A DNA stretch of 64,000 bases from positions 1 through 64,000 of the forward strand of contig NZ_FWXN01000002.1 in NCBI RefSeq assembly GCF_900176385.1, read 5' to 3'. Shown piece after piece: positions 1 through 64,000 of the stretch. A program made the position numbers and the translations under genes. Under the pieces are notes generated by a model. The model was not told the DNA's origin. It did not search any database and was given only the letters and a program-made list of their open reading frames with translations. Position 1 is the first letter of the stretch; the number at the start of each line of letters is the position of its first letter. This stretch comes from Janibacter indicus (GTDB taxonomy: Bacteria > Actinomycetota > Actinomycetes > Actinomycetales > Dermatophilaceae).

Positions 1-101
1 CGACTTCCTCCACACCTACAATCACGACCGCGGCCACACCGCACTCAAAGGCGCCTCACCCGCACACCGCGTACCCAACCTGGCGGGTCAGTACAGCTAG
101 G
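1..101 (+). mobile_element. right end of an IS481-family element with target duplication
   Basis: The element runs off the left edge. Its last bases, up to position 95, give an inverted-repeat end that reads TGTACTGACCCG on the minus strand. This closely resembles the right end of the complete IS481-type element at 47039-48131, which reads TGTACTCAGCCG. The six bases that follow (96-101, GCTAGG) fit NCTAGN, the target duplicated by IS481-family elements. The left end is outside the window, so the duplication cannot be confirmed. Confidence 0.7.
2..100 (+). CDS. IS481-family transposase, C-terminal fragment (5' end outside window)
   Basis: Only the last 32 residues are present. They read as the C-terminus of a DDE integrase-type transposase, with the motif YNHDRGHTALKG followed by an SPAHRV-type tail. 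This is the conserved YN..R.H..L...PP region that ends the catalytic domain of IS481/IS3-type enzymes. The stop codon TAG (98-100) lies outside the element proper, inside the presumed CTAG target site, so termination seems to be supplied by the insertion site. A functional copy cannot be judged because the start is off the window. Family assignment is fairly secure because of the close match with the intact element near 47 kb. Confidence 0.8.
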   Translation, partial: DFLHTYNHDRGHTALKGASPAHRVPNLAGQYS

Positions 102-139
102 GCTCCGCGCGGGCGACTTGGCCTTTCCCCCTTCGATCC

Positions 140-167
140 TGTACACATGTACATGTACGGATGTACA
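140..167. promoter_or_regulatory. palindromic operator upstream of the tetR-exporter operon
   Basis: A run of overlapping TGTACA and GTACATGTAC palindromes lies just upstream of the TetR start codon. TGTACA occurs at 140, 148 and 162, and GTACATGTAC (149-158) is a perfect inverted repeat. This is the expected position for autoregulation by the adjacent TetR protein. Binding is inferred from position and symmetry only. Confidence 0.55.
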
Positions 168-184
168 ACAACGAAGGAGGGGCC

Positions 185-814
185 GTGGGCTCCACGCAGG
201 ACCGGCCGGCACCCGGGCGGCGCGACCCCGAGGGGCGGCGCCGCGCGATCATCGATGCGGCCGCAGAGCTGATCGTCGAGGGCGGCGCCTCCTCGCTCAC
301 CCATCGCGCCGTCGCGGCCCGCGCCGGGGTCTCGCTCGGCTCGACGACGCAGTACTTCTCCTCCCTCGACGAGCTGCGCGAACTGGCCCTGCAGTCGCTC
401 TCCGACCTCATCGACGCGGGCCTGGCCGAGGTCGAGGCGCAGCTGCTGCCGCTCGACGACGCCCCCGAGCGACTGGCGCAGGAGATGCACGCCTTCCTCA
501 GCGACGAACGGGCGGTGCGCGCCGACCTCGAGCTCGTCCACTCCGGGCTCGGCGACGACCCGAGACTGCGTGAGCTCGCGCTGCGCTGGACCGACCGGCT
601 CGTCGAGATCCTCGCCCGTCACCTCGACCCGCCCGTCGCCGAGGCGATCGGCCTCTACCTCGACGGCGCCACGCTGCACGCCGGGCTGCACGACGAACCG
701 GTGTCCGCCGAGGCGATGGCCGCGGTCTTCCGCCGGCTCATGGCCGCCCCGGCGCAGCCCGCCGCCCGCGCCACGACCGACCCCACCACGATCGAAGGGA
801 GTGACCCCCGATGA
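185..814 (+). CDS. TetR/AcrR family transcriptional regulator
   Basis: This 209-residue protein has the TetR layout. An N-terminal helix-turn-helix at about residues 20-65 contains the LTHRAVAARAGVS and YFSSLDEL segments, and a variable helical ligand domain follows. I chose the GTG at 185 because a good ribosome binding site (GAAGGAGG) sits directly before it; an ATG at 161 would place that site inside the gene. The stop overlaps the start of the exporter gene by four bases (ATGA), so the two are translationally coupled. It very likely represses the operon through the TGTACA palindromes just upstream and is released by a drug-like ligand. The ligand cannot be predicted. Confidence 0.9.
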   Translation: MGSTQDRPAPGRRDPEGRRRAIIDAAAELIVEGGASSLTHRAVAARAGVSLGSTTQYFSSLDELRELALQSLSDLIDAGLAEVEAQLLPLDDAPERLAQEMHAFLSDERAVRADLELVHSGLGDDPRLRELALRWTDRLVEILARHLDPPVAEAIGLYLDGATLHAGLHDEPVSAEAMAAVFRRLMAAPAQPAARATTDPTTIEGSDPR

Positions 815-2355
815 CCTCCACCCTCACCTCCACGACCGCCCCGGTGTCGACGCGCCGCGCCTGGGCCGCCGTCGCCGTCCTCAGCGCGAGCCTGCTCGTC
901 ATCACGATGGACATGACGATCCTCAACATCGCGCTGCCGGACATGGCGGCCGAGCTGCGACCCACGGCCAACCAGCAGCTGTGGATCGTCGACGTCTACT
1001 CCCTCGTCCTCGCAGGGCTCCTCGTCCCGTGGGCGGCGGTCGCCGACCGATGGGGCCGGCGGCGCATGCTGCTGCTCGGCTATGCGATCTTCCTCGTCAG
1101 CTCGCTGCTCGTCCTCGTCGCCGACACGGCCGAGGCGGTCATCGTCCTGCGCGCCCTGCTCGGCATCGGCGGCGCGATGATCATGCCCAACACGCTCTCG
1201 CTCATCCGGGTGATCTTCACCGACGCCGCCCAGCGGGCGACGGCCCTGAGCATCTGGGCCGCCGTCTCCGGGCTCGGGGCGGCCGTGGGCCCGCTCGTCG
1301 GCGGCTTCCTCCTCGAGCACTTCTCCTGGCACGCGGCCTTCCTCGTCAACGTGCCGCTGATGATCGCCGCGATCATCGCGGGCGCGATCGTGCTGCCGGA
1401 GTCGCGGGTCGAGGGCGCCGGCCGGTGGGATGTCACGGCCGCGGTGCTCGCGCTCGTCGGCATGGTCGCCTTCGTCTGGTCGGTGAAGTCCTTCGGCAAG
1501 GAGGCCAGCCTCCTCCACCCACCGGCACTGCTGGCGCTCGTGGTCGGCCTCGGTGCGCTGACGATCTTCGTGCGGCGCTGCCTGCGCAGCGATGCGCCCT
1601 TGCTGGACGTCGGCCTCTTCCGCAGCCGCCCCTTCAGCGCCGGGATCATCGCGGCGCTCGGCACGACCTTCGCCATGCTCGCGGCGCTGCTCCTGCTCAC
1701 GCAGTGGCTGCAGCTCGTCGAGGGCGCGAGCCCGATCGAGTCCGGGATCAAGCTCATCCCCGTCGCGCTCGCCGGAGCCGTCGCCTCGCTCGCCGCGCCG
1801 CCGCTGGCGCGGGTCGTCGGGGCACGGGCCGTGCTCGCCTCGGGCCTGGCGCTGGCGGGGGTCGGTCTGCTCGCTGTCGGGCTCGGACCCGACGGGCTGA
1901 CCTACCCGCTCGTGCTCACGGCCATGCTGCTCGTCGGTGCCGGCACCGGGTCGCTCGCCATCGCCTCGGCGATGGTCATGATGGGCTCGCCCGAGGACAA
2001 GGCCGGCAACGCCGGCGCCCTCGAGGAGACCTCCTACGAGCTCGGCGGCACCCTCGGCGTCGCGGTCCTCGGCAGCGTCTCCGCGCTCGTCTACCGCACC
2101 CACCTGCAGTCCTCGGCCGCCCTGGAGCAGGCGGGTCCGCAGGCGGCTCGGGCCGCCGAGGACTCGCTCGGTGCGGCGGTGGCGACGGCCGACGAGCTCG
2201 GCCTGCCGGCCCTGGCCACCGACGCCAGTGCCGCCTTCGTCGACTCGCTGCAGGTCGCCGGCATCGCCGGCGGGACGCTGATGCTCGTCGTGGCTGCCGT
2301 GGTCTTCGTGCTCACCCCGCGCGGCACCGACATCTCCGGCGCCACCCACGGCTGA
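811..2355 (+). CDS. MFS drug:H+ antiporter, DHA2 (14-TMS) family
   Basis: A 514-residue integral membrane protein of the length and hydrophobicity expected for the 14-helix DHA2 group (QacA, LfrA, EmrB relatives). Helix 1 carries the group motif MDMTILNIALPDM (about 33-45), loop 2-3 carries motif A as DRWGRRR (about 79-85), and helix 5 contains the antiporter motif C region SGLGAAVGPLVGG. These proteins export lipophilic cations and other toxic compounds across the plasma membrane in exchange for protons. It follows the tetR gene with an ATGA overlap, so its expression should rise when TetR binds its ligand. The substrate is unknown. Confidence 0.93.
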   Translation: MTSTLTSTTAPVSTRRAWAAVAVLSASLLVITMDMTILNIALPDMAAELRPTANQQLWIVDVYSLVLAGLLVPWAAVADRWGRRRMLLLGYAIFLVSSLLVLVADTAEAVIVLRALLGIGGAMIMPNTLSLIRVIFTDAAQRATALSIWAAVSGLGAAVGPLVGGFLLEHFSWHAAFLVNVPLMIAAIIAGAIVLPESRVEGAGRWDVTAAVLALVGMVAFVWSVKSFGKEASLLHPPALLALVVGLGALTIFVRRCLRSDAPLLDVGLFRSRPFSAGIIAALGTTFAMLAALLLLTQWLQLVEGASPIESGIKLIPVALAGAVASLAAPPLARVVGARAVLASGLALAGVGLLAVGLGPDGLTYPLVLTAMLLVGAGTGSLAIASAMVMMGSPEDKAGNAGALEETSYELGGTLGVAVLGSVSALVYRTHLQSSAALEQAGPQAARAAEDSLGAAVATADELGLPALATDASAAFVDSLQVAGIAGGTLMLVVAAVVFVLTPRGTDISGATHG

Positions 2356-2416
2356 CCCCCTGCGCCTTTCCTTGAGGAAGTGCGAAGAATGGTCGGCCGG
2401 TGGTGGTCCTGAGGCT

Positions 2417-2436
2417 GCATTGCCGTAGGGCAATGC
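2417..2436. repeat. dispersed palindrome GCATTGCC-GTAG-GGCAATGC, copy 1
   Basis: A perfect 8-bp inverted repeat with a four-base GTAG loop, between the exporter gene and the HEAT-repeat gene. The identical 20-bp unit recurs at 55520-55539, and in the opposite orientation with longer arms at 55474-55501. A CGAAGGGGG motif starts on its last base. It looks like a small REP-type element or terminator. Confidence 0.7.
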
Positions 2437-2462
2437 GAAGGGGGCCGGTAGCGTCGAGCGAC

Positions 2463-3236
2463 GTGAGCGGTACTTCCTTCGACAAGGCCCTGCAGGCGGC
2501 GCGGTACGACGACCCCTCGGTGCGGCAGCGCGCCGCGCTGTGGCTCGGCACCCACGCCGACGAGACGGTGGCCGCCGACCTCGTGCGACTGCTCGTCACC
2601 GAGCCGGACTTCTACGTCCGCGAGACCCTGACCTGGGCCGTCGTCACCCGGCACACCTCCACCTACCCGCTGCTCGTCGAGGCCCTGCGCGACGACTCCC
2701 TCGCCGAGGGGACCGGCCGGGTCCAGGTGCTCCACGCCCTGAGCAAGATCCGCCGGCCCGAGTCGGTCGCCGAGATCCTCCCCCTGGCCGACGACGAGGA
2801 CGACGCGGTCGCGGCCAAGGCGTGGTGGGCGCTGGGCCGCATCGGCACCCCGGGCGCCGTCGCCGCACTCGTCGACGCCCTGGGGGTGGAGGAGGAGTTC
2901 CGTCGCCGCGAGCTGACCCGCGCCCTCGAGCAGGCCGGAGAGGCCGCGGTCGAGGGCCTCGCCGGTCGCCTGTCCGACCCCGACAGCTCCGTGCGCCGGC
3001 ACGCCGCCGAGGCGCTCCTGGGCATCGGCGACCCCGCGGCCCGCCCGGCCGCCCCGGAGCTCTTCCACGTCGTGGCGACGGACGACAAGGAGGTCGTGCT
3101 GCCCGCCGTCGAGGCCCTCGCCGCCCTCGATCTGCCCGAGGTCGACGACGTGCTGCGTCGGCTGCGCGACGGCGACGACGCCTGGCTGTCGATCACCGCT
3201 GGGTGGTTGCTCACGGACCGGTCCGGGACCGCCTGA
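2463..3236 (+). CDS. HEAT-repeat / PBS lyase-type repeat protein
   Basis: A soluble, all-helical protein of 257 residues built from about 30-residue HEAT-like units. Examples are the segments DPSVRQRAALWLG near the start, DAVAAKAWWALGRIG at mid-length and DSSVRRHAAEALLGIG further on, each with the D..VR..A..ALG pattern. Such proteins act as protein-interaction scaffolds or in cofactor-lyase complexes. Nothing here points to a specific partner, and no signal peptide or transmembrane segment is seen. I start it at GTG 2463 rather than the upstream in-frame codon at 2400, because the latter would translate through the intergenic palindrome. It stands alone between the exporter and the propeller protein. 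Confidence 0.75.
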   Translation: MSGTSFDKALQAARYDDPSVRQRAALWLGTHADETVAADLVRLLVTEPDFYVRETLTWAVVTRHTSTYPLLVEALRDDSLAEGTGRVQVLHALSKIRRPESVAEILPLADDEDDAVAAKAWWALGRIGTPGAVAALVDALGVEEEFRRRELTRALEQAGEAAVEGLAGRLSDPDSSVRRHAAEALLGIGDPAARPAAPELFHVVATDDKEVVLPAVEALAALDLPEVDDVLRRLRDGDDAWLSITAGWLLTDRSGTA

Positions 3237-3253
3237 GCCGCCCGGGTTCACGC

Positions 3254-3259
3254 TACAAT
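3254..3259 (+). promoter_or_regulatory. -10 box of a leaderless promoter
   Basis: TACAAT (3254-3259) ends seven bases before the ATG at 3267, so transcription should start at or next to the start codon. Leaderless mRNAs of this geometry are common in actinobacteria. The -35 region is weak. Confidence 0.5.
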
Positions 3260-3266
3260 GGGGCGC

Positions 3267-5159
3267 ATGCGCTCCCGGACCCGACTCCTCCAAGCCCTGA
3301 TCGGCCTGCAGGCACTGCTCGTGGCCTCGCCGATCGCGACGATCGACAACCTGCTCACCTCGCCGCGGGCCGTCGGGGCCCAGGGGCGGCGTGCAGACCT
3401 GCCGATGACGATCGCGTCGGGCCTCCCCTTCGTCGTGGCGCTGCTGCCCGTCGCCATGGTCGCGGTGGCCGTCGCCCTGCACCGGCGCACCCCCGGCTCG
3501 CGGCGGGCCGCCGCCGTGCTCTCGGTCGTCGCCCTCGTCGTGGCCCTCGCGCCCGGCCAGCGCGGCATGACCACCGCGGCCCCGATCGTCCACGGCATCC
3601 CGCTCGCGGTCGTCGCCGCGGCGACCCTCCTCGTGCTCTGGCGTTCGCGCGCCGAGAGCACCCGCGACCTCGGCCGCTCCCGCGCCGGTCGGGTCACCGT
3701 CGCCCTGCTCACCGTCTGGGTCCTCGCGCTCGCCGCGCTCGGGGCGAGCAGCCGCACGATCCCCGTCGGGCCGCTGTCGAGTGCCCTGAGCACCGACCTC
3801 GACGTCGACCGGGTCACCCCGCAGGGCGAGCTCGAGGGTGAGCCGGCCGAGCAGTCACCGCAGCTCGCGCCCAACCCCGACAGCAACATCCACGGCGACG
3901 CCGCGATGACCGACGCCTACACCGACCGCGACGTCCTCGACCCGCGGCAGGCCAAGGTCATCCGACGTCACCTCGGCGGGGTGTGCGCCTCGGTCCTGCG
4001 CGACGAGCACGAGCGCCTCGTCGCGGTCTGCGTCAACGCCACCCGCGTGACGCTCAACGTGCTCGACCCCGACACCCTCGACGTGCTCGCCCGCGAGCAC
4101 GTGGCCGACCGGCCCTTCCGGGCCGACTTCGCGACGAACTTCGCGGGAGGCGGCTACGCCGTCCTCGACGCCGACCAGCGCGTCGTCCTGCCGACCTCCG
4201 ACGGTCGGATCACCCGGTGGCGGGTCGCCGACGACGCGGGCGACCCGCAGATCGCGCCCGTGGACGAGTTCGACATCAGCGACGGTCTCGCCGACGGCGA
4301 GGGCATCAACTCCGCCGTGCCCGGCACCGACGGGCGGATCTGGGTCGTCGGGCAGCTCGGCTCGGTCGGTCTCCTCGACCCCGAGACCGGGCGCGCCGGG
4401 TGGACCCGGTTCGAGGCGGCGGACATCGAAAACTCCTTCGCCGTCGGCGCCGACGGCCGGGCCTGGGTCGTCACCTCCCGCGAGCTCGTCGCCCTGAGCG
4501 GGGAGACCGGCACACCGCGCGTCGTCTGGGAGCAGACCTACGACGCGGGGTCGCGGCGCAAGCCGGGGCAGACGAGCCGGGCCTCGGGCACGACTCCCAC
4601 GCTCATGGCCGGCGAGCGGCACGTGGCCATCACCGACAACGCCGACCCGCGCATGCACGTCGTCGTCTACGACACCTCCGCCGGGGCGGGGGACAAGGAG
4701 GTCTGCCGCGTGCCGGTCTTCGCGCCGGACCGCAGCGCCGGTGACAACTCGCTCATCGCCATCGGCCGGTCCCTCTTCGTCGAGAGCAACTACGGGTACA
4801 ACCTCTTCGACGCGACCTTCGGCCGGTCGACCCAGCCGGGTCTGACCCGCATCGACGTCACCGACGACGGCTGCGAGGTCGTGTGGGCCAACGACGAGAT
4901 CCGCATCCCGTCGACGGTCTCCAAGGGGACCTCCTCCGGCGTCATCGCGACGTACACCAAGGAGGAGTCGGCCGCCGGCATCGACGCCTGGTACTTCACC
5001 GCGGTCGACGCGACGACTGGCGAGATCATGTGGCGTCGCCTCGCGGGCACCGGCTCGATGGTCAACAACCACTACGCCGCGACGTACGTCGGCCCGGACG
5101 GCTCGATGCTCGTGGGCGTGACCGGCGGGCTCGTCGCCCTCGTGCCCGAGCAGCCCTAG
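3267..5159 (+). CDS. membrane-anchored beta-propeller-like protein of unknown function
   Basis: A 630-residue protein I do not recognise as a named family. The first 180 residues contain about five hydrophobic helices, for example around LPFVVALLPVAMVAVAVAL and VALLTVWVLALAAL. The rest is a large, presumably extracytoplasmic domain of repeated beta-strand units, with segments such as DGRITRW, DGRIWVVGQLGSVGLLD and DGRAWVVTSRELVAL that look like propeller blades of the PQQ/Kelch/lactonase kind. ATG 3267 is preferred over ATG 3258 because the latter lies inside the -10 box. It is monocistronic, with the ankyrin gene running convergently. A role in sensing or binding at the cell surface is possible but unproven. 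Confidence 0.75.
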   Translation: MRSRTRLLQALIGLQALLVASPIATIDNLLTSPRAVGAQGRRADLPMTIASGLPFVVALLPVAMVAVAVALHRRTPGSRRAAAVLSVVALVVALAPGQRGMTTAAPIVHGIPLAVVAAATLLVLWRSRAESTRDLGRSRAGRVTVALLTVWVLALAALGASSRTIPVGPLSSALSTDLDVDRVTPQGELEGEPAEQSPQLAPNPDSNIHGDAAMTDAYTDRDVLDPRQAKVIRRHLGGVCASVLRDEHERLVAVCVNATRVTLNVLDPDTLDVLAREHVADRPFRADFATNFAGGGYAVLDADQRVVLPTSDGRITRWRVADDAGDPQIAPVDEFDISDGLADGEGINSAVPGTDGRIWVVGQLGSVGLLDPETGRAGWTRFEAADIENSFAVGADGRAWVVTSRELVALSGETGTPRVVWEQTYDAGSRRKPGQTSRASGTTPTLMAGERHVAITDNADPRMHVVVYDTSAGAGDKEVCRVPVFAPDRSAGDNSLIAIGRSLFVESNYGYNLFDATFGRSTQPGLTRIDVTDDGCEVVWANDEIRIPSTVSKGTSSGVIATYTKEESAAGIDAWYFTAVDATTGEIMWRRLAGTGSMVNNHYAATYVGPDGSMLVGVTGGLVALVPEQP

Positions 5160-5199
5160 ACATCCCACGGGGCGGCACGCATACGGTGCCGGTGTCGTC

Positions 5200-5619
5200 T
5201 CAGCGGCCGGGGAGCAGGTCGGTCCGGCCGAAGGCCAGGGCCGTCGCCCGCGCCGAGGGCGCTCCGGCGTCGAGGTCGGCGCCGCGCTCGAGCAGTGCGG
5301 TCACGACCTCGACCTCGCCCTTGAAGACCGCGCCGGCCAGGGGTGACTGACCGCGCGCGTTGAGGGCGTCGACGTCGGCGCCGCGACGGGCGAGCTCGCC
5401 CACCAGGCTCGCCTGCCCGTGGTAGGCGGCGAGCATGAGCAGGGTGTTGCCCGCCTCGTCGGCCAGGTCGACCGGGGCGCCGGCATCGAGGTAGGGCGCG
5501 AGGCCGTCCACGTCGCCGGCCCGCGCGAGGTCGAGCAGGCGGTGGGCGAGCGCGACCGCCTCGTCCTGCGGCTGGTCGGCCCCGGTGGCTTGGGCGTAGG
5601 CGTCGTCGACATCGCTCAT
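5200..5619 (-). CDS. ankyrin-repeat protein
   Basis: A 139-residue protein with three to four ankyrin units: DEAGNTLLMLAAYHG, ARRGADVDALNARGQSPLAGA and a final LLERGADLDAG. The N-terminal 40 residues are helical, and there is no signal peptide. Ankyrin proteins mediate protein-protein contacts; no partner is evident. The ATG at 5619 follows the typical acidic start of these small proteins, and the longer frame to 5727 would run through the neighbouring intergenic space. A 5'-truncated paralogue with nearly the same repeat sequence lies at 20544-20835. The convergent propeller gene ends 40 bases away. Confidence 0.85.
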   Translation of the reverse strand: MSDVDDAYAQATGADQPQDEAVALAHRLLDLARAGDVDGLAPYLDAGAPVDLADEAGNTLLMLAAYHGQASLVGELARRGADVDALNARGQSPLAGAVFKGEVEVVTALLERGADLDAGAPSARATALAFGRTDLLPGR

Positions 5620-5638
5620 GCGCCCAGTCTGCCCGGCG

Positions 5639-6640
5639 TCAGTCCTGCGAGGGCGGCTGGCCGCCCGACGGCGGCTGACCGCCCTGGCCACCCGAGGGCG
5701 GCTGGCCGCCACCGCCCATGCCGCCACCCGCGCTGGGCTCGGTCGTCGTGTCGACGTGGACCGCCAGGCTGGCGGTGTACCCCTTCGAGACGCCCCCGGT
5801 GATCGTGGCCAGCTGCTGGTCGAGGCTGTCGGCGAAGATCCCGTCGTCCTCGACCGAACCGACGCCCTCGAGGTTGCGGGTCGACCCGTCGTACTCGTCG
5901 CGGGCGTAGACCTGGGTGAGCATGTCCTGCGGGAAGGCGACCTGCGAGGTCGCGATGACGTTGTCGACGTCGGTCGCGGAGTCGACGTCGGGGTAGACCT
6001 CGAGGTGGATGTGCGGCCACCGACCGGAGTAGCAGCCCGGCACGATGGTCGTGAAGCTCACCCGGCCGTCGTCGTCGGCGACCTGCACCCCGCGCAGCCA
6101 GGTCTGGTCCTCGACGCCCTGGGTGTACATCGAGTAGCGGCCCTGCGCGTCGCAGTGCCAGATGTAGACGGCCGCCCCGGCGAAGGGAGCCCCCTGCGCC
6201 ATGTCCGTGACGGTGAAGTCCATCGTCAGCGGGACGCCGTCGACGCGCTCACCGCCGTCGAGGCTCGTCGTGATGTCCTGCCGGACGATGCCCGACTCGG
6301 AGAGGACGTTGACGTCGTCGACGGTGCCGTCGGCGGGGTAGGGGCCGTTGGTCTCCTCGGGGATCTCCGTCGACGAGCCGGCGCTGCTCGTCGCGGACCC
6401 CGAGGTGGCGCTGCTCGTCGCGGACCCCGAGGTGGCGCTGCTCGTCGACGAGCCCGATCCGTCGGCACCGCACGCGGCGAGCGCCGCCGAGCCGAGCCCG
6501 AGCCCGAGGACGTCGAGCGCCCGACGGCGCGTGAGCAGGGTCGCGACGTCAAATCCGGCGCCCTGGTCGACGAGCTCGTCGTCAGGGCGGGGGAGGGCGC
6601 GGCCCTCGTAGGTGGGGCGGGTGCGCTGCTGGCGGGTCAT
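5639..6640 (-). CDS. secreted intradiol ring-cleavage dioxygenase-like lipoprotein
   Basis: A 333-residue protein with an export signal containing RRR (residues 38-40), a hydrophobic stretch and the lipobox LAAC (Cys about 57). That suggests Tat export followed by lipid anchoring. A low-complexity Ser/Thr/Ala/Gly linker with SATSG repeats follows, partly encoded by a tandem DNA repeat near 6385-6440. The domain then resembles protocatechuate 3,4-dioxygenase: tyrosines in GRYSMYT and CYSGRW and histidines in PHIHLEVY are candidate non-haem iron ligands. The C-terminus is a GGQPPS repeat tail. Intradiol enzymes open catechol-type rings between the hydroxyls; secreted forms have no firmly known substrate. 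The ATG at 6640 has an AGGAG-type site before it. Confidence 0.82.
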   Translation of the reverse strand: MTRQQRTRPTYEGRALPRPDDELVDQGAGFDVATLLTRRRALDVLGLGLGSAALAACGADGSGSSTSSATSGSATSSATSGSATSSAGSSTEIPEETNGPYPADGTVDDVNVLSESGIVRQDITTSLDGGERVDGVPLTMDFTVTDMAQGAPFAGAAVYIWHCDAQGRYSMYTQGVEDQTWLRGVQVADDDGRVSFTTIVPGCYSGRWPHIHLEVYPDVDSATDVDNVIATSQVAFPQDMLTQVYARDEYDGSTRNLEGVGSVEDDGIFADSLDQQLATITGGVSKGYTASLAVHVDTTTEPSAGGGMGGGGQPPSGGQGGQPPSGGQPPSQD

Positions 6641-6745
6641 GGTCGGCTCCTGACGTGGTGGTCGCTGCACGAGCAACACTCGCGGCTCGCGCCGTGGCGG
6701 TGCTGTGGGCTCCCTGTGGCCCTCCTGTGGCGGGTCGGGAGCCGA

Positions 6746-7936
6746 TCAGGGCAGGGGCTCGCCCTTCATGAGGCGGGACGAGTAGACGTTGGTGATCCGC
6801 ACCCCGTCGAGCCAGGCGGTGAGCCGTGCCGCCTCGGCGGCGAGGGCGGACCTCCCTTCGCCGGGGAGGTCGGTGCCCGGGCACTCGACGACCGAGACGA
6901 CCCCGTCGTCGTCCTGGACCCAGGCGCCGACGATCCGCCCCTGCCACCACGCGGTCGTGCCGCCGTTGCCGTTGCTGTCGAAGAGCAGGTCGCGGTGGGC
7001 GGGGTCGAGGTACCAGTCGCGGCGCTTCCACCCCATCGTCGTCGGGTCGAGGGTCGGCAGCAGCGCGGCCCACGGCCCGACCTCGTCGACCGGGTCGAGG
7101 TCGTCCGGCAGGAGCCACCCGGTGCGGCCGCCCTCGAGGTCGACCTCGACCGCGCCGACGTCCTCGAGGGCGGTGCGGGTCGCTCCCTTCGTCGCGCCGA
7201 GCCACCACTGGACGTCGTCGAGCGTGCCCGGGCCGTACTGCTCCAGCCACCGCCGGACCAGCTCGGCGTAGCCGGCAGCGAGGTCCGGGACGCTGGGCTC
7301 CTCCCCGAGCCACGCGGCCATGAGGGTCCACGCGGGCTTCGACAGGCGCCAGTGGCCGGCATTGGGCCCGCGGGTGATCCGCCCTTCGGCGCCGAGCCAG
7401 GTGAGCACGCGGGGTGCGAGGTTGAAGGTGCCGCCGTAGCGCTTGCCCTCGTTGACCGTGATGGCGCCGGTGAGCTCGGGCAGCTGGGCGCGCAGCGTGG
7501 CGGCCGTGAGCGCCTCGCCACCGGCCAACCGCCGCTCGACCGCCGCGCCCGCGGTCGCGAGCCAGGCCTCGCCGTCGTCGGCGATGCCGTGGCGGGCGGC
7601 GTCGCGCGAGACGAGCCGGTGCTGCTCGGACGCGATCCGGCCGCGGGCGACGGCGAGCGCGGCGGGCAGCAGGTCGCGGGGGAAGGCGAAGAGCGTGCGG
7701 CGCATCGCCAGCTGCTTGACGATGCTGCGGTCGTCGTAGAGCGCCGCGTCGACGTCGAAGGGGGTCACCCCGGTGGTGCGGGCGCCGACGGCCAGGTGCA
7801 CGGTCGCGGCCTCGGTCGCGTGCAGGCAGACCACCGAGCGGGCCGCGCCGACGACGTCGGGTGCGTGGTGGTCGGGGTGCAGTGCCTGTCGCGTCGCGAG
7901 GCGGGCGCGGCGCTCGGCGTCGCCGACGGTGCGCAT
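6746..7936 (-). CDS. winged-helix DNA-binding protein, AlkZ/YcaQ-like (HTH_42)
   Basis: A 396-residue protein of the HTH_42 family, whose characterised members AlkZ and YcaQ are DNA glycosylases that unhook crosslinks or remove alkylated bases. Family features are the N-terminal ARSVVCLHATEAATVHLA region, the RTLFAFPRDLLPAAL segment and the C-terminal WWQGRIVGAWVQ strand. I do not see the QxQ or QxD catalytic signature with confidence, so glycosylase activity is unproven. Its ATG overlaps the stop codon of the upstream methyltransferase by one base (TGATG), which makes a two-gene operon. Confidence 0.8.
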   Translation of the reverse strand: MRTVGDAERRARLATRQALHPDHHAPDVVGAARSVVCLHATEAATVHLAVGARTTGVTPFDVDAALYDDRSIVKQLAMRRTLFAFPRDLLPAALAVARGRIASEQHRLVSRDAARHGIADDGEAWLATAGAAVERRLAGGEALTAATLRAQLPELTGAITVNEGKRYGGTFNLAPRVLTWLGAEGRITRGPNAGHWRLSKPAWTLMAAWLGEEPSVPDLAAGYAELVRRWLEQYGPGTLDDVQWWLGATKGATRTALEDVGAVEVDLEGGRTGWLLPDDLDPVDEVGPWAALLPTLDPTTMGWKRRDWYLDPAHRDLLFDSNGNGGTTAWWQGRIVGAWVQDDDGVVSVVECPGTDLPGEGRSALAAEAARLTAWLDGVRITNVYSSRLMKGEPLP

Positions 7937-8607
7937 CACGCCCGGCGGCCGACGGCGAGGAAGACCGGGTAGTCGCGGTCCTGCTTGTGCACGTGGCCGG
8001 CATCGGCGACGGTCACGTCGACGAAGCCCGCCGCCGCGAGCCGGCTCGCGACCTCGGCGCGGTCGAAGCCGTGGTGCCCGCCGAAGTCGTGGTCGTGGAA
8101 GCTGCCGTCCTCGCGGTCGAGGTCGGCGACGGCCACCCACCCGCCGGCGTCGAGCAGCTCGGCGAAACCGGCGAGGACCCGGTCGAGGTCCCCGACGTGG
8201 TGCAGGACGTTGGAGGTGATCACGAGGTCGAAGCGCTCGGTGGGCTCCGGCTGGGTCTCGAGGTCGAGGTCCCACACGCGCGTCGGCGAGGGCAGCGTGC
8301 CGGTCGCGACCTTGTCCGCGAGGACCTGCCGCATCCCCGAGGAGCTGTCGGCGACGGTCACCTCGACCTCCGGCAGGTGCGGCAGCAGCGCGGTGGTCAC
8401 CAGGGCGGTGCCGGCCCCGTAGTCGAGCAGCCGCAGCCGCGGACGAAGGGGGACCCGCCCCGCGATCGCCGCCGCCACCTCACCCGACTGGCGCACCTTG
8501 TCCGGGTCGTCGTCCCAGGTCGCGGCCGTGTCGTCGAAGTGCCGCGCGTCCCGGTCGTGCCGGTGATCGTGTCGGTGGTCTCGGTGCCCGTGGTCAGCTT
8601 CGCCCAT
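7936..8607 (-). CDS. class I SAM-dependent methyltransferase with His-rich N-terminus
   Basis: A 223-residue Rossmann-fold methyltransferase. Motif I is LDYGAGTA (about 61-68), motif II ends in VADSS, and the post-motif NVLHHVGDL (about 131-139) is typical of the Methyltransf_11/12 group. The first 25 residues are unusually rich in His and Asp (HGHRDHRHDHRHDRD), a possible metal-binding extension not needed for the fold. It heads a two-gene operon with the AlkZ-like gene. The methyl acceptor cannot be inferred; a small molecule is most likely from the family. The ATG at 8607 is the first in frame. Confidence 0.85.
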   Translation of the reverse strand: MGEADHGHRDHRHDHRHDRDARHFDDTAATWDDDPDKVRQSGEVAAAIAGRVPLRPRLRLLDYGAGTALVTTALLPHLPEVEVTVADSSSGMRQVLADKVATGTLPSPTRVWDLDLETQPEPTERFDLVITSNVLHHVGDLDRVLAGFAELLDAGGWVAVADLDREDGSFHDHDFGGHHGFDRAEVASRLAAAGFVDVTVADAGHVHKQDRDYPVFLAVGRRA

Positions 8608-8745
8608 GCCCCCACCCTGCCAGCAGGCACCGTCAGCCAGGGCCCGACGAAGGGGGCTTCCCGGGTGACCCCCGGCGGGTATATCTTGCCCACGAGCGCG
8701 CCCGTGGGGGAGCGCCCTCGCCGTTTCGTCATGGGGAGAGCAGAC

Positions 8746-9783
8746 GTGCGCACCACCGTTGTCAGGACCACCATCGCCGGACTCGTCATGTCGGGCGGCT
8801 TCGCGCTGACCCTCGCCACGCCCGCGGCGGCCGCCGTGCCGCGCGACCTGTGTGACGCCGGCACGACCTTCGCCGTCACCAGTGCCGAGGGCGTCGACGC
8901 CGCGCTCGTCAGCTCGGTGCGCGAGGCGCTCACCGCCCGCGGGCTCTCGGCGGCCGACGGCGACGCCGACGTCACGGCCGTCATCGCGCCAGCGTCCGAG
9001 GTGACGGCAGGCGGCGACGCATCCGTCATGGCCGTCGCGCTGACCGCGGGTGAGCCCGACCCGTCCGCGACCGTGGAGGGCCGCGACTGGGCCCGGGCCG
9101 CGTGGACCGATGGTGCGACCCCGGTCAACTCCCTCCTCGACGCCTCGTGCGGTGCACCGGCCGATGCCGCCGCGCCGGACGCGTCCGCCGGTGAGCAGGC
9201 TCCAGTTGCTGCAGCGCCTGCCACTGCTCCGGCTGCCCAGGCCGCCGCGCCGGCAGCTGCTCCCGCCGCGGCGGGAGCACCGCAGGCCGCGGCTCCGCAG
9301 GCGGCCCAGGCCCCGGCGGCTGCTGCCGCGGCCGCCCCCAAGGCGGCGCCTGCCGCCGCTCCGGCCGCCCCCAAGGCGGCGCCTGCTGCCGCTCCGGCCG
9401 CGCCCCAGGCTGCTCCCGCCGCTGCACCCAAGGCCACCCCCGCCGCGCCGGCTCGGTCATCGGTCACCGTCTCGACGACCTCGGCCGCGGTTGCCGACAA
9501 GGACTGCGGTGACTTCTCCTCGCAGGCCGAGGCGCAGACCTTCTTCACCACCCACGGTGGCCCGGCCATCGACCGCCACCGCCTCGACGCCGACAACGAC
9601 GGCATCGCCTGCGAGACCTACTTCGGCACCGACGGTTCCGACGCCGCGGACCGCTCCCAGGCCCGCACGATCAACGCCGGTGTCCCCGACGTCGCCGGAC
9701 CCAACACCCTGGGCCTCCTCGGCGGCGGGCTGCTGGTCCTGAGCGGTATCGGCGTCGCCGTGCGCGCTCGTCGCGCCAGCTGA
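8746..9783 (+). CDS. secreted surface protein with Ala/Pro linker and excalibur calcium-binding domain
   Basis: A 345-residue exported protein. A signal peptide ending near TPAAAA is followed by a globular N-terminal part of about 120 residues, then some 90 residues of Ala/Pro/Lys low complexity of the kind that spans peptidoglycan. An excalibur domain follows (CGDFSSQAEAQTFF to LDADNDGIACE) with the Dx-D-x-D-G calcium loop. The C-terminus has a hydrophobic helix and RARR tail, which resembles a cell-wall sorting signal, although the classical LPxTG is not present. I start it at GTG 8746, preceded by GGGGAGA; ATG 8731 would include that site. The sortase gene follows immediately. Confidence 0.8.
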   Translation: MRTTVVRTTIAGLVMSGGFALTLATPAAAAVPRDLCDAGTTFAVTSAEGVDAALVSSVREALTARGLSAADGDADVTAVIAPASEVTAGGDASVMAVALTAGEPDPSATVEGRDWARAAWTDGATPVNSLLDASCGAPADAAAPDASAGEQAPVAAAPATAPAAQAAAPAAAPAAAGAPQAAAPQAAQAPAAAAAAAPKAAPAAAPAAPKAAPAAAPAAPQAAPAAAPKATPAAPARSSVTVSTTSAAVADKDCGDFSSQAEAQTFFTTHGGPAIDRHRLDADNDGIACETYFGTDGSDAADRSQARTINAGVPDVAGPNTLGLLGGGLLVLSGIGVAVRARRAS

Positions 9784-9923
9784 TCGGGCGCGGCACCCTG
9801 AGACGACTCGCGCTGCTGCTCGTCGCCCTCGTCCTCGTCGCCGGGGGCGCGGCACTGACCTGGTGGTCGTTCGCGGGCGGCGAGGAGCCGGTCGCGGCGC
9901 CGGTCCCCAGCCAGACCTTCGCG

Positions 9924-10505
9924 GTGGCCTCGCCGACCCCGGACTCGACCCGCACGGCGACCGTCGCCGCGATCCCCGACGACCCGGCGCCGTCCTCGGG
10001 CACCCCGGCCGGCTCCCCGTCGAGCACGAGCCGGGAGCTCGTCATGTCGCCTGACCGCATGGGTCCCGATCGTCTCTACGTGCCCTCGCTCGGGATCTAC
10101 GCGAGCCTCGACGGCGTGAAGTTCAGCAGTGGGTCCCTCGACATCCCGCGCGAGCCGTGGCGGGTCGGCCGCGACGTGTGGTCCGCCCCCCTCGGCGCCG
10201 GCGAGGGGACGACCCTGCTCGCGGGTCACGTCGACCTGTCGGGGACGCCGGGCGCTCTCGCCCGGCTCAGTGAGGCCCGTCCGGGAGCGCTGGTCCACGT
10301 CACCGACGGCGCGGGTCGTCGGTCGACCTTCGTCACGACGAGCCTGCAGAGCTACTCCAAGGTGTCGCTGCCCCGCTCGATCTTCCGGGTGGACGGCCCC
10401 CGCCAGCTCGCCCTCGTCACCTGCGGCGGCCCGGTGATGACGATCGACGGGGAGCAGCACTACCGCGACAACGTCGTGCTCACAGCGGTGCCGGCGAGCG
10501 GGTGA
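9924..10505 (+). CDS. sortase (class E/F-like), possibly the partner of the upstream surface protein
   Basis: A sortase-fold transpeptidase. The catalytic cysteine is in LALVTCGG (the TLxTC position), the histidine in LLAGHVD and the arginine in HYRDN. Sortases cut a C-terminal sorting signal and attach the protein to the cell wall at the outer membrane face. The first canonical start in frame is GTG 9924. However, the same frame stays open back to 9783 and encodes LRRLALLLVALVLVAGGAA, the transmembrane anchor expected at a sortase N-terminus. The true start is therefore probably a non-standard codon (ATC 9783 overlapping the previous stop, or CTG 9798). Gene order suggests it acts on the excalibur protein. 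Confidence 0.85.
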   Translation: MASPTPDSTRTATVAAIPDDPAPSSGTPAGSPSSTSRELVMSPDRMGPDRLYVPSLGIYASLDGVKFSSGSLDIPREPWRVGRDVWSAPLGAGEGTTLLAGHVDLSGTPGALARLSEARPGALVHVTDGAGRRSTFVTTSLQSYSKVSLPRSIFRVDGPRQLALVTCGGPVMTIDGEQHYRDNVVLTAVPASG

Positions 10506-10556
10506 GCGGACCCGACCGTCCCCGTCCGGGACCCGGGTTGCCCCTCGGGCCCCGAC

Positions 10557-12296
10557 TCAGCGCTTCGCGTAGAGCCCCTCGATCGCCTCGGCGCGCTGCG
10601 TCTCGATGACGTGGCGCTTGAGCTTCTGCGTCGCCGTCATCTCGCCGGACTCCTCGGTGAAGTCGTCGTCGAGGACGACGAACTTCTTGATGCCCTCGGC
10701 CTTGGAGACCAGCTCGTTGGCTTCGTCAACGACGCCCTGGAGCTCGGCCTGCGGGTCGGCGGGGCGCTCCGCCTCCGGGTCGAGCGTGATGAGCGCTGCG
10801 ACGAAGGGCCGCCCCTCGCCGACGACCATTGCCTGGGACACGAGCGGGTGGGACCGCAGCACGTCCTCGAGCGGGCCGGGGACGACGTTCTTGCCGCCGG
10901 CGGTCACGATGATCTCCTTGGCCCGGCCGGTGATCGTCAGGTAACCCTCGTCGTCGAGCGAGCCGAGATCTCCGGTGGCGAACCAACCGTCGACGATCGA
11001 GGATCGGGTCGCCTCCTCGTTGTTCCAGTAGCCGTCGGTGACCACGGCCCCGCGGACCTCGATCGCCCCGTCCTCGCTGATGCGCACCTCGTTGCCCGGC
11101 AGGGGGCGCCCGACGGTGCCGACACGCTGCTGGCCGGGCCCGTTGACGGTGATCGCCGCGCAGGTCTCGGTCAGGCCGTAGCCCTCGTGGATCGGCACGC
11201 CGACGCCGCGGAAGAAGTGGCCGAGGCGCTCGCCGAGCGCCCCGCCGCCGCTGATCTCGTACATCGTCTCCCCGCCGAGGGCCGCGCGGACCTTGGCGTA
11301 GAGCTGCCGGTCGAAGACCGCGTGCAGCACACGCAGCCGCAGCCCGGGGCTGCCCGGGCGCGGGTCGTCGCCCACAGCCCGGCTCCAGTCGATGGCGACC
11401 TGCTCCCCCTTCGCGAAGACGGCGGCGGAGACGCGGCGCCCGGCCGCCTTGGCGCGAATGCCGGCGTGCACCTTTTCGAAGACCCGGGGTACGCCGACGA
11501 CCATGTGCGGACGGAAGGAGCCGAACTTCTCGACGATCGTCGAGAAGTCGGACCAGAAGCCGACCGTGGCGCCGGACTGCGCGGCGATGTAGGCGACGGA
11601 GCGGGCGAGCACGTGCGCCATCGGCAGGAACATCAGGATGCGGCGGCCGGGCGCCCCGACCTCGCCGATCGGGTGTGCCAGGCAGCCGGCGACCTCGGCG
11701 GCGAGGTGCCGGTGGGTGAGGACGACCCCCTTCGGCCGACCGGTGGTGCCGGAGGTGTAGACGATCCCGGCGAGGCCGTCGAAGGTCACTGCGTCCCGGC
11801 GCGCGTGCACTTCATCCTCGGCCACGGTCTGACTGCGCTCGGCGAGGGTGGCGAGGGCGCCGTCGTCGATGACGAGGACTTCGACGTCGAGACCGGTGGC
11901 CAACTGTGCCATCGCCGGCGTCTCGACGAGCAGGACCCGCGCGCCGGAGTCGCGGACGATCCACTCGAGCTGGCTGCGCGACGACGACGGGTAGACGGGG
12001 ACGGTGCCGGCCCCGGCGTTCCAGATCGCCTCGTCGAGCAGCAGCCACTCATAGCGGGTGTCGGCCATGAGCACCACACGGTCACCGGCGGTGACGCCGG
12101 TTGCGATGAGTCCCCGGACCGTCGCAACGAGGCTCTCGAGGTGCTCTCCGGCGGTGATGGTCTGCCAGTCGCCGTCGACGACGTGGCTGAAGGAGGGATG
12201 CTGCGGGTCCTCCTGCGCCCGACGCCAGGGACGAAGGGGGAGCAGGTCGCGGTCGGTGAGCTCGAGGGCTTCGCCGGTGGCGTGGGTGGCGGGCAC
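10557..12296 (-). CDS. long-chain fatty acid--CoA ligase (AMP-dependent synthetase)
   Basis: A 579-residue ANL-superfamily enzyme. The AMP-binding P-loop YTSGTTGRPKG lies near residue 190. The GYGLTET motif is near 370, the hinge region GWFATGDLG near 440, and the catalytic lysine region KLKRHVIE at the end. The N-terminal domain and the MAHVLARSVAYIAA segment are typical of the FACS/FadD15 branch, which activates long-chain fatty acids with ATP and CoA for lipid synthesis or oxidation. The start is GTG 12296, preceded by AGGAGGTC. A perfect CTACACGTGTAG palindrome 20 bases upstream is a likely operator. It is transcribed alone; a strong terminator separates it from the upstream NlpC/P60 gene. 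Confidence 0.93.
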   Translation of the reverse strand: MPATHATGEALELTDRDLLPLRPWRRAQEDPQHPSFSHVVDGDWQTITAGEHLESLVATVRGLIATGVTAGDRVVLMADTRYEWLLLDEAIWNAGAGTVPVYPSSSRSQLEWIVRDSGARVLLVETPAMAQLATGLDVEVLVIDDGALATLAERSQTVAEDEVHARRDAVTFDGLAGIVYTSGTTGRPKGVVLTHRHLAAEVAGCLAHPIGEVGAPGRRILMFLPMAHVLARSVAYIAAQSGATVGFWSDFSTIVEKFGSFRPHMVVGVPRVFEKVHAGIRAKAAGRRVSAAVFAKGEQVAIDWSRAVGDDPRPGSPGLRLRVLHAVFDRQLYAKVRAALGGETMYEISGGGALGERLGHFFRGVGVPIHEGYGLTETCAAITVNGPGQQRVGTVGRPLPGNEVRISEDGAIEVRGAVVTDGYWNNEEATRSSIVDGWFATGDLGSLDDEGYLTITGRAKEIIVTAGGKNVVPGPLEDVLRSHPLVSQAMVVGEGRPFVAALITLDPEAERPADPQAELQGVVDEANELVSKAEGIKKFVVLDDDFTEESGEMTATQKLKRHVIETQRAEAIEGLYAKR

Positions 12297-12315
12297 GGAT
12301 GACCTCCTGGGACGA

Positions 12316-12327
12316 CTACACGTGTAG
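12316..12327. promoter_or_regulatory. perfect palindrome CTACACGTGTAG upstream of the acyl-CoA ligase gene
   Basis: A 12-bp perfect inverted repeat 20 bases before the GTG start, the usual place for a TetR- or FadR-type operator. No regulator gene is adjacent, so the binding protein is unknown. Confidence 0.5.
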
Positions 12328-12362
12328 AAAGGGCCAGTGTCTCACGCGCCTTCGGCACCCGA

Positions 12363-12405
12363 GCACGACAAGGCCCCGACCGTAGCGGTCGGGGCCTTGT
12401 CGTGC
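12363..12405 (-). terminator. strong hairpin terminator downstream of the first NlpC/P60 gene
   Basis: Two perfect 20-bp arms (12363-12382 and 12386-12405) enclose a three-base TAG loop. It lies just past the stop codon of the minus-strand NlpC/P60 gene and before the acyl-CoA ligase promoter. There is no T-tract, as is usual for terminators in high-GC actinobacteria. Confidence 0.85.
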
Positions 12406-12437
12406 GAGCCGCTCGGGAGCGGCCTGCGCGGGGTCGC

Positions 12438-13286
12438 TCAGAAGCGGCCGTAGGTCACGTCATCGGTCCAGATGTCGCGCTCCTGCACCGGCGACTCGGA
12501 GTTGCCCGCGTCGATGATCTTGCCGTCGCCGGCGTAGATCCCGTTGTGGTACGCGGGGTTGCCGAAGAAGACGATGTCACCGGGCTGTGGGTTGGAGACC
12601 GGGGTGGCTGCAGCCTGCTGCTGCTGCGTCGTGCGCGGGATGTCCTTACCCGCCTTGTCGTAGACGTACTGCACGAAGCCGGAGCAGTCGAAGCCCGCGG
12701 TGGTCGTGCCGCCGTAGACGTAGGGCGTGCCGGTGAGGCTGCGCGCGGTGTTGACGATCGACGAGTCGGAGGCCGGGGCGCTGGCCGAGGCCTGGGCGGT
12801 CTCGGCGGTGCCACCGTCCGCGGACTGGGCACCACCGGTCGAGCTGGAGCCGCCGCCGGTCAGGCCCAGGGCGGAGCCGGTCTCGGGGCCGACGATGCCG
12901 TCGGCCGACAGACCGTTCTTGGCCTGCCAGCTCTTCACGGCCTGCTCGGTCAGGGACCCGAAGACGCCGTCGGCACTGACGCCGACCTTGTCCTGGATCT
13001 GCTTGACGACGCTGCCGGTGTCGCCGACGCGCACGTGGTCGGAGAAGGAGGTCGAGCCGCTGGGAGCGACGGAGTTGCCGGCGCTCTGCGCGCCGCCGGT
13101 CGAGGCGGTCTGCGAGGTGGCCGGGGCCGGAGCCTCGGGGCCGCCCTGGGCTGCCGCGCTCGTGGCGGTCATCGTCGATGCCCCCAGGCCGAGAGCCGTG
13201 GCGGCGAGGACGCCGGCGCCCGTGCGCTGTGCCGCAGAGCGGTGGGCGCGGGGGGCGGCGTGACGTGCGGTGTAGAACATGGTCAT
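12438..13286 (-). CDS. secreted NlpC/P60 peptidoglycan endopeptidase with peptidoglycan-binding domain (copy 1)
   Basis: A 282-residue exported cell-wall hydrolase. A basic start and signal peptide end near TSAAAQGG. A PG_binding_1 domain follows (about 80-140), containing VGDTGSVVKQIQDKVGV and DGVFGSLTEQAVKSWQ. After a Ser/Gly linker comes an NlpC/P60 domain (about 170-282) with catalytic Cys in FDCSGFV and His in YHNGIYAG. Such enzymes cut the stem peptide of peptidoglycan during growth and separation. The ATG at 13286 follows GAGAGGAG. The gene sits behind a c-di-AMP riboswitch, and a tandem paralogue with the same arrangement lies upstream, so the two hydrolases probably respond together to c-di-AMP. 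Confidence 0.92.
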   Translation of the reverse strand: MTMFYTARHAAPRAHRSAAQRTGAGVLAATALGLGASTMTATSAAAQGGPEAPAPATSQTASTGGAQSAGNSVAPSGSTSFSDHVRVGDTGSVVKQIQDKVGVSADGVFGSLTEQAVKSWQAKNGLSADGIVGPETGSALGLTGGGSSSTGGAQSADGGTAETAQASASAPASDSSIVNTARSLTGTPYVYGGTTTAGFDCSGFVQYVYDKAGKDIPRTTQQQQAAATPVSNPQPGDIVFFGNPAYHNGIYAGDGKIIDAGNSESPVQERDIWTDDVTYGRF

Positions 13287-13299
13287 GCTGTCTCCTCTC

Positions 13300-13461
13300 G
13301 CCTGCGGAGTTAGCTGTCGGGTTGGGATGGAGACCATCCCGCCCTTAGACCGGGCGATGCCCCGCCGTAGGACTTCACCCCGAGGCCGTGTGGCCAGAGG
13401 TTGGGTCCTCCGCTCCTACCGGTGCTGCTGGGGTACCCCGTCGAGGTGGTAGGACTCGGCG
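13300..13461 (-). ncRNA. c-di-AMP riboswitch (ydaO-yuaA type) in the leader of NlpC/P60 copy 1
   Basis: Read on the minus strand, the leader contains the hallmark blocks of the ydaO-yuaA class in order. A GCCGAGTCCT start comes first, then GGAGGACCCA, CTCGGGGTGAAGTCC, and CCCGACAGCTAACTCCGCAGGC just before the ribosome binding site. Known members bind cyclic di-AMP and switch off cell-wall hydrolase and ion-transport genes when the ligand is high. The element is about 160 nt and ends next to the Shine-Dalgarno. An AT-rich stretch near 13500-13535 is the likely promoter. Confidence 0.9.
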
Positions 13462-13577
13462 TCCTCGACGGCGTCCCGGCAGTGGCCGGGACCGCGTTCG
13501 ACCATAGGTCATATAGTCACGAAATGGTAACGCGGGTGGCGAAACCCGTTGTGCACCAATGACGCAGGGGCAGCAAT

Positions 13578-13620
13578 GACGAAGGGGGCCCCGACCGTGA
13601 TGGTCGGAGCCCCCTTCGTC
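13578..13620 (-). terminator. hairpin terminator built from an inverted pair of GACGAAGGGGG motifs
   Basis: The arms GACGAAGGGGGCCCCGACC and TGGTCGGAGCCCCCTTCGTC (one internal mismatch) flank a GTGA loop. It lies directly downstream of the minus-strand NlpC/P60 copy 2 and upstream of the copy 1 promoter. Each outer half is the repeated GACGAAGGGGG sequence seen all over the window. Confidence 0.8.
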
Positions 13621-13634
13621 GTGGGGTGCTGGGG

Positions 13635-14399
13635 TCAGCGGACGCGGCCGTAGGTCACGTTGCTCGTCCAGATCTTGCGCTTGGTCGTGTCGACGCGCGC
13701 GTTGCCGGCGTCGTACATCATGCCGTTGCCGGCGTAGATGCCCATGTGCCAGGCCGGCGCGCCGAAGAAGACGAGGTCGCCGGGCTGCGGGGAGTAGACG
13801 CGGGTGGTGGCGCGACGCTGCTGCTCGGCCGTGCGCGGCAGGCTCTTGCCGTGGCGGGCGAAGACGTACTGGGTGAAGCCCGAGCAGTCCCAACCGGACC
13901 GCGAGGTGCCGCCGTAGACGTAGGGCGTGCCGACGAGGCTGGCCGCCGTCGACAGGACCGAGGAGGTGGAGACCGAGGACCGGGTCGTGGTGCGCGAGGA
14001 CACGGTGGAGGTCGAGCGCAGGCCCATCTTGGTGCCGGTGCGGGGGCCGACGATGCCGTCGGCGACGAGGCCGTTGCGCTTCTGGTAGCGCTTGACCGCG
14101 GACTGGGTCATGGGGCCGAAGATGCCGTCGGCGCTCACGCCGACTTTGCGCTGGACCTGCTTGACCAGGCTTCCGCGGTGGCCCCGCTTGACCAGGCCGG
14201 AGAAGGTCGTCGCCGAGGTGGCCGACGAGACGGAGGCAGCCGCGGGAGCGCTGACCGCAGAGGGGGCAGCGCTGGCGCCGGGGGCGGTGGCCGCGGCGGT
14301 GCCCAGGCTCACGGCGGCGACGGCGACCATGCTGGCGCCGGCGCGGTGGGGGGTCTTGGTGCTCGGGGCGCGGTGGCGCCCGGCGTAGAACATCGACAT
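13635..14399 (-). CDS. secreted NlpC/P60 peptidoglycan endopeptidase with peptidoglycan-binding domain (copy 2)
   Basis: A 254-residue paralogue of the downstream hydrolase with the same plan. A signal peptide is followed by a PG_binding_1 domain (GHRGSLVKQVQRKVGV, DGIFGPMTQSAVKRYQ), a Ser/Thr-rich linker, and an NlpC/P60 domain with catalytic Cys in WDCSGFT and His in WHMGIYAG. The C-terminus is more basic than in copy 1. ATG 14399 is preceded by GGAGGAG. It has its own c-di-AMP riboswitch and terminator, so the pair looks like a tandem duplication of the whole transcription unit. It hydrolyses peptidoglycan stem peptides outside the cell. Confidence 0.92.
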   Translation of the reverse strand: MSMFYAGRHRAPSTKTPHRAGASMVAVAAVSLGTAAATAPGASAAPSAVSAPAAASVSSATSATTFSGLVKRGHRGSLVKQVQRKVGVSADGIFGPMTQSAVKRYQKRNGLVADGIVGPRTGTKMGLRSTSTVSSRTTTRSSVSTSSVLSTAASLVGTPYVYGGTSRSGWDCSGFTQYVFARHGKSLPRTAEQQRRATTRVYSPQPGDLVFFGAPAWHMGIYAGNGMMYDAGNARVDTTKRKIWTSNVTYGRVR

Positions 14400-14410
14400 G
14401 GGATCTCCTC

Positions 14411-14568
14411 CGCCTGCGGAGTTAGCTGTCGGGTTGGGATGGAGATGAGCATCCCGCCCAGCGGTCATGCGACCGCGTGGACTTCACCCCGAGGCACTGG
14501 GGCCGAAAAAATGGGTCCCCCGCTCCTGCCGTGGTGTTCAGGGACCACCCGGCTGGCAGGACTCGGCG
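14411..14568 (-). ncRNA. c-di-AMP riboswitch (ydaO-yuaA type) in the leader of NlpC/P60 copy 2
   Basis: On the minus strand the order is CGCCGAGTCCTGCC, then GCGGGGGACCCA, CTCGGGGTGAAGTCC, CCCGACAGCTAACTCCGCAGGC and the ribosome binding site. The final block is identical to that of the first riboswitch, while the peripheral stems differ. This shows conservation of the ligand-binding core. It is expected to lower expression of the hydrolase when c-di-AMP is abundant. Confidence 0.9.
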
Positions 14569-14708
14569 ACCTGGTGGTGACCCCGCAGTGTGGGGTCGAA
14601 AAGAAGAATAGGGCATCGGGACACGGTTTGGTCACGGCCCTGTGGAGATCTTTTATCGGTCCCGGCGTGTCTGTGGCGCCGGGCGCTCGCGGCAGGCGCC
14701 GGCCCGCC

Positions 14709-15380
14709 TCAGTCGGTGCCGTGCACCGCCCGGTGCAGCTGCGCCATCTCCTCGTCCATGCGCGCGGCCGTGGCCGCCGCGTCGGTGATCCGCTGGCGCA
14801 GGTGGGCGGGCACGTCACCCTCGTACTTGTAGAAGATCTTGTGCTCGGTGCTCGCCCAGAAGTCCATGGCCACGGTGCGGAACTGCACCTCCACCGGCAC
14901 CTGGACGGGCCCCGACGAGAGGAAGACGGGGATCTCGAGGATGACGTGCAGCGACCGGTAGCCGTTGGGTTTGGGGTTGGCGATGTAGTCCTTGACCAAG
15001 CGCACGGAGATGTCCGCCTGCTCGGTGAGGGCGGTCATGAGGCGGTAGACGTCGGCGACGAAGGAGCAGATGACCCGCACGCCGGCGATGTCGGTGATGT
15101 GCTCGCGCAGCGCCGGGATCTCCAGCTCCACGCCCTGCCGTGCGGCCTTCTCGAGGATCGACTCGGGGCTCTTGACCCGGGTGGAGATGTGCTCGATCGG
15201 GTTGTCGAGGTGCAGCTCGGCGAACTCCTCGCGCAGGATCTCCAGCCGCGTCGCCACCTGCTCCATGCCGAAGCGGTAGCCGAGCATCATCCGGGTGAAG
15301 TCCTCCCGGATCTGCGCGAACCGACGCACGGCGTCGTCGGAGAGCTCGGGTAGGCCAGGGGGCTGGGCGGCGCTGGTCAC
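14709..15380 (-). CDS. small alarmone synthetase, (p)ppGpp synthetase RelA/SpoT domain
   Basis: A 223-residue single-domain synthetase of the RelQ/YjbM size class, without the hydrolase, TGS or ACT parts of long Rel proteins. Signature segments are HISTRVKSPESILEK (ATP site), ITDIAGVRVICSF, NPKPNGYRSLHVIL (G-loop region with the key tyrosine) and VEVQFRTVAMDFWAS. It should transfer pyrophosphate from ATP to GDP or GTP to make the stringent-response alarmone in the cytoplasm. The start is GTG 15380. It is monocistronic, with a divergent GNAT-Nudix gene and a hairpin between them. Confidence 0.9.
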   Translation of the reverse strand: MTSAAQPPGLPELSDDAVRRFAQIREDFTRMMLGYRFGMEQVATRLEILREEFAELHLDNPIEHISTRVKSPESILEKAARQGVELEIPALREHITDIAGVRVICSFVADVYRLMTALTEQADISVRLVKDYIANPKPNGYRSLHVILEIPVFLSSGPVQVPVEVQFRTVAMDFWASTEHKIFYKYEGDVPAHLRQRITDAAATAARMDEEMAQLHRAVHGTD

Positions 15381-15433
15381 CCGGCCAGCGTAGGCCGGTC
15401 CCCTGAGAGCCGGGTGTGCACCGGCGAGGCGGG

Positions 15434-15459
15434 ACGAAGGGGGGAGCGCCCCCCTTCGT
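15434..15459. terminator. perfect inverted pair of the ACGAAGGGGGG motif between divergent genes
   Basis: Perfect 11-bp arms (15434-15444, 15449-15459) enclose the loop AGCG. It sits upstream of both flanking genes, so it is not placed as a normal terminator. It could protect against antisense transcription or be an operator. It is one of the clearest inverted pairs of the repeated octamer. Confidence 0.5.
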
Positions 15460-15481
15460 GCGCCGGCGCTAGCGTGCTGCC

Positions 15482-16443
15482 GTGACCTCCGCCCCGCTCC
15501 TGCCGATCCGCACCGAGCGTCTCGTGCTGCGGCCGTGGCGCGACGCCGACGTCGACGCGACCCTGGCCTACTACGCCGACCCCGAGGTCGCGCGCCACCT
15601 GCTCGAGCCGCCGTGGACCCGCGAGGTCGCCGTCGCCCGCGTCGCCGAGCGGGTCGGCCGCGCCGGCCTGGACACCCCGCGGCAGGCGCTCGCCCTCGTC
15701 GTCGAGCACGAGGGTGCGGTCGTCGGCGACGTCGCCCTGTGGGCCACGGACGGGACGGGGGCGAAGGGAGAGGTCGGCTGGGTCTTCCGTCCCGACGTGG
15801 CGGGGCGCGGCTTCGCGACGGAGGCGGCTCGTGCGCTCATCGACCACGCCTTCGACCACTACGGCACGCACCGCGTCGTCGCCGAGCTCGACGCACGCAA
15901 CTCCGCCTCGGCAGCCCTGTGCGAGCGGCTCGGGATGCGGCTCGAGGCGACCCACCTCCAGGACCTCTTCAGCAAGGGGGAGTGGACCGACAGCCTCGTC
16001 TACGCCGTCCTGGCGAGCGAGCGGCCCCGCGACCACGGCGACGCGATCGTCGTCAGTGCCGTCGACCTGCGCGACGCCGACGGGCACGTGCTCACGGTGC
16101 GCAAGCGCGGCACCACCGCCTTCATGCACCCGGGCGGCAAGCCCGAGGCGGGCGAGAGCCCGGCACAGTGCGCGCTGCGCGAGGTCGAGGAGGAGCTCGG
16201 GCTGGTCCTGGCGCCCGAGGACCTCGAGCTGCTCGCGGTCCACCGCACGGCGGCGGCCAACGAAGCCGGCCGCCCGCTCATCGCGAGCGTCTTCCGCCAT
16301 CCGCACCTGGTGCGCGAGTCCCGGCCGCGGGTGATGCCGGCCGCAGAGATCGAGGAGGTGCGCTGGACGGACCCGGCGCAACCGCTGCCCGATGACGTGG
16401 CGCCGCTGCTGCGCTGGCTCGTCGAGCGCGAGGAGGAACAGTC

Positions 16444-16447
<4 letters not shown>
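15482..16447 (+). CDS. GNAT acetyltransferase - Nudix hydrolase fusion
   Basis: A 321-residue two-domain cytoplasmic protein. Residues 1-175 form a RimJ/RimL-type GNAT domain (RTERLVLRPW, then VGWVFRPDVAGRGFATEAARAL, then ERLGMRLEA), which would transfer acetyl from acetyl-CoA to an amine. Residues 185-321 carry a complete Nudix box: GKPEAGE, seven residues, then REVEEELGL. Nudix enzymes hydrolyse nucleoside diphosphate-X compounds. The start is GTG 15482. The stop overlaps the next gene's ATG by four bases. Fusion suggests both activities act on one metabolite, perhaps a nucleotide-linked amine, but no substrate can be named. Confidence 0.88.
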
Positions 16448-17618
<1,171 letters not shown>

Positions 17619-17655
17619 GTCATCTCCCTTCGGTCCGTGGCCGGGCGGGCCACTG

Positions 17656-17681
17656 TTGACAGCATACCCCTAGGGGTATTA
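17656..17681. promoter_or_regulatory. promoter with perfect CstR-type operator ATACCCCTAGGGGTAT
   Basis: TTGACA (17656-17661) is a consensus -35. A perfect 16-bp palindrome fills 17664-17679 and runs into the likely -10 (TATTAA/TTAATT). G/C-tract palindromes flanked by AT are the known binding-site type of CsoR/CstR proteins. The site lies between the divergent DUF302-cstR and persulfide dioxygenase units, so it should silence both until reactive sulfur appears. A similar site is at 20883-20898. Confidence 0.85.
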
Positions 17682-17692
17682 ATTTGTCACCC

Positions 17693-19063
17693 GTGGAGCC
17701 CACGATCATCACCATCGAGACCCCGAGCCTGGGCGACCGTTCCTACCTCGCCCATGACGGCGACGTCGCCTTCGTCGTCGACCCCCAGCGAGACATCGAC
17801 CGCGTCCTCGCGGCTGCCGACGAGGCCGGCGTGCGGATCACCGACGTCTTCGAGACGCACATTCACAACGACTACGTAACCGGGGGGCTGGCGCTGGCAC
17901 GCCGCCTCGGTGCCCGCTACCACGTCAACGCCGAGGACGAGGTCTCCTTCGGCCGCGAGCCGATTCGCGACGGCGACGTCGTGGAGGTCTCCCCGGTGAT
18001 GCGGGTGCGGGCCATCGCGACCCCTGGTCACACCTTCACCCACCTCTCCTACGCGATGGAGAGCGTCACCGACTCCGGCGCCACCGACTCGGCCGTCTTC
18101 ACCGGCGGGTCGTTGCTCTTCGGGGCCGCTGGTCGCCCGGACCTGCTCGGCCGGGACCACACCGGCAATCTCGTGCGCCACCAGTTCGCCTCGATCCACC
18201 GTCTCGTCGACGAGCTGTCCGAGTCCGCCGAGGTGCTGCCGACCCATGGCTTCGGCTCCTTCTGCTCGGCCGGGTCCACCGGCGGAGCGACGGAGTCGAC
18301 GATCGCCGAGGAGAAGCGGCGCAACCCGGCGCTCACCCAGACCGAGGAGCAGTGGGTGGCCGACACCCTCGCGGGCCTGGACGCCTACCCGGCCTACTAC
18401 GTCCACATGAGCCCGGCCAACGCCGCGGGGCCCGACGCAGCCGACCTGAGCGCCCCCGAGCGGGCCGACAAGGACACCCTCGCCCAGCGCATCGACGCCG
18501 GGGAGTGGGTCGTGGACCTGCGCACCCGCACGGCCTTCGCGGCCGGACACGTGGCCGGGACGCTGAGCTTCGGGCTGGACGGGCAGTTCTCCACCTACCT
18601 CGGGTGGCTCATCCCCTGGGAGGCGCGGGTCACGCTGCTCGGTGAGACCTCCGAGCAGGTCGCCGAGGCCCAGCGGGAGATGGCCCGGATCGGTCTGGAC
18701 CGGATCGCCGGTGCCGCCACGGGTGCACCACAGGACTGGACCGACCGGCCGCTGGAGACGTTGGAGACCGCGGCCTTCGCCGACCTGTCCCAGGTGCGCC
18801 ACCACCGGCCCGTGCACGTCCTCGACGTGCGCCTCGCCGGGGAGTACGCGGACGGTCATGTCGAGGGCGCGCAGAACGTGCCCATCGGCGAGCTGCTCGA
18901 CCGGTTCGACGAGATCCCCCAGCGCGAGCTGTGGGTCCACTGCGGCAGCGGCTACCGGGCCTCGATCGCCGCGTCGCTCCTCTCCGCCCGAGGTCACCGC
19001 GTCGTCCTCGTCGACGACGCCTTCGACAACGCCGGCGCCGCCGGCCTGCCCATCACCGACTGA
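17693..19063 (+). CDS. persulfide dioxygenase-rhodanese fusion (MBL fold)
   Basis: A 456-residue fusion. Residues 1-240 form a metallo-beta-lactamase fold of the persulfide dioxygenase group, with the iron-binding motif THIHNDYVTG (the last His of HxHxDH is Tyr here), TPGHTFTH and LPTHGFGS. Two rhodanese-like domains follow. The first (WVVDLRTRTAFAAGHV) lacks a catalytic Cys; the second has it in VHCGSGYRAS. The enzyme should oxidise glutathione- or low-molecular-weight-thiol persulfide to sulfite and pass sulfane sulfur to acceptors. I prefer GTG 17693 (possibly leaderless behind the CstR-controlled promoter) over TTG 17684. Confidence 0.9.
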   Translation: MEPTIITIETPSLGDRSYLAHDGDVAFVVDPQRDIDRVLAAADEAGVRITDVFETHIHNDYVTGGLALARRLGARYHVNAEDEVSFGREPIRDGDVVEVSPVMRVRAIATPGHTFTHLSYAMESVTDSGATDSAVFTGGSLLFGAAGRPDLLGRDHTGNLVRHQFASIHRLVDELSESAEVLPTHGFGSFCSAGSTGGATESTIAEEKRRNPALTQTEEQWVADTLAGLDAYPAYYVHMSPANAAGPDAADLSAPERADKDTLAQRIDAGEWVVDLRTRTAFAAGHVAGTLSFGLDGQFSTYLGWLIPWEARVTLLGETSEQVAEAQREMARIGLDRIAGAATGAPQDWTDRPLETLETAAFADLSQVRHHRPVHVLDVRLAGEYADGHVEGAQNVPIGELLDRFDEIPQRELWVHCGSGYRASIAASLLSARGHRVVLVDDAFDNAGAAGLPITD

Positions 19064-19089
19064 TCACCCGAGACCCGAGGAGACCCTCC

Positions 19090-19323
19090 ATGTGCCGTCA
19101 AGCGAAGTGCCGCGTCTGCGGCAAGACCACCTGGGCCGGCTGCGGCCAGCATGTCGACCAGGTGATGGCCGGCGTCCCGCGCGCCGACCGGTGCGCCGGT
19201 CACGACCAGCAGCGCTCGTCGAGCGCGTCCGGTCAGTCCGGTCAGTCCGGTCAGTCCGGTCAGTCCGGACAGGCCGAACAGTCGGTGCCGTCGATGCTCG
19301 GTCGCCTCTTCGGCCGCGGCTGA
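19090..19323 (+). CDS. small CxxC-type cysteine-rich protein with SGQ repeat tail
   Basis: A 77-residue protein. The first 40 residues have five cysteines and the order MCRQAKCRVCGKTTWAGCG, then HVDQVMAGVP and RCAGH, which suggests a small zinc-binding fold. The middle is GQSGQSGQ-type repeat encoded by a 9-bp tandem repeat, and the end is a short amphipathic SMLGRLFGRG. I know similar short actinobacterial proteins but no function. It follows the persulfide dioxygenase by 26 bases with a GGAG site and is likely co-transcribed, so a thiol-related role is possible. Confidence 0.8.
   Translation: MCRQAKCRVCGKTTWAGCGQHVDQVMAGVPRADRCAGHDQQRSSSASGQSGQSGQSGQSGQAEQSVPSMLGRLFGRG
19228..19272 (+). 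repeat. tandem 9-bp repeat (TCCGGTCAG) in the small Cys-rich gene
   Basis: Four exact copies at 19228-19263 and a fifth with one or two changes (TCCGGACAG) at 19264-19272. They keep the reading frame and encode SGQ units. Copy number could vary by slippage without breaking the frame. Confidence 0.85.
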
Positions 19324-19343
19324 CCCGGGCCCAGCCGACCCGG

Positions 19344-19379
19344 GCGCGAAGGGGAGGCCCGCTGGCCTCCCCTTCGCGC
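19344..19379. terminator. bidirectional hairpin between convergent genes
   Basis: Perfect 16-bp arms GCGCGAAGGGGAGGCC and GGCCTCCCCTTCGCGC surround CGCT. It sits between the convergent Cys-rich gene and flavin-binding gene, so it can end both transcripts. It again contains an inverted pair of CGAAGGGG. Confidence 0.85.
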
Positions 19380-19381
19380 GG

Positions 19382-19843
19382 CTACTCCATCGCCGCACGC
19401 GTCCCGCCCGAGGCCGGCGTGCGCCAGACGGAGGCGTCCGCGACCGGGAAGCGCCGGCCGGTGACCTCGTCGGCGCGCACCCGGATGAAGCGGTCCTTGC
19501 GGCCGGCCTGCCACGGCTCGAGCGGGAGGTCGGCGCTGTCGATCACCGCCTCCACGTCGGTGATCGTGTGGGCGCGCCCCTTGACCACGACGCTCCACGC
19601 GCGCCCCGTCTCGGGGTCGAAGCCGTCCGCCTCGATGGCCACCGGGGCGTCGCTCATCGCCGCCTGGGCCTTCGTGCCCTCCCCGGTCCGGAAGACGACG
19701 CTCCCCCGGTCGACCACGACGTTGATCGGGAAGATCTCCGGGTGACCGTCCACGATCACGGCGAGCCGCCCGATCGGGACCGACCGCATCAGCGACCAGC
19801 AGGTGTGCGCCTCGAGCGTCTCCACGGTGTCCGTCGACTCCAT
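19382..19843 (-). CDS. pyridoxamine 5'-phosphate oxidase-family flavin/F420-binding protein
   Basis: A 153-residue split-barrel protein. Typical segments are the N-terminal CWSLMRSVPIGRLAVIVDG, the strand INVVVDRGSVVFRTGEGTK and the VVVKGRAHTI turn, followed by a short C-terminal helix with RADEVTGRRF. Proteins of this group bind FMN or F420 and reduce small molecules, or serve as sensors; the substrate is unknown. The ATG at 19843 is preceded by AAGGGA. It is downstream of the 119-residue hypothetical gene and likely in the same operon. Confidence 0.85.
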   Translation of the reverse strand: MESTDTVETLEAHTCWSLMRSVPIGRLAVIVDGHPEIFPINVVVDRGSVVFRTGEGTKAQAAMSDAPVAIEADGFDPETGRAWSVVVKGRAHTITDVEAVIDSADLPLEPWQAGRKDRFIRVRADEVTGRRFPVADASVWRTPASGGTRAAME

Positions 19844-19872
19844 CTGTGCCGTCCCTTCTCCGGTGTCCACGG

Positions 19873-20232
19873 TCAGGCGATGCCGACCGCGTCGAAGGCC
19901 GCGGCGACCGCCGCGACCTTGGTCTCCCGCTCGGCGGCGGGGCGTGTGCGCAGCAGCGAACGGGCGCTCGCCACCGATGCCGCCCGGGCGTCGAGGAACC
20001 CCGACGTCCGGGAGAGTCGCTGGGTCAGGGCACCGAGGCTGGTCAGCGCGTCGTCCTGGTGCCCCTCGAGGTATGCGCGGGCTGCGGACTCGGGGTCGAG
20101 CCGGGCGGTGAGCTCGGGGTCGAGCGATCGGGTCACCGGCTCGGGGGCGATGCCCGCGGGCGACGAAGGGGAGTCCTCCCACACGTGGATCGAGGACCTG
20201 CTCAGCCCGTCGGGGCGGCGATCGTCGGGCAT
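19873..20232 (-). CDS. hypothetical protein
   Basis: A 119-residue soluble protein I do not recognise. An acidic, Ser/Pro-rich start (RSSIHVWEDSPSSPAG) is followed by helical segments such as LDPESAARAYLEGHQDDALTS and RPAAERETKVAAVAAAFDAV. The ATG at 20232 has a very good GAAGGAG site, and the frame shows normal third-position GC, so I take it as real. The next gene downstream is the split-barrel flavoprotein 29 bases away. Confidence 0.6.
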   Translation of the reverse strand: MPDDRRPDGLSRSSIHVWEDSPSSPAGIAPEPVTRSLDPELTARLDPESAARAYLEGHQDDALTSLGALTQRLSRTSGFLDARAASVASARSLLRTRPAAERETKVAAVAAAFDAVGIA

Positions 20233-20250
20233 CGCGGGCTCCTTCGTCGA

Positions 20251-20399
20251 TCACCTCATGTTATGGCCGGAGCGCGGTTCGCGGGAAGGGGTGCGCAGCA
20301 CCAGGAGGGCGCCGGCGGGGACGACGAGCAGCGCGACGCGCCCCCAGAGATCGCGGCGACGCCCAGCACCGTGAGCCAGGCGCGGAGGTCGCGATCCAC
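20251..20399 (-). pseudogene. small membrane protein gene with a single-base frameshift
   Basis: From GTG 20399 one frame reads VDRDLRAWLTVLGVAA, then loses sense. Shifting by one base near 20345 continues as DLWGRVALLVVPAGALLVLR and a stop at 20251. A protein of about 49 residues with one transmembrane helix would result if one base were restored. The low length makes this tentative, but both halves have coding-like composition. It lies between the hypothetical gene and the 32-residue membrane protein. Confidence 0.4.
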
Positions 20400-20434
20400 G
20401 TGCCCTGCCCCGTCAGTGCGCCCGTGAGCGGCGC

Positions 20435-20533
20435 TCAGGCGAAGGCCGTGACGAGCAGGCCGGTGGCGAGGCTTCCGACCATGGCCACGGCGAGGATGAT
20501 CGCGAGGACGCGTCGTGTCGTGTCGGAGAACAT
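20435..20533 (-). CDS. tiny single-span membrane protein
   Basis: A 32-residue reading frame, MFSDTTRR then a hydrophobic helix (VLAIILAVAMVGSLATGLL) and a short tail. The composition is that of a genuine small membrane protein rather than chance sequence, but the ribosome binding site is weak and no family is recognised. Confidence 0.45.
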   Translation of the reverse strand: MFSDTTRRVLAIILAVAMVGSLATGLLVTAFA

Positions 20534-20543
20534 GGTGGAGACC

Positions 20544-20835
20544 CTACGGGTCCGCTGGTCGGCTCGGCGGCAGCAGATCGGTCCGCTCGAACATCGCGGC
20601 CGTCTCCCGAGCGGTCGGGTGGCCGGCATCGAGGTCGGCGCCGTGCTCGAGGAGGGCGTCGACCACGTCGGCCTCGCCCTTGAAGACGGCACCGGCCACG
20701 GGCGCCTGACCGCGGTCGTTGAGCCGGTTGACGTCGGCACCCCGCTCCGCGAGGGCCCGCACGAGGGCGGCGTGCCCGTGGTAGGCCGCCAGCATGAGGA
20801 GGGTGTTGCCGTCCGGCCCGGCGAGGTCGACGGAG
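20544..20835 (-). pseudogene. 5'-truncated ankyrin-repeat gene, paralogue of the gene at 5200-5619
   Basis: The frame encodes GPDGNTLLMLAAYHGHAALV, then ERGADVNRLNDRGQAPVAGA and LLEHGADLDAGHPTARE, and stops at 20544. It matches the last 90 residues of the intact ankyrin protein at 5200-5619 repeat for repeat. The first 45 residues of that protein have no counterpart here. The frame runs upstream without a usable start until it meets the CstR-type operator of the TauE unit. The break therefore coincides with the edge of the sulfur genes. An internal ATG at 20795 could still make an 83-residue protein. Confidence 0.6.
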
Positions 20836-20882
20836 GTGCCCGACGCGCGCCATCGGGCCCGGAGTGTCCGCGCCTTGCATGT

Positions 20883-20898
20883 ATACCCCCAGGGGTAT
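20883..20898. promoter_or_regulatory. second CstR-type operator, upstream of tauE-like gene
   Basis: ATACCCCCAGGGGTAT differs from the perfect palindrome at 17664-17679 only at the centre. It overlaps the presumed promoter of the exporter-rhodanese-dioxygenase operon, so the CstR-like repressor should control both sulfur units together. Confidence 0.8.
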
Positions 20899-20910
20899 TA
20901 ACCTCGAGCC

Positions 20911-21723
20911 ATGCACACCGCCGCACTCCTTGCCGTGATCCCGCTCGGGCTGGCCGTCGGCCTCGCCCTGGGCGCCCTCGGCGGAGGCGGCTCGATCCTC
21001 GCCGTGCCCGTGCTCGTCCACCTGCTCGGCCAGGGGCCGGTCGCGGCGACGACGAGCTCGTTGATCATCGTCGGCATCACCTCGGTGCTCTCCCTGCCGG
21101 CCCACCACCGGGCCGGCCGGGTGCGCCTCGGGCAGGGGCTGACCTTCGGCCTCCTCGGGGTCCTCGGCGCGGTCGCCGGGTCCGCGGCCTCGCGTGCGGT
21201 CGAGCCCGACGTCCTCATGACCGCCTTCGCGGTCCTCATGACGGTCGTGGCGGTGCTCATGCTCCGTCGCGGCACGCGCCCGGAGCCCGACCTCCGGCCG
21301 CACGAGCCGATCCTCACCCTCAACCCCGTGACCTGCGCCTGCCCGCGGCTGCTCAAGCTCGTCGTGGCTGCGAGCCTCGTCGGACTCCTCACCGGCTTCC
21401 TCGGTGTCGGCGGCGGCTTCGTGGTCGTGCCGGCGCTCGTCATGGTCCTCGGCTTCCCGATGCCGGTCGCCGTGGGCACCTCCCTGCTCGTCATCGCCGT
21501 CAACAGCGCGACCTCCCTCGTCGCCCGCTTCCAGCACGGCGCCGGCGAGCTCGACTGGCCGCTGATCCTCGGCTTCGCCGCGGCGGCGGTCGTCGCCAGC
21601 CTCCTCGGCAGCCGCGTCGCCGACCGCATCCCCGCGCAGCGCCTCTCCAAGGCCTTCGCGGTCCTCGTCCTGGGCGTCGCGGCCCTCACCGCCGCGCAGG
21701 CCCTCCCCGGGCTGCTCGCCTGA
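20911..21723 (+). CDS. TauE/SafE-family sulfite exporter
   Basis: A 270-residue membrane protein with eight predicted helices in two halves of four, each opening with a Gly-rich motif: GLALGALGGGGSILAVP near the start and TGFLGVGGGFVVVPALV around residue 165. This is the TauE/SafE (DUF81) pattern. Members move sulfite or related organosulfur anions across the plasma membrane. Here it would remove sulfite made by the persulfide dioxygenases encoded at 17693 and 22387. The middle loop has CACP. The ATG at 20911 lies 12 bases after the CstR-type operator. Confidence 0.9.
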   Translation: MHTAALLAVIPLGLAVGLALGALGGGGSILAVPVLVHLLGQGPVAATTSSLIIVGITSVLSLPAHHRAGRVRLGQGLTFGLLGVLGAVAGSAASRAVEPDVLMTAFAVLMTVVAVLMLRRGTRPEPDLRPHEPILTLNPVTCACPRLLKLVVAASLVGLLTGFLGVGGGFVVVPALVMVLGFPMPVAVGTSLLVIAVNSATSLVARFQHGAGELDWPLILGFAAAAVVASLLGSRVADRIPAQRLSKAFAVLVLGVAALTAAQALPGLLA

Positions 21724-21786
21724 CGCAACCTGCCCCCGACCAACCCGACTGACCTCCCCTTCGTCCATCCCCGATCAAAGGAACCC

Positions 21787-22374
21787 ATGACCACCGTCAC
21801 CACCCGCCCCATGACCCTCACCGCGACCGACCTGCGGGACTGGCTCGCCGAGCCGGCTGGCCCGCGTCTCGTCGACGTGCGCACGCCGGCGGAGTTCGCC
21901 GCGTCGCACATCCCCGGCTCCTACAACGTGCCGCTGCCGCTCCTCGAGGAGCACCGCCGCGAGCTGGCCGAGCACCTCGACGACGACGTCGTCCTCGTGT
22001 GCCGCTCGGGCGCGCGAGCCTCCCGGGCCGAGAGCGCCCTGGCCGACACCGGGACGGACCACCTGCACGTCCTCGACGGCGGCATCACCGCGTGGGAGAG
22101 CGCCGGTGGAGACGTCGTCGCGGGCGAAGGGGGCTGGGACCTCGAGCGCCAGGTCCGCCTCGTCGCCGGCTCGATCGTCCTCACCGGCATCCTTGCGAGC
22201 ACCGTCGTCCCGCAGGCCAAGTGGCTCTCCGCGGGCATCGGCGCCGGCCTCACCGGAGCCGCCCTGACCAACACCTGCGCGATGGGCGCGCTCCTCTCGC
22301 GCATGCCCCACAACCGCCGCCACGAGCCCACCCCCGAGGCCGTCTTCGCGCAGCTGCGCGGCGGCCGAAACTGA
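21787..22374 (+). CDS. rhodanese domain fused to DUF2892 membrane segment
   Basis: A 195-residue protein. Residues 10-110 are a single rhodanese domain with LVDVRTPAEFAASHIPG and the active loop CRSGARAS (Cys about 76). Residues 115-180 are a two-helix DUF2892 hairpin (VRLVAGSIVLTGILAST, then LSAGIGAGLTGAAL), followed by a short soluble tail. It should transfer sulfane sulfur at the membrane, perhaps handing persulfide to the dioxygenase. RBS AAAGGAAC precedes ATG 21787. It is the middle gene of the TauE-rhodanese-dioxygenase operon. Confidence 0.9.
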   Translation: MTTVTTRPMTLTATDLRDWLAEPAGPRLVDVRTPAEFAASHIPGSYNVPLPLLEEHRRELAEHLDDDVVLVCRSGARASRAESALADTGTDHLHVLDGGITAWESAGGDVVAGEGGWDLERQVRLVAGSIVLTGILASTVVPQAKWLSAGIGAGLTGAALTNTCAMGALLSRMPHNRRHEPTPEAVFAQLRGGRN

Positions 22375-22386
22375 CAGGAGCGAGAC

Positions 22387-23760
22387 ATGATCCTCACCCA
22401 GTACTACCTCGGCTGCCTCTCGCACGGCTCCTACCTCATCGCCGACGAAGGGAGCCGCCGCGCCGTCGTCGTCGACCCGCGCCGCGACGTCAGCGAGTAC
22501 CTCGCGGACGCCCGCGAGCAGGACCTGACGATCGTCGGGGTCATCAACACGCACGTGCACGCCGACTTCGTCGCCGGTCACCTAGAGCTCGCCGCCGCAA
22601 CCGGCGCGTGGATCGGCTACGGCCCCACCGCTGCCGAGCGCGCCGAGTTCGAGGTGCGCACCCTCGCCGGGCGCGACCGCATCGAGCTCGGTGACGAGGT
22701 CACCCTCGAGATCCTCGAGACCCCCGGTCACACGTGGGAGTCGATCAGCGTCCTCGTCCACGAGGGCGGCATCCCGCACGCGGTGCTCACCGGTGACTCG
22801 CTCTTCATCGGCGGCGTCGGCCGGCCCGACCTCGTCGTCTCCGACGGCTCCACCGCCGAGGACCTCGCCACGGCGATGCACCACACCCTCCACGACGTGT
22901 TGCTGCCGCTGCCCGACGAGACCAAGGTGATGCCGGCGCACGGTGCCGGGTCCTCCTGCGGCCGTGGGCTCTCCGACGACCTCGAGTCGACGATCGCGGC
23001 GCAGCGCGCGAGCAATCCCTTTGCCGCGGAGATGTCGGTCGAGGACTTCATCGAGATGGTGACGACCGGCCAACCTTCCGCGCCCGCGTACTTCCAGGTC
23101 GATGCCACGCTGAACCTGCGCCAGCGCGACCTGCTCGAGCCCGGGCAGTCGGTCGTCCCCTTCGCGCCGGCTGAGGTGGCCGCCGCGATCGCCGGCGGCG
23201 TCACCGTCGTCGACGCCCGCTCGCCCGAGGACTTCGCCCGCGGGCACCTCGCGGGCTCGGTCAACGTCGGCCTCGACGGCCGCTTCGCCGAGACGGTCGG
23301 CACCGTCGTCGACCACGCCGTCGAGGTCCTCCTCGTCGCGCCCGAGGGCCGGGCGGCCGAGGCGGCGCTGCGGATGGGGCGGATCGGCCACGACGCGGTC
23401 GTCGGCCACGTCGCCGCGCCGCTCACGCTCGACGGTCCGCTCGCCCCCCTCATGGCGACGAGCGAGCGCACCGAGGTCGCCGACCTCGCGGCGCTGCCCG
23501 AGCAGACCGTCGTCGTCGACGTGCGCAATGCCGGCGAGCGCGCCGACGGGCAGGTCATCCCCGGCGCCGTCCACATCCCCCTGGCCGAGCTCGCCCGCCG
23601 CCACGACGAGCTGCCGACAGACCGTCCGCTGCTCGTGCACTGCGCCGGCGGGTGGCGCTCGTCCGTCGCGGCGAGCCTGCTGCGCTCGGTCGGCCACACG
23701 GACGTCACCGACCTCGTCGGCGGGTACGCGGCCTGGGAGCAGCAGACCGTCGACGCCTGA
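22387..23760 (+). CDS. persulfide dioxygenase-rhodanese fusion (second copy)
   Basis: A 457-residue paralogue of the fusion at 17693. The N-terminal metallo-beta-lactamase domain has the iron motif THVHADF (Phe in the last metal position), TPGHTWES and MPAHGAGSSC. A degenerate rhodanese module (VVDARSPEDFARGHL) is followed by a C-terminal rhodanese with an active loop VHCAGGWRSS. It oxidises persulfides to sulfite and carries sulfane sulfur. It ends the operon that begins with the exporter, 12 bases after the rhodanese gene, with AGGAGCGAG before ATG. The two copies differ enough to be old duplicates, perhaps for different thiol persulfides. Confidence 0.9.
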   Translation: MILTQYYLGCLSHGSYLIADEGSRRAVVVDPRRDVSEYLADAREQDLTIVGVINTHVHADFVAGHLELAAATGAWIGYGPTAAERAEFEVRTLAGRDRIELGDEVTLEILETPGHTWESISVLVHEGGIPHAVLTGDSLFIGGVGRPDLVVSDGSTAEDLATAMHHTLHDVLLPLPDETKVMPAHGAGSSCGRGLSDDLESTIAAQRASNPFAAEMSVEDFIEMVTTGQPSAPAYFQVDATLNLRQRDLLEPGQSVVPFAPAEVAAAIAGGVTVVDARSPEDFARGHLAGSVNVGLDGRFAETVGTVVDHAVEVLLVAPEGRAAEAALRMGRIGHDAVVGHVAAPLTLDGPLAPLMATSERTEVADLAALPEQTVVVDVRNAGERADGQVIPGAVHIPLAELARRHDELPTDRPLLVHCAGGWRSSVAASLLRSVGHTDVTDLVGGYAAWEQQTVDA

Positions 23761-24052
23761 GCGCCAGAGGTGACCTCACCTCGACCAGAGAGGTGGGGTG
23801 AGAGGCGGATGGTGGGCGGAGTGAAGGCCCTTTGTCGTCCCGTCTCGACATCCTGACGCAGTGATCGACGATGGACGCGGCAATGACCCCGTCCATCGTC
23901 GATATCCACGCCCAGTGGCGAAGGGGGCGGCGCGCCTCGAGCCGTCAGCGCCCGAGGGGACGCGCCACCGGGCGCAGGCCGCGTTTGGTCCTCGCGGGGA
24001 GCAGGAGTTGACTGAGGGGGTTCCCCCTTCGTCCACTCGAGAGGAGCGCCCC
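23761..24052. other. intergenic region with a 14-bp inverted repeat
   Basis: No credible gene is visible. Downstream of the dioxygenase stop there are short AGGTGA-type repeats. A perfect 14-bp inverted repeat follows (ATCGACGATGGACG at 23864-23877 and its complement at 23890-23903, 12-base loop). Two CGAAGGGGG-type motifs in opposite orientation (about 23919 and 24023) precede the dehydrogenase. The hairpin may terminate the sulfur operon or be an operator for the dehydrogenase. Confidence 0.6.
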
Positions 24053-25090
24053 GTGCGCACCGTGAAGGCCTGGGCGGCCCCGTCCGCCACCGAACCCCTG
24101 ACCGCGACGACCATCGAGCGTCGAGACGTCGGCCCCAACGACGTCCTCATCGAGATCGCCTACGCCGGCATCTGCCACAGCGACATCCACACCGCCCGCG
24201 GCGAGTGGGGCGACGTGCCGTACCCCCTCGTCGTCGGCCACGAGATCGCCGGCACCGTCGCCGAGGTCGGCTCCGAGGTGACCAAGCACGCCGTCGGTGA
24301 CCGCGTGGGCGTCGGCTGCCTCGTGAACTCCTGCGGGGAGTGCGATGCCTGCCGGGCGGGCAACGAGCAGTACTGCCCCGACGCGATCGGCACGTACAAC
24401 GCGACCGATCGCGACGGCACGATCACGCAGGGCGGCTACTCGACGCACGTCGTCGTCGACGCCGACTTCGCGCTGAAGATCCCCGACGGCCTTGAGCTCG
24501 ACGTCGCCGCCCCCCTGCTGTGTGCCGGCATCACGACGTGGACGCCGCTGCGCCGCTGGGGTGTGCGCGAGGGCTCCAAGGTCGCGGTCGTCGGTCTCGG
24601 CGGGCTCGGGCACATGGGCGTCCAGCTGGCCGTCGCCCTCGGCGCCGAGGTCACCGTGCTCTCGCAGTCGCTGAAGAAGCAGGAGGACGGCCTCGCGCTC
24701 GGCGCCACCGACTACCGGGCGACGAGCGACGACGAGACCTTCACCGACCTGCGCGGGAAGTTCGACCTCATCCTCAACACCGTGAGCGCCGACCTGCCGA
24801 TCAAGCGGTACCTGTCGCTGCTCGCCCCCGAGGGCACCCTGGTCAACGTCGGCGCCCCGGCCGAGCCCTTCGAGGTCCCGGTCTTCTCGCTCATCGGAGG
24901 CAGCAAGGCGCTCGCCGGCTCCAACATCGGCGGGATCCCCGGCACCCAGGAGATGCTCGACTTCTGCGCCGACAAGGGCATCGGCGCCAAGATCGAGGTC
25001 ATCCCGGCGGACAAGGTCAACGAGGCCTGGGACCGCGTCGTCGCCTCCGACGTGCGCTACCGCTTCGTCATCGACGCCGCGACGATCTGA
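24053..25090 (+). CDS. NAD(P)-dependent zinc alcohol dehydrogenase
   Basis: A 345-residue medium-chain dehydrogenase of the CAD/YahK branch. Catalytic zinc ligands lie in GICHSD (about 36-41) and GHEIAG (about 62-67). The structural zinc lobe is [15 protein letters not shown] with four cysteines, and the Rossmann turn is [13 protein letters not shown] (about 175-187). It reduces aldehydes to alcohols or the reverse in the cytoplasm, usually with NADPH in this branch. I chose GTG 24053, which follows GAGGAGCG; the longer frame would translate the preceding repeats. It is a single-gene unit. Confidence 0.92.
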
Positions 25091-25103
25091 GTCACACCCC
25101 CGA

Positions 25104-25176
25104 GCACAAGAGGTCGTCGTGGGGGCTTCTCGCGGCCGACGAACGTCACGAGATGCATCAGGACGACCTCTTGTGC
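25104..25176. repeat. long-range inverted repeat after the alcohol dehydrogenase
   Basis: The perfect 15-bp arms GCACAAGAGGTCGTC (25104-25118) and GACGACCTCTTGTGC (25162-25176) are separated by 43 bases. The first arm is only 14 bases after the stop codon, so it may act as a terminator. The long loop is unusual, and a structured element or a degraded mobile sequence is also possible. Confidence 0.6.
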
Positions 25177-25296
25177 ACGCCCGGGGGCCACGTCGCGGAC
25201 CACGTCGCCGACCGCCTGGTTGGCGTCGAAGCGGGTGTCGAGGGCAAGCGCAGGGTGAATTGCGACCTCGCGCTGACCTATCGTTCACCCGCGGAC

Positions 25297-25332
25297 CGAA
25301 GGGGGTCGCGAACATGGGCGCGACCCCCTTCG
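25297..25332. terminator. hairpin of inverted CGAAGGGGG motifs in the endonuclease leader
   Basis: Perfect 14-bp arms CGAAGGGGGTCGCG and CGCGACCCCCTTCG flank an 8-base loop. It lies 21 bases before the endonuclease start and after a likely -10 (TATCGT near 25280). It could be the dehydrogenase terminator or a leader hairpin that lowers nuclease expression. Confidence 0.5.
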
Positions 25333-25353
25333 CCCACCCCGTGAGGTCCGCTC

Positions 25354-26531
<1,178 letters not shown>

Positions 26532-26534
26532 CCG

Positions 26535-26942
26535 TCAGTCGGTGAGCACCAGCTCGTAGGTCGTGCCCACGTCCATCGTCGGCGTGGCGAGCTCGAGCGC
26601 GCTTCCCCGCTCGACGGTGAACTCCATCTCGTCCGTCGTCAGGTCGATGCCGCCGCCCTCCTTGACCGGCGACATCGCGTCGCTCGTGCGGATCTCCACC
26701 TCGTCGTCATCGACGTCGGTGAAGGTGATCTCGAGGTCGTCGTCGACGCGGACGGTCCGGCCCTCGATCGCCTCGACATCGGTCGTCTCGTCGGTCGACT
26801 GGTGGTCGGGGTCCCAGCCGTTCCAGTCGCTCGCCGTGATCGTCAGCGGGACGGGCTCCTGGTCCCGGTCGAGCACCCCGCACCCGCCCAAGGGCAGCGC
26901 GAGGGCGAGGGCCGTCGTGAGGGTGCGGTGCCGCCGGGTCAT
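26535..26942 (-). CDS. lipoprotein of unknown function
   Basis: A 135-residue exported protein with a signal peptide and lipobox LGGC (Cys about 21), so it should be anchored outside the plasma membrane. The mature part is acidic and beta-rich (TVRVDDDLEITFTDVDDDEVEIRT), compatible with a small Ig-like or immunoglobulin-fold domain. I do not recognise a family. The stop is four bases from the convergent endonuclease stop. The ATG at 26942 follows a GGAGCG site. Confidence 0.8.
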   Translation of the reverse strand: MTRRHRTLTTALALALPLGGCGVLDRDQEPVPLTITASDWNGWDPDHQSTDETTDVEAIEGRTVRVDDDLEITFTDVDDDEVEIRTSDAMSPVKEGGGIDLTTDEMEFTVERGSALELATPTMDVGTTYELVLTD

Positions 26943-27007
26943 GGTCGCTCCTGTCGTCGCTGTCGGGGATGGGACGGGTCGGAGCCTGTCCCGGTTCCAC
27001 TGCGTCC

Positions 27008-27038
27008 TTGACCCTCACACCGTGTGAGGCGACAGGGT
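27008..27038 (+). promoter_or_regulatory. MerR-type promoter with 19-bp spacer and dyad
   Basis: TTGACC (27008-27013) and CAGGGT (27033-27038) are separated by 19 bp, the over-long spacing typical of MerR-controlled promoters. The dyad CCTCACACCGTGTGAGG occupies the spacer. The -10 ends six bases before the ATG at 27045, so the mRNA should be leaderless. The MerR gene directly downstream is the obvious regulator. Confidence 0.8.
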
Positions 27039-27044
27039 GGGCCC

Positions 27045-27887
27045 ATGACCGACACCCCGGACCTCATGTCGATCGGCGAGTTCTCCTCCCGGTCGCGTCT
27101 CAGCGTGCGGATGCTGCGCCACTACGGCGAGCACGGGATCCTCGTGCCCGCCGACGTGGTCGCGGCCTCCGGCTACCGCCGCTACGCGCCCGAGCAGCTC
27201 GCCGACGCCGCCCACGTGCGGCGGCTCCGCGACGTGGGCTTCACGGTGTCCGCCATCTCGGTCCTCCTCGCCGCCCACGGCACCGAGAGCTACCGGCAGG
27301 CACTCGCCCTGCAGCGGGAGTCCCTCGGCGACGAGCTGCGCGCGGCCAAGGAGCGGCTGGCAGTCATCGACCAGCTCCTCGACCAGGAAGGCACTGCCAT
27401 GTCCACCATCACCGTCACCCGTACGACCGTCCCCGCCCGCACCGTCGTCGCGCTGCGCGGCACCGTCCCCGCCTACGACCAGGAGGGCAGGCTGTGGGAG
27501 CGGCTCATGCCCGAGCTCGGGCGCCAGGGTCTGACACCCATCGGTCCGTGCGGCGTCTTCGAGCACGACCCCGAGTACCGCGAGGCCGACCCGACCCTGT
27601 CGATCTGGTTGCCCGTGCCTCCCGGCACCACCGCGCAGGCGCCCCTCGAGGTGCACGAGCTGCCTGAGCAGGAGGTCGTCCTCGCTCGCGTCGAGGGGCC
27701 GTACACGCAGATCAGCGAGGCCCATGCCCGCATCGACGAGCTGGTCCGGTCCGAGGGGCTGACCCTCGCCCCGCGCTCCGGCATCGACGACGACATCGCC
27801 GTCCTCGGCTTCAACCGCTATCTCGTCGACCCCTCGCAGGCCGCCCCGGAGGACCTCGTCACCGAGGTGTGCGTGCCGCTGGCGTGA
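27045..27887 (+). CDS. MerR family regulator with GyrI-like effector domain
   Basis: A 280-residue regulator. The N-terminal MerR winged helix (SIGEFSSRSRLSVRMLRHYGEHGIL, then GYRRYAPEQLADAAHVRRLRDVGF) is followed by a coiled-coil dimer helix (about 85-115). A C-terminal GyrI/AraC-effector domain begins at TVPARTVVALRG. This is the BmrR/TipA-like arrangement in which a bound drug twists the promoter to activate it. The leaderless MerR promoter upstream implies autoregulation. No transporter target is adjacent, so other targets must lie elsewhere. I use ATG 27045 because the predicted transcript starts there. Confidence 0.9.
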   Translation: MTDTPDLMSIGEFSSRSRLSVRMLRHYGEHGILVPADVVAASGYRRYAPEQLADAAHVRRLRDVGFTVSAISVLLAAHGTESYRQALALQRESLGDELRAAKERLAVIDQLLDQEGTAMSTITVTRTTVPARTVVALRGTVPAYDQEGRLWERLMPELGRQGLTPIGPCGVFEHDPEYREADPTLSIWLPVPPGTTAQAPLEVHELPEQEVVLARVEGPYTQISEAHARIDELVRSEGLTLAPRSGIDDDIAVLGFNRYLVDPSQAAPEDLVTEVCVPLA

Positions 27888-27930
27888 CGCACGCTCGCCC
27901 CCCTTCGTCCTCGCCTGACAGGATCGGGAC

Positions 27931-29187
27931 ATGCGCTCTCCCGTGCCCGACTACCTGACCGAGGTCGCCGAGGCCTGCTCCGCGACGAAGGGGGGCGAGC
28001 CCGCCTCCTACATCCCCGAGCTGGCGAAGGTCGACCCCGACCGCTTCGGCATCGCGCTCGCGACGATCGACGGCGAGGTCTATGCCGTCGGTGACGCCGA
28101 GCACGAGTTCACGATCCAGTCGATCTCCAAGGCCTTCGTCTACGGGCTGGCCGTGCGCGACCACGGTCTGGAGCAGGTCCTGGAGAGGATCGACGTCGAG
28201 CCGAGCGGCGAACCCTTCGACGAGCTCTCCCTCGACGCCAGTGGCCGCCCGCGCAACCCGATGATCAACGCCGGGGCGATCACCGCCCACACCCTCGTCG
28301 GCGAGCCCGACACCGCGCCCCACGAGCGGGTCGAGCGGATCATCCGGCTCCTGTCCGACCTCGCCGGTCGTGAGCTGTCCGTCGACGAGGACGTGTGGCG
28401 CTCGGAGGTCGCCACCGCCGACCGCAACCTGGCCATCGCCCACATGCTGCGTAGCCACGGCATCCTCACCGACTCGGCGGAGGAGGTCGTGAGCGCCTAC
28501 TCACGCCAGTGCGCCGTGCTCGTCACCGCGCGCGATCTCGCGCTCATGGCGGCGACCCTTGCCAACGGCGGCGTGCAGCCGGTGACCGGCAAGCAGGTCT
28601 TCACCGGCGCCCAGGTCCGCCACGTCATGTCGGTCATGCTCACCTGCGGCATGTACGACTCCGCCGGCGACTGGGTCTCCTCCGTCGGCATCCCGGCCAA
28701 GAGCGGGGTCGGGGGCGGCATCATCGGGGCGATGCCCGGGCAGGCGGGTCTGGCGACGTTCGCCCCGCCGCTCGACGCCCATGGCAACAGCGTGCGTGGC
28801 GTCGAGACCTTCGAGCGGCTCTCCCGCGACATGGGCATGCACCTCATGAAGGTCGAGCCGCCCGCCCGGTCGGTCATCCAGTCCAGCCGGGTCATCGAGC
28901 ACCGCGGCGAGCAGGTGCGGGTCTACTACCTCGTCGGCACGATCGGCTTCAGCGGGGCCGAGCACGTCGTGCGCCGGCTCTCCGAGCACCCGCCGCAGGA
29001 GCAGGGCATCGCGCTCGACCTCACCGGTGTGCACTCGGTGACCGACGTCGGCCGCCGGATGATCCTCGAGACCGCGCGCCGTCTGCGACTCGACGGTCAC
29101 GAGGTCTATCTCGTCGACGCCGACGACGTCCTCCCGCAGCCCGACCCGGGCGACGGGCGCGAGCTGCCGCAGCTGGCGGACCGGTGA
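27931..29187 (+). CDS. glsA: glutaminase A with C-terminal STAS domain
   Basis: A 418-residue protein. Residues 1-295 are a serine-dependent glutaminase with the beta-lactamase-like fold: nucleophile motif SISK (about 66-69), NPMINAGAI (about 108-116), and the Y-x-x motif region MLTCGMYDSAGDW near 245. It deaminates glutamine to glutamate and ammonia. The last 110 residues form a STAS domain (GIALDLTGVHSVTDVGRRMI), a fusion known in actinobacterial glutaminases and presumed regulatory. ATG 27931 follows AGGATCG. A TKGG insertion near the N-terminus is encoded by the repeated CGAAGGGG motif. The stop overlaps the next gene (TGATG). Confidence 0.92.
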   Translation: MRSPVPDYLTEVAEACSATKGGEPASYIPELAKVDPDRFGIALATIDGEVYAVGDAEHEFTIQSISKAFVYGLAVRDHGLEQVLERIDVEPSGEPFDELSLDASGRPRNPMINAGAITAHTLVGEPDTAPHERVERIIRLLSDLAGRELSVDEDVWRSEVATADRNLAIAHMLRSHGILTDSAEEVVSAYSRQCAVLVTARDLALMAATLANGGVQPVTGKQVFTGAQVRHVMSVMLTCGMYDSAGDWVSSVGIPAKSGVGGGIIGAMPGQAGLATFAPPLDAHGNSVRGVETFERLSRDMGMHLMKVEPPARSVIQSSRVIEHRGEQVRVYYLVGTIGFSGAEHVVRRLSEHPPQEQGIALDLTGVHSVTDVGRRMILETARRLRLDGHEVYLVDADDVLPQPDPGDGRELPQLADR

Positions 29188-29957
29188 TGCCGCGCCGCCT
29201 GATCTACCCGGTCCCGGCCTGGGACCCCGAGGGCGGCCTGCCCGTCGAGACGACACCCGGCGGCGCCCACCTCGTCCACGCGCCGGCCCCGGCGGGCGGT
29301 CGCACGATCGTCTACCTGCACGGCAACGGCTCCGACCTGGCCTCGATCAGCCCGCTCGCCGGGCTCTTCGCCCGGCACGGCCTCGGCTTCGCGGCCGTGG
29401 AGTACCCCGGATACGGCCCGGCGGCGGGACGTCCGCACCAGGAGGCGATCCTCGCGGCTGCACGCGACGGGCTGGCGCACCTCTCCCTTCGCGCAGAGCG
29501 GACGGTGCTCGTGGGTGAGTCGCTCGGCTCGTCGGTGGCGGCGCACCTGGCCGCGGAGGGCCTCCTCCACGACGGAGGGTCCTCGAAGGGGAGCGGGCGT
29601 CTCGTCCTCGTCTCGCCCTTCACCTCGATGACCGCGATGGTGCAGCGGGTCGTGCGGGTCTTCCCGCGGCAGCTGGTCCCCGATCGCTGGGAGACCGACG
29701 CGCTGGTCGAGCGGATCGACGTACCGACCCTGCTCGTCCACGGCGAGCGCGACGACCTCGTGCCGCCCGGGATGAGCGAGCAGCTGGCACGAGGGATCTC
29801 GTCGTCGCAGCGGGTCGTCGTGCCGGGCCGCACCCACAACGACCTGTGGGAGGCGCCGAGCGAGTGCCTCGAGGTCGTCGCCCGATTCGCCACGCAGGAC
29901 CTCGGCGGCGCCGCCCTCGAGGGCAGCACCGACGCGGGACGAAACCCGCTGTCCTGA
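29187..29957 (+). CDS. alpha/beta hydrolase
   Basis: A 256-residue alpha/beta hydrolase of the BEM46/ABHD13 type. The oxyanion-hole segment is VYLHGNGSD (about 44-52), nucleophile GESLGSS (about 112-118), acid in HGERDDLVP and histidine in PGRTHNDL. It would hydrolyse an ester or amide; the substrate is unknown. Its start overlaps the glutaminase stop by one base, so the two are translated together. No signal peptide is seen. The gene ends just upstream of the tmsAB unit. Confidence 0.87.
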   Translation: MPRRLIYPVPAWDPEGGLPVETTPGGAHLVHAPAPAGGRTIVYLHGNGSDLASISPLAGLFARHGLGFAAVEYPGYGPAAGRPHQEAILAAARDGLAHLSLRAERTVLVGESLGSSVAAHLAAEGLLHDGGSSKGSGRLVLVSPFTSMTAMVQRVVRVFPRQLVPDRWETDALVERIDVPTLLVHGERDDLVPPGMSEQLARGISSSQRVVVPGRTHNDLWEAPSECLEVVARFATQDLGGAALEGSTDAGRNPLS

Positions 29958-29979
29958 CCTCCGGCCCGAGGAGTAGATT

Positions 29980-31371
29980 GTGTGCTCGATGCAGGTAATT
30001 GGCTGGCAGGCACACGAGGCTGCGGTCGAGCGACTGGTCCGCTCGCACGCGGCGATCCCGCACGGGGCCACGGTCCGGCTCGCCAAGCGCACGTCCAACC
30101 TCTTCCGCCCCCGGGCGCAGACCGAGGTGCCGGGCCTCGACGTCACGGGGCTCGCGGGGGTCATCGAGGTCGACCCGACGACGCAGACCGCCCAGGTCCA
30201 GGGCATGTGCACCTACGAGGACCTCGTCGCGGCCACGCTGCCGCACGGGCTGATCCCGCTCGTCGTCCCGCAGCTGCGCACGATCACCCTCGGCGGGGCG
30301 GTGACCGGTCTGGGCATCGAGGCGACGAGCTTCCGCAACGGCCTGCCGCACGAGTCGGTCCTCGAGCTCGACGTCCTCACCGGGTCGGGCGAGATCGTCA
30401 CCGCCCGGCCGGAGGGCGAGCACGCCGACCTCTTCCACGCCTTCCCCAACTCCTACGGCTCGCTCGGCTACGCCACCCGACTGCACATCGAGCTCGAGGC
30501 GGTGCCGTCGCGGGTCGCACTGCGGCACCTGGGCTTCGACGACGCGCACGCGGCCGCCGCCGCGATCGAGGAGATCGTCGCTGCCGGCGAGCACGACGGG
30601 GAGCGGGTCGACGCCCTCGACGGGGTGGCCTTCGCCCCGGACGAGATCTACCTGACCCTCGCGCGGTGGACCGACGAGCCGGGGGAGACGAGCGACTACA
30701 CCGGCCAGCAGATCTACTACCGCTCGGTGCGCGAGCGCACGAGCGACCTGCTGACGATGCACGACTACCTGTGGCGCTGGGACACCGACTGGTTCTGGTG
30801 CTCCGGGGCCTTCGGGGTGCAGCACCCCCTCGTGCGACGGCTGTGGCCCAGGGGCTGGCGTCGCTCCGACGTCTACCACCGGCTCGTGGCGCTCGACCGA
30901 CGGCACGGCATCGTCGACCGGCTCGACGCACGCGCCGGGCGACCACGCCGGGAGCGGGTCATCCAGGACATCGAGGTGCCCACGGACCGGCTGGCCGACT
31001 TCCTCGAGTGGTTCGACGCGCGGATCGGCATGCGGCCGGTGTGGCTGTGCCCCCTTCGTCTGCGGGAGGTCGACGGTCGGGCACGCACCTGGCCCGGCTA
31101 CCCGCTCGAGCCCGGGCGCACCTACGTCAACGTCGGCTTCTGGGGCACGGTCCACGTCGGTCCGGAGGCGCCCGAGGGGCCGCGCAACCGCGCGATCGAG
31201 GCCGAGGTGACCGCCCTCGGCGGGCACAAGTCGCTCTACTCCGAGGCCTTCTACACGCGCGAGGACTTCGACCGCCTCTACGGCGGCGCCCAACTCGCCG
31301 CCGTCCGGCGGCGCTACGACCCGGCCGGCCGACTGACCGACCTCTACGACAAGGTGGTCCGCACCCCGTGA
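29980..31371 (+). CDS. tmsA: FAD-binding oxidoreductase of 10-methyl fatty acid synthesis
   Basis: A 463-residue PCMH-type flavoprotein with an N-terminal FAD domain (LAKRTSNLFRPR, then VQGMCTYEDLVAATL, then PQLRTITLGGAVTGLGIEATSFRNGLPHE, positions about 28-125) and a C-terminal cap. Directly coupled to a cyclopropane-fatty-acid-synthase-like methyltransferase (GTGA overlap), it matches the tmsA-tmsB pair (also called bfaA-bfaB). There the methyltransferase makes a 10-methylene acyl chain and the flavoprotein reduces it to the 10-methyl acid such as tuberculostearic acid. GTG 29980 has AGGAG six bases upstream; ATG 29989 is an alternative. Lipid products are inferred, not shown. Confidence 0.88.
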   Translation: MCSMQVIGWQAHEAAVERLVRSHAAIPHGATVRLAKRTSNLFRPRAQTEVPGLDVTGLAGVIEVDPTTQTAQVQGMCTYEDLVAATLPHGLIPLVVPQLRTITLGGAVTGLGIEATSFRNGLPHESVLELDVLTGSGEIVTARPEGEHADLFHAFPNSYGSLGYATRLHIELEAVPSRVALRHLGFDDAHAAAAAIEEIVAAGEHDGERVDALDGVAFAPDEIYLTLARWTDEPGETSDYTGQQIYYRSVRERTSDLLTMHDYLWRWDTDWFWCSGAFGVQHPLVRRLWPRGWRRSDVYHRLVALDRRHGIVDRLDARAGRPRRERVIQDIEVPTDRLADFLEWFDARIGMRPVWLCPLRLREVDGRARTWPGYPLEPGRTYVNVGFWGTVHVGPEAPEGPRNRAIEAEVTALGGHKSLYSEAFYTREDFDRLYGGAQLAAVRRRYDPAGRLTDLYDKVVRTP

Positions 31372-32636
31372 GCACGATCAAGATCGCCGACGCCCTCGCC
31401 GGCATCCTCCCCGCCGACCTGCCGGTACGGGTCACGGCCTACGACGGCAGCGCCGCGGGGCCGACCGATGCGCCGATCGGTCTCGAGCTGCGGACCGAGC
31501 GCGGCCTGCGCTACCTGCTCACCGCCCCTGGAGACCTCGGCATGGCGCGGGCCTGGGTCGCCGGTGACCTCACGGGCACCGGCTTCCACCCGGGCAACCT
31601 CTACCCGCTCCTCGACCTGATGAGCAGCACCGACCGGTGGCGGGTCCCCGGCCCGGCAGAAGCCCTCGAGCTCGTGCGCGGGCTCGGCTGGGAGCACCTC
31701 AACCCCCCGCCGCCCCCGCCGCAGGAGCACCTACCGCGCTGGCGCCGGGTCGTCGAGGGCCTGCGGCACAGCCGCTCTCGCGACGCGGAGGTCATCCACC
31801 ACCACTACGACGTGTCCAACCGCTTCTACGAGCTGGTCCTCGGGCCATCGATGACCTACACGTGCGCGGTCTACCCGACGGCGGACGCCACCCTCGAGCA
31901 GGCGCAGGAGCACAAGTACGAGCTCATCGCCCGCAAGCTCGACCTCCAGCCCGGGCAGCGGCTGCTCGACGTCGGCTGCGGCTGGGGTGGCATGGTCCGC
32001 CACGCCGCGAAGCACCACGGCGTCAAGGCGCTCGGCGTGACGCTCTCCCGGGAGCAGGCCGACTGGGCCAAGCTCGCCATCGACCGCGAGGGCCTGGGCG
32101 AGCTGGCCGAGGTGCGCTTCATGGACTACCGCGACGTGCCCGAGAGCGACTTCGACGCGATCAGCTCGATCGGCCTCACCGAGCACATCGGCGTGGCCAA
32201 CTACCCGGCCTACTTCGCGGCGATGCGCGACAAGCTGCGGCCGCACGGACGCCTGCTCAACCACTGCATCACGCGCGACCACAACCGCTCGACCCGCACC
32301 GGCGCCTTCATCGACCGCTATGTCTTCCCCGACGGGGAGCTCACCGGTGCGGGCACGGTCATCGCGCGGATGCAGGACGCGGGGCTGGAGCTGCAGCACG
32401 CGGAGAACTTCCGGGTCCACTACGCCCGCACGCTCGCCGGCTGGGTGGACAACCTCGTCGAGCACTGGGACGAGTGCGTCGCCGAGGTCGGTGAGGGCAC
32501 GGCCCGCCTGTGGGGCCTCTACCTCGTGGGCTCACGGATCGGCTTCGAGCGCCACGACATCGAGCTGACCCACGTGCTGGCGACCAGGACGGACGCCCCG
32601 GGCGTCAGTGGTTATCCGCTGCGCCACACCTTCTGA
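31368..32636 (+). CDS. tmsB: SAM-dependent fatty acid C10 methyltransferase (CFA synthase-like)
   Basis: A 422-residue enzyme of the cyclopropane fatty acid synthase family (Mycolic_acid_cyclopropane synthase). Key segments are HHHYDVSNRFYELVLGPSMTYTCAVY (about 140-165), the SAM motif LLDVGCGWGGM (about 198-208), GLTEHIG and the C-terminal RVHYARTLAGW..N. It methylates the double bond of phospholipid-bound oleoyl chains; with the upstream reductase the product is the 10-methyl branched acid. The start is GTG 31368 overlapping the tmsA stop. A small third gene reported in some tms clusters is not seen here. Confidence 0.9.
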   Translation: MSTIKIADALAGILPADLPVRVTAYDGSAAGPTDAPIGLELRTERGLRYLLTAPGDLGMARAWVAGDLTGTGFHPGNLYPLLDLMSSTDRWRVPGPAEALELVRGLGWEHLNPPPPPPQEHLPRWRRVVEGLRHSRSRDAEVIHHHYDVSNRFYELVLGPSMTYTCAVYPTADATLEQAQEHKYELIARKLDLQPGQRLLDVGCGWGGMVRHAAKHHGVKALGVTLSREQADWAKLAIDREGLGELAEVRFMDYRDVPESDFDAISSIGLTEHIGVANYPAYFAAMRDKLRPHGRLLNHCITRDHNRSTRTGAFIDRYVFPDGELTGAGTVIARMQDAGLELQHAENFRVHYARTLAGWVDNLVEHWDECVAEVGEGTARLWGLYLVGSRIGFERHDIELTHVLATRTDAPGVSGYPLRHTF

Positions 32637-32657
32637 CCGGCCAGCGGGGGCGGGCGG

Positions 32658-33452
32658 TCAGGCGTGCCCGGAGAGCTGCCCCATGCGCGACTCGAGGGCG
32701 GTGAGCATCGCGCTGCAGCGCTTGCCGGCGTCCTTGCGGGCCGCCTTGCCGGTGGCCTCGCCGGGCTCGGTGCACATCGGCAGCACGTCGACGGAGAGGC
32801 GGGCGCCTCCGGCGAGGGAGCGCAGCTCGTCGAGATTGGCGGCGAAGGGGGAGCCGCTGCCGGGGGAGTAGTAGCGCACCGCCTCGTCGACCTCGTCGGG
32901 GAAGAGGTCGGCCTTGGTGACGACGATGACCAGCCACACCGGCTTGTCACGGCGCAGCGCCATCGAGGCGATGCGGTGTGCGGTGATGGTCCAGTCCTCG
33001 AGCTCCGCGGCGAGCAGCTCCTCGCGGGTCGCGACGGCCTCGCCGGAGGTCCCGGCGGTGCGGCGCGCCGTGGCGTGCCCCCAGGCGACGACGTGGAGCA
33101 CCCCGTCGACCGGGTCGTCGTGGAAGACCTCGTCGAGCGCGCCCAGCCGGGTCGCGGCGTTGTCGCCGGGGACGACGCGGAAGCGGAAGCCGCGGCCCTT
33201 GGCCATCCGCCGGGTGCGGCGCTCCATCGTCGCCGAGCCCACCTCGACGGTGCTCTCGGCGGAGGTGCGGCGGGCCAGGCGGTCGGCGAGGCGGGTCTTG
33301 CCGACGCCCGTCATGCCGGTGACGGCGACCGTCGGGAAGCGTCCGCGGAAGAGGTGACTCAGCTGGTGCGGCGCCCCCGACAGCGCGGAGAGCGCCCCAC
33401 CGGCGATGCTCGTGCCGACGGCGGTCCGGGTCGCGGACGACATGCGCGCCAT
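32658..33452 (-). CDS. P-loop GTPase-like protein
   Basis: A 264-residue protein with a G1/Walker A motif GMTGVGKT (about 46-53) and a G4-like TKAD (about 176-179), so a GTP-binding P-loop NTPase is likely. An amphipathic Ala/Gly-rich start (GTSIAGGALSALSGA) may contact membrane. The DGVLHVVAWGHATARRT segment has the usual strand before the switch region. No named family is recognised. ATG 33452 is one base after the stop of the mycoredoxin-like gene, so the two form an operon. Confidence 0.75.
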   Translation of the reverse strand: MARMSSATRTAVGTSIAGGALSALSGAPHQLSHLFRGRFPTVAVTGMTGVGKTRLADRLARRTSAESTVEVGSATMERRTRRMAKGRGFRFRVVPGDNAATRLGALDEVFHDDPVDGVLHVVAWGHATARRTAGTSGEAVATREELLAAELEDWTITAHRIASMALRRDKPVWLVIVVTKADLFPDEVDEAVRYYSPGSGSPFAANLDELRSLAGGARLSVDVLPMCTEPGEATGKAARKDAGKRCSAMLTALESRMGQLSGHA

Positions 33453-33453
33453 G

Positions 33454-33729
33454 TCAGGCGAGCTGCTTCTTGACGTCGGCCAGCGAGGGGTTGGTCGCGG
33501 ACGACCCGTCGGGGAAGAGCAGCGTCGGCACCGTCTGGTTGCCGCCGTTGATCGTCTCGACGAGCTCGGCCGTGCCGGGCGTGGTCTCGATGTTGACCTC
33601 GGTGTAGGCGATGCCCTCACGGTCCAGCTGGGACTTCAGGCGACGGCAGTAGCCGCACCACGTCGTGGAGAACATCGTCACCGTGCCGTCAGCGGGCAGG
33701 TCGAGGCCGGGGGGCAGGATCTCGCGCAC
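33454..33729 (-). CDS. mycoredoxin / glutaredoxin-like protein
   Basis: A 91-residue thioredoxin-fold protein with the active site WCGYC (about 24-28), then TEVNIETTPGTAELV and the cis-Pro turn TVPTLLF. The size and CGYC pair match mycoredoxin-1, the actinobacterial oxidoreductase that uses mycothiol to remove mycothiolated disulfides in the cytoplasm. I chose GTG 33729, which has GGAGGG six bases before it, over TTG 33747. It is followed by the P-loop gene after one base. Confidence 0.88.
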   Translation of the reverse strand: MREILPPGLDLPADGTVTMFSTTWCGYCRRLKSQLDREGIAYTEVNIETTPGTAELVETINGGNQTVPTLLFPDGSSATNPSLADVKKQLA

Positions 33730-33793
33730 GTTCACCCCTCCAGCCAACCACGAGTTGCCCGGATCTCCCGCACTCGGGGGCCTGTCGACCCCG

Positions 33794-34471
33794 TCAGGCG
33801 GCCTCGACGTGGTCGAAGGGCACGGTGAGCAGCGTCCCTCGGCCGCGCACGTGGAAGCGGGTGCGGCCCCGCTTGACGACGACCCCGACGAAGCCCTCGT
33901 AGCGCCCCGGGGTGAGCACGCGCACCCGGTCGCCGATGGCGACGAGCTCCCCGGCGCCCTCGCGGCGGGCCGACAGCTGCGTCGTCGCCAGGTCGCGTTG
34001 GTACGAAGGGGGCATGACCGCGGGCACCCCGTGGTGGGTCCACGTGAAGATCGCCTCGGGGTCGAAGCCGCGGCTGCACTGACGGCACGAGGAGACGCGG
34101 GTCGGGCGCCGGTGGCGGTCGATGGTGTGCCCGGCAGGGCAGGTGCCGACCCAGTCGCCGGGGATGGTCCCGGCCTCGGTCGGCAGGCAGCGCTCGGGGA
34201 CCGCGCCGATCGACGCCGCGATCGCGCGCCACGCCGGGCCGTGCCCGACGCCCGGCCCGGCGAGGGCGTGGGCGATCTCGTGGAGCACGGTGTCGCGGAC
34301 CTGCGCGACGTCGTGCAGCTCGGTGAGGGGCCGGCTCAGCCCGATGGTCCGTTGCCCCGGTCGGCACACCCCGGCACGCCGCTTGGCCCGGTCGAAGATC
34401 AGCTGCCACCCCTGCAGGCCGTGCTCGTCCATGAGCCCCCGTGCCATCTCGCGCGCCGCCCCGATCTCCAT
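33794..34471 (-). CDS. SprT-like zinc metalloprotease
   Basis: A 225-residue SprT-like protein. The N-terminal helix EARxxAR-type segment (AAREMARGLMDEHGLQGW) and the strand FDRAKRRAGVC lead to the zinc motif HEIAHALAG (about 83-91), with a third ligand in GHGPAW. A zinc-ribbon region (Cys in GTCPAGH and SCRQC) follows. SprT/Spartan relatives cleave DNA-bound or other proteins, and the bacterial role is unclear. ATG 34471 fits the family start and follows a TACGCT -10 by eight bases. GTG 34513 would add 14 residues. Confidence 0.82.
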   Translation of the reverse strand: MEIGAAREMARGLMDEHGLQGWQLIFDRAKRRAGVCRPGQRTIGLSRPLTELHDVAQVRDTVLHEIAHALAGPGVGHGPAWRAIAASIGAVPERCLPTEAGTIPGDWVGTCPAGHTIDRHRRPTRVSSCRQCSRGFDPEAIFTWTHHGVPAVMPPSYQRDLATTQLSARREGAGELVAIGDRVRVLTPGRYEGFVGVVVKRGRTRFHVRGRGTLLTVPFDHVEAA

Positions 34472-34605
34472 GAGCACCGAGCGTAGGCGCTCGGCGAGGG
34501 GCGCCCGGACCACGCGACGACCTGGGGACGACCCCCTTCGTCGGGGTGGGTCTGGGGACGACGTGCCGGGGAATATGTGCCTGGTGCAGGCGGTTGCCCA
34601 CGGGT

Positions 34606-35601
34606 GTGATCCCGAAGCTCTCCCTCCTCGACCTGGCCACCGTGGGCCGCGACCAGCCGATCAGCGAGGCGCTCGCCGACACCGTCACCCTCGCGCAGCG
34701 GGCCGACGACCTGGGTGCCTTCGAGCGACTGTGGTTCGCCGAGCACCACAACATGTCGAGCATCGCCTCCGCAGCGACCTCGGTGCTCATCGCCCACGTC
34801 GCCTCGCAGACCCGACGGATCCGCGTCGGCTCCGGCGGCGTCATGCTGCCCAACCACTCGCCGCTCGTCATCGCCGAGCAGTTCGGCACCCTCGCCGAGC
34901 TCCACCCGGGCCGCATCGACCTCGGTCTCGGGCGCGCGCCCGGCACCGACGGCGCCACGCTGCGCGCGCTGCGCACCGACCCACGTGCCGCCGAGGCCTT
35001 CCCCCAGGACGTGCGCGAGCTGCAGGGCTACCTCGCCGACGAGTCGACGGTCGAGGGCATCCACGCCTACCCGGGCCGTGGGACCCGCGTGCCGCTCTAC
35101 ATCCTCGGCTCCTCCCTCTTCGGCGCCCAGCTCGCCGCGGCCTACGGCCTGCCTTACGCCTTCGCCAGCCACTTCGCGCCCGATGCCCTCGAGCAGGCGG
35201 TGCGCGTCTACCGCGAGCGCTTCACCCCGAGCGAGCAGCTGCAGCAGCCGCACGTCATCGCCGCGCTCAACGTCATCGCCGCCGACGACTCGGCCGAGGC
35301 CGCCGAGGCCCGCGACCGAGTGCTGCGGGCCCGCGTGCGGATGCTCGCCGGCAGGGTCGGCTCGGGTGGCCTCGACGAGGAGATGGTGACGGCGCTGCTC
35401 GACACCCACGTCGGCGCGCAGGCCCGGCACATGCTCACCCACACCGTCGCCGGGGACGCGGCCGAGGTGGCACAGGGTCTGGCCGACTTCGCCGCGCTGT
35501 CCGACGCCGACGAGCTCATGGTCACCAACCCGGCTCCCCTTCTGCCGCAACGGATCCGGACCCTCGAGATCCTCGCCGGGCTGGACGACAACGGGAGCTG
35601 A
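34606..35601 (+). CDS. LLM-class flavin-dependent oxidoreductase (luciferase-like)
   Basis: A 331-residue bacterial luciferase-fold protein. Typical features are [10 protein letters not shown] at the start, [20 protein letters not shown] (about 47-66), [23 protein letters not shown] and [14 protein letters not shown] (about 108-121), which bind FMN or F420. This subgroup (alkanal monooxygenase-like, often annotated MsnO8) has no agreed substrate. I start it at GTG 34606; upstream frame extension gives cysteine-rich non-homologous sequence. It is monocistronic and divergent from the SprT-like gene. Confidence 0.88.
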
Positions 35602-35747
35602 CCCCCCTTCGACCCTCCTGATGAAGTCCTGACGGCGACTGCCCGAACCGTGACGGCACGAGGATGGAGTCATGGTGACGGCCGCGCATAGCGTCCACTC
35701 ACGAAGGCGACACGACCGTGCCGCCGGGTTGCTGAAGGGAACGCCAC

Positions 35748-36553
35748 ATGAAGCGCACCACCACGCGCGCTGCCACCGTCCTGGGCCTCGCCGCCACGCT
35801 GTCCATGGGAGCGGCGAGCCTCGGCTACGCCGACGGGAGCGACGAGCCGACCTACCGGGAGTACAAGGCGCAGACCTACCAGGACCCGACGGACCGGCAG
35901 TACATCGTCAACGGTGACATCCCGCTGGCGGGGGAGAAGCAGCTGCGCGAGTTCTACCAGGAGCTCGTCAACCCGCAGTACGAGAGCCAGCTCATCGTCA
36001 ACACGGTCTACGGCAAGGACGACATCTGGAGCGCCAGCCAGGCCCAGAAACTCACCTACTGCGTCAGCGACAGCTTCGGGTCCGACAAGGCGGCGATCGT
36101 CAGTGCCATGCAGGCCGGTGGCAACCAGTGGGAGGCCGCGAGCTCGGGTGTCGACTTCACCTACGACTCCAGCCAGGACGCCAGCTGCACCACGCGCAAC
36201 TCCAACGTCCTCTTCTCCGTGGAGCCGGTGAGCGGCGCCAACTACGTCGCCCGTGCCTTCTTCCCGAGCACCGCGAAGTCCACCCGCAACGTCCTGGTCA
36301 ACACCGACCAGATCTTCTCCTCCGGCTGGAGCGCGGAGAACGTCCTCGCGCACGAGCTCGGTCACGCGCTCGGCTTCCGTCACGAGCACACCCGGCCCGA
36401 GGCCGGCACCTGCTTCGAGGACAACAACTGGCGTCCGCTGACGCCCTAGACTCGTCGTCGATCATGCACTACCCGCAGTGCAACGGATCGTCCGACGACC
36501 TGAGCATGACCGCGGCGGATCGCGAGGGGATCCGCTCGGTCTACGGTTCCTGA
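35748..36553 (+). pseudogene. secreted zinc metalloprotease, C-terminus frameshifted
   Basis: From ATG 35748 the protein has a signal peptide (LGLAATLSMGAASLGYA) and a propeptide-like acidic region. A catalytic domain follows with the zinc motif HELGHALGFRHEH (HExxHxxGxxH, metzincin type). The frame stops at a TAG (36447-36449). Restoring one base there continues it as DSSSIMHYPQCNG, which is the conserved Met-turn, up to 36553. The full enzyme would be about 268 residues, close to astacin/matrixin-like secreted proteases. Either the protein lost its Met-turn or a base is missing in the sequence. Confidence 0.8.
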
Positions 36554-36988
36554 GCCTCCCCCCCTGCTCGGGAACCACCCTGGGAAGGGATACCCCCTTC
36601 GCCCCGGATTTCCTCCCCGGGGCGAAGGGGGTGTCCTGCGTCCCGGCGCCGTCAGCCGACGGGCAGGGCAATGGTGTGTGCCCCGACGAAGTGGTGGCCC
36701 GGCACGCCCCGGGTGAGCAGGTAGCGGCTGCTCGGCCTCCGGTGTACGCCGCTGCTCCGCAGCACGGGTCACGACGACCGGACCCAAGGCACGGAGCAAC
36801 GGCGTAGCCACGCCAGCCCACGCCGACGCCCACGGTCCCCCTGCCCGCCGCACGGCGACCAGAGGGTGAACGGATGATGAGGGGATCCTCACCGTTGCCT
36901 CATGGGTGCCTCATCGACGGTGCCTACCTTCGGTGGCACGAGGTCGCGCCGCCGGGGCCGGCCCGTGACGCCCGAAAGGCACGCCACC
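36554..36988. other. intergenic region with terminator, no convincing gene
   Basis: Apart from the hairpin at 36589-36635, 350 bases lack a believable coding frame. On the minus strand about 22 codons read VPGHHFVGAHTIALPVG and a stop near 36655, which looks like the C-terminus of a lost protein. No start or longer homologous segment exists. The repeated GCCTCATG and GGTGCCT words before 36989 are the likely promoter region of the next gene. Confidence 0.5.
36589..36635 (+). terminator. hairpin terminator after the metalloprotease gene
   Basis: The arms GATACCCCCTTCGCCCCGG and CCGGGGCGAAGGGGGTGTC flank nine bases, with a single G-T type mismatch. It follows the protease end by 35 bases and again contains an inverted pair of the CGAAGGGGG motif. 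Confidence 0.8.
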
Positions 36989-37495
36989 ATGAAGCGCTTC
37001 CTCTCCTCCGCGGCCGCTGCCGGCCTCCTGCTCACCGCCACCGCCGTCGTCGCACCGAGTGCGTCGGCCGACGAGCGCACCTGCCGCGGCACGCTGCGTG
37101 CCGTGACCGTCGACGACGTCACTGTCCCCCGCGGCGCGACCTGCCGGATGTACGGCACCCGCGTCAAGGGCAACATCAAGGTCCAGTCCGGCGCGAAGTT
37201 CACTGCCGCGCGCATCAACGTCGACGGCAACATCCAGTCCCAGGGCCACCTGTGGGTCAAGGTCGAGGACTCGCGCGTCAACGGCAACATCCAGCTCGAG
37301 CAGGGTCGCGGTCTGACCCTCAACCGCAACATCGTCGACGGCGACATCCAGGTCTTCAGCAACCGCTCCGGCTACAAGAACATCTACTCCAACCGCGTCG
37401 ACGGCAACCTCCAGTGCAAGAGCAACAGCCCGGCCCCCAAGGGCGCCCGCAACATCGTCAAGGGCAACAAGGAGGACCAGTGCCGTCGCCTCTGA
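36989..37495 (+). CDS. secreted beta-helix repeat protein (bactofilin-like pattern)
   Basis: A 168-residue exported protein. The signal peptide ends near PSASADE. The mature part consists of about six short turns with a recurring (V/R)xGNI motif: TRVKGNIKVQSG, NVDGNIQSQG, RVNGNIQLEQG, NIVDGDIQVFS and RVDGNLQCKS, spaced about 20-24 residues. This spacing is that of a right-handed beta-helix, as in bactofilins and polymer-forming proteins, although the bactofilin family is normally cytoplasmic. Two pairs of cysteines could form disulfides. I start at ATG 36989, just before the signal peptide. The function is unknown; a role outside the cell is implied. Confidence 0.8.
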   Translation: MKRFLSSAAAAGLLLTATAVVAPSASADERTCRGTLRAVTVDDVTVPRGATCRMYGTRVKGNIKVQSGAKFTAARINVDGNIQSQGHLWVKVEDSRVNGNIQLEQGRGLTLNRNIVDGDIQVFSNRSGYKNIYSNRVDGNLQCKSNSPAPKGARNIVKGNKEDQCRRL

Positions 37496-37514
37496 TCCCT
37501 GACACGATGTCGTG

Positions 37515-38000
37515 ATGGACGACATCGAAGCCTTCTGGCAGCGGGCGCAGCAGCACGCCGACCTCGCGCAGGTCAGCAGCTACACCGGGGTCAACCCGCT
37601 CGCGGTGCTGCGCCCGCCGGCCTGGGGCTTCGGGGCCACGCCCGAGCAGGCCGACGAGCTGCTCGGGCTCGTCCTCGCGGGCGACAAGACGGCGACCGCC
37701 AGCGCCCTGTGGGACTACGAGAGCGAAGGGGAGGAGGTCCCCTCCGAGGGCACGCTCGGGATCGTCGTCGACGGCTCGGGTACCCCACGGGCCCTCGTCG
37801 TGACGACGAGGGTGCGGGTGGTCCCCTTCGACGAGGTCGACGCCGCGCACGCCCGCGCCGAGGGCGAGGGCGACCTGACGCTGGAGTACTGGCGGCGTGT
37901 GCACGAGGACTTCTTCACCCGGCACGCGAGCCACGACCGGGGCTTCGCCCGGGACATGCCGGTCGTGCTGGAGGAGCTGCGGGTGCTCCACGCGGAGTAG
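37515..38000 (+). CDS. ASCH domain protein
   Basis: A 161-residue cytoplasmic protein with an ASCH fold. The core is WGFGATPEQADELLGLVLAGDKTATASALWDYE (about 36-68), with GTLGIVVDGSGTPRALVVTT and EYWRRVHEDFF after it. ASCH domains resemble PUA RNA-binding domains; some bacterial members hydrolyse N4-acetylcytidine (YqfB). The active residues cannot be confirmed here. ATG 37515 is the first in-frame ATG after the secreted repeat gene. Confidence 0.87.
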   Translation: MDDIEAFWQRAQQHADLAQVSSYTGVNPLAVLRPPAWGFGATPEQADELLGLVLAGDKTATASALWDYESEGEEVPSEGTLGIVVDGSGTPRALVVTTRVRVVPFDEVDAAHARAEGEGDLTLEYWRRVHEDFFTRHASHDRGFARDMPVVLEELRVLHAE

Positions 38001-38036
38001 CCGTCGGCGGGTGCGCTGGTCCCACTCGCCGCACGA

Positions 38037-38109
38037 TTCCCGGGTCACCCGAGAAACTGCCCCTTCGCAAGAGTTTCTCACTCCTGCGAAGGGGCAGTTT
38101 CTCTTGCCC
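38037..38109. repeat. dispersed composite hairpin repeat, copy A, between convergent genes
   Basis: It begins with CCCGGGTCACCCGAGAAAC, continues with a 17-bp stem (CTGCCCCTTCGCAAGAG paired with CTCCTGCGAAGGGGCAG) and ends in TTTCTCTTGCC. The same layout occurs at 60218-60298 and 63659-63730. All three lie between convergent genes, so they can stop transcription from both sides. Confidence 0.8.
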
Positions 38110-38128
38110 AGCTGGGACGAAGGGGGGC

Positions 38129-39985
38129 TCAGACCCGGTGGCGCAGACCGGTCGCGCGCTGGGTGCGCCGGGTGACCGCGGCCCGGACGGCCTCGACCGA
38201 GCCGACCAGGGTCACCGACTCCTGCGCGCGGGTGATCGCGGTGTAGAGCAGCTCGCGGGTGAGCAGGCGTGAGTCCGGGTCGGGGAGCAGCACGGTGACC
38301 GAGCGTGCCTGGCTGCCCTGGCTCTTGTGGATCGTCAGTGCGTGCGCCGTGTCGACGTCGCCGAGGGTTGAGGCGGCGTGGACGATCGGTGCGCCCGGCT
38401 CCCCGAAGACCCCGACGACGCGGTGGTCTGCGCGCAGCGCCAGGACGCCCGTGTCGCCGTTGTAGAGGCCCAGGCCGCGGTCGTTGGTCGTCACCAGGAG
38501 CGGTCGGCCGACGACCTGCCGGCCGGGGTGCTCGCTCGCCTCGGCGAGCCACCGCTCGACGCGGTCGTTCCACGGGGCGACACCCCAGGGTCCGTCACGG
38601 TGCGCGCACAACAGTCGGTGCTCGCCGAGCTCGCGCAGGGCGGCGGTGTGCTCGCCGGCGAGGGCGAGGTCGCGCAGCCGCTCGGCGTGGCCGAGCAGCC
38701 GCGGACGGAGGGTCTCGTCGGCCTCGAGCACCTCGTGGACCACGACGTGCTCGACCGGGCCGCCGGGGCGGGCCGCGGCCAGCAGCTCGACGACCCGGTC
38801 GGCGTCGCCGACGCGCACCGCCTCGGCGAGGGCCCCGATCTCCTGCCCGAAGCGGTGCGATGTCTGCAGCCGGGCCACCGGCCCGTCCTCCCCGTAGCCG
38901 GCCACGAGGTCGGCGAGCACGGCCCCGGCCTCGACGGAGGCGAGCTGGTCGGGGTCGCCGACGAGCAGCAGCCGGGCAGTCGGCCGCAGGGCCTCGAGCA
39001 GCCGGGCGGTGAGGGTGAGCGAGAGCATCGAGGCCTCGTCGACGACGACGACGTCGTGGGGCAGGGGATTGCCGCGGTCGCGCCTGAAGCGGTTGCCGCT
39101 GTCGGGGCGCCAGCCGAGCAGTCGGTGCACGGTCACCGCCTCGATGTCGGTGCCCAGGCGTTGGCGGTCGAGCTCGGGCATGTGACCCAGAGAGCCCAGG
39201 ACGGACTCGCGCAGCCGGGCCGCGGCCTTGCCGGTGGGGGCGGCCAGAGCGATGCGCGGCCGCCGGCCCCGGGACTCGGCCTGCTCGAGCAGCAGGGTGA
39301 GCAGGCCGGCAACGGTCGAGGTCTTGCCGGTGCCGGGACCGCCGGCGAGCACCGTCGTCAGGCGCCCGGCGGCGGAACGCACCGCGGCCCGCTGCTCGCC
39401 CCAGCCGTCGCCCGGGAAGACCCGCTCGAGCCCGGCCTCGAGGACCGGCTCGTCGACGGGTGGTGCCTCGGTGGTCGACCGCCGGCGCAGGTCCTCGGCC
39501 ACCTGCACCTCCTCGCGGTGGTAGCGATCGAGGTAGACCAGGTCGTGCTCGACGAGCAGCACGCCCGCCTCGGCCAGCGCGCTGCCACGGACTCGGTCGA
39601 GCCACTCGGGTGTCGGCGGCAGCTCGACCGCGCCCGACTGCTGGGTGGAGGTGTCTCCGACCGCGCCCGACTGCTCGGTGGAGGTGTCTCCGACCGGATC
39701 GTCGGTCGCTGCTCCCTCGACTGGGGTGCTGGGCTCCTCGGCGGCCTCGGCGAGCAGCTCGCGCGCGTGCTCCGGGTCGAGGCTGGTCGAGCCCTCGCGG
39801 GCCGCCCGCACGACGAGGGCCAGGGTCACCTGCACGAGGTCGTCGGTCTCGCCGACGAGCTCGCTGACGCGGGTCGCCACATGGACGTCGGCGGCCTCGA
39901 GGACGCCGGTCGCGTTGAGCCGGGCCAGCTCGCCCGTCGCCGAGCGAACCACCCGGCGGTCGTAGCGGTCGAGGATCTCGGTCAT
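38129..39985 (-). CDS. recD: exodeoxyribonuclease V alpha subunit, RecD helicase
   Basis: A 618-residue RecD-type 5'-3' helicase. The N-terminal domain includes a Thr/Glu-rich insertion with SGAVGDTST repeats (about 100-125). Walker A is AGGPGTGKTSTVAG (about 200-213), Walker B VVVDEASMLSL and the C-terminal helicase motif YTAITRAQESVTLVGS. With RecB and RecC it forms the RecBCD helicase-nuclease that resects broken DNA ends until it meets Chi. ATG 39985 overlaps the recB stop (ATGA), and it is the last gene of the recC-recB-recD operon. The repeat hairpin at 38037 may terminate the transcript. Confidence 0.93.
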   Translation of the reverse strand: MTEILDRYDRRVVRSATGELARLNATGVLEAADVHVATRVSELVGETDDLVQVTLALVVRAAREGSTSLDPEHARELLAEAAEEPSTPVEGAATDDPVGDTSTEQSGAVGDTSTQQSGAVELPPTPEWLDRVRGSALAEAGVLLVEHDLVYLDRYHREEVQVAEDLRRRSTTEAPPVDEPVLEAGLERVFPGDGWGEQRAAVRSAAGRLTTVLAGGPGTGKTSTVAGLLTLLLEQAESRGRRPRIALAAPTGKAAARLRESVLGSLGHMPELDRQRLGTDIEAVTVHRLLGWRPDSGNRFRRDRGNPLPHDVVVVDEASMLSLTLTARLLEALRPTARLLLVGDPDQLASVEAGAVLADLVAGYGEDGPVARLQTSHRFGQEIGALAEAVRVGDADRVVELLAAARPGGPVEHVVVHEVLEADETLRPRLLGHAERLRDLALAGEHTAALRELGEHRLLCAHRDGPWGVAPWNDRVERWLAEASEHPGRQVVGRPLLVTTNDRGLGLYNGDTGVLALRADHRVVGVFGEPGAPIVHAASTLGDVDTAHALTIHKSQGSQARSVTVLLPDPDSRLLTRELLYTAITRAQESVTLVGSVEAVRAAVTRRTQRATGLRHRV

Positions 39986-42900
39986 CGGTCCCCCTCGGTC
40001 GGTCGGCGCCCGTCGAGCAGGTTCGACACGCCCTCGATGAGCGCGACGGGTGGTGCCCAGGAGAAGACGCCGGTCGGGTGCCCGTCGACGAGCGGTGTGT
40101 CGGCTCCGGCCATGCCCCGCAAATAGAGGTAGAGCACGCCACCGAGGTGCACCGCCGGGTCGTATCCGGGCTGGCGCCACCGCAGGAAGCGGTGCAGCAC
40201 GACCCCGTAGAGGATCGCCTGCAGCGGGTAGGAGGAGTGCGTCATCGCCTCGCGCAGCGCCGCCGGGTCGTAGTGCGCGGTCGTCAGCGGGGTGTCGACC
40301 GGCCCGAGCCAGTTGGTCTTGTAGTCGACGACGAGGTGCCGGTCGCCGATGCGCAGCACGATGTCGACCGAGCCAGTGAGGTAGCCGCGCAGCGCCTGGT
40401 CGCCGAGGACCGGGTCGTCGAGGACGTCGGCGAAGGGCAGGACCGGGTCGTCCGCCGGCAGGTGCGCCCGCATGAGCGCCGCCAGGTCGCCGAGGACGGC
40501 CTCGTCGTCGCTCGGCCCGGGCGCCGCGTCGCCTCCGCCGAGCGGCAGCTCGAAGTCCATCTCGCACAACCGGTCACGGGCGCCGACATCACGCAGCGTC
40601 ACCCCCGGCGCGAGCGGCCCGAGCGGGGTGTCGATGACCTGGACGAGCGCGTCGGCGAGGGCATCGCGGTCGAGGTCGGGCACGGGCCAGGCGACGACCT
40701 GCTCCTCGATGTTCGCGCGCAGCTCGGCCCGCAGGTCGCCCGCCTGCGCATCGGCCTCCTCGAGCACCGCGTGCACGAGTGAGCCGAAGCCGGCTCCCAC
40801 CGGCAGCTCCGCCATGGGCGAAGGGAGGTGCCGGTCACCTCCCGCAGTCGCGGCCCCGGCGTCGTCGACGGGCTCGACGCCCGCCGTCGAGGCCGCTGCA
40901 TCGAGGCCACGGACACCGCCCTCGTCGTCCTGGCGGTCGGTGACCTCCGGCTCGCTGGCCACGAGGTCCTCGGTGGTGGGCCGGGCCACGTCGTCGAGCG
41001 GCCGGGTGAGCGCGGTGTAGGAGGTGCGTCGCCAAGCGTCGTCGACGGTGCGGGTGAAGTCGCGCACCGACAGGTCGGTCACGGGCGCCGGCGCCGCCAT
41101 CGTCACCGCCGTGGGTTCGTCGACGTACTCGACCCGCAGCGCGCCCCGGCGCTCCCAGTCGGCGAGGCGGTCCTGCAGGGTGTCGTCGCCGGGCACGGGG
41201 TGGGTGCGCGGCACCTCGCCCTGACCCTGGGTGCGGCCGAGGAGGATGCGGTGCAGCGGCGAGGGCCCGGTGTTGCGCGCGGAGGGAAACCACCACGTGA
41301 CGACCTGGCTCTGGGCGCGGGTCAGCGCCACGTAGAGCAGTCGCAGCGACTCGCCGCTCTCCTCGGCTGCGGCCCGGTCGAGTCGCTCCTGACGCCCCTC
41401 GTCGCTCGTGATGCCGATGTCGAGCGCGCGGGTGCGGTCGGCCCGGTGGAAGTGCAGGACGTCGGGCCGGGGCAACCATCGGTCGCAGACGAAGGGGAGC
41501 ATGACGACGGGGTACTGCAGGCCCTTGCTCGCGTGGATCGTCGCCAGGTGGACGGCGTCGGCGTCGCTGTCGAGGCGGCGGGCGCGCTCCTCCTTGCGGG
41601 CGGCAGCCATGCGCTCGCGCAGCCAGGCGGTGAGCGAGGCCAGACCCTCGCCCTCGGTGACGACCCGCTGGTGGAGGGTCTCGCCGATGTGGCGCAGGTC
41701 GGTGAGCAGGCGCTCGCCGTCGGTGCGGGCGAGCACCCGGGCGTCGAGCCCGTCGGCGGTCGCTGAGGCGAGGACGGCGGCGACCCCTCGACGGCCGAGC
41801 AGGGCGGCCCAGGTACGCAGGCGGTGGGCGATCTCCTCGGTGAGGTCGTCGCCGCGCGCGTCGAGATCGCCGGCGCTCGCCCCGACGAAGGGGGTCAGCG
41901 CCGCCGCGCGCACCCGCTCGGCGCGGTGGGTCAGCTCCATCGCCTCGAGCAGGGTGAGCCAGTGGGCGGCGGCGGGGGAGTCGTAGATGCTGTCGCTGGA
42001 GACGATGACCGAGCGCAGCCCGACGGCGGTCAGGGCCGTACGCACCTCGTCGAGCTGCTTGCGGGTGTGGGCGAGGACGGCCACGTCTCCGGCCCGCAGC
42101 GGGCGCCCGTCGAAGGTCGTGCGCCCCGCGAGCAGCCGGGTGATCTCCGCGGCGCAGTCGCGGGCGACGAGCGGGCGCACCGACCCGATCGAGATGGTCT
42201 GGCCGGGCTGCTCGACCCGGGCGCTCGGCACGGCTCGCAGCCGCACGGGGGCCAGCAGCCCGTCGGGCGCGATGCCGTCGGCGACCCCCAGGCGCGAGCC
42301 CTCGCGGGCGGCGCGCACCGGGTGGACGACGATCTGCTCGTCGCCGAGCTGCGCCCCGCCGAGGAGCGCACCCAGACTGCGCACGAGCGGCCCGTCGGAG
42401 CGGTGGTTGACCCCGAGGGTGTGCCGGGTCGTCGCCGAGTCGGCGGCGGTGAGATAGGTGTCGACGTCGCCGCCGCGGAACCCGTAGATCGCCTGCTTGG
42501 GGTCACCGATGAGCACGAGGGTGCTGTGCCCGCTGAAGGCCCGGTCGAGGATCTGCCACTGCACCGGGTCGGTGTCCTGGAACTCGTCGACGAGCACCAC
42601 CCGCCAGCGCTGGCGCATCCGCTCGCGTGCGGGAGAGTCCTCGTCCTCGAGGGCGGCGGCGAGGTGGGAGAGCAGGTCGTCGTAGCCGAGCACCCCGAGC
42701 CGCCGCTTGCGGCGGTCGAGCTCCTGGCGCACCAGTCGGGCGAAGCCCAGGCTGCGGGCGTCGGCGGAGCGCCCCTCGAGGGAGCTGGGGTCGAGCTCGG
42801 CATGCGGATTTTCGGTGACGGCCCGGGCGATCTCGCCGGCGCGCTTGCGGGTGAAGGCCGGCGGGCCCCCGGTGGCGAAACCGCGGACGTAGAGGTCGTC

Positions 42901-43389
42901 GACGACCTCGTCGCGCAGGTCCGACAGGTCCTCGACGAGTCGGGCGTGCTGGTCGGTGTCGCCGGCGACGCCCAGCCCCCGCAGCACGAGCTGGCAGAAC
43001 TGGTGCGTCGTCGCGATCGTCGCCGCGTCGAAGTGGGTCAGTGCGTCGCGCAGCCGCCGCGCCCGCTCGGCCACCTCCTCGGGTGTGCCCTGACGCAGCA
43101 GGGCGATGACCTCGTCGTCGGTGGCCAGGTCGGGGTCGGCCACGTGCCGGTGGACGTGCCGCAGGTGCTCGCGGACCCGCTCGCGCATCTCCCGGGAGGC
43201 GGCGCGGCCGAAGGTGATGACGAGCATGTCCTCGAGCCGCACGACGCCCTCGGCGATGTGCCGGGCGACGAGGGCGCCGATGGTCCACGTCTTGCCCGTG
43301 CCGGCGCTCGCCTCGAGCAGCACCGTGCCCGTGGGCAGCTCGCCCGTGATGTCGAAGGGGGTCAGCGCGCCCGTAGTCGTGGCGGTCAT
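39982..43389 (-). CDS. recB: exodeoxyribonuclease V beta subunit, RecB helicase-nuclease
   Basis: A 1135-residue UvrD-type helicase-nuclease. Walker A is SAGTGKTW (about 28-35), DEFQDTDPVQWQI is the Walker B/motif II region and YVALTRAQSQVVTWW the motif VI. The C-terminal nuclease has LGSVD-type acid residues and the catalytic VVDYKTNWLG motif. RecB is the 3'-5' motor that cuts DNA in the RecBCD complex and loads RecA after Chi. An acidic linker (about 830-880) separates helicase and nuclease. It overlaps recC upstream (ATGA) and recD downstream (ATGA), so the three subunits should be made in fixed proportion. Confidence 0.95.
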   Translation of the reverse strand: MTATTTGALTPFDITGELPTGTVLLEASAGTGKTWTIGALVARHIAEGVVRLEDMLVITFGRAASREMRERVREHLRHVHRHVADPDLATDDEVIALLRQGTPEEVAERARRLRDALTHFDAATIATTHQFCQLVLRGLGVAGDTDQHARLVEDLSDLRDEVVDDLYVRGFATGGPPAFTRKRAGEIARAVTENPHAELDPSSLEGRSADARSLGFARLVRQELDRRKRRLGVLGYDDLLSHLAAALEDEDSPARERMRQRWRVVLVDEFQDTDPVQWQILDRAFSGHSTLVLIGDPKQAIYGFRGGDVDTYLTAADSATTRHTLGVNHRSDGPLVRSLGALLGGAQLGDEQIVVHPVRAAREGSRLGVADGIAPDGLLAPVRLRAVPSARVEQPGQTISIGSVRPLVARDCAAEITRLLAGRTTFDGRPLRAGDVAVLAHTRKQLDEVRTALTAVGLRSVIVSSDSIYDSPAAAHWLTLLEAMELTHRAERVRAAALTPFVGASAGDLDARGDDLTEEIAHRLRTWAALLGRRGVAAVLASATADGLDARVLARTDGERLLTDLRHIGETLHQRVVTEGEGLASLTAWLRERMAAARKEERARRLDSDADAVHLATIHASKGLQYPVVMLPFVCDRWLPRPDVLHFHRADRTRALDIGITSDEGRQERLDRAAAEESGESLRLLYVALTRAQSQVVTWWFPSARNTGPSPLHRILLGRTQGQGEVPRTHPVPGDDTLQDRLADWERRGALRVEYVDEPTAVTMAAPAPVTDLSVRDFTRTVDDAWRRTSYTALTRPLDDVARPTTEDLVASEPEVTDRQDDEGGVRGLDAAASTAGVEPVDDAGAATAGGDRHLPSPMAELPVGAGFGSLVHAVLEEADAQAGDLRAELRANIEEQVVAWPVPDLDRDALADALVQVIDTPLGPLAPGVTLRDVGARDRLCEMDFELPLGGGDAAPGPSDDEAVLGDLAALMRAHLPADDPVLPFADVLDDPVLGDQALRGYLTGSVDIVLRIGDRHLVVDYKTNWLGPVDTPLTTAHYDPAALREAMTHSSYPLQAILYGVVLHRFLRWRQPGYDPAVHLGGVLYLYLRGMAGADTPLVDGHPTGVFSWAPPVALIEGVSNLLDGRRPTEGDR

Positions 43390-46300
43390 GCCGTGCTCCC
43401 CACGTTGTCGAGCGCCGGACCCCACACCCGCGTGGCCAGTGTGGCCAGGTCGCTGCCGGGGCCGGCGAGGGGCTGCGTCAGCACGTCGAAGGGAGCCTCG
43501 CTCCCGTGGACGAGGCGCCACCATGCGTCGTCGCGCTCGCCGGGGATGACGTCGCCGCTCTTGAGGATCGTCGGCTCCCACTCGCCGACGGCCTGCTGCT
43601 GGGCGACCCGGGTGCGCGAGGGGTTGCGACTGATCGCCTGGGCGTGTGCGTGGGCCGTCTTGACCGGCAGCGGAAGCGGCACCGTCTGCCCGAGGGCGTG
43701 GACCTCGAGCAGGGTCGCCAGGTGCGAGCGCGCGGCAGCGCGGGGAAGCGCTCCGTAGGTCGTGCGGGCGACCTTGCCCCTGGATCCCTTGCCAAGCGTG
43801 GAGGCCTGCCAGCCCTCGTCGTCGGCGCCCGCAGCGGTGAGGGCGAGCAGCCGAATCCAGGCCGCCATGAGCTGCTTGGCCCCCAGGCGTGAGTAGGTGA
43901 TGTCGACCAGGTGCAGCCCGCGCACGCCGTCGACGGTGCCGGTGAGCCGCCGGTCACCGGGCAGGGTGACCTCGATGTCGACCGAGCGTGGGTCCTCGGG
44001 CGGCCCCAGCGCGAGCTGGCCCATGAGCTGCTCGACGGCCCGGCCGATCTCCTCGAGGGTGACGTCGCCGAGCGCGGCGGGGGGCAGCGAGCCGCGCAGC
44101 TGCTCGGCCCGGTAGATCGCGCGCGGGTCGCGCCCGGCGATGCGGGCCCTCAGCGCGCGGTCGCCGATGGCCCACTTGTCGAGGCCGTCGAGGTCGATGG
44201 GCAGCCGGTCGCTCACCTCGTCGACCTCGTGCGAGACGCCGACCTGGAGGCGGTCGCGCAGGAACCCGCGAGCCGGGTTGTCGTAGAAGGCGATCAGGTC
44301 CGCGAGGCCGACATCGGTGATGACCCGCGCCGGCAGCGGTGCGGTGACGAGCCGGCCGGGCGGGGTCCGCTGCCCGGAGGCCGCCCGGGCAGCGAGCAGC
44401 GCCGACCGGTCGAAGCTCAGCGGACGCCCGCCCCCCGGACCGCCGGGCGTGAGGTTGCGCGGGTCGAAGGGCTGCAGCGGGTGCTCGACGACCTCGACCG
44501 GGGCGCTCGTCGTCTCACGGGCGGCGTCGACGAGCTCGCCGAGCGGGACGGCGGGCGGGCAGGGCTCGCCGCTGTGCTCGTCGGCGCCGGTGTAGGCGAT
44601 GACGAGGCGCTCGCGGGCCGCGAGCACGGCGTCGAGCAGCAGCTGGCGGTCCTCGCTGCGCGCGTCTCGCTCCCCGGTGATCGGGCGCCGGGCGAGCACG
44701 TCGTCACCGTCGATCGCCTGCTGGCGGGGGAAGGAGTCGTCGTCCATGCCGAGCAGGCACACGACGCGGTGCGGCACGGAGCGCATCGGCGTCATCGTGC
44801 ACACCGTCAGGCCCCCGGTGCGGAAGCTCGCCCGGCTCGGCCGCCCCGCCAGCTGGTCGGCGAGGAGGACGCGCACGTCGGCCAGCCGCAGCGGCACCTC
44901 GTCGCTGGCGTGCCGTGCGGCGGAGCCGAGGGTGCGCTGGAGGTCGCCGACCTGCCAGCGCTCGCGGGTCGGCACATCGGTCAGCGAGAGCACGGCCTCG
45001 GCGAGGGCGTCCATCCACTCGGTGGCGGTCCCGGCGTGCTCGAGCGCGTCGAGCCCGTCACCGATGCGCGCGAGCAGCTCGCTCACCCGGCCGACGAGGT
45101 CGACCGAGCCGCTGCCGACGTCGTCGAGCGGCATGACGTCGCCGACCTGCAGCGGCCCGTCGGCGGAGACGGCGACGCCGACGAGGAGCCGGTCGAGACC
45201 AAACCGCCAGGTGCCCTGGGGCTCCACGTCGAGGGCGAAGGGGGCCCGCCCCGCCTGGTCGTAGCCCCACCGGATGCCGGAGTCGCTGACCCACCGGGTC
45301 ATCGTCGCCAGATCGTCGTCGTCGAGTCCGAAGCGCCGCCGCACCGGCTCGGTGGCAGCGAGGTCGAGCACCTCGCTCGCGGTGAGTCGACCGCCGGCGA
45401 GGCCGACGACCCGGTCGGCGACGGCGAGCAGGGGGTTGGTCGCCCGCAGCGACCGGTCGGCCAGACGGACCCGCAGCCGGTGGGCGGGGTGGGTGTCGAC
45501 GCCGTCGGCGTCGGTGCCGTGGTCGCCCAGGCCGAAGGCGGCCCCGATGAGCGGGGCGTAGGTCTCGACGTCCGGGCACATGACGAGCACGTCGCGCGGC
45601 TCGAGCGTCGGGTCGTCCTCGAGGAGGCCGACGAGCACCTCCCGCAGCACCTCGACCTGCCGGGCCGGCCCGTGGCAGGCGTGCACCTGGATCGAACGGT
45701 CGTCGTCGGTCACCTGCCGCGCCGCCCGCTCGGCCTCGTCGGGCACGTGGTCGTCGCCCAGGTCGGCCTGCAGCCACTCGAGCACCGACCTCGCCTTCCC
45801 ACCCCCACGTTGGCTGAGGTGCGACGAAGGAGCCTCGAAGCCACCGGTCTCGAGGCTCGGCCGTGGACGGCCTCGCTCCTCGACCACCGAGTGGCCCAGC
45901 ACCCGCACCAGCTCGCGCGAGTCCCGCCCGAGCGAGGCGAGCAGGGGGTGCCGCACGAGGTCGCTCGTGGCATCGCTCTCGCGGGCGACGAGCCCCTCCT
46001 CGGCGAAGGGAGCCAGCCGTTCCCACAGGTCGGGCGAGGGCTGGGGCAGCCACAGGTGCACGTCGCGGCTGCGGCCGAGGGCGCGCAGCAGCTCGACCTC
46101 GGTGACGGCGAGCCGGGTGTGGCCGAAGAGCGAGAGCCGCTCCGGCAGCTCGAGCCCGTCACCGTCTCCCCGCAGCCGCTCGACCGTCTCGGCGTGCCGC
46201 ACGTCGGGCGGGGGCGCGTCGACTCGGGACGCGAGTCGCCGCCACAGCTCCGCCTGCCAGGTGAGGTCCGGGTCGAGCGGTGACCCGGTGCCGTCGGTGT

Positions 46301-46787
46301 CGCGCCCCTCGCGCCAGTCGGTGAGCATCGTCGGCCGGCTCTGCCCGTAGCGGTGGAAGAGCCGGGCCAGTCGCAGCGCGACCGAGTAGCGGCGGCCGGC
46401 GCGGGTGCCGTCGGGGTCGTCGGTGCCGTGCCCGAGGTGCCGGCTGAGCGCCTCGCACCACGGCTGCCCGAGGGAGGCGTCGATGACCTCGAGCAGCGGC
46501 CAGACGAGATGCTGCGGCAGCCACGGGTCGTCCTCGTCGCGGCCGGTGAGCATCGTGACCAGAGAGCGCGGCCGCAGGAAGGTGACACCGGCGCAGACCC
46601 CGTCCTGACCCCCTTCGCCCCGGCCGAGACGGTGGGACAGCCGCTGGGCCAACCACCGCTCGATGCCCTGCTCGGGCACGACGACGACCTCCTGCGCGAA
46701 GGGGTCGGGCAGCGGGCTCGCCAGCAGCTCGCCGAGCTCGTCGGCGAGGGTGTCGGTGCGCTGCGCGCGGTGGAGATGGAGAGCCAC
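43386..46787 (-). CDS. recC: exodeoxyribonuclease V gamma subunit, RecC
   Basis: A 1133-residue RecC protein. The conserved start is LHLHRAQRTDTLADELGELLA, followed by VVVPEQGIERWLAQRLS (a degenerate helicase domain 1) and, later, VLVMCPDVETYAPLIGAAFG and VCLLGMDDDSFPRQ. RecC lacks ATPase residues and is the Chi-scanning subunit of RecBCD. I use GTG 46787, which places LHLHR at the usual N-terminus; the longer frame adds non-homologous residues. It heads the operon, whose promoter must lie beyond 46787, in or near a decayed transporter gene. The sequence it scans for in this lineage is unknown. Confidence 0.93.
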   Translation of the reverse strand: MALHLHRAQRTDTLADELGELLASPLPDPFAQEVVVVPEQGIERWLAQRLSHRLGRGEGGQDGVCAGVTFLRPRSLVTMLTGRDEDDPWLPQHLVWPLLEVIDASLGQPWCEALSRHLGHGTDDPDGTRAGRRYSVALRLARLFHRYGQSRPTMLTDWREGRDTDGTGSPLDPDLTWQAELWRRLASRVDAPPPDVRHAETVERLRGDGDGLELPERLSLFGHTRLAVTEVELLRALGRSRDVHLWLPQPSPDLWERLAPFAEEGLVARESDATSDLVRHPLLASLGRDSRELVRVLGHSVVEERGRPRPSLETGGFEAPSSHLSQRGGGKARSVLEWLQADLGDDHVPDEAERAARQVTDDDRSIQVHACHGPARQVEVLREVLVGLLEDDPTLEPRDVLVMCPDVETYAPLIGAAFGLGDHGTDADGVDTHPAHRLRVRLADRSLRATNPLLAVADRVVGLAGGRLTASEVLDLAATEPVRRRFGLDDDDLATMTRWVSDSGIRWGYDQAGRAPFALDVEPQGTWRFGLDRLLVGVAVSADGPLQVGDVMPLDDVGSGSVDLVGRVSELLARIGDGLDALEHAGTATEWMDALAEAVLSLTDVPTRERWQVGDLQRTLGSAARHASDEVPLRLADVRVLLADQLAGRPSRASFRTGGLTVCTMTPMRSVPHRVVCLLGMDDDSFPRQQAIDGDDVLARRPITGERDARSEDRQLLLDAVLAARERLVIAYTGADEHSGEPCPPAVPLGELVDAARETTSAPVEVVEHPLQPFDPRNLTPGGPGGGRPLSFDRSALLAARAASGQRTPPGRLVTAPLPARVITDVGLADLIAFYDNPARGFLRDRLQVGVSHEVDEVSDRLPIDLDGLDKWAIGDRALRARIAGRDPRAIYRAEQLRGSLPPAALGDVTLEEIGRAVEQLMGQLALGPPEDPRSVDIEVTLPGDRRLTGTVDGVRGLHLVDITYSRLGAKQLMAAWIRLLALTAAGADDEGWQASTLGKGSRGKVARTTYGALPRAAARSHLATLLEVHALGQTVPLPLPVKTAHAHAQAISRNPSRTRVAQQQAVGEWEPTILKSGDVIPGERDDAWWRLVHGSEAPFDVLTQPLAGPGSDLATLATRVWGPALDNVGSTA

Positions 46788-47038
46788 GGTCAGACCGTAT
46801 CCGGGCGGGCCGACAGCGCGACGCGCACCTGCGGACGCCGGCACGACCATCGCCACTCGCCGCGGGTCCGCCTACGACCTCTACCTGACCCGCACCATCG
46901 AGCACGCGACGATCGTGCGTGGTGACGAGGTCGAGCAGGCCTACGAAGGGGGAGCCGACGTCCTCTCCGGTGTGCGCCAGCCGATCACGGCCTATGCGCA
47001 GGAGCACGGGCTGACGGTGCTCGAGCCCGCCTTCTAGG

Positions 47039-48131
47039 TGTACTCAGCCGGGAGGTTGGTGACACTTCGTGTCGGGGTTGACGTCAGGGAGGACCCCCGG
47101 GTGCGGTGGGTGATGTCTAAGTCGCCTACCGACCGGAGGTCCTCATGTCCCACGGTAATGCCCGCCTGAACCAGCTCGGTCGTGAACTGCTCGTCGAGCG
47201 GGTCATCGATGAAGGGTGGGCGGTGGCGCACGCGGCCAAGGCCCAGGGCATCTCGCGTCAGTGCGCGCACCGGTGGATCAACCGCTTCCGCGAGCACGGC
47301 AAGGAGGCGCTGGTCGATCGTTCCAGCCGTCCGCACCACAGCCCGCGACAGACCCCGGTCGAGGTCGAGGAACGCATCGTGGCCATCCGCCGCGAGCAGC
47401 GTCGCGGTCAGGACTGGATCGGTCCCGAGCTGGGTGTGCCCGCGCGCACCGTCTCTCGGGTCCTGCGCCGCCACGGCGTGCCCTACCTGCGCGAGTGCGA
47501 CCCGCTGACCGGCGAAGTGATCCGCGCGTCGAAGACCACCGCGGTGCGCTACGAACGCGACCGTCCCGGCGAGCTGGTCCACGTCGACGTCAAGAAGGTC
47601 GGCAAGATCCCCGACGGCGGCGGGTGGAAGGCTCACGGTCGAGCGATGGGATCGACCTCGGCGAAGAAGAAGGCCCGGATCGGCTACGACTACGTGCACT
47701 CCATGGTCGATGACCACTCACGGCTGGCCTACAGCGAGATCCTGCCCGACGAGAAGGGCACCTCCTGCGCCGGGTTCATCCGCCGCGCTGCGGCCTACTT
47801 CGCCGACCACGGCATCACCTCGATCGAGCGAGTGATGACCGACAACCACTTCTCCTACAAAAACTCCCACGACGTGCGCAAGGTCCTCGAACAGCTGGGC
47901 GCCAAGCACAAGTTCATCAAGCCCCACTGCCCCTGGCAGAACGGCAAGGTCGAACGCTTCAACCGCACCCTGCAAACCGAGTGGGCCTACCGGCAGGTCT
48001 TCACCAGCAACCAGCAACGAGCAGACGCCCTTGCGCCCTGGCTCGAGCACTACAACACTGAACGCCGCCACACCGCACTCGGCGGCCTTCCCCCGACCAG
48101 CCGACTGTCAACAACCTGACGGCTGAGTACA
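47039..48131 (+). mobile_element. intact IS481-family insertion sequence, 1093 bp
   Basis: The ends TGTACTCAGCCGGGAGGTTG (left) and TGTACTCAGCCGTCAGGTTG (right, read inwards) form an inverted repeat of about 26 bp with three mismatches. The flanking sequence TCTAGG is duplicated exactly (47033-47038 and 48132-48137) and fits the family target NCTAGN. One full-length transposase gene lies inside. The element therefore looks recently inserted and potentially active. Confidence 0.93.
47145..48119 (+). CDS. IS481-family DDE transposase
   Basis: A 324-residue complete transposase. An N-terminal helix-turn-helix (AVAHAAKAQGISRQCAHRWINRF, about 28-50) and second HTH (GVPARTVSRVLRRHGV) precede an rve-type catalytic core. 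The acidic triad is in HVDVKKVGKI, MTDNHFSYKN and PWQNGKVERFNRTL (DDE spacing), with a C-terminal YNTERRHTALGG. It cuts and joins the element ends. ATG 47145 is preceded by GGAGG. Base use resembles that of the neighbours, so it is adapted to high GC. Confidence 0.95.
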   Translation: MSHGNARLNQLGRELLVERVIDEGWAVAHAAKAQGISRQCAHRWINRFREHGKEALVDRSSRPHHSPRQTPVEVEERIVAIRREQRRGQDWIGPELGVPARTVSRVLRRHGVPYLRECDPLTGEVIRASKTTAVRYERDRPGELVHVDVKKVGKIPDGGGWKAHGRAMGSTSAKKKARIGYDYVHSMVDDHSRLAYSEILPDEKGTSCAGFIRRAAAYFADHGITSIERVMTDNHFSYKNSHDVRKVLEQLGAKHKFIKPHCPWQNGKVERFNRTLQTEWAYRQVFTSNQQRADALAPWLEHYNTERRHTALGGLPPTSRLSTT

Positions 48132-48276
48132 TCTAGGCGATCCGTCAGGCCGTCGCCGTCCCGCGGGAGCGGCCTGAGCGGCTCGTGGCCGGGCTCGACG
48201 AGATCGTCGCCGAGCTCAAGGCGAGCGGCTTCGTCGCGGAGAGTCTCGAGCGGGCGGGGCAGGTCGCGACCGTGCC

Positions 48277-49257
48277 TCAGGACTGAGCGAGCACCTCGGC
48301 GAGCACCGAGGCGTCGACATTGCCGCCGCTCGCCACGACGACGACGGTCTGCCCGGCGAAGCGCTCCCGCTGGGCGATGAGCGCGGCCAGCGCCGCGGAG
48401 CCACCGGGCTCGACGACGAGCTTGAGGGTGCGGACCGCCTCACGCATCGCGATCCGCGCCTGGTCGTCGGTGACCTCGAGGCCGGTCACGCCGTGCTGGG
48501 AGAGCGCGGCGAGGGTGTGCTCGCCGACCGTCGGCGAGCCGATGGCGTCGAGGAAGACCGGCACGGCCGGCACCTTCTCGACTCGCCCGGAGGCGAGCGA
48601 CCGCGCCATCTTGGGGTAACCATCACGCTCCACGACGAAGGGGGCTGCCCCCGGATGCGTCTCCCGCACCGCCGTGATGACGCCGGACGAGAGCCCGCCA
48701 CCGCTGCACGGGACGATGACCGCGTCGGGGGAGTGGCCCCCTTCGCGCAGCTGGTCGACGATCTCGAGACCCACGGTGCCCTGACCGGACATCACCCGAG
48801 GGTCGTCGTAGGGGTGCACGAGGGTCAGGCCGCGCTGCTCGACGAGCTCGCGTCCGACGACCTCCCGGTCCTGCGTCGCGGGGTCGTAGAAGACGACCTC
48901 GGCGCCCCACCAGCGGCAGCCGTCGACCTTGATCTGCGGCGCGTCCTGCGGCATGACGATCGTCGCCGTCGAGCCCGTCATCCGTGCCGAGGCCGCGACG
49001 GCCTGGCCGTGGTTGCCGGTGGAAAAGGCGAGGACGCCGGCCGCCCGCTCGGCGTCGGTCAGCGACAGCAGCGTGTTGAGTGCGCCGCGGATCTTGAAGG
49101 AGCCGGTGAGCTGCAGGGCCTCGGCCTTGACGAGCACCGTTGCGCCGCAGAGCTCGTCGAGCATCGGGGAGGAGAGCAGGGGAGTGCGGCGCACCCGGCC
49201 CTCGAGTCGCTCGGCGGCCGCTCTGATCGTCTCGATCCCGAAGTCCATGCGCACCAT
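48277..49257 (-). CDS. PLP-dependent threonine/serine dehydratase-like enzyme
   Basis: A 326-residue fold-type II PLP enzyme. The cofactor lysine is in GSFKIRGA (about 53-60), the substrate loop in STGNHGQAVAASA (about 83-95) and the phosphate-binding Gly loop in PCSGGGLSSG (about 182-191). The last strand is VVVASGGNVDASV. There is no C-terminal ACT domain, so it is the short catabolic type: threonine or serine dehydratase, hydroxyaspartate dehydratase or racemase. Which one cannot be decided from sequence. ATG 49257 and ATG 49248 are both possible. It overlaps the transporter remnant by 10 bases at its stop. Confidence 0.87.
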   Translation of the reverse strand: MVRMDFGIETIRAAAERLEGRVRRTPLLSSPMLDELCGATVLVKAEALQLTGSFKIRGALNTLLSLTDAERAAGVLAFSTGNHGQAVAASARMTGSTATIVMPQDAPQIKVDGCRWWGAEVVFYDPATQDREVVGRELVEQRGLTLVHPYDDPRVMSGQGTVGLEIVDQLREGGHSPDAVIVPCSGGGLSSGVITAVRETHPGAAPFVVERDGYPKMARSLASGRVEKVPAVPVFLDAIGSPTVGEHTLAALSQHGVTGLEVTDDQARIAMREAVRTLKLVVEPGGSAALAALIAQRERFAGQTVVVVASGGNVDASVLAEVLAQS

Positions 49258-49266
49258 CGTGGCCCA

Positions 49267-49295
49267 TGGACCCTGTGCTTGCAGACCGCTAGCAT
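49267..49295 (+). promoter_or_regulatory. leaderless promoter of the toxin-antitoxin operon
   Basis: TGGACC (49267-49272) and TAGCAT (49290-49295) are spaced by 17 bp. The -10 ends six bases before the antitoxin ATG at 49302, which gives a leaderless mRNA. The antitoxin normally represses this promoter. Confidence 0.65.
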
Positions 49296-49301
49296 GAGGT
49301 C

Positions 49302-49529
49302 ATGCCCACCCTGTACATCCGTGACGTCCCCGACGACGTGGCCGAGACGCTCAAGCAGCGTGCGGCGGCCGACGGGCAGTCCCTGTCCGCTTACGTCGCC
49401 GGTGCGCTGCTTCGGCTTGCGGAACGCCCCACCAATGCCGAGGTCGTCGAGCGACTGCGGCAGGTGGACCGGACATTGGCCCCGGCCTCCGAGGAGATCG
49501 TCTCGACGCTGCACGAGAGCCGCCGGTGA
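49302..49529 (+). CDS. FitA/VapB-type antitoxin (ribbon-helix-helix)
   Basis: A 75-residue DNA-binding antitoxin. The N-terminal ribbon-helix-helix has TLYIRDVPDDVAETLKQRAAADGQSLSAYV (about 3-32), and the C-terminal helix binds the toxin. It neutralises the PIN RNase and represses its own promoter. Its stop overlaps the toxin start by four bases (GTGA), the standard arrangement for coupled antitoxin and toxin translation. Confidence 0.9.
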   Translation: MPTLYIRDVPDDVAETLKQRAAADGQSLSAYVAGALLRLAERPTNAEVVERLRQVDRTLAPASEEIVSTLHESRR

Positions 49530-49906
49530 TCGTCGTCGATGCCTCGGCGATGGTCGAGGCGCTCGTGGGGCGTGCGCCGGACCCGCGACTCCTCGACGCC
49601 CTTGCCGGCGTGGTCGAGGCGCCGCAGCACCTGGACGTCGAGGTGCTGTCCGTCCTGCGGGGCCTGACGCTCGGGGCCAAGCTCCCGGCGGCACGCGCCG
49701 AGGAGGCACTCGGGGCCTATCTCGACCTCGACATCACAAGACGGGACGTGGCTCCCTTCGCCCGGAGGGTCTGGTCGCTGCGGCACCAGTACACGAGCTA
49801 CGACGCGGCCTACCTGGCCCTGGCCGAGGGGCTCGACGCGCCGCTCTACACGTGCGACCGCAAGCTGGCAGCCGGCGGTCACACGGCCGAGGTGGTCGTG
49901 ATCTAG
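49526..49906 (+). CDS. VapC/FitB-type PIN-domain toxin RNase
   Basis: A 126-residue PIN nuclease. The conserved acids are in VVDASAMVE (Asp about 5), HLDVEVLSVL (Glu), SYDAAYLALAEGL (Asp) and TCDRKL (Asp), which bind Mg/Mn. VapC toxins cleave tRNA or rRNA when the antitoxin is lost. GTG 49526 overlaps the antitoxin stop. All four acidic positions are intact, so the toxin is probably active. Confidence 0.92.
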   Translation: MIVVDASAMVEALVGRAPDPRLLDALAGVVEAPQHLDVEVLSVLRGLTLGAKLPAARAEEALGAYLDLDITRRDVAPFARRVWSLRHQYTSYDAAYLALAEGLDAPLYTCDRKLAAGGHTAEVVVI

Positions 49907-49957
49907 GAGTGGTCTCGAGGGGCCTCGCTGGCGCTCGGCCCACCTCGACCCACGGGA

Positions 49958-50587
49958 TCAGTCGGCCAGGGGCTTGGCGCCGCGCTCCTTGAGCATCTGG
50001 GTCATCGTCTCGACCTCGGTGGTCTGGCTGTTGATGATCGACTGGGCGAGGGTCTCGACGGCGTCATTCTGAGAGTTGTCACGCGCGGCCTCGGCCATCG
50101 GCACACCCGCCTTGTGGTGGCGGATCATCATCTGGAGGTAGTAGATGTCGGCCGCCTTGCCGCGCATCCCCTTCAGCTTGGTCATCTCGGCCTGGGTCGC
50201 CATGCCGGGCATCAGGCCGTCATCGCCGAGGGTCATCGTTGCGCCGTGCTCGTGGCCCAGGCCACGCATCCAGTCCATCTGCTTGCCGGGTCCGGTGGGC
50301 GAGAGCCCCCAGACCTGCAGCCAACCGGCCATCTGCCCCGACTGCGACTCCTGGGTGCGCGCGATGTCGTAGGCGAGGGAGCGCACCAACGAGTCGTCGG
50401 TGCGGTCGTAGATGATCCAGGACATCTCGACGGCCTGGTCGTGGTGCGTCTGCATGTCGCGGGCGAAGCCGGCGGCGACGCTGTCGTCACCAGGGAGGTC
50501 GTCCCCGCCGACGCGGCTGAGCGCCAGGCCGGCGACGAGACCGATCGCGAGCGCGACGACCGCGGCGAGGACGACCCGGGGGGTCAC
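49958..50587 (-). CDS. DUF305 family protein
   Basis: A 209-residue exported or membrane-anchored protein. An N-terminal helix (AAVVALAIGLVAGLAL) is followed by two repeats of the DUF305 four-helix unit, each with a His-rich motif: MQTHHDQAVEMSWII (about 45-59) and MIRHHKAGVPMAEAA (about 154-168). Such proteins are found beside copper and other metal resistance genes; metal binding is inferred. The start is GTG 50587, overlapping the DUF3105 stop (GTGA). Confidence 0.9.
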   Translation of the reverse strand: MTPRVVLAAVVALAIGLVAGLALSRVGGDDLPGDDSVAAGFARDMQTHHDQAVEMSWIIYDRTDDSLVRSLAYDIARTQESQSGQMAGWLQVWGLSPTGPGKQMDWMRGLGHEHGATMTLGDDGLMPGMATQAEMTKLKGMRGKAADIYYLQMMIRHHKAGVPMAEAARDNSQNDAVETLAQSIINSQTTEVETMTQMLKERGAKPLAD

Positions 50588-51219
50588 TTGACCAGGCTCG
50601 TCTCGGGGGTCACACCACCGGTGCAGGCCGCCCCGGGCTCGGGGGTCTGCTTGCCCTGCCGGTACTCCTTGATGAAGCCCTTGATCCGCGGGTCGTCAGC
50701 CGAGTCGACGCTCAGCTGGTTGCTCCAGGCCGACAGGACGATCTTGCCGGGCATCTTGCCCTCGTAGGGCGAGAGGATCGTGTAGGTGTCGGGCAGCGCG
50801 TCGTCCAGCTTCTTGACGTCGGCCTCAGGCAGGTCGGGGTCGTAGCCGATCCACACGGCGCCGTGCTCGAGGGAGTGGACGGCGTGCTCGTCGGGCACCG
50901 GCGTGTCGTAGGTGCCGCAGTTGAGCCACACGCCGTTGTGCTCGCCGCCCACGGGCGGCGACTCCTTGTAGTCGATCTTGCCCTCGACGTGGTTGCCGCC
51001 CGTGTAGTCGAAGGTCTTGACCCCCGACAGGTCTCCCGCGGCCCGGCGGTCGTCGCGCTCGCTGACGATGGCATAGCCCACGGTGCCAGCGATGAGTGCG
51101 ATCACCACGGCTGCGGCACCTGCCAGGAGGAGGGAGCGGCGACGCTCGGCGGACTGGGCCTTCTTGCGTGCCTCGGCGAGCTTGACCTCGCGGGCGGACA
51201 TCGACTTCTTGCTGCTCAT
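50584..51219 (-). CDS. DUF3105 family membrane-anchored protein
   Basis: A 211-residue protein. A basic cytoplasmic start (KLAEARKKAQSAERRR) and one transmembrane helix (LLLAGAAAVVIALIAGTVGY) lead to an external DUF3105 domain with YKESPPVGGEHNGVWLNCGTYDTPV and SLEHGAVWIGYDPDL. The conserved His and Cys residues suggest metal or haem handling, but the function is unknown. It heads the two-gene operon with DUF305, a pairing common in actinobacteria. ATG 51219 follows GAGGGACCC. Confidence 0.9.
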   Translation of the reverse strand: MSSKKSMSAREVKLAEARKKAQSAERRRSLLLAGAAAVVIALIAGTVGYAIVSERDDRRAAGDLSGVKTFDYTGGNHVEGKIDYKESPPVGGEHNGVWLNCGTYDTPVPDEHAVHSLEHGAVWIGYDPDLPEADVKKLDDALPDTYTILSPYEGKMPGKIVLSAWSNQLSVDSADDPRIKGFIKEYRQGKQTPEPGAACTGGVTPETSLVK

Positions 51220-51299
51220 GGGTCCCTCGGGGTAGGCGGGGGCGGAATTGCCGGGATTATTGCACCGTCAACTGAAGGTCTACTGAGGGTGCTCGCCAC

Positions 51300-51305
51300 T
51301 AGTCT
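51300..51305 (+). promoter_or_regulatory. -10 box of a leaderless promoter for the lipase operon
   Basis: TAGTCT ends six bases before the ATG at 51312, so the transcript should start on the start codon, as at 27045 and 49302. The -35 region is weak. Confidence 0.45.
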
Positions 51306-51311
51306 GACTGC

Positions 51312-52241
51312 ATGCGTTCAGAGACGACGACCATCACCTCCCCGCAGGACGGGTTGCCACTCTTCGTGCGCACCTGGCAGCCCGACGGCGAGGCCAAGGG
51401 CGTCGTCCAGATGGCCCACGGGATGGCCGAGCACTCCGGGCGCTACGAGCGCTTCGCGCAGGCGCTCACCGACGCCGGCTACGCAGCGTGGATGCACGAC
51501 CATCGCGGCCACGGCGAGACCTCGACCGAGCAGGAGGACCGCGGCTACTACGCCGACGACCACGGCTGGGACACGGCCGTCGACGACATGCACACCGTCG
51601 CGCAGGCCGCCCGTGAGGCCCACCCCGGCCTGCCCCTCTTCTTCTTCGGTCACTCGATGGGCTCGCTGCTCGGCCGTGACTACGTCACCCGCTACGGCCA
51701 CGACCTCGCCGGCGCCGTCTTCAGCGGCACCGGCGGCGACCAGGGGCTGCTCGGCCGCGTCGGCGAGCTCGTCGCCAGGGCCGAGTCCCGGGTCCGCGGC
51801 CGCCGGGCGACCTCCCGCCTGATGAACTCCCTGACCTTCGGGTCCTTCAACAAGGCCTTCACGCCCGCGCGGACCGACTTCGACTGGCTCTCCCGCGACC
51901 CCGACGAGGTCCAGCGCTACATCGACGACGAACGCTGCGGCGAGGTCTTCACCGCCGGCTTCTTCGCCGACCTGCTGGGCGGGGTCAACTCCCTGCCGGC
52001 GCTCGCCGGCCGCACCCCCGTCGACCTGCCGGTCTTCTTCCTCTCCGGCTCCCAGGACCCCGTCGGTGGTGAGGCCGTGCGCAAGGTCGCTGGGTGGTAC
52101 CGCGATGCCGGCGTCCGCGACGTGACCCTCGAGATCTATCCCGAGGGCCGGCACGAGCTGCTCAACGACACCGTCCGTGACGAGGTCACCGAGCGCATCA
52201 TCGGCTGGCTCGACGAGCACCTGACGACGAAGGGGGCGTGA
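51312..52241 (+). CDS. monoacylglycerol lipase-like alpha/beta hydrolase
   Basis: A 309-residue serine hydrolase of the lysophospholipase/monoglyceride lipase group (Hydrolase_4). The oxyanion region is QMAHGMAEHSGRY (about 33-45), DHRGHGET (about 63-70), nucleophile GHSMGSLLG (about 113-121), acid in SGSQDPVGG and base in EGRHELLND. It would release fatty acids from monoacylglycerols. The C-terminal TKGA is encoded by the repeated CGAAGGGG motif right before the stop. The gene leads a three-gene operon with overlapping starts. Confidence 0.9.
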   Translation: MRSETTTITSPQDGLPLFVRTWQPDGEAKGVVQMAHGMAEHSGRYERFAQALTDAGYAAWMHDHRGHGETSTEQEDRGYYADDHGWDTAVDDMHTVAQAAREAHPGLPLFFFGHSMGSLLGRDYVTRYGHDLAGAVFSGTGGDQGLLGRVGELVARAESRVRGRRATSRLMNSLTFGSFNKAFTPARTDFDWLSRDPDEVQRYIDDERCGEVFTAGFFADLLGGVNSLPALAGRTPVDLPVFFLSGSQDPVGGEAVRKVAGWYRDAGVRDVTLEIYPEGRHELLNDTVRDEVTERIIGWLDEHLTTKGA

Positions 52242-52564
52242 GTCCCGTGACCGAGGGCAAGCGCGATGCCCGCCGGGCCATCGAGGACCTCGAGCTCGAC
52301 AAGCACCTCGCCCAAGCGGGCGCGGCGGCGGCCAAGCTCGCCCAGGACGCGGTGAGCGCCGCGGGCGGCTTCGCCGACGCCCACCGCGAGCAGGCGCACG
52401 AGTGGCTCGGCCACGCCGAGGGCGAGATCGACCGGGTGACCGGCGGCAAGGCCACCGACCTGCTGGGCAAGGTGCGCTCCGGCCTCGCGGCCGGCGTCGA
52501 CCTCGTCGCCGACCAGCGGCCCGAGCCCGACGACCCTGCAGACCCCCCTTCGTCCTCCGCGTGA
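52238..52564 (+). CDS. small acidic helical protein, possibly MT0933-type antitoxin-like
   Basis: A 108-residue, mostly helical protein without membrane segments. The central part (HAEGEIDRVTGGKATDLLGKVRSGL) resembles the ID..TGGK...L.K pattern of the MT0933-like antitoxin family, but no toxin is adjacent and the match is weak. GTG 52238 overlaps the lipase stop (GTGA), and its own stop overlaps the next start the same way, so the three genes are translated in series. Confidence 0.75.
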   Translation: MSPVTEGKRDARRAIEDLELDKHLAQAGAAAAKLAQDAVSAAGGFADAHREQAHEWLGHAEGEIDRVTGGKATDLLGKVRSGLAAGVDLVADQRPEPDDPADPPSSSA

Positions 52565-53151
52565 CCCGTCGCCGACTCGGGGGGCTGCTGCTCCTGCTGG
52601 CGGCTCTGTACTTCGCCGGCGAGGCGTGGGCTCTCGCGGGCTGGCAGGGACGGCCCTACGACCTGACCGTCGACGCGATCAGCGCGCTCGGCGTGCCCTT
52701 CGAGATGCCCGACGGGGCGGTCTCGACTCGGCACGCGGCGATGAACGTGACCTTCATCGGCTCCGGCCTGCGGGCCCTGCTCGCGGGGTGGGCGCTGGCC
52801 CCCTTCGTCCCGCGATGGCGGTGGCTCGTGCTCCCGCTCGTCGCGGTCTACGCGCTCGGGCTGGTCCTCGTCGGCCTCTCGCCCGCCGGCGAGACCGTGC
52901 ACGGGGCCGGCGCCCTCCTGGCCATCGGCGGCGGGTTCGTGCTCCTCGCGGCACTCACCGGCGCGCTGTGGCGCCATCGCGCGCTGGCCGTCTGGACCGT
53001 GGTGTGCACGGTGGTGTGCGGGCTCGGCTGGGTGCTCGCCCTCACCAACGCGGTCGGCTTCGGCACGGCCGAGCGGACGGCCGTCTACGCCGTGGTCGTG
53101 TGGCAGGTCGGCGCCGGCCTGGCCCTGCTCCTCGCCCGCGGTCGGGACTAG
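52561..53151 (+). CDS. DUF998 family membrane protein
   Basis: A 196-residue protein with about six hydrophobic helices, starting RRRLGGLLLLLAALYFAGEAW. The loop YDLTVDAISALGVPF (about 32-46), with a conserved Asp and Ser, and the GLSPAGETVHGAGALLAIGGG segment are typical of DUF998. The function is unknown. GTG 52561 overlaps the stop of the preceding gene. It is the last gene of the lipase operon and overlaps the convergent LysR gene by four bases. Confidence 0.85.
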   Translation: MTRRRLGGLLLLLAALYFAGEAWALAGWQGRPYDLTVDAISALGVPFEMPDGAVSTRHAAMNVTFIGSGLRALLAGWALAPFVPRWRWLVLPLVAVYALGLVLVGLSPAGETVHGAGALLAIGGGFVLLAALTGALWRHRALAVWTVVCTVVCGLGWVLALTNAVGFGTAERTAVYAVVVWQVGAGLALLLARGRD

Positions 53152-54089
53152 CCCCCGGGGGCGAAGGGGGGAGCTGGCGGTCCCGCCGCCAGCCCCTGCT
53201 CCGCGGCCGCCGTGCGCACCGCCTCGACGAAGAGGTCGATGGAAGGGCGCGGTGACGTCGTCGCCCGGTGCGCGATCGAGACGGTCCGCAGCACCGGCTC
53301 GTCGAGGGGGACGACATCGACCCCCGGCGGCAGCAACGTCAGGCCGAGGTCGGAGACGAGGGTGACGCCGAGGCCGCCGGCGATCATCGCCAAAGCGGTG
53401 AACTGCTCCTCGACCGTGTGTGCGATGCGCGGCTCGAAGCCGCGCTCGTGGCACCACACGCGCACCGCCCGGCCGAAGTGCGACCGGGGCCCGGCGAGGA
53501 TCCACGGGAAGTCCGCGAGGTCGTGCAGACCCACGGTCTCGCCGACGACCGAGCCCTCGGGCACGGCGGCGTGCAGCCGCTCGACGGCGACGACCGAGCG
53601 CTGGAGGGCCGGGTCGGGGTCGATCGTGTGGCTCGAGTAGTCGATGACGAAGGACATGTCGAGCAGCCCGTCACGGACGGCGTCGGCCGTCTCCTCGGGC
53701 GCGAGCTCGCTCGTGCGCACCTCGATGCCGGGGTGGTCGAGGTGCAGCGCCGACAGCGCGCGAGGCAGCAGGCCGGAGGCGACCGAGGCCCACACGCCGA
53801 CGCTCAGGCGCGCGGTGATGCCCGCCTGGGCCTGCTCGATCGCGGCGGTGGCGCGCTCGACCGAGCCGAGGATCTCCTCGGCGTGGTCGGACAGGAGCAG
53901 GCCGAGCTCGGTGAGCTGGACGCGGCGGCCGTGGCGCTCGATGAGCTTGACGCCGACCTCGCGCTCGAGCTGGGCGAGCTGCTGGGAGACGCCCGACGGG
54001 CTGTAGTGCAGGGCCTGGGCGGCAGCGGTCACCGTGCCGCGCCGGTGGAGCTCGCGCAGCATCTGCAGGCGTCGCAGGGACAACTCCAT
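53148..54089 (-). CDS. LysR family transcriptional regulator
   Basis: A 313-residue LysR protein. The winged helix is LRRLQMLRELHRRGTVTAAAQALHYSPSGVSQQLAQLE (about 5-42), followed by the linker helix and a periplasmic-binding-like effector domain to residue 300. It is divergent from the Glu/Leu/Phe/Val dehydrogenase gene, and the intergenic region contains GGGGGTGCA inverted repeats. It therefore probably activates that gene when its ligand, perhaps an amino acid, is present. ATG 54089 is the canonical start. Confidence 0.92.
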   Translation of the reverse strand: MELSLRRLQMLRELHRRGTVTAAAQALHYSPSGVSQQLAQLEREVGVKLIERHGRRVQLTELGLLLSDHAEEILGSVERATAAIEQAQAGITARLSVGVWASVASGLLPRALSALHLDHPGIEVRTSELAPEETADAVRDGLLDMSFVIDYSSHTIDPDPALQRSVVAVERLHAAVPEGSVVGETVGLHDLADFPWILAGPRSHFGRAVRVWCHERGFEPRIAHTVEEQFTALAMIAGGLGVTLVSDLGLTLLPPGVDVVPLDEPVLRTVSIAHRATTSPRPSIDLFVEAVRTAAAEQGLAAGPPAPPFAPGG

Positions 54090-54137
54090 CCGCCCACAGT
54101 AGGCCGCGCGCCGCCGGTCGTGGGCGAGGCGGCGACC

Positions 54138-54223
54138 GTGCAGTGGGGGTGCACGATCCAGCGCACCTTCTGTAACTGGACGTGAAGCGGGTCACTCGCT
54201 GACGCTGGCCCTACTGCACCCCC
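54138..54223. promoter_or_regulatory. LysR-type divergent control region
   Basis: GTGCAGTGGGGGTGCAC (54138-54154) has GTGCA/TGCAC arms. Its GGGGGTGCA part recurs inverted as TGCACCCCC at 54215-54223, about 60 bp away and next to the dehydrogenase start. Two half-sites at this spacing suit a LysR tetramer that bends the promoter DNA. Confidence 0.6.
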
Positions 54224-54246
54224 TTTTCAGATTGGCGGTCATCACC

Positions 54247-55452
54247 ATGACGGCGACCCACACCACCAACCCGGCCCACGACTTCGTCGACCGCGAGCCC
54301 GCCCACCAGATCACCTGGGTCGACCCGGTCACCGGTGCCCACGGCTACCTCGTCGTCCACACCCTCGTCGGGGGCATCGCCACCGGCGGCACCCGCATGC
54401 GGCCCGGCTGCACGATCAGCGAGGTCGGGGACCTGGCCCGGGGCATGGCCACCAAGACGGCGGCCTTCGGCCTGCCCGTCGGCGGGGCGAAGGGGGGAGT
54501 GGACTTCGACCCGAAGGACCCGCGGGCCTTCGGCGTCCTCACGCGCTTCTTCACCGAGATGCGTCCGTGGCTCGACGGCCGGTGGGTCACCGCCGAGGAC
54601 CTCGGGGTGACCCAGCAGCTCATCGACGACGTCTTCGCCGAGGTGGGCCTCTCGCAGTCCTTCCACGCGGCCATCTCGCGCTCGCCGCAGCCCGAGGAGA
54701 CCCTCGCGCGCGTGCAGGCCGGCCTCGAGGTCATGACCGACGACGGGTACCCGCTCGGTGACGTCATCGGCGGCTACGGCGTCGCCGAGGCCTGCCTGGG
54801 TGCGGCCGAGGGCTTCGGCTGGGCGATCCCGGAGACGACGATCGCGATCCAGGGCGTCGGCACCATGGGTGGCGGCGCGGCGTGGTACCTCCACGAGGCC
54901 GGCGCGCGGGTGACGGCGGTCGCCGACGCCCGCGGCACGCTCTGCGACCCGGCGGGCCTCGACGTCCCCGCGCTGCTCGACCTGCGCGACGAGTACGGCG
55001 AGATCGACCGGACCCGGGTGCCGGCCCACGTGCAGCAGCTGCCGCGCGAGGCGATCGTCGGCATCACTGCCGACATCTTCGTCCCGGCGGCGGTCTCCTA
55101 CGCGATCCGCGAGGACAACGTGGACCAGGTGGCGGCGGGGGTCGTCGTCGAGGCGGCCAATGCCGCCACGACGTGGGGCGCCGAGGACGCGCTCGTCGCG
55201 CGTGGTGTCGTCGTCGTGCCCGACTTCATCGCCAACGCCGGTGCCGCCGCGTGGGCGTGGTGGCTGCTGCAGGGGCAGGTCGGCTGTGACCCGCAGGATT
55301 CCTTCGACCGGCTCTCGGCGGAGATGCGGGCCAAGGTCGCCGTGCTCGCCGAGCGGTGGACCTGCGACCGGATCCCCATGCGGCAGAGCGGGTTTGCCCT
55401 CGCGTCGAGCAACCTGCACGCGCTCGAGGGGGCGCAGATCGTCATCCCCTGA
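54247..55452 (+). CDS. Glu/Leu/Phe/Val dehydrogenase family amino acid dehydrogenase
   Basis: A 401-residue NAD(P)-dependent amino acid dehydrogenase. The N-terminal substrate domain has GGTRMRPG (about 46-53) and the key lysine in PVGGAKGGVDFDP (about 78-90). The Rossmann part has IQGVGTMGGGAAWYL (about 203-217), and the C-terminal NTGGV-like region is replaced by VVVEAANAATT. It interconverts an amino acid and its 2-oxo acid. Substrate preference (Glu, Leu, Phe or Val) is not certain. The gene is activated or repressed by the divergent LysR. ATG 54247 lacks a clear ribosome binding site, so a leaderless start is possible. Confidence 0.88.
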   Translation: MTATHTTNPAHDFVDREPAHQITWVDPVTGAHGYLVVHTLVGGIATGGTRMRPGCTISEVGDLARGMATKTAAFGLPVGGAKGGVDFDPKDPRAFGVLTRFFTEMRPWLDGRWVTAEDLGVTQQLIDDVFAEVGLSQSFHAAISRSPQPEETLARVQAGLEVMTDDGYPLGDVIGGYGVAEACLGAAEGFGWAIPETTIAIQGVGTMGGGAAWYLHEAGARVTAVADARGTLCDPAGLDVPALLDLRDEYGEIDRTRVPAHVQQLPREAIVGITADIFVPAAVSYAIREDNVDQVAAGVVVEAANAATTWGAEDALVARGVVVVPDFIANAGAAAWAWWLLQGQVGCDPQDSFDRLSAEMRAKVAVLAERWTCDRIPMRQSGFALASSNLHALEGAQIVIP

Positions 55453-55473
55453 GGTGTCCTGGCCCGGCCGCGA

Positions 55474-55501
55474 CTCTGCATTGCCCTACGGCAATGCAGA
55501 G
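55474..55501. repeat. dispersed palindrome GCATTGCC, copy 2 (12-bp arms)
   Basis: CTCTGCATTGCC and GGCAATGCAGAG pair perfectly around CTAC. It is the reverse complement form of the 20-bp unit at 2417-2436, extended at both sides. It lies just after the dehydrogenase stop, between convergent genes. Confidence 0.8.
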
Positions 55502-55519
55502 TCCGGCATCCCGAGCCGC

Positions 55520-55539
55520 GCATTGCCGTAGGGCAATGC
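55520..55539. repeat. dispersed palindrome GCATTGCC, copy 3
   Basis: Identical to the unit at 2417-2436 (GCATTGCC, loop GTAG, GGCAATGC), 18 bases after copy 2 and in the opposite sense. AGAGTC follows both copies. The pair may terminate the convergent dehydrogenase and GntR transcripts. Confidence 0.75.
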
Positions 55540-55582
55540 AGAGTCAGGAGGCGAAGGGGGTCAGGCGGGCGGCCGCACTTCT

Positions 55583-56260
55583 TCAAGGTCGTGCGGCCTC
55601 GCGCTTGTCGACGAGCCGGCTGACGGCATCGTCGAGGTGGGCCTGGAGGGCAGCCTTGGCCTTCGCAGGGGTGGCCTCGAGGATCGCCCCGCGCAGCTCC
55701 TCGTGCTCGTGGACCTGGGTCTCCAGGTCGCCGTAGGTCGTGCGCAGCTCGCCCAGGCACATGCGGGTCTCGACGAGCAGGGTGCGCATCGCGCGGATGA
55801 GGCGGGGGCTGCCCGAGGCCTCGACGAGCACCTCGTGGAAGTGCTGGTCCGCGTCGGAGACGGCGGGACCGTCCCCCTTCGCCGCGGCACGACGCATCCG
55901 GCGCAGGACGTCGTCGAGCTCGTCAGCCGTCTCCTCCCGCCGCGCTCCGTCGAGGACGACCTCGAGCGCGCCGCGCTCGATGACCGAGCGGGTGCGGTAG
56001 ACGTCGAGCACGTCCTCGAGCGTCAGCTCGGTGACGAAGACGCCACGGTTGGTGATCGCGTGGAGCAGTCCCTCGGAGACCAGTCGCTGCATCGCCTCGC
56101 GCAGCGGGCCCCGCGAGACCTCGAATCGCCGCGCCAGGTCCGCCTCGCCGAGCTGCTCGCCCGGCTCGAGACGCCCGGCCATGATCGCGTCGCGCAGCTC
56201 GTCGGCGATGTACTCGACCGTCGACCGGCGCGGGTTGGGGCTGAGCTCACTGACGGGCAT
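55583..56260 (-). CDS. GntR/FCD family transcriptional repressor
   Basis: A 225-residue FadR-subfamily regulator. The winged helix spans about 10-75 with EYIADELRDAIMAGRLEPGEQLGEADLARRFEVSRGPLREAM, and the FCD ligand domain follows. The FCD metal-site histidines are in DADQHFHEVL (about 140-149) and HEHEELRGAIL. ATG 56260 overlaps the upstream racemase-like gene by 14 bases, so it is the last gene of a three-gene operon. The palindrome AGATTGT-TG-ACAATCT in that operon's promoter, and the same site near 62095, are its probable operators, giving autoregulation and control of the whole catabolic cluster. Confidence 0.9.
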   Translation of the reverse strand: MPVSELSPNPRRSTVEYIADELRDAIMAGRLEPGEQLGEADLARRFEVSRGPLREAMQRLVSEGLLHAITNRGVFVTELTLEDVLDVYRTRSVIERGALEVVLDGARREETADELDDVLRRMRRAAAKGDGPAVSDADQHFHEVLVEASGSPRLIRAMRTLLVETRMCLGELRTTYGDLETQVHEHEELRGAILEATPAKAKAALQAHLDDAVSRLVDKREAARP

Positions 56261-57011
56261 GGTCCTGCCTTCGTGGGGGGAGGCGTCGGGCGAAGAGGGC
56301 GCCGAGGTCCGGCGTCGTCGGCGTCGTCCCCGCGAGCCGCAGCGCCTGCCAGATCGTCACCTGGTTGGCGGTGAGGACCGGCTTGCCGAGGCGGGCCTCG
56401 AGCTCGGGGACCACCGCGAGGGTACGCATGGCGGTGTCGGGGACGAGGAGCGTCTCGGCAGCGGGGTGGTCGCGGGCGAGCGCCAGCTCGACGACCTGCT
56501 CGGGGGTGAGGTGGCCGACCTCGGCGGCGGTGTCGATGCCGGCGCTGCCCATCGCGACGACCTCGACGCCGGCGGCCGCGAGGTAGTCGACGAAGAGGCG
56601 GGCCACGTCGTCGGGATAGCTCGCCGCCACGGCGACCCGGGTCAGGCCGAGGTGGGCGAGGGCGTCGACAAAGGCGGCGCTCGTGCTCGACGCGGGCACC
56701 CCTGCGGCAGAGGCGAGCTGGTCGATCTGGTCGCGCGCTCCCTCCGGCCCGTAGACGAAGCTGCCTGACGTGCACGCCCACAGGACCGACTGCGGGCGGT
56801 GCTCAGCGAGCCGCGCGGCGCCCTCGGCCAGGCGGTCCGGGCGCCCGAGGTCGAGCAGCTCGGGGACGGCGTGCAGGTCGGTGCCGTAGACGTGGACGAC
56901 GGGCAGGCGCACGCCGAGCAGGTCTGCGGCCCAGGGGTACTCGTCCTCGGCCGCGTGGTCGGGGTAGATGATGCCGGCCGTCGTCGGTGTGGTCGTGGCG
57001 GGTGTGCTCAT
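56247..57011 (-). CDS. Asp/Glu racemase-superfamily protein (maleate isomerase / arylmalonate decarboxylase-like), copy 2
   Basis: A 254-residue protein of the Asp/Glu/hydantoin racemase fold. The first active cysteine is in LWACTSGSFVYG (about 77-88), but the position of the second, usually in an SCTN-type loop, is VPDTAMRT, so Cys is replaced by Asp. A single-cysteine form cannot be a standard racemase; decarboxylase or isomerase chemistry, or loss of function, is likely. The TANQVTIWQALRL segment near the end is conserved in the family. ATG 57011 overlaps the preceding paralogue's stop (ATGA). It is co-transcribed with that paralogue and the GntR repressor. Confidence 0.87.
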   Translation of the reverse strand: MSTPATTTPTTAGIIYPDHAAEDEYPWAADLLGVRLPVVHVYGTDLHAVPELLDLGRPDRLAEGAARLAEHRPQSVLWACTSGSFVYGPEGARDQIDQLASAAGVPASSTSAAFVDALAHLGLTRVAVAASYPDDVARLFVDYLAAAGVEVVAMGSAGIDTAAEVGHLTPEQVVELALARDHPAAETLLVPDTAMRTLAVVPELEARLGKPVLTANQVTIWQALRLAGTTPTTPDLGALFARRLPPRRQDHARQ

Positions 57012-57754
57012 GAGCCGAAGACCTCCCTCAGCCACCTGCCGGGCCCCATCATCGGTAGGCCCATCCGCGCCAGGCAGGCCCACACCGTCAGCTGGTTGGC
57101 GGTGAGCACCGGCTTGCCGAGCTCGCGCTCGAGTGGGTCGATGATGTCGTAGGTCGGCAGGTTGGTGCACGAGACGAAGATCGCCTCGGCCGCCGGGTCG
57201 TCGGCAGCCTCGACGAGCGCCGCGACGGTGCGGTAGTTGACCCGCCAGATGCCGCCGGCGAGACCCAGGTGCTGCTGGGTGACGACCTCGACGTCGAGCT
57301 CGCCGAGGAAGTCGACGAGCCGGTCGGTCAGCGGCTGGTCGTAGGGCGTGATGACCGAGATGCGTTGCAGCCCAAGGGTGGTCACCGCCTCCGCGAGAGC
57401 TCCGGAGGAGGTCAGCGCCTCGGGGGCGCCGGCCTCGCGGATCGCGTCGACGAGCGCGGTCTCGCCCTCACGACCGTGGATGAAGCTGCCCGAGCTGCAC
57501 AGGTAGGCGACGACCTCGGGCTCGACCCCGAGCACGTCACGGGTGGCGTCCTGCAGGGCGCTCACCGACGAGACCCGCTGCGCCATCTCCAGGCTCACGG
57601 GCACCGGCTCGAAGGGGGTGCGCGCGAGGTGGAAGCTGACCTCCAACGGTGCCCACCGCCACAGCTCTCGCTCGAGGGCGAGGTCGAAGGGGGCGATGAC
57701 CCCGATGCCGCGCTGGGCCAGCGACCCGTCGAGCTCCGCGCCGGTCAGGACCAC
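57008..57754 (-). CDS. Asp/Glu racemase-superfamily protein (maleate cis-trans isomerase-like), copy 1
   Basis: A 248-residue paralogue with both active-site cysteines: AYLCSSGSFIHG (about 81-92) and IFVSCTNLPTYD (about 184-195). The conserved TANQLTVWACLARMG segment is near the C-terminus. Maleate isomerase of this fold converts maleate to fumarate; arylmalonate decarboxylases and EutA of ectoine breakdown are relatives. It is the first gene of the GntR-controlled operon. I start at GTG 57754, which follows GAAGGGAGG; the longer frame would run through the operator. Confidence 0.88.
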   Translation of the reverse strand: MVLTGAELDGSLAQRGIGVIAPFDLALERELWRWAPLEVSFHLARTPFEPVPVSLEMAQRVSSVSALQDATRDVLGVEPEVVAYLCSSGSFIHGREGETALVDAIREAGAPEALTSSGALAEAVTTLGLQRISVITPYDQPLTDRLVDFLGELDVEVVTQQHLGLAGGIWRVNYRTVAALVEAADDPAAEAIFVSCTNLPTYDIIDPLERELGKPVLTANQLTVWACLARMGLPMMGPGRWLREVFGS

Positions 57755-57784
57755 GTGCGGACCTCCCTTCGCACCGGGATTGCC

Positions 57785-57825
57785 AGATTGTTGACAATCT
57801 AAGAACCCGCTCATACGTTGTCAAC
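57785..57825. promoter_or_regulatory. divergent GntR operator/promoter region
   Basis: AGATTGTTGACAATCT (57785-57800) is a 16-bp palindrome with a two-base centre, and GTTGTCAAC (57817-57825) follows immediately before the ATG at 57826. The core ATTGTTGACAAT recurs at 62095-62106. Such TTGT..ACAA palindromes are typical of FadR-type regulators, so the GntR at 55583 should control both transcription units here. Confidence 0.85.
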
Positions 57826-58815
57826 ATGTCTCGCCAGCCCGTCGTCGTCGTGCTCCACGACGGCGAGATGCCCAGTGAGAGCTCGATGGCGCCGGTCGTG
57901 GAGCGGGCGCGCGAGGTGCGCTACGCCACCGCCGCCGAGCTGCCCGAGGCGATCGCCGGGGCCGACGTCCTCTTCGCCTACGACTTCTTCTCCAGCGCGA
58001 TCCCCGACGCCTGGCCCGCCGCCGACGCGCTCGAGTGGATCCATGTCGCCTCGACCGGTGTCGACGCGATCCTCTCGCCCGAGCTGCGCGCGAGTGACGT
58101 CGTGCTCACCAACTCGCGCGGCGTCTTCGACGAGGCGATCGCCGAGTACGTGCTCGGGCAGGTGCTGAGCTTCGCCAAGGACCTGCCCCGCTCGTGGGAG
58201 CTACAGCAGGCGCGCCGCTGGGTGCACCGCGAGTCCGAGCGCGTCGCCGGCACGAGCGCCCTCGTCATCGGCACCGGCCAGATCGGCCGGGCCATCGCCC
58301 GGCTCCTGCGTGCCGCCGGCATCCGGGTCTCCGGCTCCGGGCGGCGGGCGCGCACCGACGACCCCGACTTCGGCACGGTCACGGCCCAGGAGGACCTGCA
58401 CGAGGCCCTCGCGGGCGCCGACTGGGTCGTGTGCATCGCCCCGCTCACCGAGGCCACCCGCGGCATGCTCGACGGCGCCGCCTTCCGCGCGATGGCCGAC
58501 CACGCCCGCCTGATCAACGTCGGCCGCGGCGAGTCGGTCGTCACCGACGACCTCGTCACCGCCCTGCGCGAGGGGGCCATCGCCGGGGCCGCCCTCGACG
58601 TCCTCGACACCGAGCCGCTGCCCGACGACCACCCCCTGTGGGACCTGCCCGACGTGCGCATCACCCCGCACAACTCGGGCGACTTCGTCGGGTGGCGTGA
58701 CGCGCTCGTGCGCGTCTTCACCGACAACTTCGCCCGCTGGGTCGACGAGGAGCCGCTGCGCGACGTCGTCGACACCTCGCTGGGCTACGTACCGACCGAC
58801 GGGAGCGCCCGATGA
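57826..58815 (+). CDS. D-2-hydroxyacid dehydrogenase
   Basis: A 329-residue NAD-binding oxidoreductase of the D-isomer 2-hydroxyacid family. The nucleotide motif is VIGTGQIGRAIARLL (about 146-160), followed by the catalytic triad region: Arg in INVGRGE (about 230), Glu in DVLDTEPLP (about 265) and His in ITPHNSG (about 284). It reduces a 2-oxo acid to the D-2-hydroxy acid or the reverse. The gene starts directly after the GntR operator and overlaps the amidase start (ATGA), so both are co-regulated with the racemase-like genes. The substrate is unknown. Confidence 0.9.
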   Translation: MSRQPVVVVLHDGEMPSESSMAPVVERAREVRYATAAELPEAIAGADVLFAYDFFSSAIPDAWPAADALEWIHVASTGVDAILSPELRASDVVLTNSRGVFDEAIAEYVLGQVLSFAKDLPRSWELQQARRWVHRESERVAGTSALVIGTGQIGRAIARLLRAAGIRVSGSGRRARTDDPDFGTVTAQEDLHEALAGADWVVCIAPLTEATRGMLDGAAFRAMADHARLINVGRGESVVTDDLVTALREGAIAGAALDVLDTEPLPDDHPLWDLPDVRITPHNSGDFVGWRDALVRVFTDNFARWVDEEPLRDVVDTSLGYVPTDGSAR

Positions 58816-60182
58816 CCCCCACCGAGATGACCGCCGTCGAGCTCGTCGCCGCCTACGGCGCCAAGGAGCTCTCGCCCGTCGAGGCGACCGAGGCGGTCCT
58901 GGCCCGGATCGACGAGGTCGACGGCGAGATCAACGCGATGTGCCTCGTCGACCGGGAGAGCGCCCTGGCGCAGGCCCGCGCGTCGGAGGCCCGGTGGCAG
59001 GCCGGCGCCCCCCAGGGGCTGCTCGACGGGGTCCCCACCTCGATGAAGGACATCTTCCTCACCAAGGGGTGGCCCACCCTTCGCGGCTCGAAGTCGATCG
59101 ACCCCGACCAGACCTGGGACGTCGACGCCCCCGTCACCGCGCGGCTGCGCGAGGACGGCATGGTCTTCGTCGGCAAGAACACCACCCCCGAGATCGCCTG
59201 GAAGGGCGTCACCGACTCGCCCCTCACCGGCGTGACCCGCAACCCCCTCGACACCCGGATGACCGCAGGGGGGTCCTCCGGTGGTGCCGCCGCGATCGTC
59301 GCCGCCGGGATGGGCCCCGTCGCCGTCGGGACCGACGCCGGGGGCAGCATCCGCATCCCCGCCTCCTTCTGCGGGATCGTCGGCTTCAAGCCGACCCACG
59401 GGCGGGTGCCGATGTTCCCCGCCAGCCCCTTCGGGCCGCTCGCCCACGCGGGCCCGATGACGCGCACCGTCGAGGACGCGGCGCTGCTCATGGACATCAT
59501 CTCGCTGCCCGACCACCGCGACCCGACGGCGCTCGCACCGCCGCGCGCGACCTTCCGCGGTGAGCTCGCCCGCGACCTCACCGGGCTGCACGTCGCCTAC
59601 TCGCGAGACCTCGGGTGGGTCGACGTCGACCCGGAGGTCGCCGCGACCGTCGACGCCGCGGTGGCCAAGGTCGACGCCGCCGGGTTGCACGTCACCGCGA
59701 CCGACCCGGGCTTCGACGACCCCTTCGACGCCTTCGAGCTGCTGTGGGGCGCCAGTGCGGCGACGCTGCTGCGGACGATGCCGGGCGCCCGCGACACGAT
59801 CGACCCCGAGCTCGGCCGGGCCTGGGACCTGGGCGAGTCGGTGAGCGGCGTCGACGTCTTCGAGGCGCGTGCCGTCGCCGCACGGCTCGGCATCACGATG
59901 GGTGCCTTCCACGAGCAGCACAACCTGCTCATCACGCCGACGATGCCGATCCCCGCCTTCGAGGCCGGCCACGACGTCCCCCCGGGCAGCGGCATGACGC
60001 ACTGGGCCCAGTGGACGCCCTTCACCTACCCCTTCAACATGACCCAGCAGCCGGCGATCAGCATCCCGTGCGGCACGACCTCGGCCGGCCTGCCGGTCGG
60101 CCTGCAGATCATCGGTCCGCGGCACTCCGACGACCTCGTCCTCGCCGCCGCGCGCTGGGTCGAGTCGGTCCTCGCCGGCTGA
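58812..60182 (+). CDS. amidase signature family enzyme
   Basis: A 456-residue amidase. The catalytic Ser-cisSer-Lys triad is visible: Lys in TSMKDIF (about 78), the cis-Ser in MTAGGSSGGAAA (about 154-158) and the nucleophilic Ser in VGTDAGGSIRIPASF (about 176-190). Family members hydrolyse amides to acid and ammonia. Its length is normal. In the cluster it could supply a carboxylic acid or free amine from an amide substrate. ATG 58812 overlaps the dehydrogenase stop. A repeat hairpin between this gene and the convergent DUF3830 gene can stop the transcript. Confidence 0.9.
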   Translation: MTPTEMTAVELVAAYGAKELSPVEATEAVLARIDEVDGEINAMCLVDRESALAQARASEARWQAGAPQGLLDGVPTSMKDIFLTKGWPTLRGSKSIDPDQTWDVDAPVTARLREDGMVFVGKNTTPEIAWKGVTDSPLTGVTRNPLDTRMTAGGSSGGAAAIVAAGMGPVAVGTDAGGSIRIPASFCGIVGFKPTHGRVPMFPASPFGPLAHAGPMTRTVEDAALLMDIISLPDHRDPTALAPPRATFRGELARDLTGLHVAYSRDLGWVDVDPEVAATVDAAVAKVDAAGLHVTATDPGFDDPFDAFELLWGASAATLLRTMPGARDTIDPELGRAWDLGESVSGVDVFEARAVAARLGITMGAFHEQHNLLITPTMPIPAFEAGHDVPPGSGMTHWAQWTPFTYPFNMTQQPAISIPCGTTSAGLPVGLQIIGPRHSDDLVLAAARWVESVLAG

Positions 60183-60217
60183 CCCGGCCCGGCCCACGGC
60201 GGCTGCGGTCGTCACCC

Positions 60218-60298
60218 GTTTCTCGGGTCACCCGAGAAACCTCCCCTTCGCAAGGGTTTGAAACTCTTGTCAAGGACGGGTTTCTCGGGTGACCCGAT
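60218..60298. repeat. dispersed composite hairpin repeat, copy B
   Basis: GTTTCTCGGGTCACCCGAGAAAC (60218-60240) is a perfect 11-bp-arm palindrome. It is followed by CTCCCCTTCGCAAGGGTTTG, whose pairing partner has decayed, and by a second TTTCTCGGGTGACCCGA. It matches copies A and C in order and position between convergent genes. Confidence 0.8.
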
Positions 60299-60324
60299 AT
60301 TCGTGAGGTCTGGGCGCGACGCCC

Positions 60325-60819
60325 TCAGGCCCGGGCGAAGACCAGCCGTTCGCCCTCGAAGCCTCGCCGCCACAGGTCGGTGCAGGCCGCTGCCATCTCG
60401 GCCAGGCCTTCCTCGATCGTCGCGAAGACCGACCCGGGTACCCAGCCGACGTCGCCGTTGATGAGCAGGTTGTTGCGGCCGTAGAAGATCGCCAGGTCGG
60501 TTGCCCCCTGGGCCGCGTGCGCCTCGGACCCGGGCTCGTAGCCGTAGGCCGGGTTGCCGATCTCCCAGGGCTCGAAGTCGAAGAGGCAAACGTCGCCGGG
60601 GATCGGGGTGACCGTGGGATTCTCGCGGTGCGGGGCGGCCGCGATCCGTGGCAGCAGTGTGTAGACCTCGTTGCGCGCGTACTTCGCGTGGAAGGCGTCA
60701 CCGCCCGCGGGCAGCGCATCCCACACCGCGGCGCAGGTCAGGGGCGCCTCGTCGTCGAGCAGCCGCGCCCGGCACACCACGCCGCGCGACTCGAGGGCGA
60801 TCGTGATGTACCGGGCCAT
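60325..60819 (-). CDS. DUF3830 family cyclophilin-like protein
   Basis: A 164-residue protein of DUF3830, a cyclophilin-like barrel. Typical segments are TCAAVWDALPAGGDAFHAKYARNEVYTLLP (about 28-57), GDVCLFDFEPWEIG and DLAIFYGRNNLLINGDVGWVPG. Catalysis is unproven; members are found beside amidases, racemase-fold proteins and dehydrogenases, as here. ATG 60819 is three bases after the aminotransferase stop, so the two are co-transcribed from the operator at 62095. Confidence 0.9.
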   Translation of the reverse strand: MARYITIALESRGVVCRARLLDDEAPLTCAAVWDALPAGGDAFHAKYARNEVYTLLPRIAAAPHRENPTVTPIPGDVCLFDFEPWEIGNPAYGYEPGSEAHAAQGATDLAIFYGRNNLLINGDVGWVPGSVFATIEEGLAEMAAACTDLWRRGFEGERLVFARA

Positions 60820-60822
60820 GGC

Positions 60823-62064
60823 TCAGACCTCCGCCAGGACCTTGCCCCAGATCTCCAGGGCCTCGTCGACCTGCTCGGCGGTGACGACGAGCGGCGGGAT
60901 CATCCGCACGACGTTCATGTGGGCGCCGCAGGTGAGCAGCAGCAGGCCCTTCTTGGCGGCCAGCTGCTGGGCCGCCTGGGCGCGGGCGGTGTCGGGCGTG
61001 CCGTCGGCGGCGGTGAACTCGCTGCCGACGAGCAGGCCGAGTCCGCGCACGTCGCCGATCCCGTCGACGGCGGCGGCCTTCGCACCCTCGAGCAGCTGGG
61101 TGCCGCGCTCGGCGGAGTTGGCGACCAAGCCCTCCTCCTCGATGACCTCGAGGGTGGCGACGGCCGCGGCGCACGCGACGGCATTGCCGCCGTAGGTGCC
61201 ACCCTGCGAGCCCGGCCACGCCTTGCTCATCAGCTCCTCGCTCGCCGCGATGCCGGAGATCGGGAAGCCGGAGGCGATCCCCTTCGCCAGGGTGATGATG
61301 TCGGGCTGCACGTCGAAGTGCTCGTGACCGAACATCTTGCCGGTGCGGCCGAAGCCGGTCTGGACCTCGTCCATGACGAGGAGGATCCCGTGCCTGTCGG
61401 CCCGCTCGCGCAGCCCCTGGAAGAAGGCGGTGTTGCCGGGGATGTAGCCCCCTTCGCCGAGGACCGGCTCGACGATGAAGGCGGCGGTCTCCTGCGGTGA
61501 GGTGAGCGTCGCGAGGATGTAGTCGAGCTCCTTGAGGGCGAAGGCGGTGGCCTCCTCCTCGCTCCAGCCGTAGCGGTAGGCGGTGGGGAAGGGGGCGACG
61601 TGCACCCCGCCCATGAGCGGGGAGAAGCCGGCCGAGAAGCGGGTGCCGGAGGTCGTCATCGTCGCCGTCGCGACGGTGCGGCCGTGGAAGCCGCCGTGGA
61701 AGACGATGACATTGGGCCGGCCGGTCGCCTGGCGGGAGAGGCGGAGGGAGGCCTCGAGCGCCTCGCTGCCGGAGTTGGCGAAGAAGAGGCTGTCCAGGTG
61801 CGAAGGGAGGACCCCCTGCAGTTTGTCGACGAGGGCGAGCAGCGGCTGGTGCATGACCGTCGTGTACTGGCCGTGGATGAGCTTGCCGACCTGCTCCTGC
61901 GCGGCGGCGACGACCTTGGGGTGGCAGTGCCCGGTGCTCACGACGCCGATGCCGGCGGTGAAGTCGAGGTGGCGGTTGCCGTCGACGTCGAAGATCTCCG
62001 AGCCGAGGGCGTGGTCGATCGTCACGGGGGTGGCCTGCTTCAGCAGGGGGGACAGCGCTGTCAT
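60823..62064 (-). CDS. class III PLP aminotransferase (4-aminobutyrate aminotransferase-like)
   Basis: A 413-residue omega-aminotransferase. The cofactor lysine is in ITLAKGIASGFPISG (about 250-264), substrate and PLP contacts in FFANSGSEALEASLRLSRQATG (about 94-115), and DEVQTGFGRTG (about 222-232) before the lysine. It moves the amino group of a terminal-amine substrate such as 4-aminobutyrate or beta-alanine to 2-oxoglutarate or pyruvate, giving a semialdehyde. The divergent aldehyde dehydrogenase would oxidise that product. ATG 62064 has GGAGGTC. The GntR-type palindrome lies 30 bases upstream. Confidence 0.92.
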   Translation of the reverse strand: MTALSPLLKQATPVTIDHALGSEIFDVDGNRHLDFTAGIGVVSTGHCHPKVVAAAQEQVGKLIHGQYTTVMHQPLLALVDKLQGVLPSHLDSLFFANSGSEALEASLRLSRQATGRPNVIVFHGGFHGRTVATATMTTSGTRFSAGFSPLMGGVHVAPFPTAYRYGWSEEEATAFALKELDYILATLTSPQETAAFIVEPVLGEGGYIPGNTAFFQGLRERADRHGILLVMDEVQTGFGRTGKMFGHEHFDVQPDIITLAKGIASGFPISGIAASEELMSKAWPGSQGGTYGGNAVACAAAVATLEVIEEEGLVANSAERGTQLLEGAKAAAVDGIGDVRGLGLLVGSEFTAADGTPDTARAQAAQQLAAKKGLLLLTCGAHMNVVRMIPPLVVTAEQVDEALEIWGKVLAEV

Positions 62065-62094
62065 CGGGACCTCCGAGGTCGGGTTGTTCGTCTG

Positions 62095-62106
62095 ATTGTT
62101 GACAAT
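62095..62106. promoter_or_regulatory. second GntR operator ATTGTTGACAAT
   Basis: The same 12-bp core as in 57787-57798 lies between the divergent aminotransferase and aldehyde dehydrogenase genes. It links these two units to the GntR/FCD repressor encoded at 55583. Confidence 0.85.
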
Positions 62107-62154
62107 ACGTCTACGGTTGGGGAGACGGCAAGGACGCTGACGAAGGAGCCTTCC

Positions 62155-63639
62155 ATGACGATTACGGACACGCCAGAGGTCACCCGCGAGCAGGAGCGCG
62201 AGGCCATCGCCTCGGTGCCCACCGGCCTCTTCATCGGGGGCGAGTGGCGCACGACCCGCGCGACGATGCCGGTCGACGACCCGTCGACCGGCGAGCACCT
62301 CGTCGAGGTCGCCGACGCCGACCCCGACGAGGCCGCCGCGGCCCTTGACGCCGCCGTCGCGGCGCAGGCGGAGTGGGCGCAGGTGCCGCCCCGCGAGCGC
62401 AGCGAGATCCTCACCCGCGCCCGTGAGCTCATGCTCGCCGACGTCGACCGGCTCGCCCTGATCATGACCCTCGAGATGGGCAAGCCCCTGGCCGAGGCGA
62501 AGGGGGAGGTGGCCTACGCCGCCGAGTTCTTCCGCTGGTTCGCGGAGGAGGCCGTGCGCATCGACGGCGGCTTCATGACCGCGCCGGCGGGCGGCTCGCG
62601 CTTCCTCGTCGCCAAGCAGCCGGTCGGCCCGTGCATCCTCATCACCCCGTGGAACTTCCCCATGGCGATGGGCACCCGCAAGATCGGGCCGGCCATCGCC
62701 GCCGGGTGCACGTCGGTCATCAAGCCGGCGGCCGAGACCCCGCTGTCGACCCTCGCGCTCGCCGACATCCTCGTGCAGGCGGGCCTGCCCGCGGGCGTGG
62801 TCAACGTCGTGACGACGAGCAAGAGCGACGACGTCATGCGCCCGATGATCCTTGACCCGCGCTCGCGCAAGATCTCCTTCACCGGGTCGACGCCGGTCGG
62901 CAAGCACCTGCTCGAGCTCGCCGCGAAGACCGTCATGCGCACGTCGATGGAGCTCGGCGGCAATGCCCCCTTCCTCGTCTTCGACGACGCCGACCTCGAC
63001 GTCGCCGTCGAGGGGGCCATGGCGGCGAAGATGCGCAACATCGGCCAGGCCTGCACCGCGGCCAACCGGATCCTCGTGCAGCGTCCGGTCGCTGAGGAGT
63101 TCGCCCGTCGCCTGGGGGAGCGGATGGGCGCGCTGCCGATGGGCCGCGGTGTCGAGGACGGCGTCGTCGTCGGCCCGCTCGTCAACCAGAAGGCGGTCGA
63201 CAAGGTCGACGAGCTCGTCCGCGATGCGCTCGACCGCGGGGCGACCGCGCAGCTCGGCGGCGCCCCCGCGGACCGTGACGGCTACTTCTACCCGGCGACC
63301 GTGCTCACCGGCGTGCCGGCGGAGGCCGAGATGGGCAGCGCCGAGATCTTCGGCCCGGTCGCGGCGATCACCGAGTTCGACACCGAGGAGGAGGCGATCG
63401 CACTGGCCAACGACACCCCCTTCGGCCTGATCTCCTATGTCTTCACGCAGGGCCTCGACCGCGGGCTGCGGGTGAGCGAGGCGCTCGAGGCCGGCATGGT
63501 CGGACTGAACCAGGGCGTCGTCTCCAACCCGGCCGCCCCCTTCGGTGGGATCAAGGAGTCCGGCGTCGGCCGCGAGGGCGGCTTCACCGGCATCGACGAG
63601 TTCCTCGAGACGAAGTACATCGGCGTGCGGATGGCCTGA
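62155..63639 (+). CDS. NAD(P)-dependent succinate-semialdehyde dehydrogenase-like enzyme
   Basis: A 494-residue aldehyde dehydrogenase of the GabD type. Coenzyme binding is in GPCILITPWNFPMAMGTRKIGPA (about 160-182) and SFTGSTPVGKHL. The general-base Glu is in MELGGNAPF (about 264-272), and the nucleophilic Cys in NIGQACTAANRIL (about 298-310). The family motif FGGIKESGVGREGG is near the end. It oxidises a semialdehyde to the acid, which enters the TCA cycle if succinate. I use ATG 62155, which follows CGAAGGAG. Its promoter carries the GntR operator shared with the aminotransferase. Confidence 0.93.
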   Translation: MTITDTPEVTREQEREAIASVPTGLFIGGEWRTTRATMPVDDPSTGEHLVEVADADPDEAAAALDAAVAAQAEWAQVPPRERSEILTRARELMLADVDRLALIMTLEMGKPLAEAKGEVAYAAEFFRWFAEEAVRIDGGFMTAPAGGSRFLVAKQPVGPCILITPWNFPMAMGTRKIGPAIAAGCTSVIKPAAETPLSTLALADILVQAGLPAGVVNVVTTSKSDDVMRPMILDPRSRKISFTGSTPVGKHLLELAAKTVMRTSMELGGNAPFLVFDDADLDVAVEGAMAAKMRNIGQACTAANRILVQRPVAEEFARRLGERMGALPMGRGVEDGVVVGPLVNQKAVDKVDELVRDALDRGATAQLGGAPADRDGYFYPATVLTGVPAEAEMGSAEIFGPVAAITEFDTEEEAIALANDTPFGLISYVFTQGLDRGLRVSEALEAGMVGLNQGVVSNPAAPFGGIKESGVGREGGFTGIDEFLETKYIGVRMA

Positions 63640-63658
63640 CGCCCCACCAGCCTCCCGA

Positions 63659-63730
63659 TTTCCGGGTCACCCGAGAAACCGCCGCTTCGCAAGGGTTTCA
63701 AACCCTTGCGAAGCGGCAGTTTCTCTTGCT
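63659..63730. repeat. dispersed composite hairpin repeat, copy C
   Basis: TTTCCGGGTCACCCGAGAAAC is followed by a perfect stem GCCGCTTCGCAAGGGTTT / AAACCCTTGCGAAGCGGC and then TTTCTCTTGC. It is the best preserved copy; the inner octamer has changed to GCGAAGCGG on both arms, which keeps the pairing. It lies between convergent genes, as do copies A and B. Confidence 0.85.
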
Positions 63731-63740
63731 GAGTGGCGGA

Positions 63741-64000
63741 TCAGGCCCGCAGGTCGGTCGCGCTCTCCCCGTGCTCGGCGAAGTCCTCGGCGGTCACCGG
63801 GCCCTGGGCGGGCTGGGTGATCCGCACGGGGTTGCCAAAGGGGTCCCGCAGCGCGCAGTCGATGCCGTAGGGGCGCTCGGTCGGCTCCTCGGTGAACTCC
63901 ACCCCCTTCGCCCGCAGGTCCTCGTAGGTGGCCCGGCAGTCGTCGGTCGTGAGGATGGCGGCGGCTCCGAGCGCGCCCTTGGTGAGCAGGTCCAGCAGCT
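63741..64000 (-). CDS. VOC-family (glyoxalase-like) protein, 5' part outside the window
   Basis: The last 86 residues of a minus-strand gene that enters from the right edge. LTKGALGAAAILTTDDCRATYEDL and KGVEFTEEPTERPYGIDCALRDPFGNPVRI are typical of the second half of a vicinal-oxygen-chelate domain, including a Glu and the FGN turn. Such proteins bind a metal and act as glyoxalases, dioxygenases or antibiotic-binding proteins; nothing decides here. The stop is separated from the convergent aldehyde dehydrogenase by repeat copy C. Confidence 0.85.
   Translation of the reverse strand, partial: LLDLLTKGALGAAAILTTDDCRATYEDLRAKGVEFTEEPTERPYGIDCALRDPFGNPVRITQPAQGPVTAEDFAEHGESATDLRA

Follow-up and report, generated by a model that had tools for sequence, protein, structure and literature searches.

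Gene and operator layout of the cluster

Eight genes are found together in the window, the 64-kb stretch of the Janibacter indicus genome that was analysed. They form four units (amd1-amd2-gntR, hadh-amidase, at3-DUF3830 and aldh) to which one palindrome is common. All the genes named by the sequence-only reading are present with the families it stated, as judged from Pfam and NCBIfam profiles, and overlaps between neighbouring genes within the cluster are apparent from the sequence. The features are as follows.

53148..54089, minus strand: LysR regulator gene, divergent from aaDH; shared by 11 of 13 same-genus loci, L090 and L164
54232..55452, plus strand: aaDH, ELFV-family amino-acid dehydrogenase (PF00208, 124.5 bits), outside the span first delimited
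55583..56260, minus strand: gntR, GntR/FCD regulator, final gene of amd1-amd2-gntR (PF00392, 71.6 bits; PF07729, 79.8 bits)
56247..57011, minus strand: amd2, AMDase/EutA-family protein (PF17645, 105.3 bits)
57008..57754, minus strand: amd1, AMDase/EutA-family protein (PF17645, 88.6 bits)
57787..57798: operator O1, ATTGTTGACAAT, exact palindrome in the amd1/hadh divergent promoter
57818..57827: third operator-like site, TTGTCAACAT, overlapping the hadh start codon; found in 13 of 13 same-genus loci
57826..58815, plus strand: hadh, D-2-hydroxyacid dehydrogenase (PF02826, 166.5 bits)
58812..60182, plus strand: amidase-signature enzyme (PF01425, 341 bits; PRK06169, 729.8 bits, cut-off 506)
60325..60819, minus strand: DUF3830 protein, long form (PF12903, 205.5 bits, cut-off 26)
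60823..62064, minus strand: at3, class-III aminotransferase (PF00202, 384.7 bits; PRK08117, 457.9 bits, cut-off 574)
62095..62106: operator O2, ATTGTTGACAAT, exact palindrome in the at3/aldh divergent promoter
62155..63639, plus strand: aldh, SSADH-like semialdehyde dehydrogenase (PF00171, 525.5 bits; SSADH model, 564.9 bits, cut-off 646.35)

Translation of amd1 probably starts at GTG 57754, behind GGGAGG, rather than at ATG 57814, up to which the listed open reading frame extends, and the O1 palindrome is thus intergenic. The at3 start codon is ATG 62064. The same palindrome had been proposed to lie in both divergent promoters, and its two exact copies there are the only ones in the whole 3.42-Mb genome (none for the backwards-read control). 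When up to two mismatches were allowed, six matches were obtained in the window against 0.15 expected, and none of 100 shuffles reached six; these matches correspond to the two palindromes read on both strands and to two inexact sites elsewhere. The third site differs from the core by one mismatch and is located 30 bp from O1 (30-31 bp in relatives).

Conservation of the genes and of the operator

Across many soil actinobacteria, genes and operator occur jointly: they are found in Janibacter, Georgenia, Occultella, Nocardia, Rhodococcus, Hoyosella, Amycolatopsis and further actinobacterial families. The cluster is carried by 14 of the 16 genomes of the genus Janibacter, and the core is kept together in 15 of 17 phylum-level loci (L065-L081) and in 48 of 59 named loci. 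The latter are those, among 80, that were long enough on both sides; as the 80 were the best of at least 577 matches, close relatives are favoured. All cross-genome counts take in related genomes and are not independent trials. No match was obtained in a plasmid search with the DUF3830 protein as query. The aaDH gene is a probable associate of the cluster: its position beside the cluster is conserved in 11 of 13 same-genus loci, in Georgenia and Yaniella (L090, L164) and in five distant loci (L074-L077, L079); of the 59 long named loci, only 3 have it. The LysR gene is a possible associate.

The sequence ATTGTYRACAAT was found in 17 of 18 genomes (45 sites; control hits in 0 of 18) and in 20 of 20 genomes of a second set (59 sites; control hits in 1 of 20). 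The cluster or its split parts, as placed by hand, hold 40 of the 45 and 46 of the 59 sites. In four named genomes where the gene set is split, the operator is present at both parts. A gntR orthologue occurs in 12 of the 17 phylum-level loci; the exact operator accompanies it in 11, and the remaining locus (L077) has one mismatch. None of the four loci of family f21 that lack gntR in this set has the exact operator. The off-cluster sites number five in the first set (four in L185, one in L187) and 13 in the second (one each in L189, L191, L194, L195, L196, L197 and L198, two each in L192, L200 and L201). They may belong to other regulators, to unrecognised regulon members or to chance. Those in L191, L194 and L195 lie upstream of a large FAD-dependent-oxidase-like gene, and those in L196, L200 and L201 by an amidohydrolase-like gene, both named from their translations.

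The helix-turn-helix (PF00392) and FCD (PF07729) domains of the gntR product both score above their cut-offs. The proposal of a single GntR-controlled catabolic regulon, for which a search of neighbourhoods in other genomes had been suggested, gains support here: the units are conserved together, and genome-wide the operator stays with the genes, split loci included. From this co-occurrence of gene and operator, ATTGTTGACAAT is the predicted GntR site. GntR would bind ATTGTYRACAAT and repress the units until a pathway intermediate appears.

Transporters and enzyme families linked to the cluster

Ehu, ProP-like and BCCT carriers are linked to the cluster in relatives. Locus L184 combines gntR, amd1, amd2, amidase, a ProP-like carrier and EhuA/B/C/D with three operators; the Ehu proteins score 375.6, 267.4, 263.7 and 264 bits (NCBIfam cut-offs 345.4, 190.9, 196.95 and 205.2). 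In L142, EhuABCD stands beside a complete cluster. This ectoine/hydroxyectoine importer lies beside core genes in L066, L068, L071, L072 and L080 as well as in these two, and is absent from the 64-kb window itself. In family f21, which we infer to be streptomycetes, EhuABCD adjoins AMD2 in all 10 EhuB-bearing genomes, together with HADH in 8. DUF3830 and amidase are missing from six of these EhuABCD loci: in four the core is reduced to AMD2 plus HADH, and in two to AMD2 alone. In a sample of 396 genomes, EhuB was above cut-off in 12 of the 19 with long-form DUF3830, compared to 20 of the 377 others. Of the 32 EhuB genomes, 13 have EhuABCD within the regulon or next to core genes. At 12 of the 32 EhuB loci, 8 of them read and 4 judged from coordinates, no adjoining core gene or EutD was seen. 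The EhuB loci read were 16 plus L066, L068, L071, L072, L080 and L184; the rest were judged from coordinates.

Five residues that we take to form the EhuB pocket coincide with E, F, Y, F and R of 2q88 once the numbering of its chain is shifted by one throughout. They are complete in 13 of 14 core-linked EhuBs, and the full aromatic box also occurs in three of the 8 unlinked loci read. The Janibacter indicus genome encodes an EhuB-like protein (191.6 bits, cut-off 190.9) away from the cluster and without an operator, with Ser at the third aromatic position. The L183 ProP-like carrier has no match in this genome at E 1e-30. Three BCCT genes are present; as both exact operator copies of the genome lie in the cluster, these genes have none. 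According to the accessible text of PMC5924519, known ectoine importers comprise ABC, ProP-type, BCCT and TRAP carriers. The linked BCCT and ProP-like carriers also match betaine-carrier models.

AMD1 and AMD2 share their fold family and cysteine positions with arylmalonate decarboxylase (AMDase) and maleate isomerase. Wild-type AMDase has only the second cysteine of the pair; when aligned to it, AMD2 has only the first and AMD1 has both. The AMD1 cysteines are kept in 103/103 and 102/102 homologues, and maleate isomerases are among its best solved relatives. In AMD2 homologues, Cys80 is kept in 98/102 and Asp192 in 100/101. For both proteins the top NCBIfam match is EutA, yet below equivalog level (AMD2 120.4 bits, AMD1 100.4 bits, both far below the cut-off of 318).

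The R/E/H residues of HADH, presumably catalytic, are kept in 102/102 homologues. Of what we take to be the Lys/Ser/Ser residues of the amidase, Lys is kept in 102/103 and both Ser in 103/103. The at3 and aldh products resemble GABA transaminases and SSADH (NCBIfam), and belong, by models that are not DoeC/DoeD-specific, to the same broad families as Atf/DoeD and Ssd/DoeC. PDB sequence searches with amidase, at3, hadh and aaDH returned broad relatives only. A tartrate-dehydrogenase-family gene (490.5 bits in L188, cut-off 470.4) lies at most 200 bp from aldh in 38 of the 59 long named loci.

The DUF3830 protein matches 3kop, a structure released in 2009, with an E value of 6.2e-63. Its predicted fold is closest to 3kop and then to the Pictet-Spenglerases KslB and McbB (Z 14.3-14.8), with which it shares 17-21% sequence identity, a common fold that shows no function. 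As the model has a mean pLDDT of 67.4, with residues 100-128 below 50, these fold matches are supporting only. Short-form DUF3830 genes adjoin urate/allantoin genes, as judged from 77 hand-picked neighbours at 20 loci (L084, L210 and L224 left out). A text search of 5.39 million open papers for DUF3830 gave no match.

A putative route for ectoine breakdown

The sequence-only reading held that the ectoine route shares just one or two families with the cluster. This is probably wrong, given EhuABCD, the ProP-like and BCCT carriers, the EutA-like pair, the Atf/Ssd-type aminotransferase and dehydrogenase, and the DoeA-like M24 enzyme of three relatives (below cut-offs). In the accessible parts of PMC5924519, PMC5320631 and PMC3187862, canonical ectoine routes include a transaminase and a GabD-like dehydrogenase, and EutA in some. 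The ehuABCD-eutABCDE cluster of Sinorhizobium meliloti and doeABCD of Halomonas elongata have, as the present regulon does across genomes, these carrier families with a transaminase and a semialdehyde dehydrogenase, and the former also has an AMDase-like EutA and a GntR-superfamily regulator (same excerpts). The present cluster differs by its FCD-type regulator instead of the MocR-type EnuR and by its two EutA-like proteins, and adds an amidase, a D-2-hydroxyacid dehydrogenase and DUF3830. The accessible part of PMC13188858 (2026) describes putative Gram-positive ectoine clusters in Actinomycetota and Bacillota with, likewise, aldehyde dehydrogenase, amidohydrolase and Ehu/BCCT/MFS carriers. 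Those were found by EutD and EutB, whereas most carriers here lack EutD and the core lacks EutB; the cluster may overlap with those of its figure 7. No description of the cluster was found among the literature matches listed (titles and abstract starts of open papers), which is not proof of absence.

EutD/DoeA, the ectoine hydrolase, is the first enzyme of the known route. Its best match (TIGR02993) in the Janibacter indicus genome reaches 23.2 bits (cut-off 613), and in the 396-genome sample long-form DUF3830 (19 genomes) and EutD of at least 550 bits (10 genomes) share no genome. EutB- and EutC-like genes are absent from the core. With L240 queries labelled by reading their translations, one EutB-like match was obtained (48283-49227, 36%, about 6 kb left of gntR), and no EutC-like match in the window or L020. 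No ectABC genes were found at the cluster loci searched.

We consider it reasonably likely, from sequence comparisons, that the locus is a regulon under GntR/FCD control that serves to import and degrade ectoine and/or 5-hydroxyectoine, in most carriers without EutD/DoeA. Points that weigh against this are the EhuB-like protein of Janibacter indicus away from the cluster, the EhuABCD or EhuB loci with few or no core genes, the DoeA-like M24 enzyme that occurs with DUF3830 in three relatives, the low EutA scores, the absence of EutB and EutC from the core and of ectABC from the loci searched, and the rarity of aaDH in the long named loci. Ring opening of the cyclic amidine and loss of the acetyl group, achieved jointly by DUF3830 and the amidase, would yield (3-hydroxy-)2,4-diaminobutyrate; the ring-opening enzyme is the least certain step. 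The EutA-like pair would act on a stereocentre by inversion or isomerisation, probably in the hydroxylated form. The aminotransferase would then take the terminal amine and aldh would make (3-hydroxy-)aspartate, the second nitrogen being taken by aaDH or another transaminase. Finally, HADH would convert a hydroxylated C4 acid into glycerate or feed it into the TCA cycle, in Nocardia with a tartrate-dehydrogenase-type enzyme. The course suggested before, from an amino acid through a semialdehyde to a central-metabolism acid, fits the gene set, and its individual reactions stay predicted.

There is some chance, though a small one, that the regulon degrades a different solute taken up by these transporter families, for instance a betaine, a compound resembling carnitine or a derivative of 4-amino-3-hydroxybutyrate. 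In that case malate semialdehyde and malate would be the products of at3 and aldh, with the last step left to a tartrate/D-malate-type dehydrogenase. The resemblance to GABA transaminases and SSADH, the betaine-carrier matches and the tartrate-dehydrogenase-family gene near aldh all agree with this, but EhuABCD is tied to the regulon or core in 13 of 32 EhuB genomes with the putative EhuB pocket residues kept, and an amidase with EutA-like proteins would suit an N-acetylated diamine better than a betaine. Ring chemistry on a ureide or hydantoin-like compound, performed by DUF3830, the amidase and the racemase-fold proteins as in allantoin or hydantoin breakdown, seems improbable. Short DUF3830 genes do adjoin urate/allantoin genes and hydantoin racemases are relatives of the AMDase-fold proteins (PF01177 scores 26.7 bits, under its cut-off of 31); however, none of the named core or linked genes was recognised as a uricase, allantoinase or carbamoylase, and the linked carriers are Ehu, ProP-like and BCCT.

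It is very unlikely that the genes merely share an operator while serving different pathways, the EhuABCD link being incidental osmoprotection. The six f21 loci with EhuABCD and one or two core genes, and the 13 of 59 off-cluster sites, would be explained in this way, but not the core held together in 15/17 and 48/59 loci or the operator kept at split parts.

Within the preferred reading, ectoine and/or 5-hydroxyectoine breakdown, DUF3830 is not simply a DoeA substitute, as it occurs together with a DoeA-like M24 enzyme (below family cut-offs) in L021, L023 and L074. A bolder and rather doubtful proposal is that DUF3830 forms a new cofactor-free family with a Pictet-Spenglerase-like cyclophilin fold acting on N-C-N compounds. 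The long form would open the amidine of ectoine or 5-hydroxyectoine independently of EutD in actinobacteria, and the short form would perform a related ureide step in the urate/allantoin pathway.

Ectoines are widespread bacterial stress protectants. If the proposed regulon is real, 14 of 16 Janibacter genomes and many Nocardia, Rhodococcus and Amycolatopsis would possess a second ectoine route, which a survey built on EutD would miss, and the cluster would point to a function for the DUF3830 family.

Organisation of the cluster

The eight genes of the cluster lie at 55583-63639 of the window, in a genome of 3.42 Mb. With families assigned by Pfam and NCBIfam, they form four units:

amd1-amd2-gntR, leftward: pair of AMDase/EutA-family proteins and GntR regulator
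hadh-amidase, rightward: D-2-hydroxyacid dehydrogenase (HADH) and amidase
at3-DUF3830, leftward: class-III aminotransferase and DUF3830 protein (164 aa)
aldh, rightward: SSADH-like aldehyde dehydrogenase

According to the gene coordinates, the overlap is 4 bases for amd1/amd2 as for hadh/amidase and 14 bases for amd2/gntR, so amd1-amd2-gntR and hadh-amidase are probably operons. The genome has only two exact copies of the palindrome ATTGTTGACAAT, one per divergent promoter. A third operator-like site, with one mismatch, lies 30 bases from the first palindrome and overlaps the start of hadh. GTG 57754, preceded by GGGAGG, is the more plausible amd1 start and puts the palindrome outside the coding sequence. 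An EutB-like (threonine-dehydratase-like) gene is located at 48283-49227 on the minus strand, about 6 kb left of gntR; it scores 36% to its counterpart in the EutD-linked locus L240.

Conservation of the genes and their operator

DUF3830 is present in 14 of the 16 genomes of the genus, this one included. All eight genes occur together in 11 of 13 same-genus loci read, the remaining two (L032 and L036) being truncated at a stretch or contig end, and also in L022, which belongs to a different family within the order. The same 11 loci retain an adjoining ELFV amino-acid dehydrogenase and LysR gene. In a phylum sample of 396 genomes, DUF3830 was found in 43, and the long form carried by this cluster in 19. 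Setting aside the window's locus and L021, amd1, amd2, hadh, amidase and DUF3830 lie within 20 kb in 15 of 17 long-form loci; the exceptions are L079, a 5-kb contig, and L080, which lacks hadh. The gntR gene is present in 12 of these 17 loci. A further set of named loci comprised the best 80 out of at least 577, a choice that favours close relatives; 59 of the 80 extend roughly 10 kb to either side. The six-gene core was found in 48 of these 59 and all eight genes in 42. Catalytic residues are near-invariant across about 100 homologues per protein.

The operator follows the genes. At least one exact copy is present in 59/59 long named loci and at least two in 49/59. The exact operator accompanies gntR in 11 of 12 loci, L077 having a one-mismatch site, and four loci of family f21, taken to be streptomycetes, have neither gntR nor the exact operator (L066, L068, L071 and L072). 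The motif ATTGTYRACAAT was detected at 45 sites in 17 of 18 genomes (backwards control, 0) and at 59 sites in 20/20 named genomes (backwards control matching in 1 genome). By our own placement, 40/45 and 46/59 of these sites fall at the cluster, intact or split, and 5 and 13 elsewhere. In four genomes the core is separated from the DUF3830 part and the operator marks both: Rhodococcus jostii (L104, L190), R. koreensis (L108, L193), Rhodococcus sp. JCM 9791 (L130, L199) and Amycolatopsis sp. MtRt-6 (L162, L202). Two sites in genome G034 (L183) accompany at3, aldh and a ProP-like carrier, and one in G106 marks aldh, followed directly by a tartrate-dehydrogenase-family gene (L188:4508-5572, 490.5 bits) and a glycerate kinase. 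The sequence-only reading had noted the shared palindrome and had named a lack of co-conservation of the units as one refuting outcome. The units are conserved together, the operator tracking them even at split loci; the observation is confirmed and strengthened, and every comparative test run supports the prediction that the cluster is one regulon.

The same operator is also seen away from the cluster in three Rhodococcus genomes, upstream of a large gene whose translation reads as FAD-dependent-oxidase-like (L191:7301, L194:7070, L195:6686).

Transport genes and the EhuB ligand pocket

The main lead to the substrate comes from transport genes. In genome G040, amidase, amd1, amd2 and gntR are missing from the DUF3830 locus (L021). 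An operator scan placed these four genes at L184, some 85 kb from L021; L184 also holds EhuABCD, a ProP-like carrier and an aldh homologue, and an operator precedes ehuB. All four Ehu subunits exceed the NCBIfam equivalog cut-offs. EhuABCD adjoins AMD2 in 10/10 EhuB-bearing f21 genomes: at four of these loci the set comprises amd1, amd2, hadh, amidase and DUF3830, at four it is AMD2 and HADH, and at two AMD2 alone. The latter six (L225-L230) may represent a decaying pathway with its importer retained, or a smaller pathway. A single locus of Nocardia pseudovaccinii (L142) unites EhuABCD, TtuC, aldh, at3, DUF3830, amidase, hadh, amd1, amd2 and gntR. ProP-like carriers occur at L065, L067, L069, L074, L183 and L184, and BCCT carriers at L075-L077. 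A review (PMC5924519) lists ABC, ProP-type, BCCT and TRAP carriers as the known ectoine importers. Three BCCT genes are candidate importers in the window's organism; a genome-wide scan found no exact operator near them.

EhuB exceeds its cut-off (190.9 bits) in 32/396 genomes of the phylum sample, and EutD, the known ectoine hydrolase, exceeds its own (613 bits) in 6/396, with four further matches at 550-613 bits. EhuB is present in 12/19 long-DUF3830 genomes, two of them marginal (G000, 191.6 bits; G129, 191.2 bits), compared to 20/377 others (Fisher p 3e-10, a rough guide only as the genomes are related). Within the sample, long DUF3830 is absent from all 10 genomes with an EutD match of 550 bits or more; weaker EutD-like matches occur in two long-form genomes (G040, 416 bits; G153, 173 bits). 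Among the 32 EhuB loci, 13 adjoin core genes or share their regulon, 7 lie within 3 kb of EutD, none combines both linkages, and neither was seen beside the other 12, 8 of which were read. Locus L240 carries EhuABCD, EutD, an M20 gene and, by reading, EutB- and EutC-like genes. Judging by the EutD-type loci, the EhuB model appears to mark real ectoine clusters in this phylum.

The ligand residues of Sinorhizobium EhuB, which we take to be E21, F24, Y60, F80 and R85, fall on matching letters of the 2q88 chain; a paper search found no literature confirmation of the five. The pocket E and R are kept in 23/23 EhuB proteins read. The three aromatic positions are all aromatic in 13 of 14 core-linked EhuBs, the exception being L230 with Ala, and this also holds for the EutD-linked L240. 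Among the eight unlinked EhuBs, the third aromatic position is Ser or Ala in five (L231 of the organism's own genome; L232, L233, L234 and L236), and three have the full set (L235, L238 and L239).

DUF3830 and the proposed pathway

The predicted DUF3830 model (mean pLDDT 67.4) matches best 3kop (Z 17.7), a solved relative labelled uncharacterised, followed by the Pictet-Spenglerases McbB and KslB (Z 14.3-14.8) and, lower, by cyclophilins (Z up to 11.7). Among 77 hand-picked neighbours of the short form at 20 loci, we found uricase (9), HIUase (6), OHCU decarboxylase (6), Urate_ox_N (2), allantoinase models (10) and allantoate-amidohydrolase models (13). Short DUF3830 is thus a regular neighbour of urate-to-allantoate genes (L205-L223, L082, L083), sometimes directly after allantoate amidohydrolase, and is a candidate for a yet-unassigned ureide step. 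Ureides and ectoine both contain N-C-N units; on this basis the boldest reading is that DUF3830 is an enzyme for such units. However, its presence alongside a DoeA-like M24 enzyme in L021, L023 and L074, and its absence from six f21 EhuABCD loci, count against a simple ring-opening role. At L084:9333-10811, three DUF3830 genes stand in tandem, and the genes nearby include an ABC importer and one that is amidohydrolase-like.

In the alignments, the two cysteines of the isomerase/racemase pair are both present in AMD1. AMD2 retains the first only, the reverse of wild-type arylmalonate decarboxylase, which keeps the opposite cysteine. In 38 of the 59 long named loci, mainly those of Nocardia, aldh has a tartrate-dehydrogenase-type gene no more than 200 bases away. 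Together with HADH, this gene suggests a hydroxylated C4 acid, which favours 5-hydroxyectoine as substrate.

According to three sources (PMC5924519, PMC3187862, PMC13188858), the canonical ectoine route runs from hydrolysis by EutD/DoeA through deacetylation (EutE/DoeB) and transamination (Atf/DoeD) to oxidation (Ssd/DoeC), and EutABC is proposed to act on hydroxylated ectoine. Here the amidase would perform the deacetylation, and at3 and aldh the last two steps, transamination then oxidation. An ectoine-type substrate is the best supported reading, and one that we consider moderately probable. At L203:7940-10233 the organism has an EctC gene (176.1 bits; cut-off 27) adjoined by EctB- and EctA-like genes, and it may therefore make ectoine as well.
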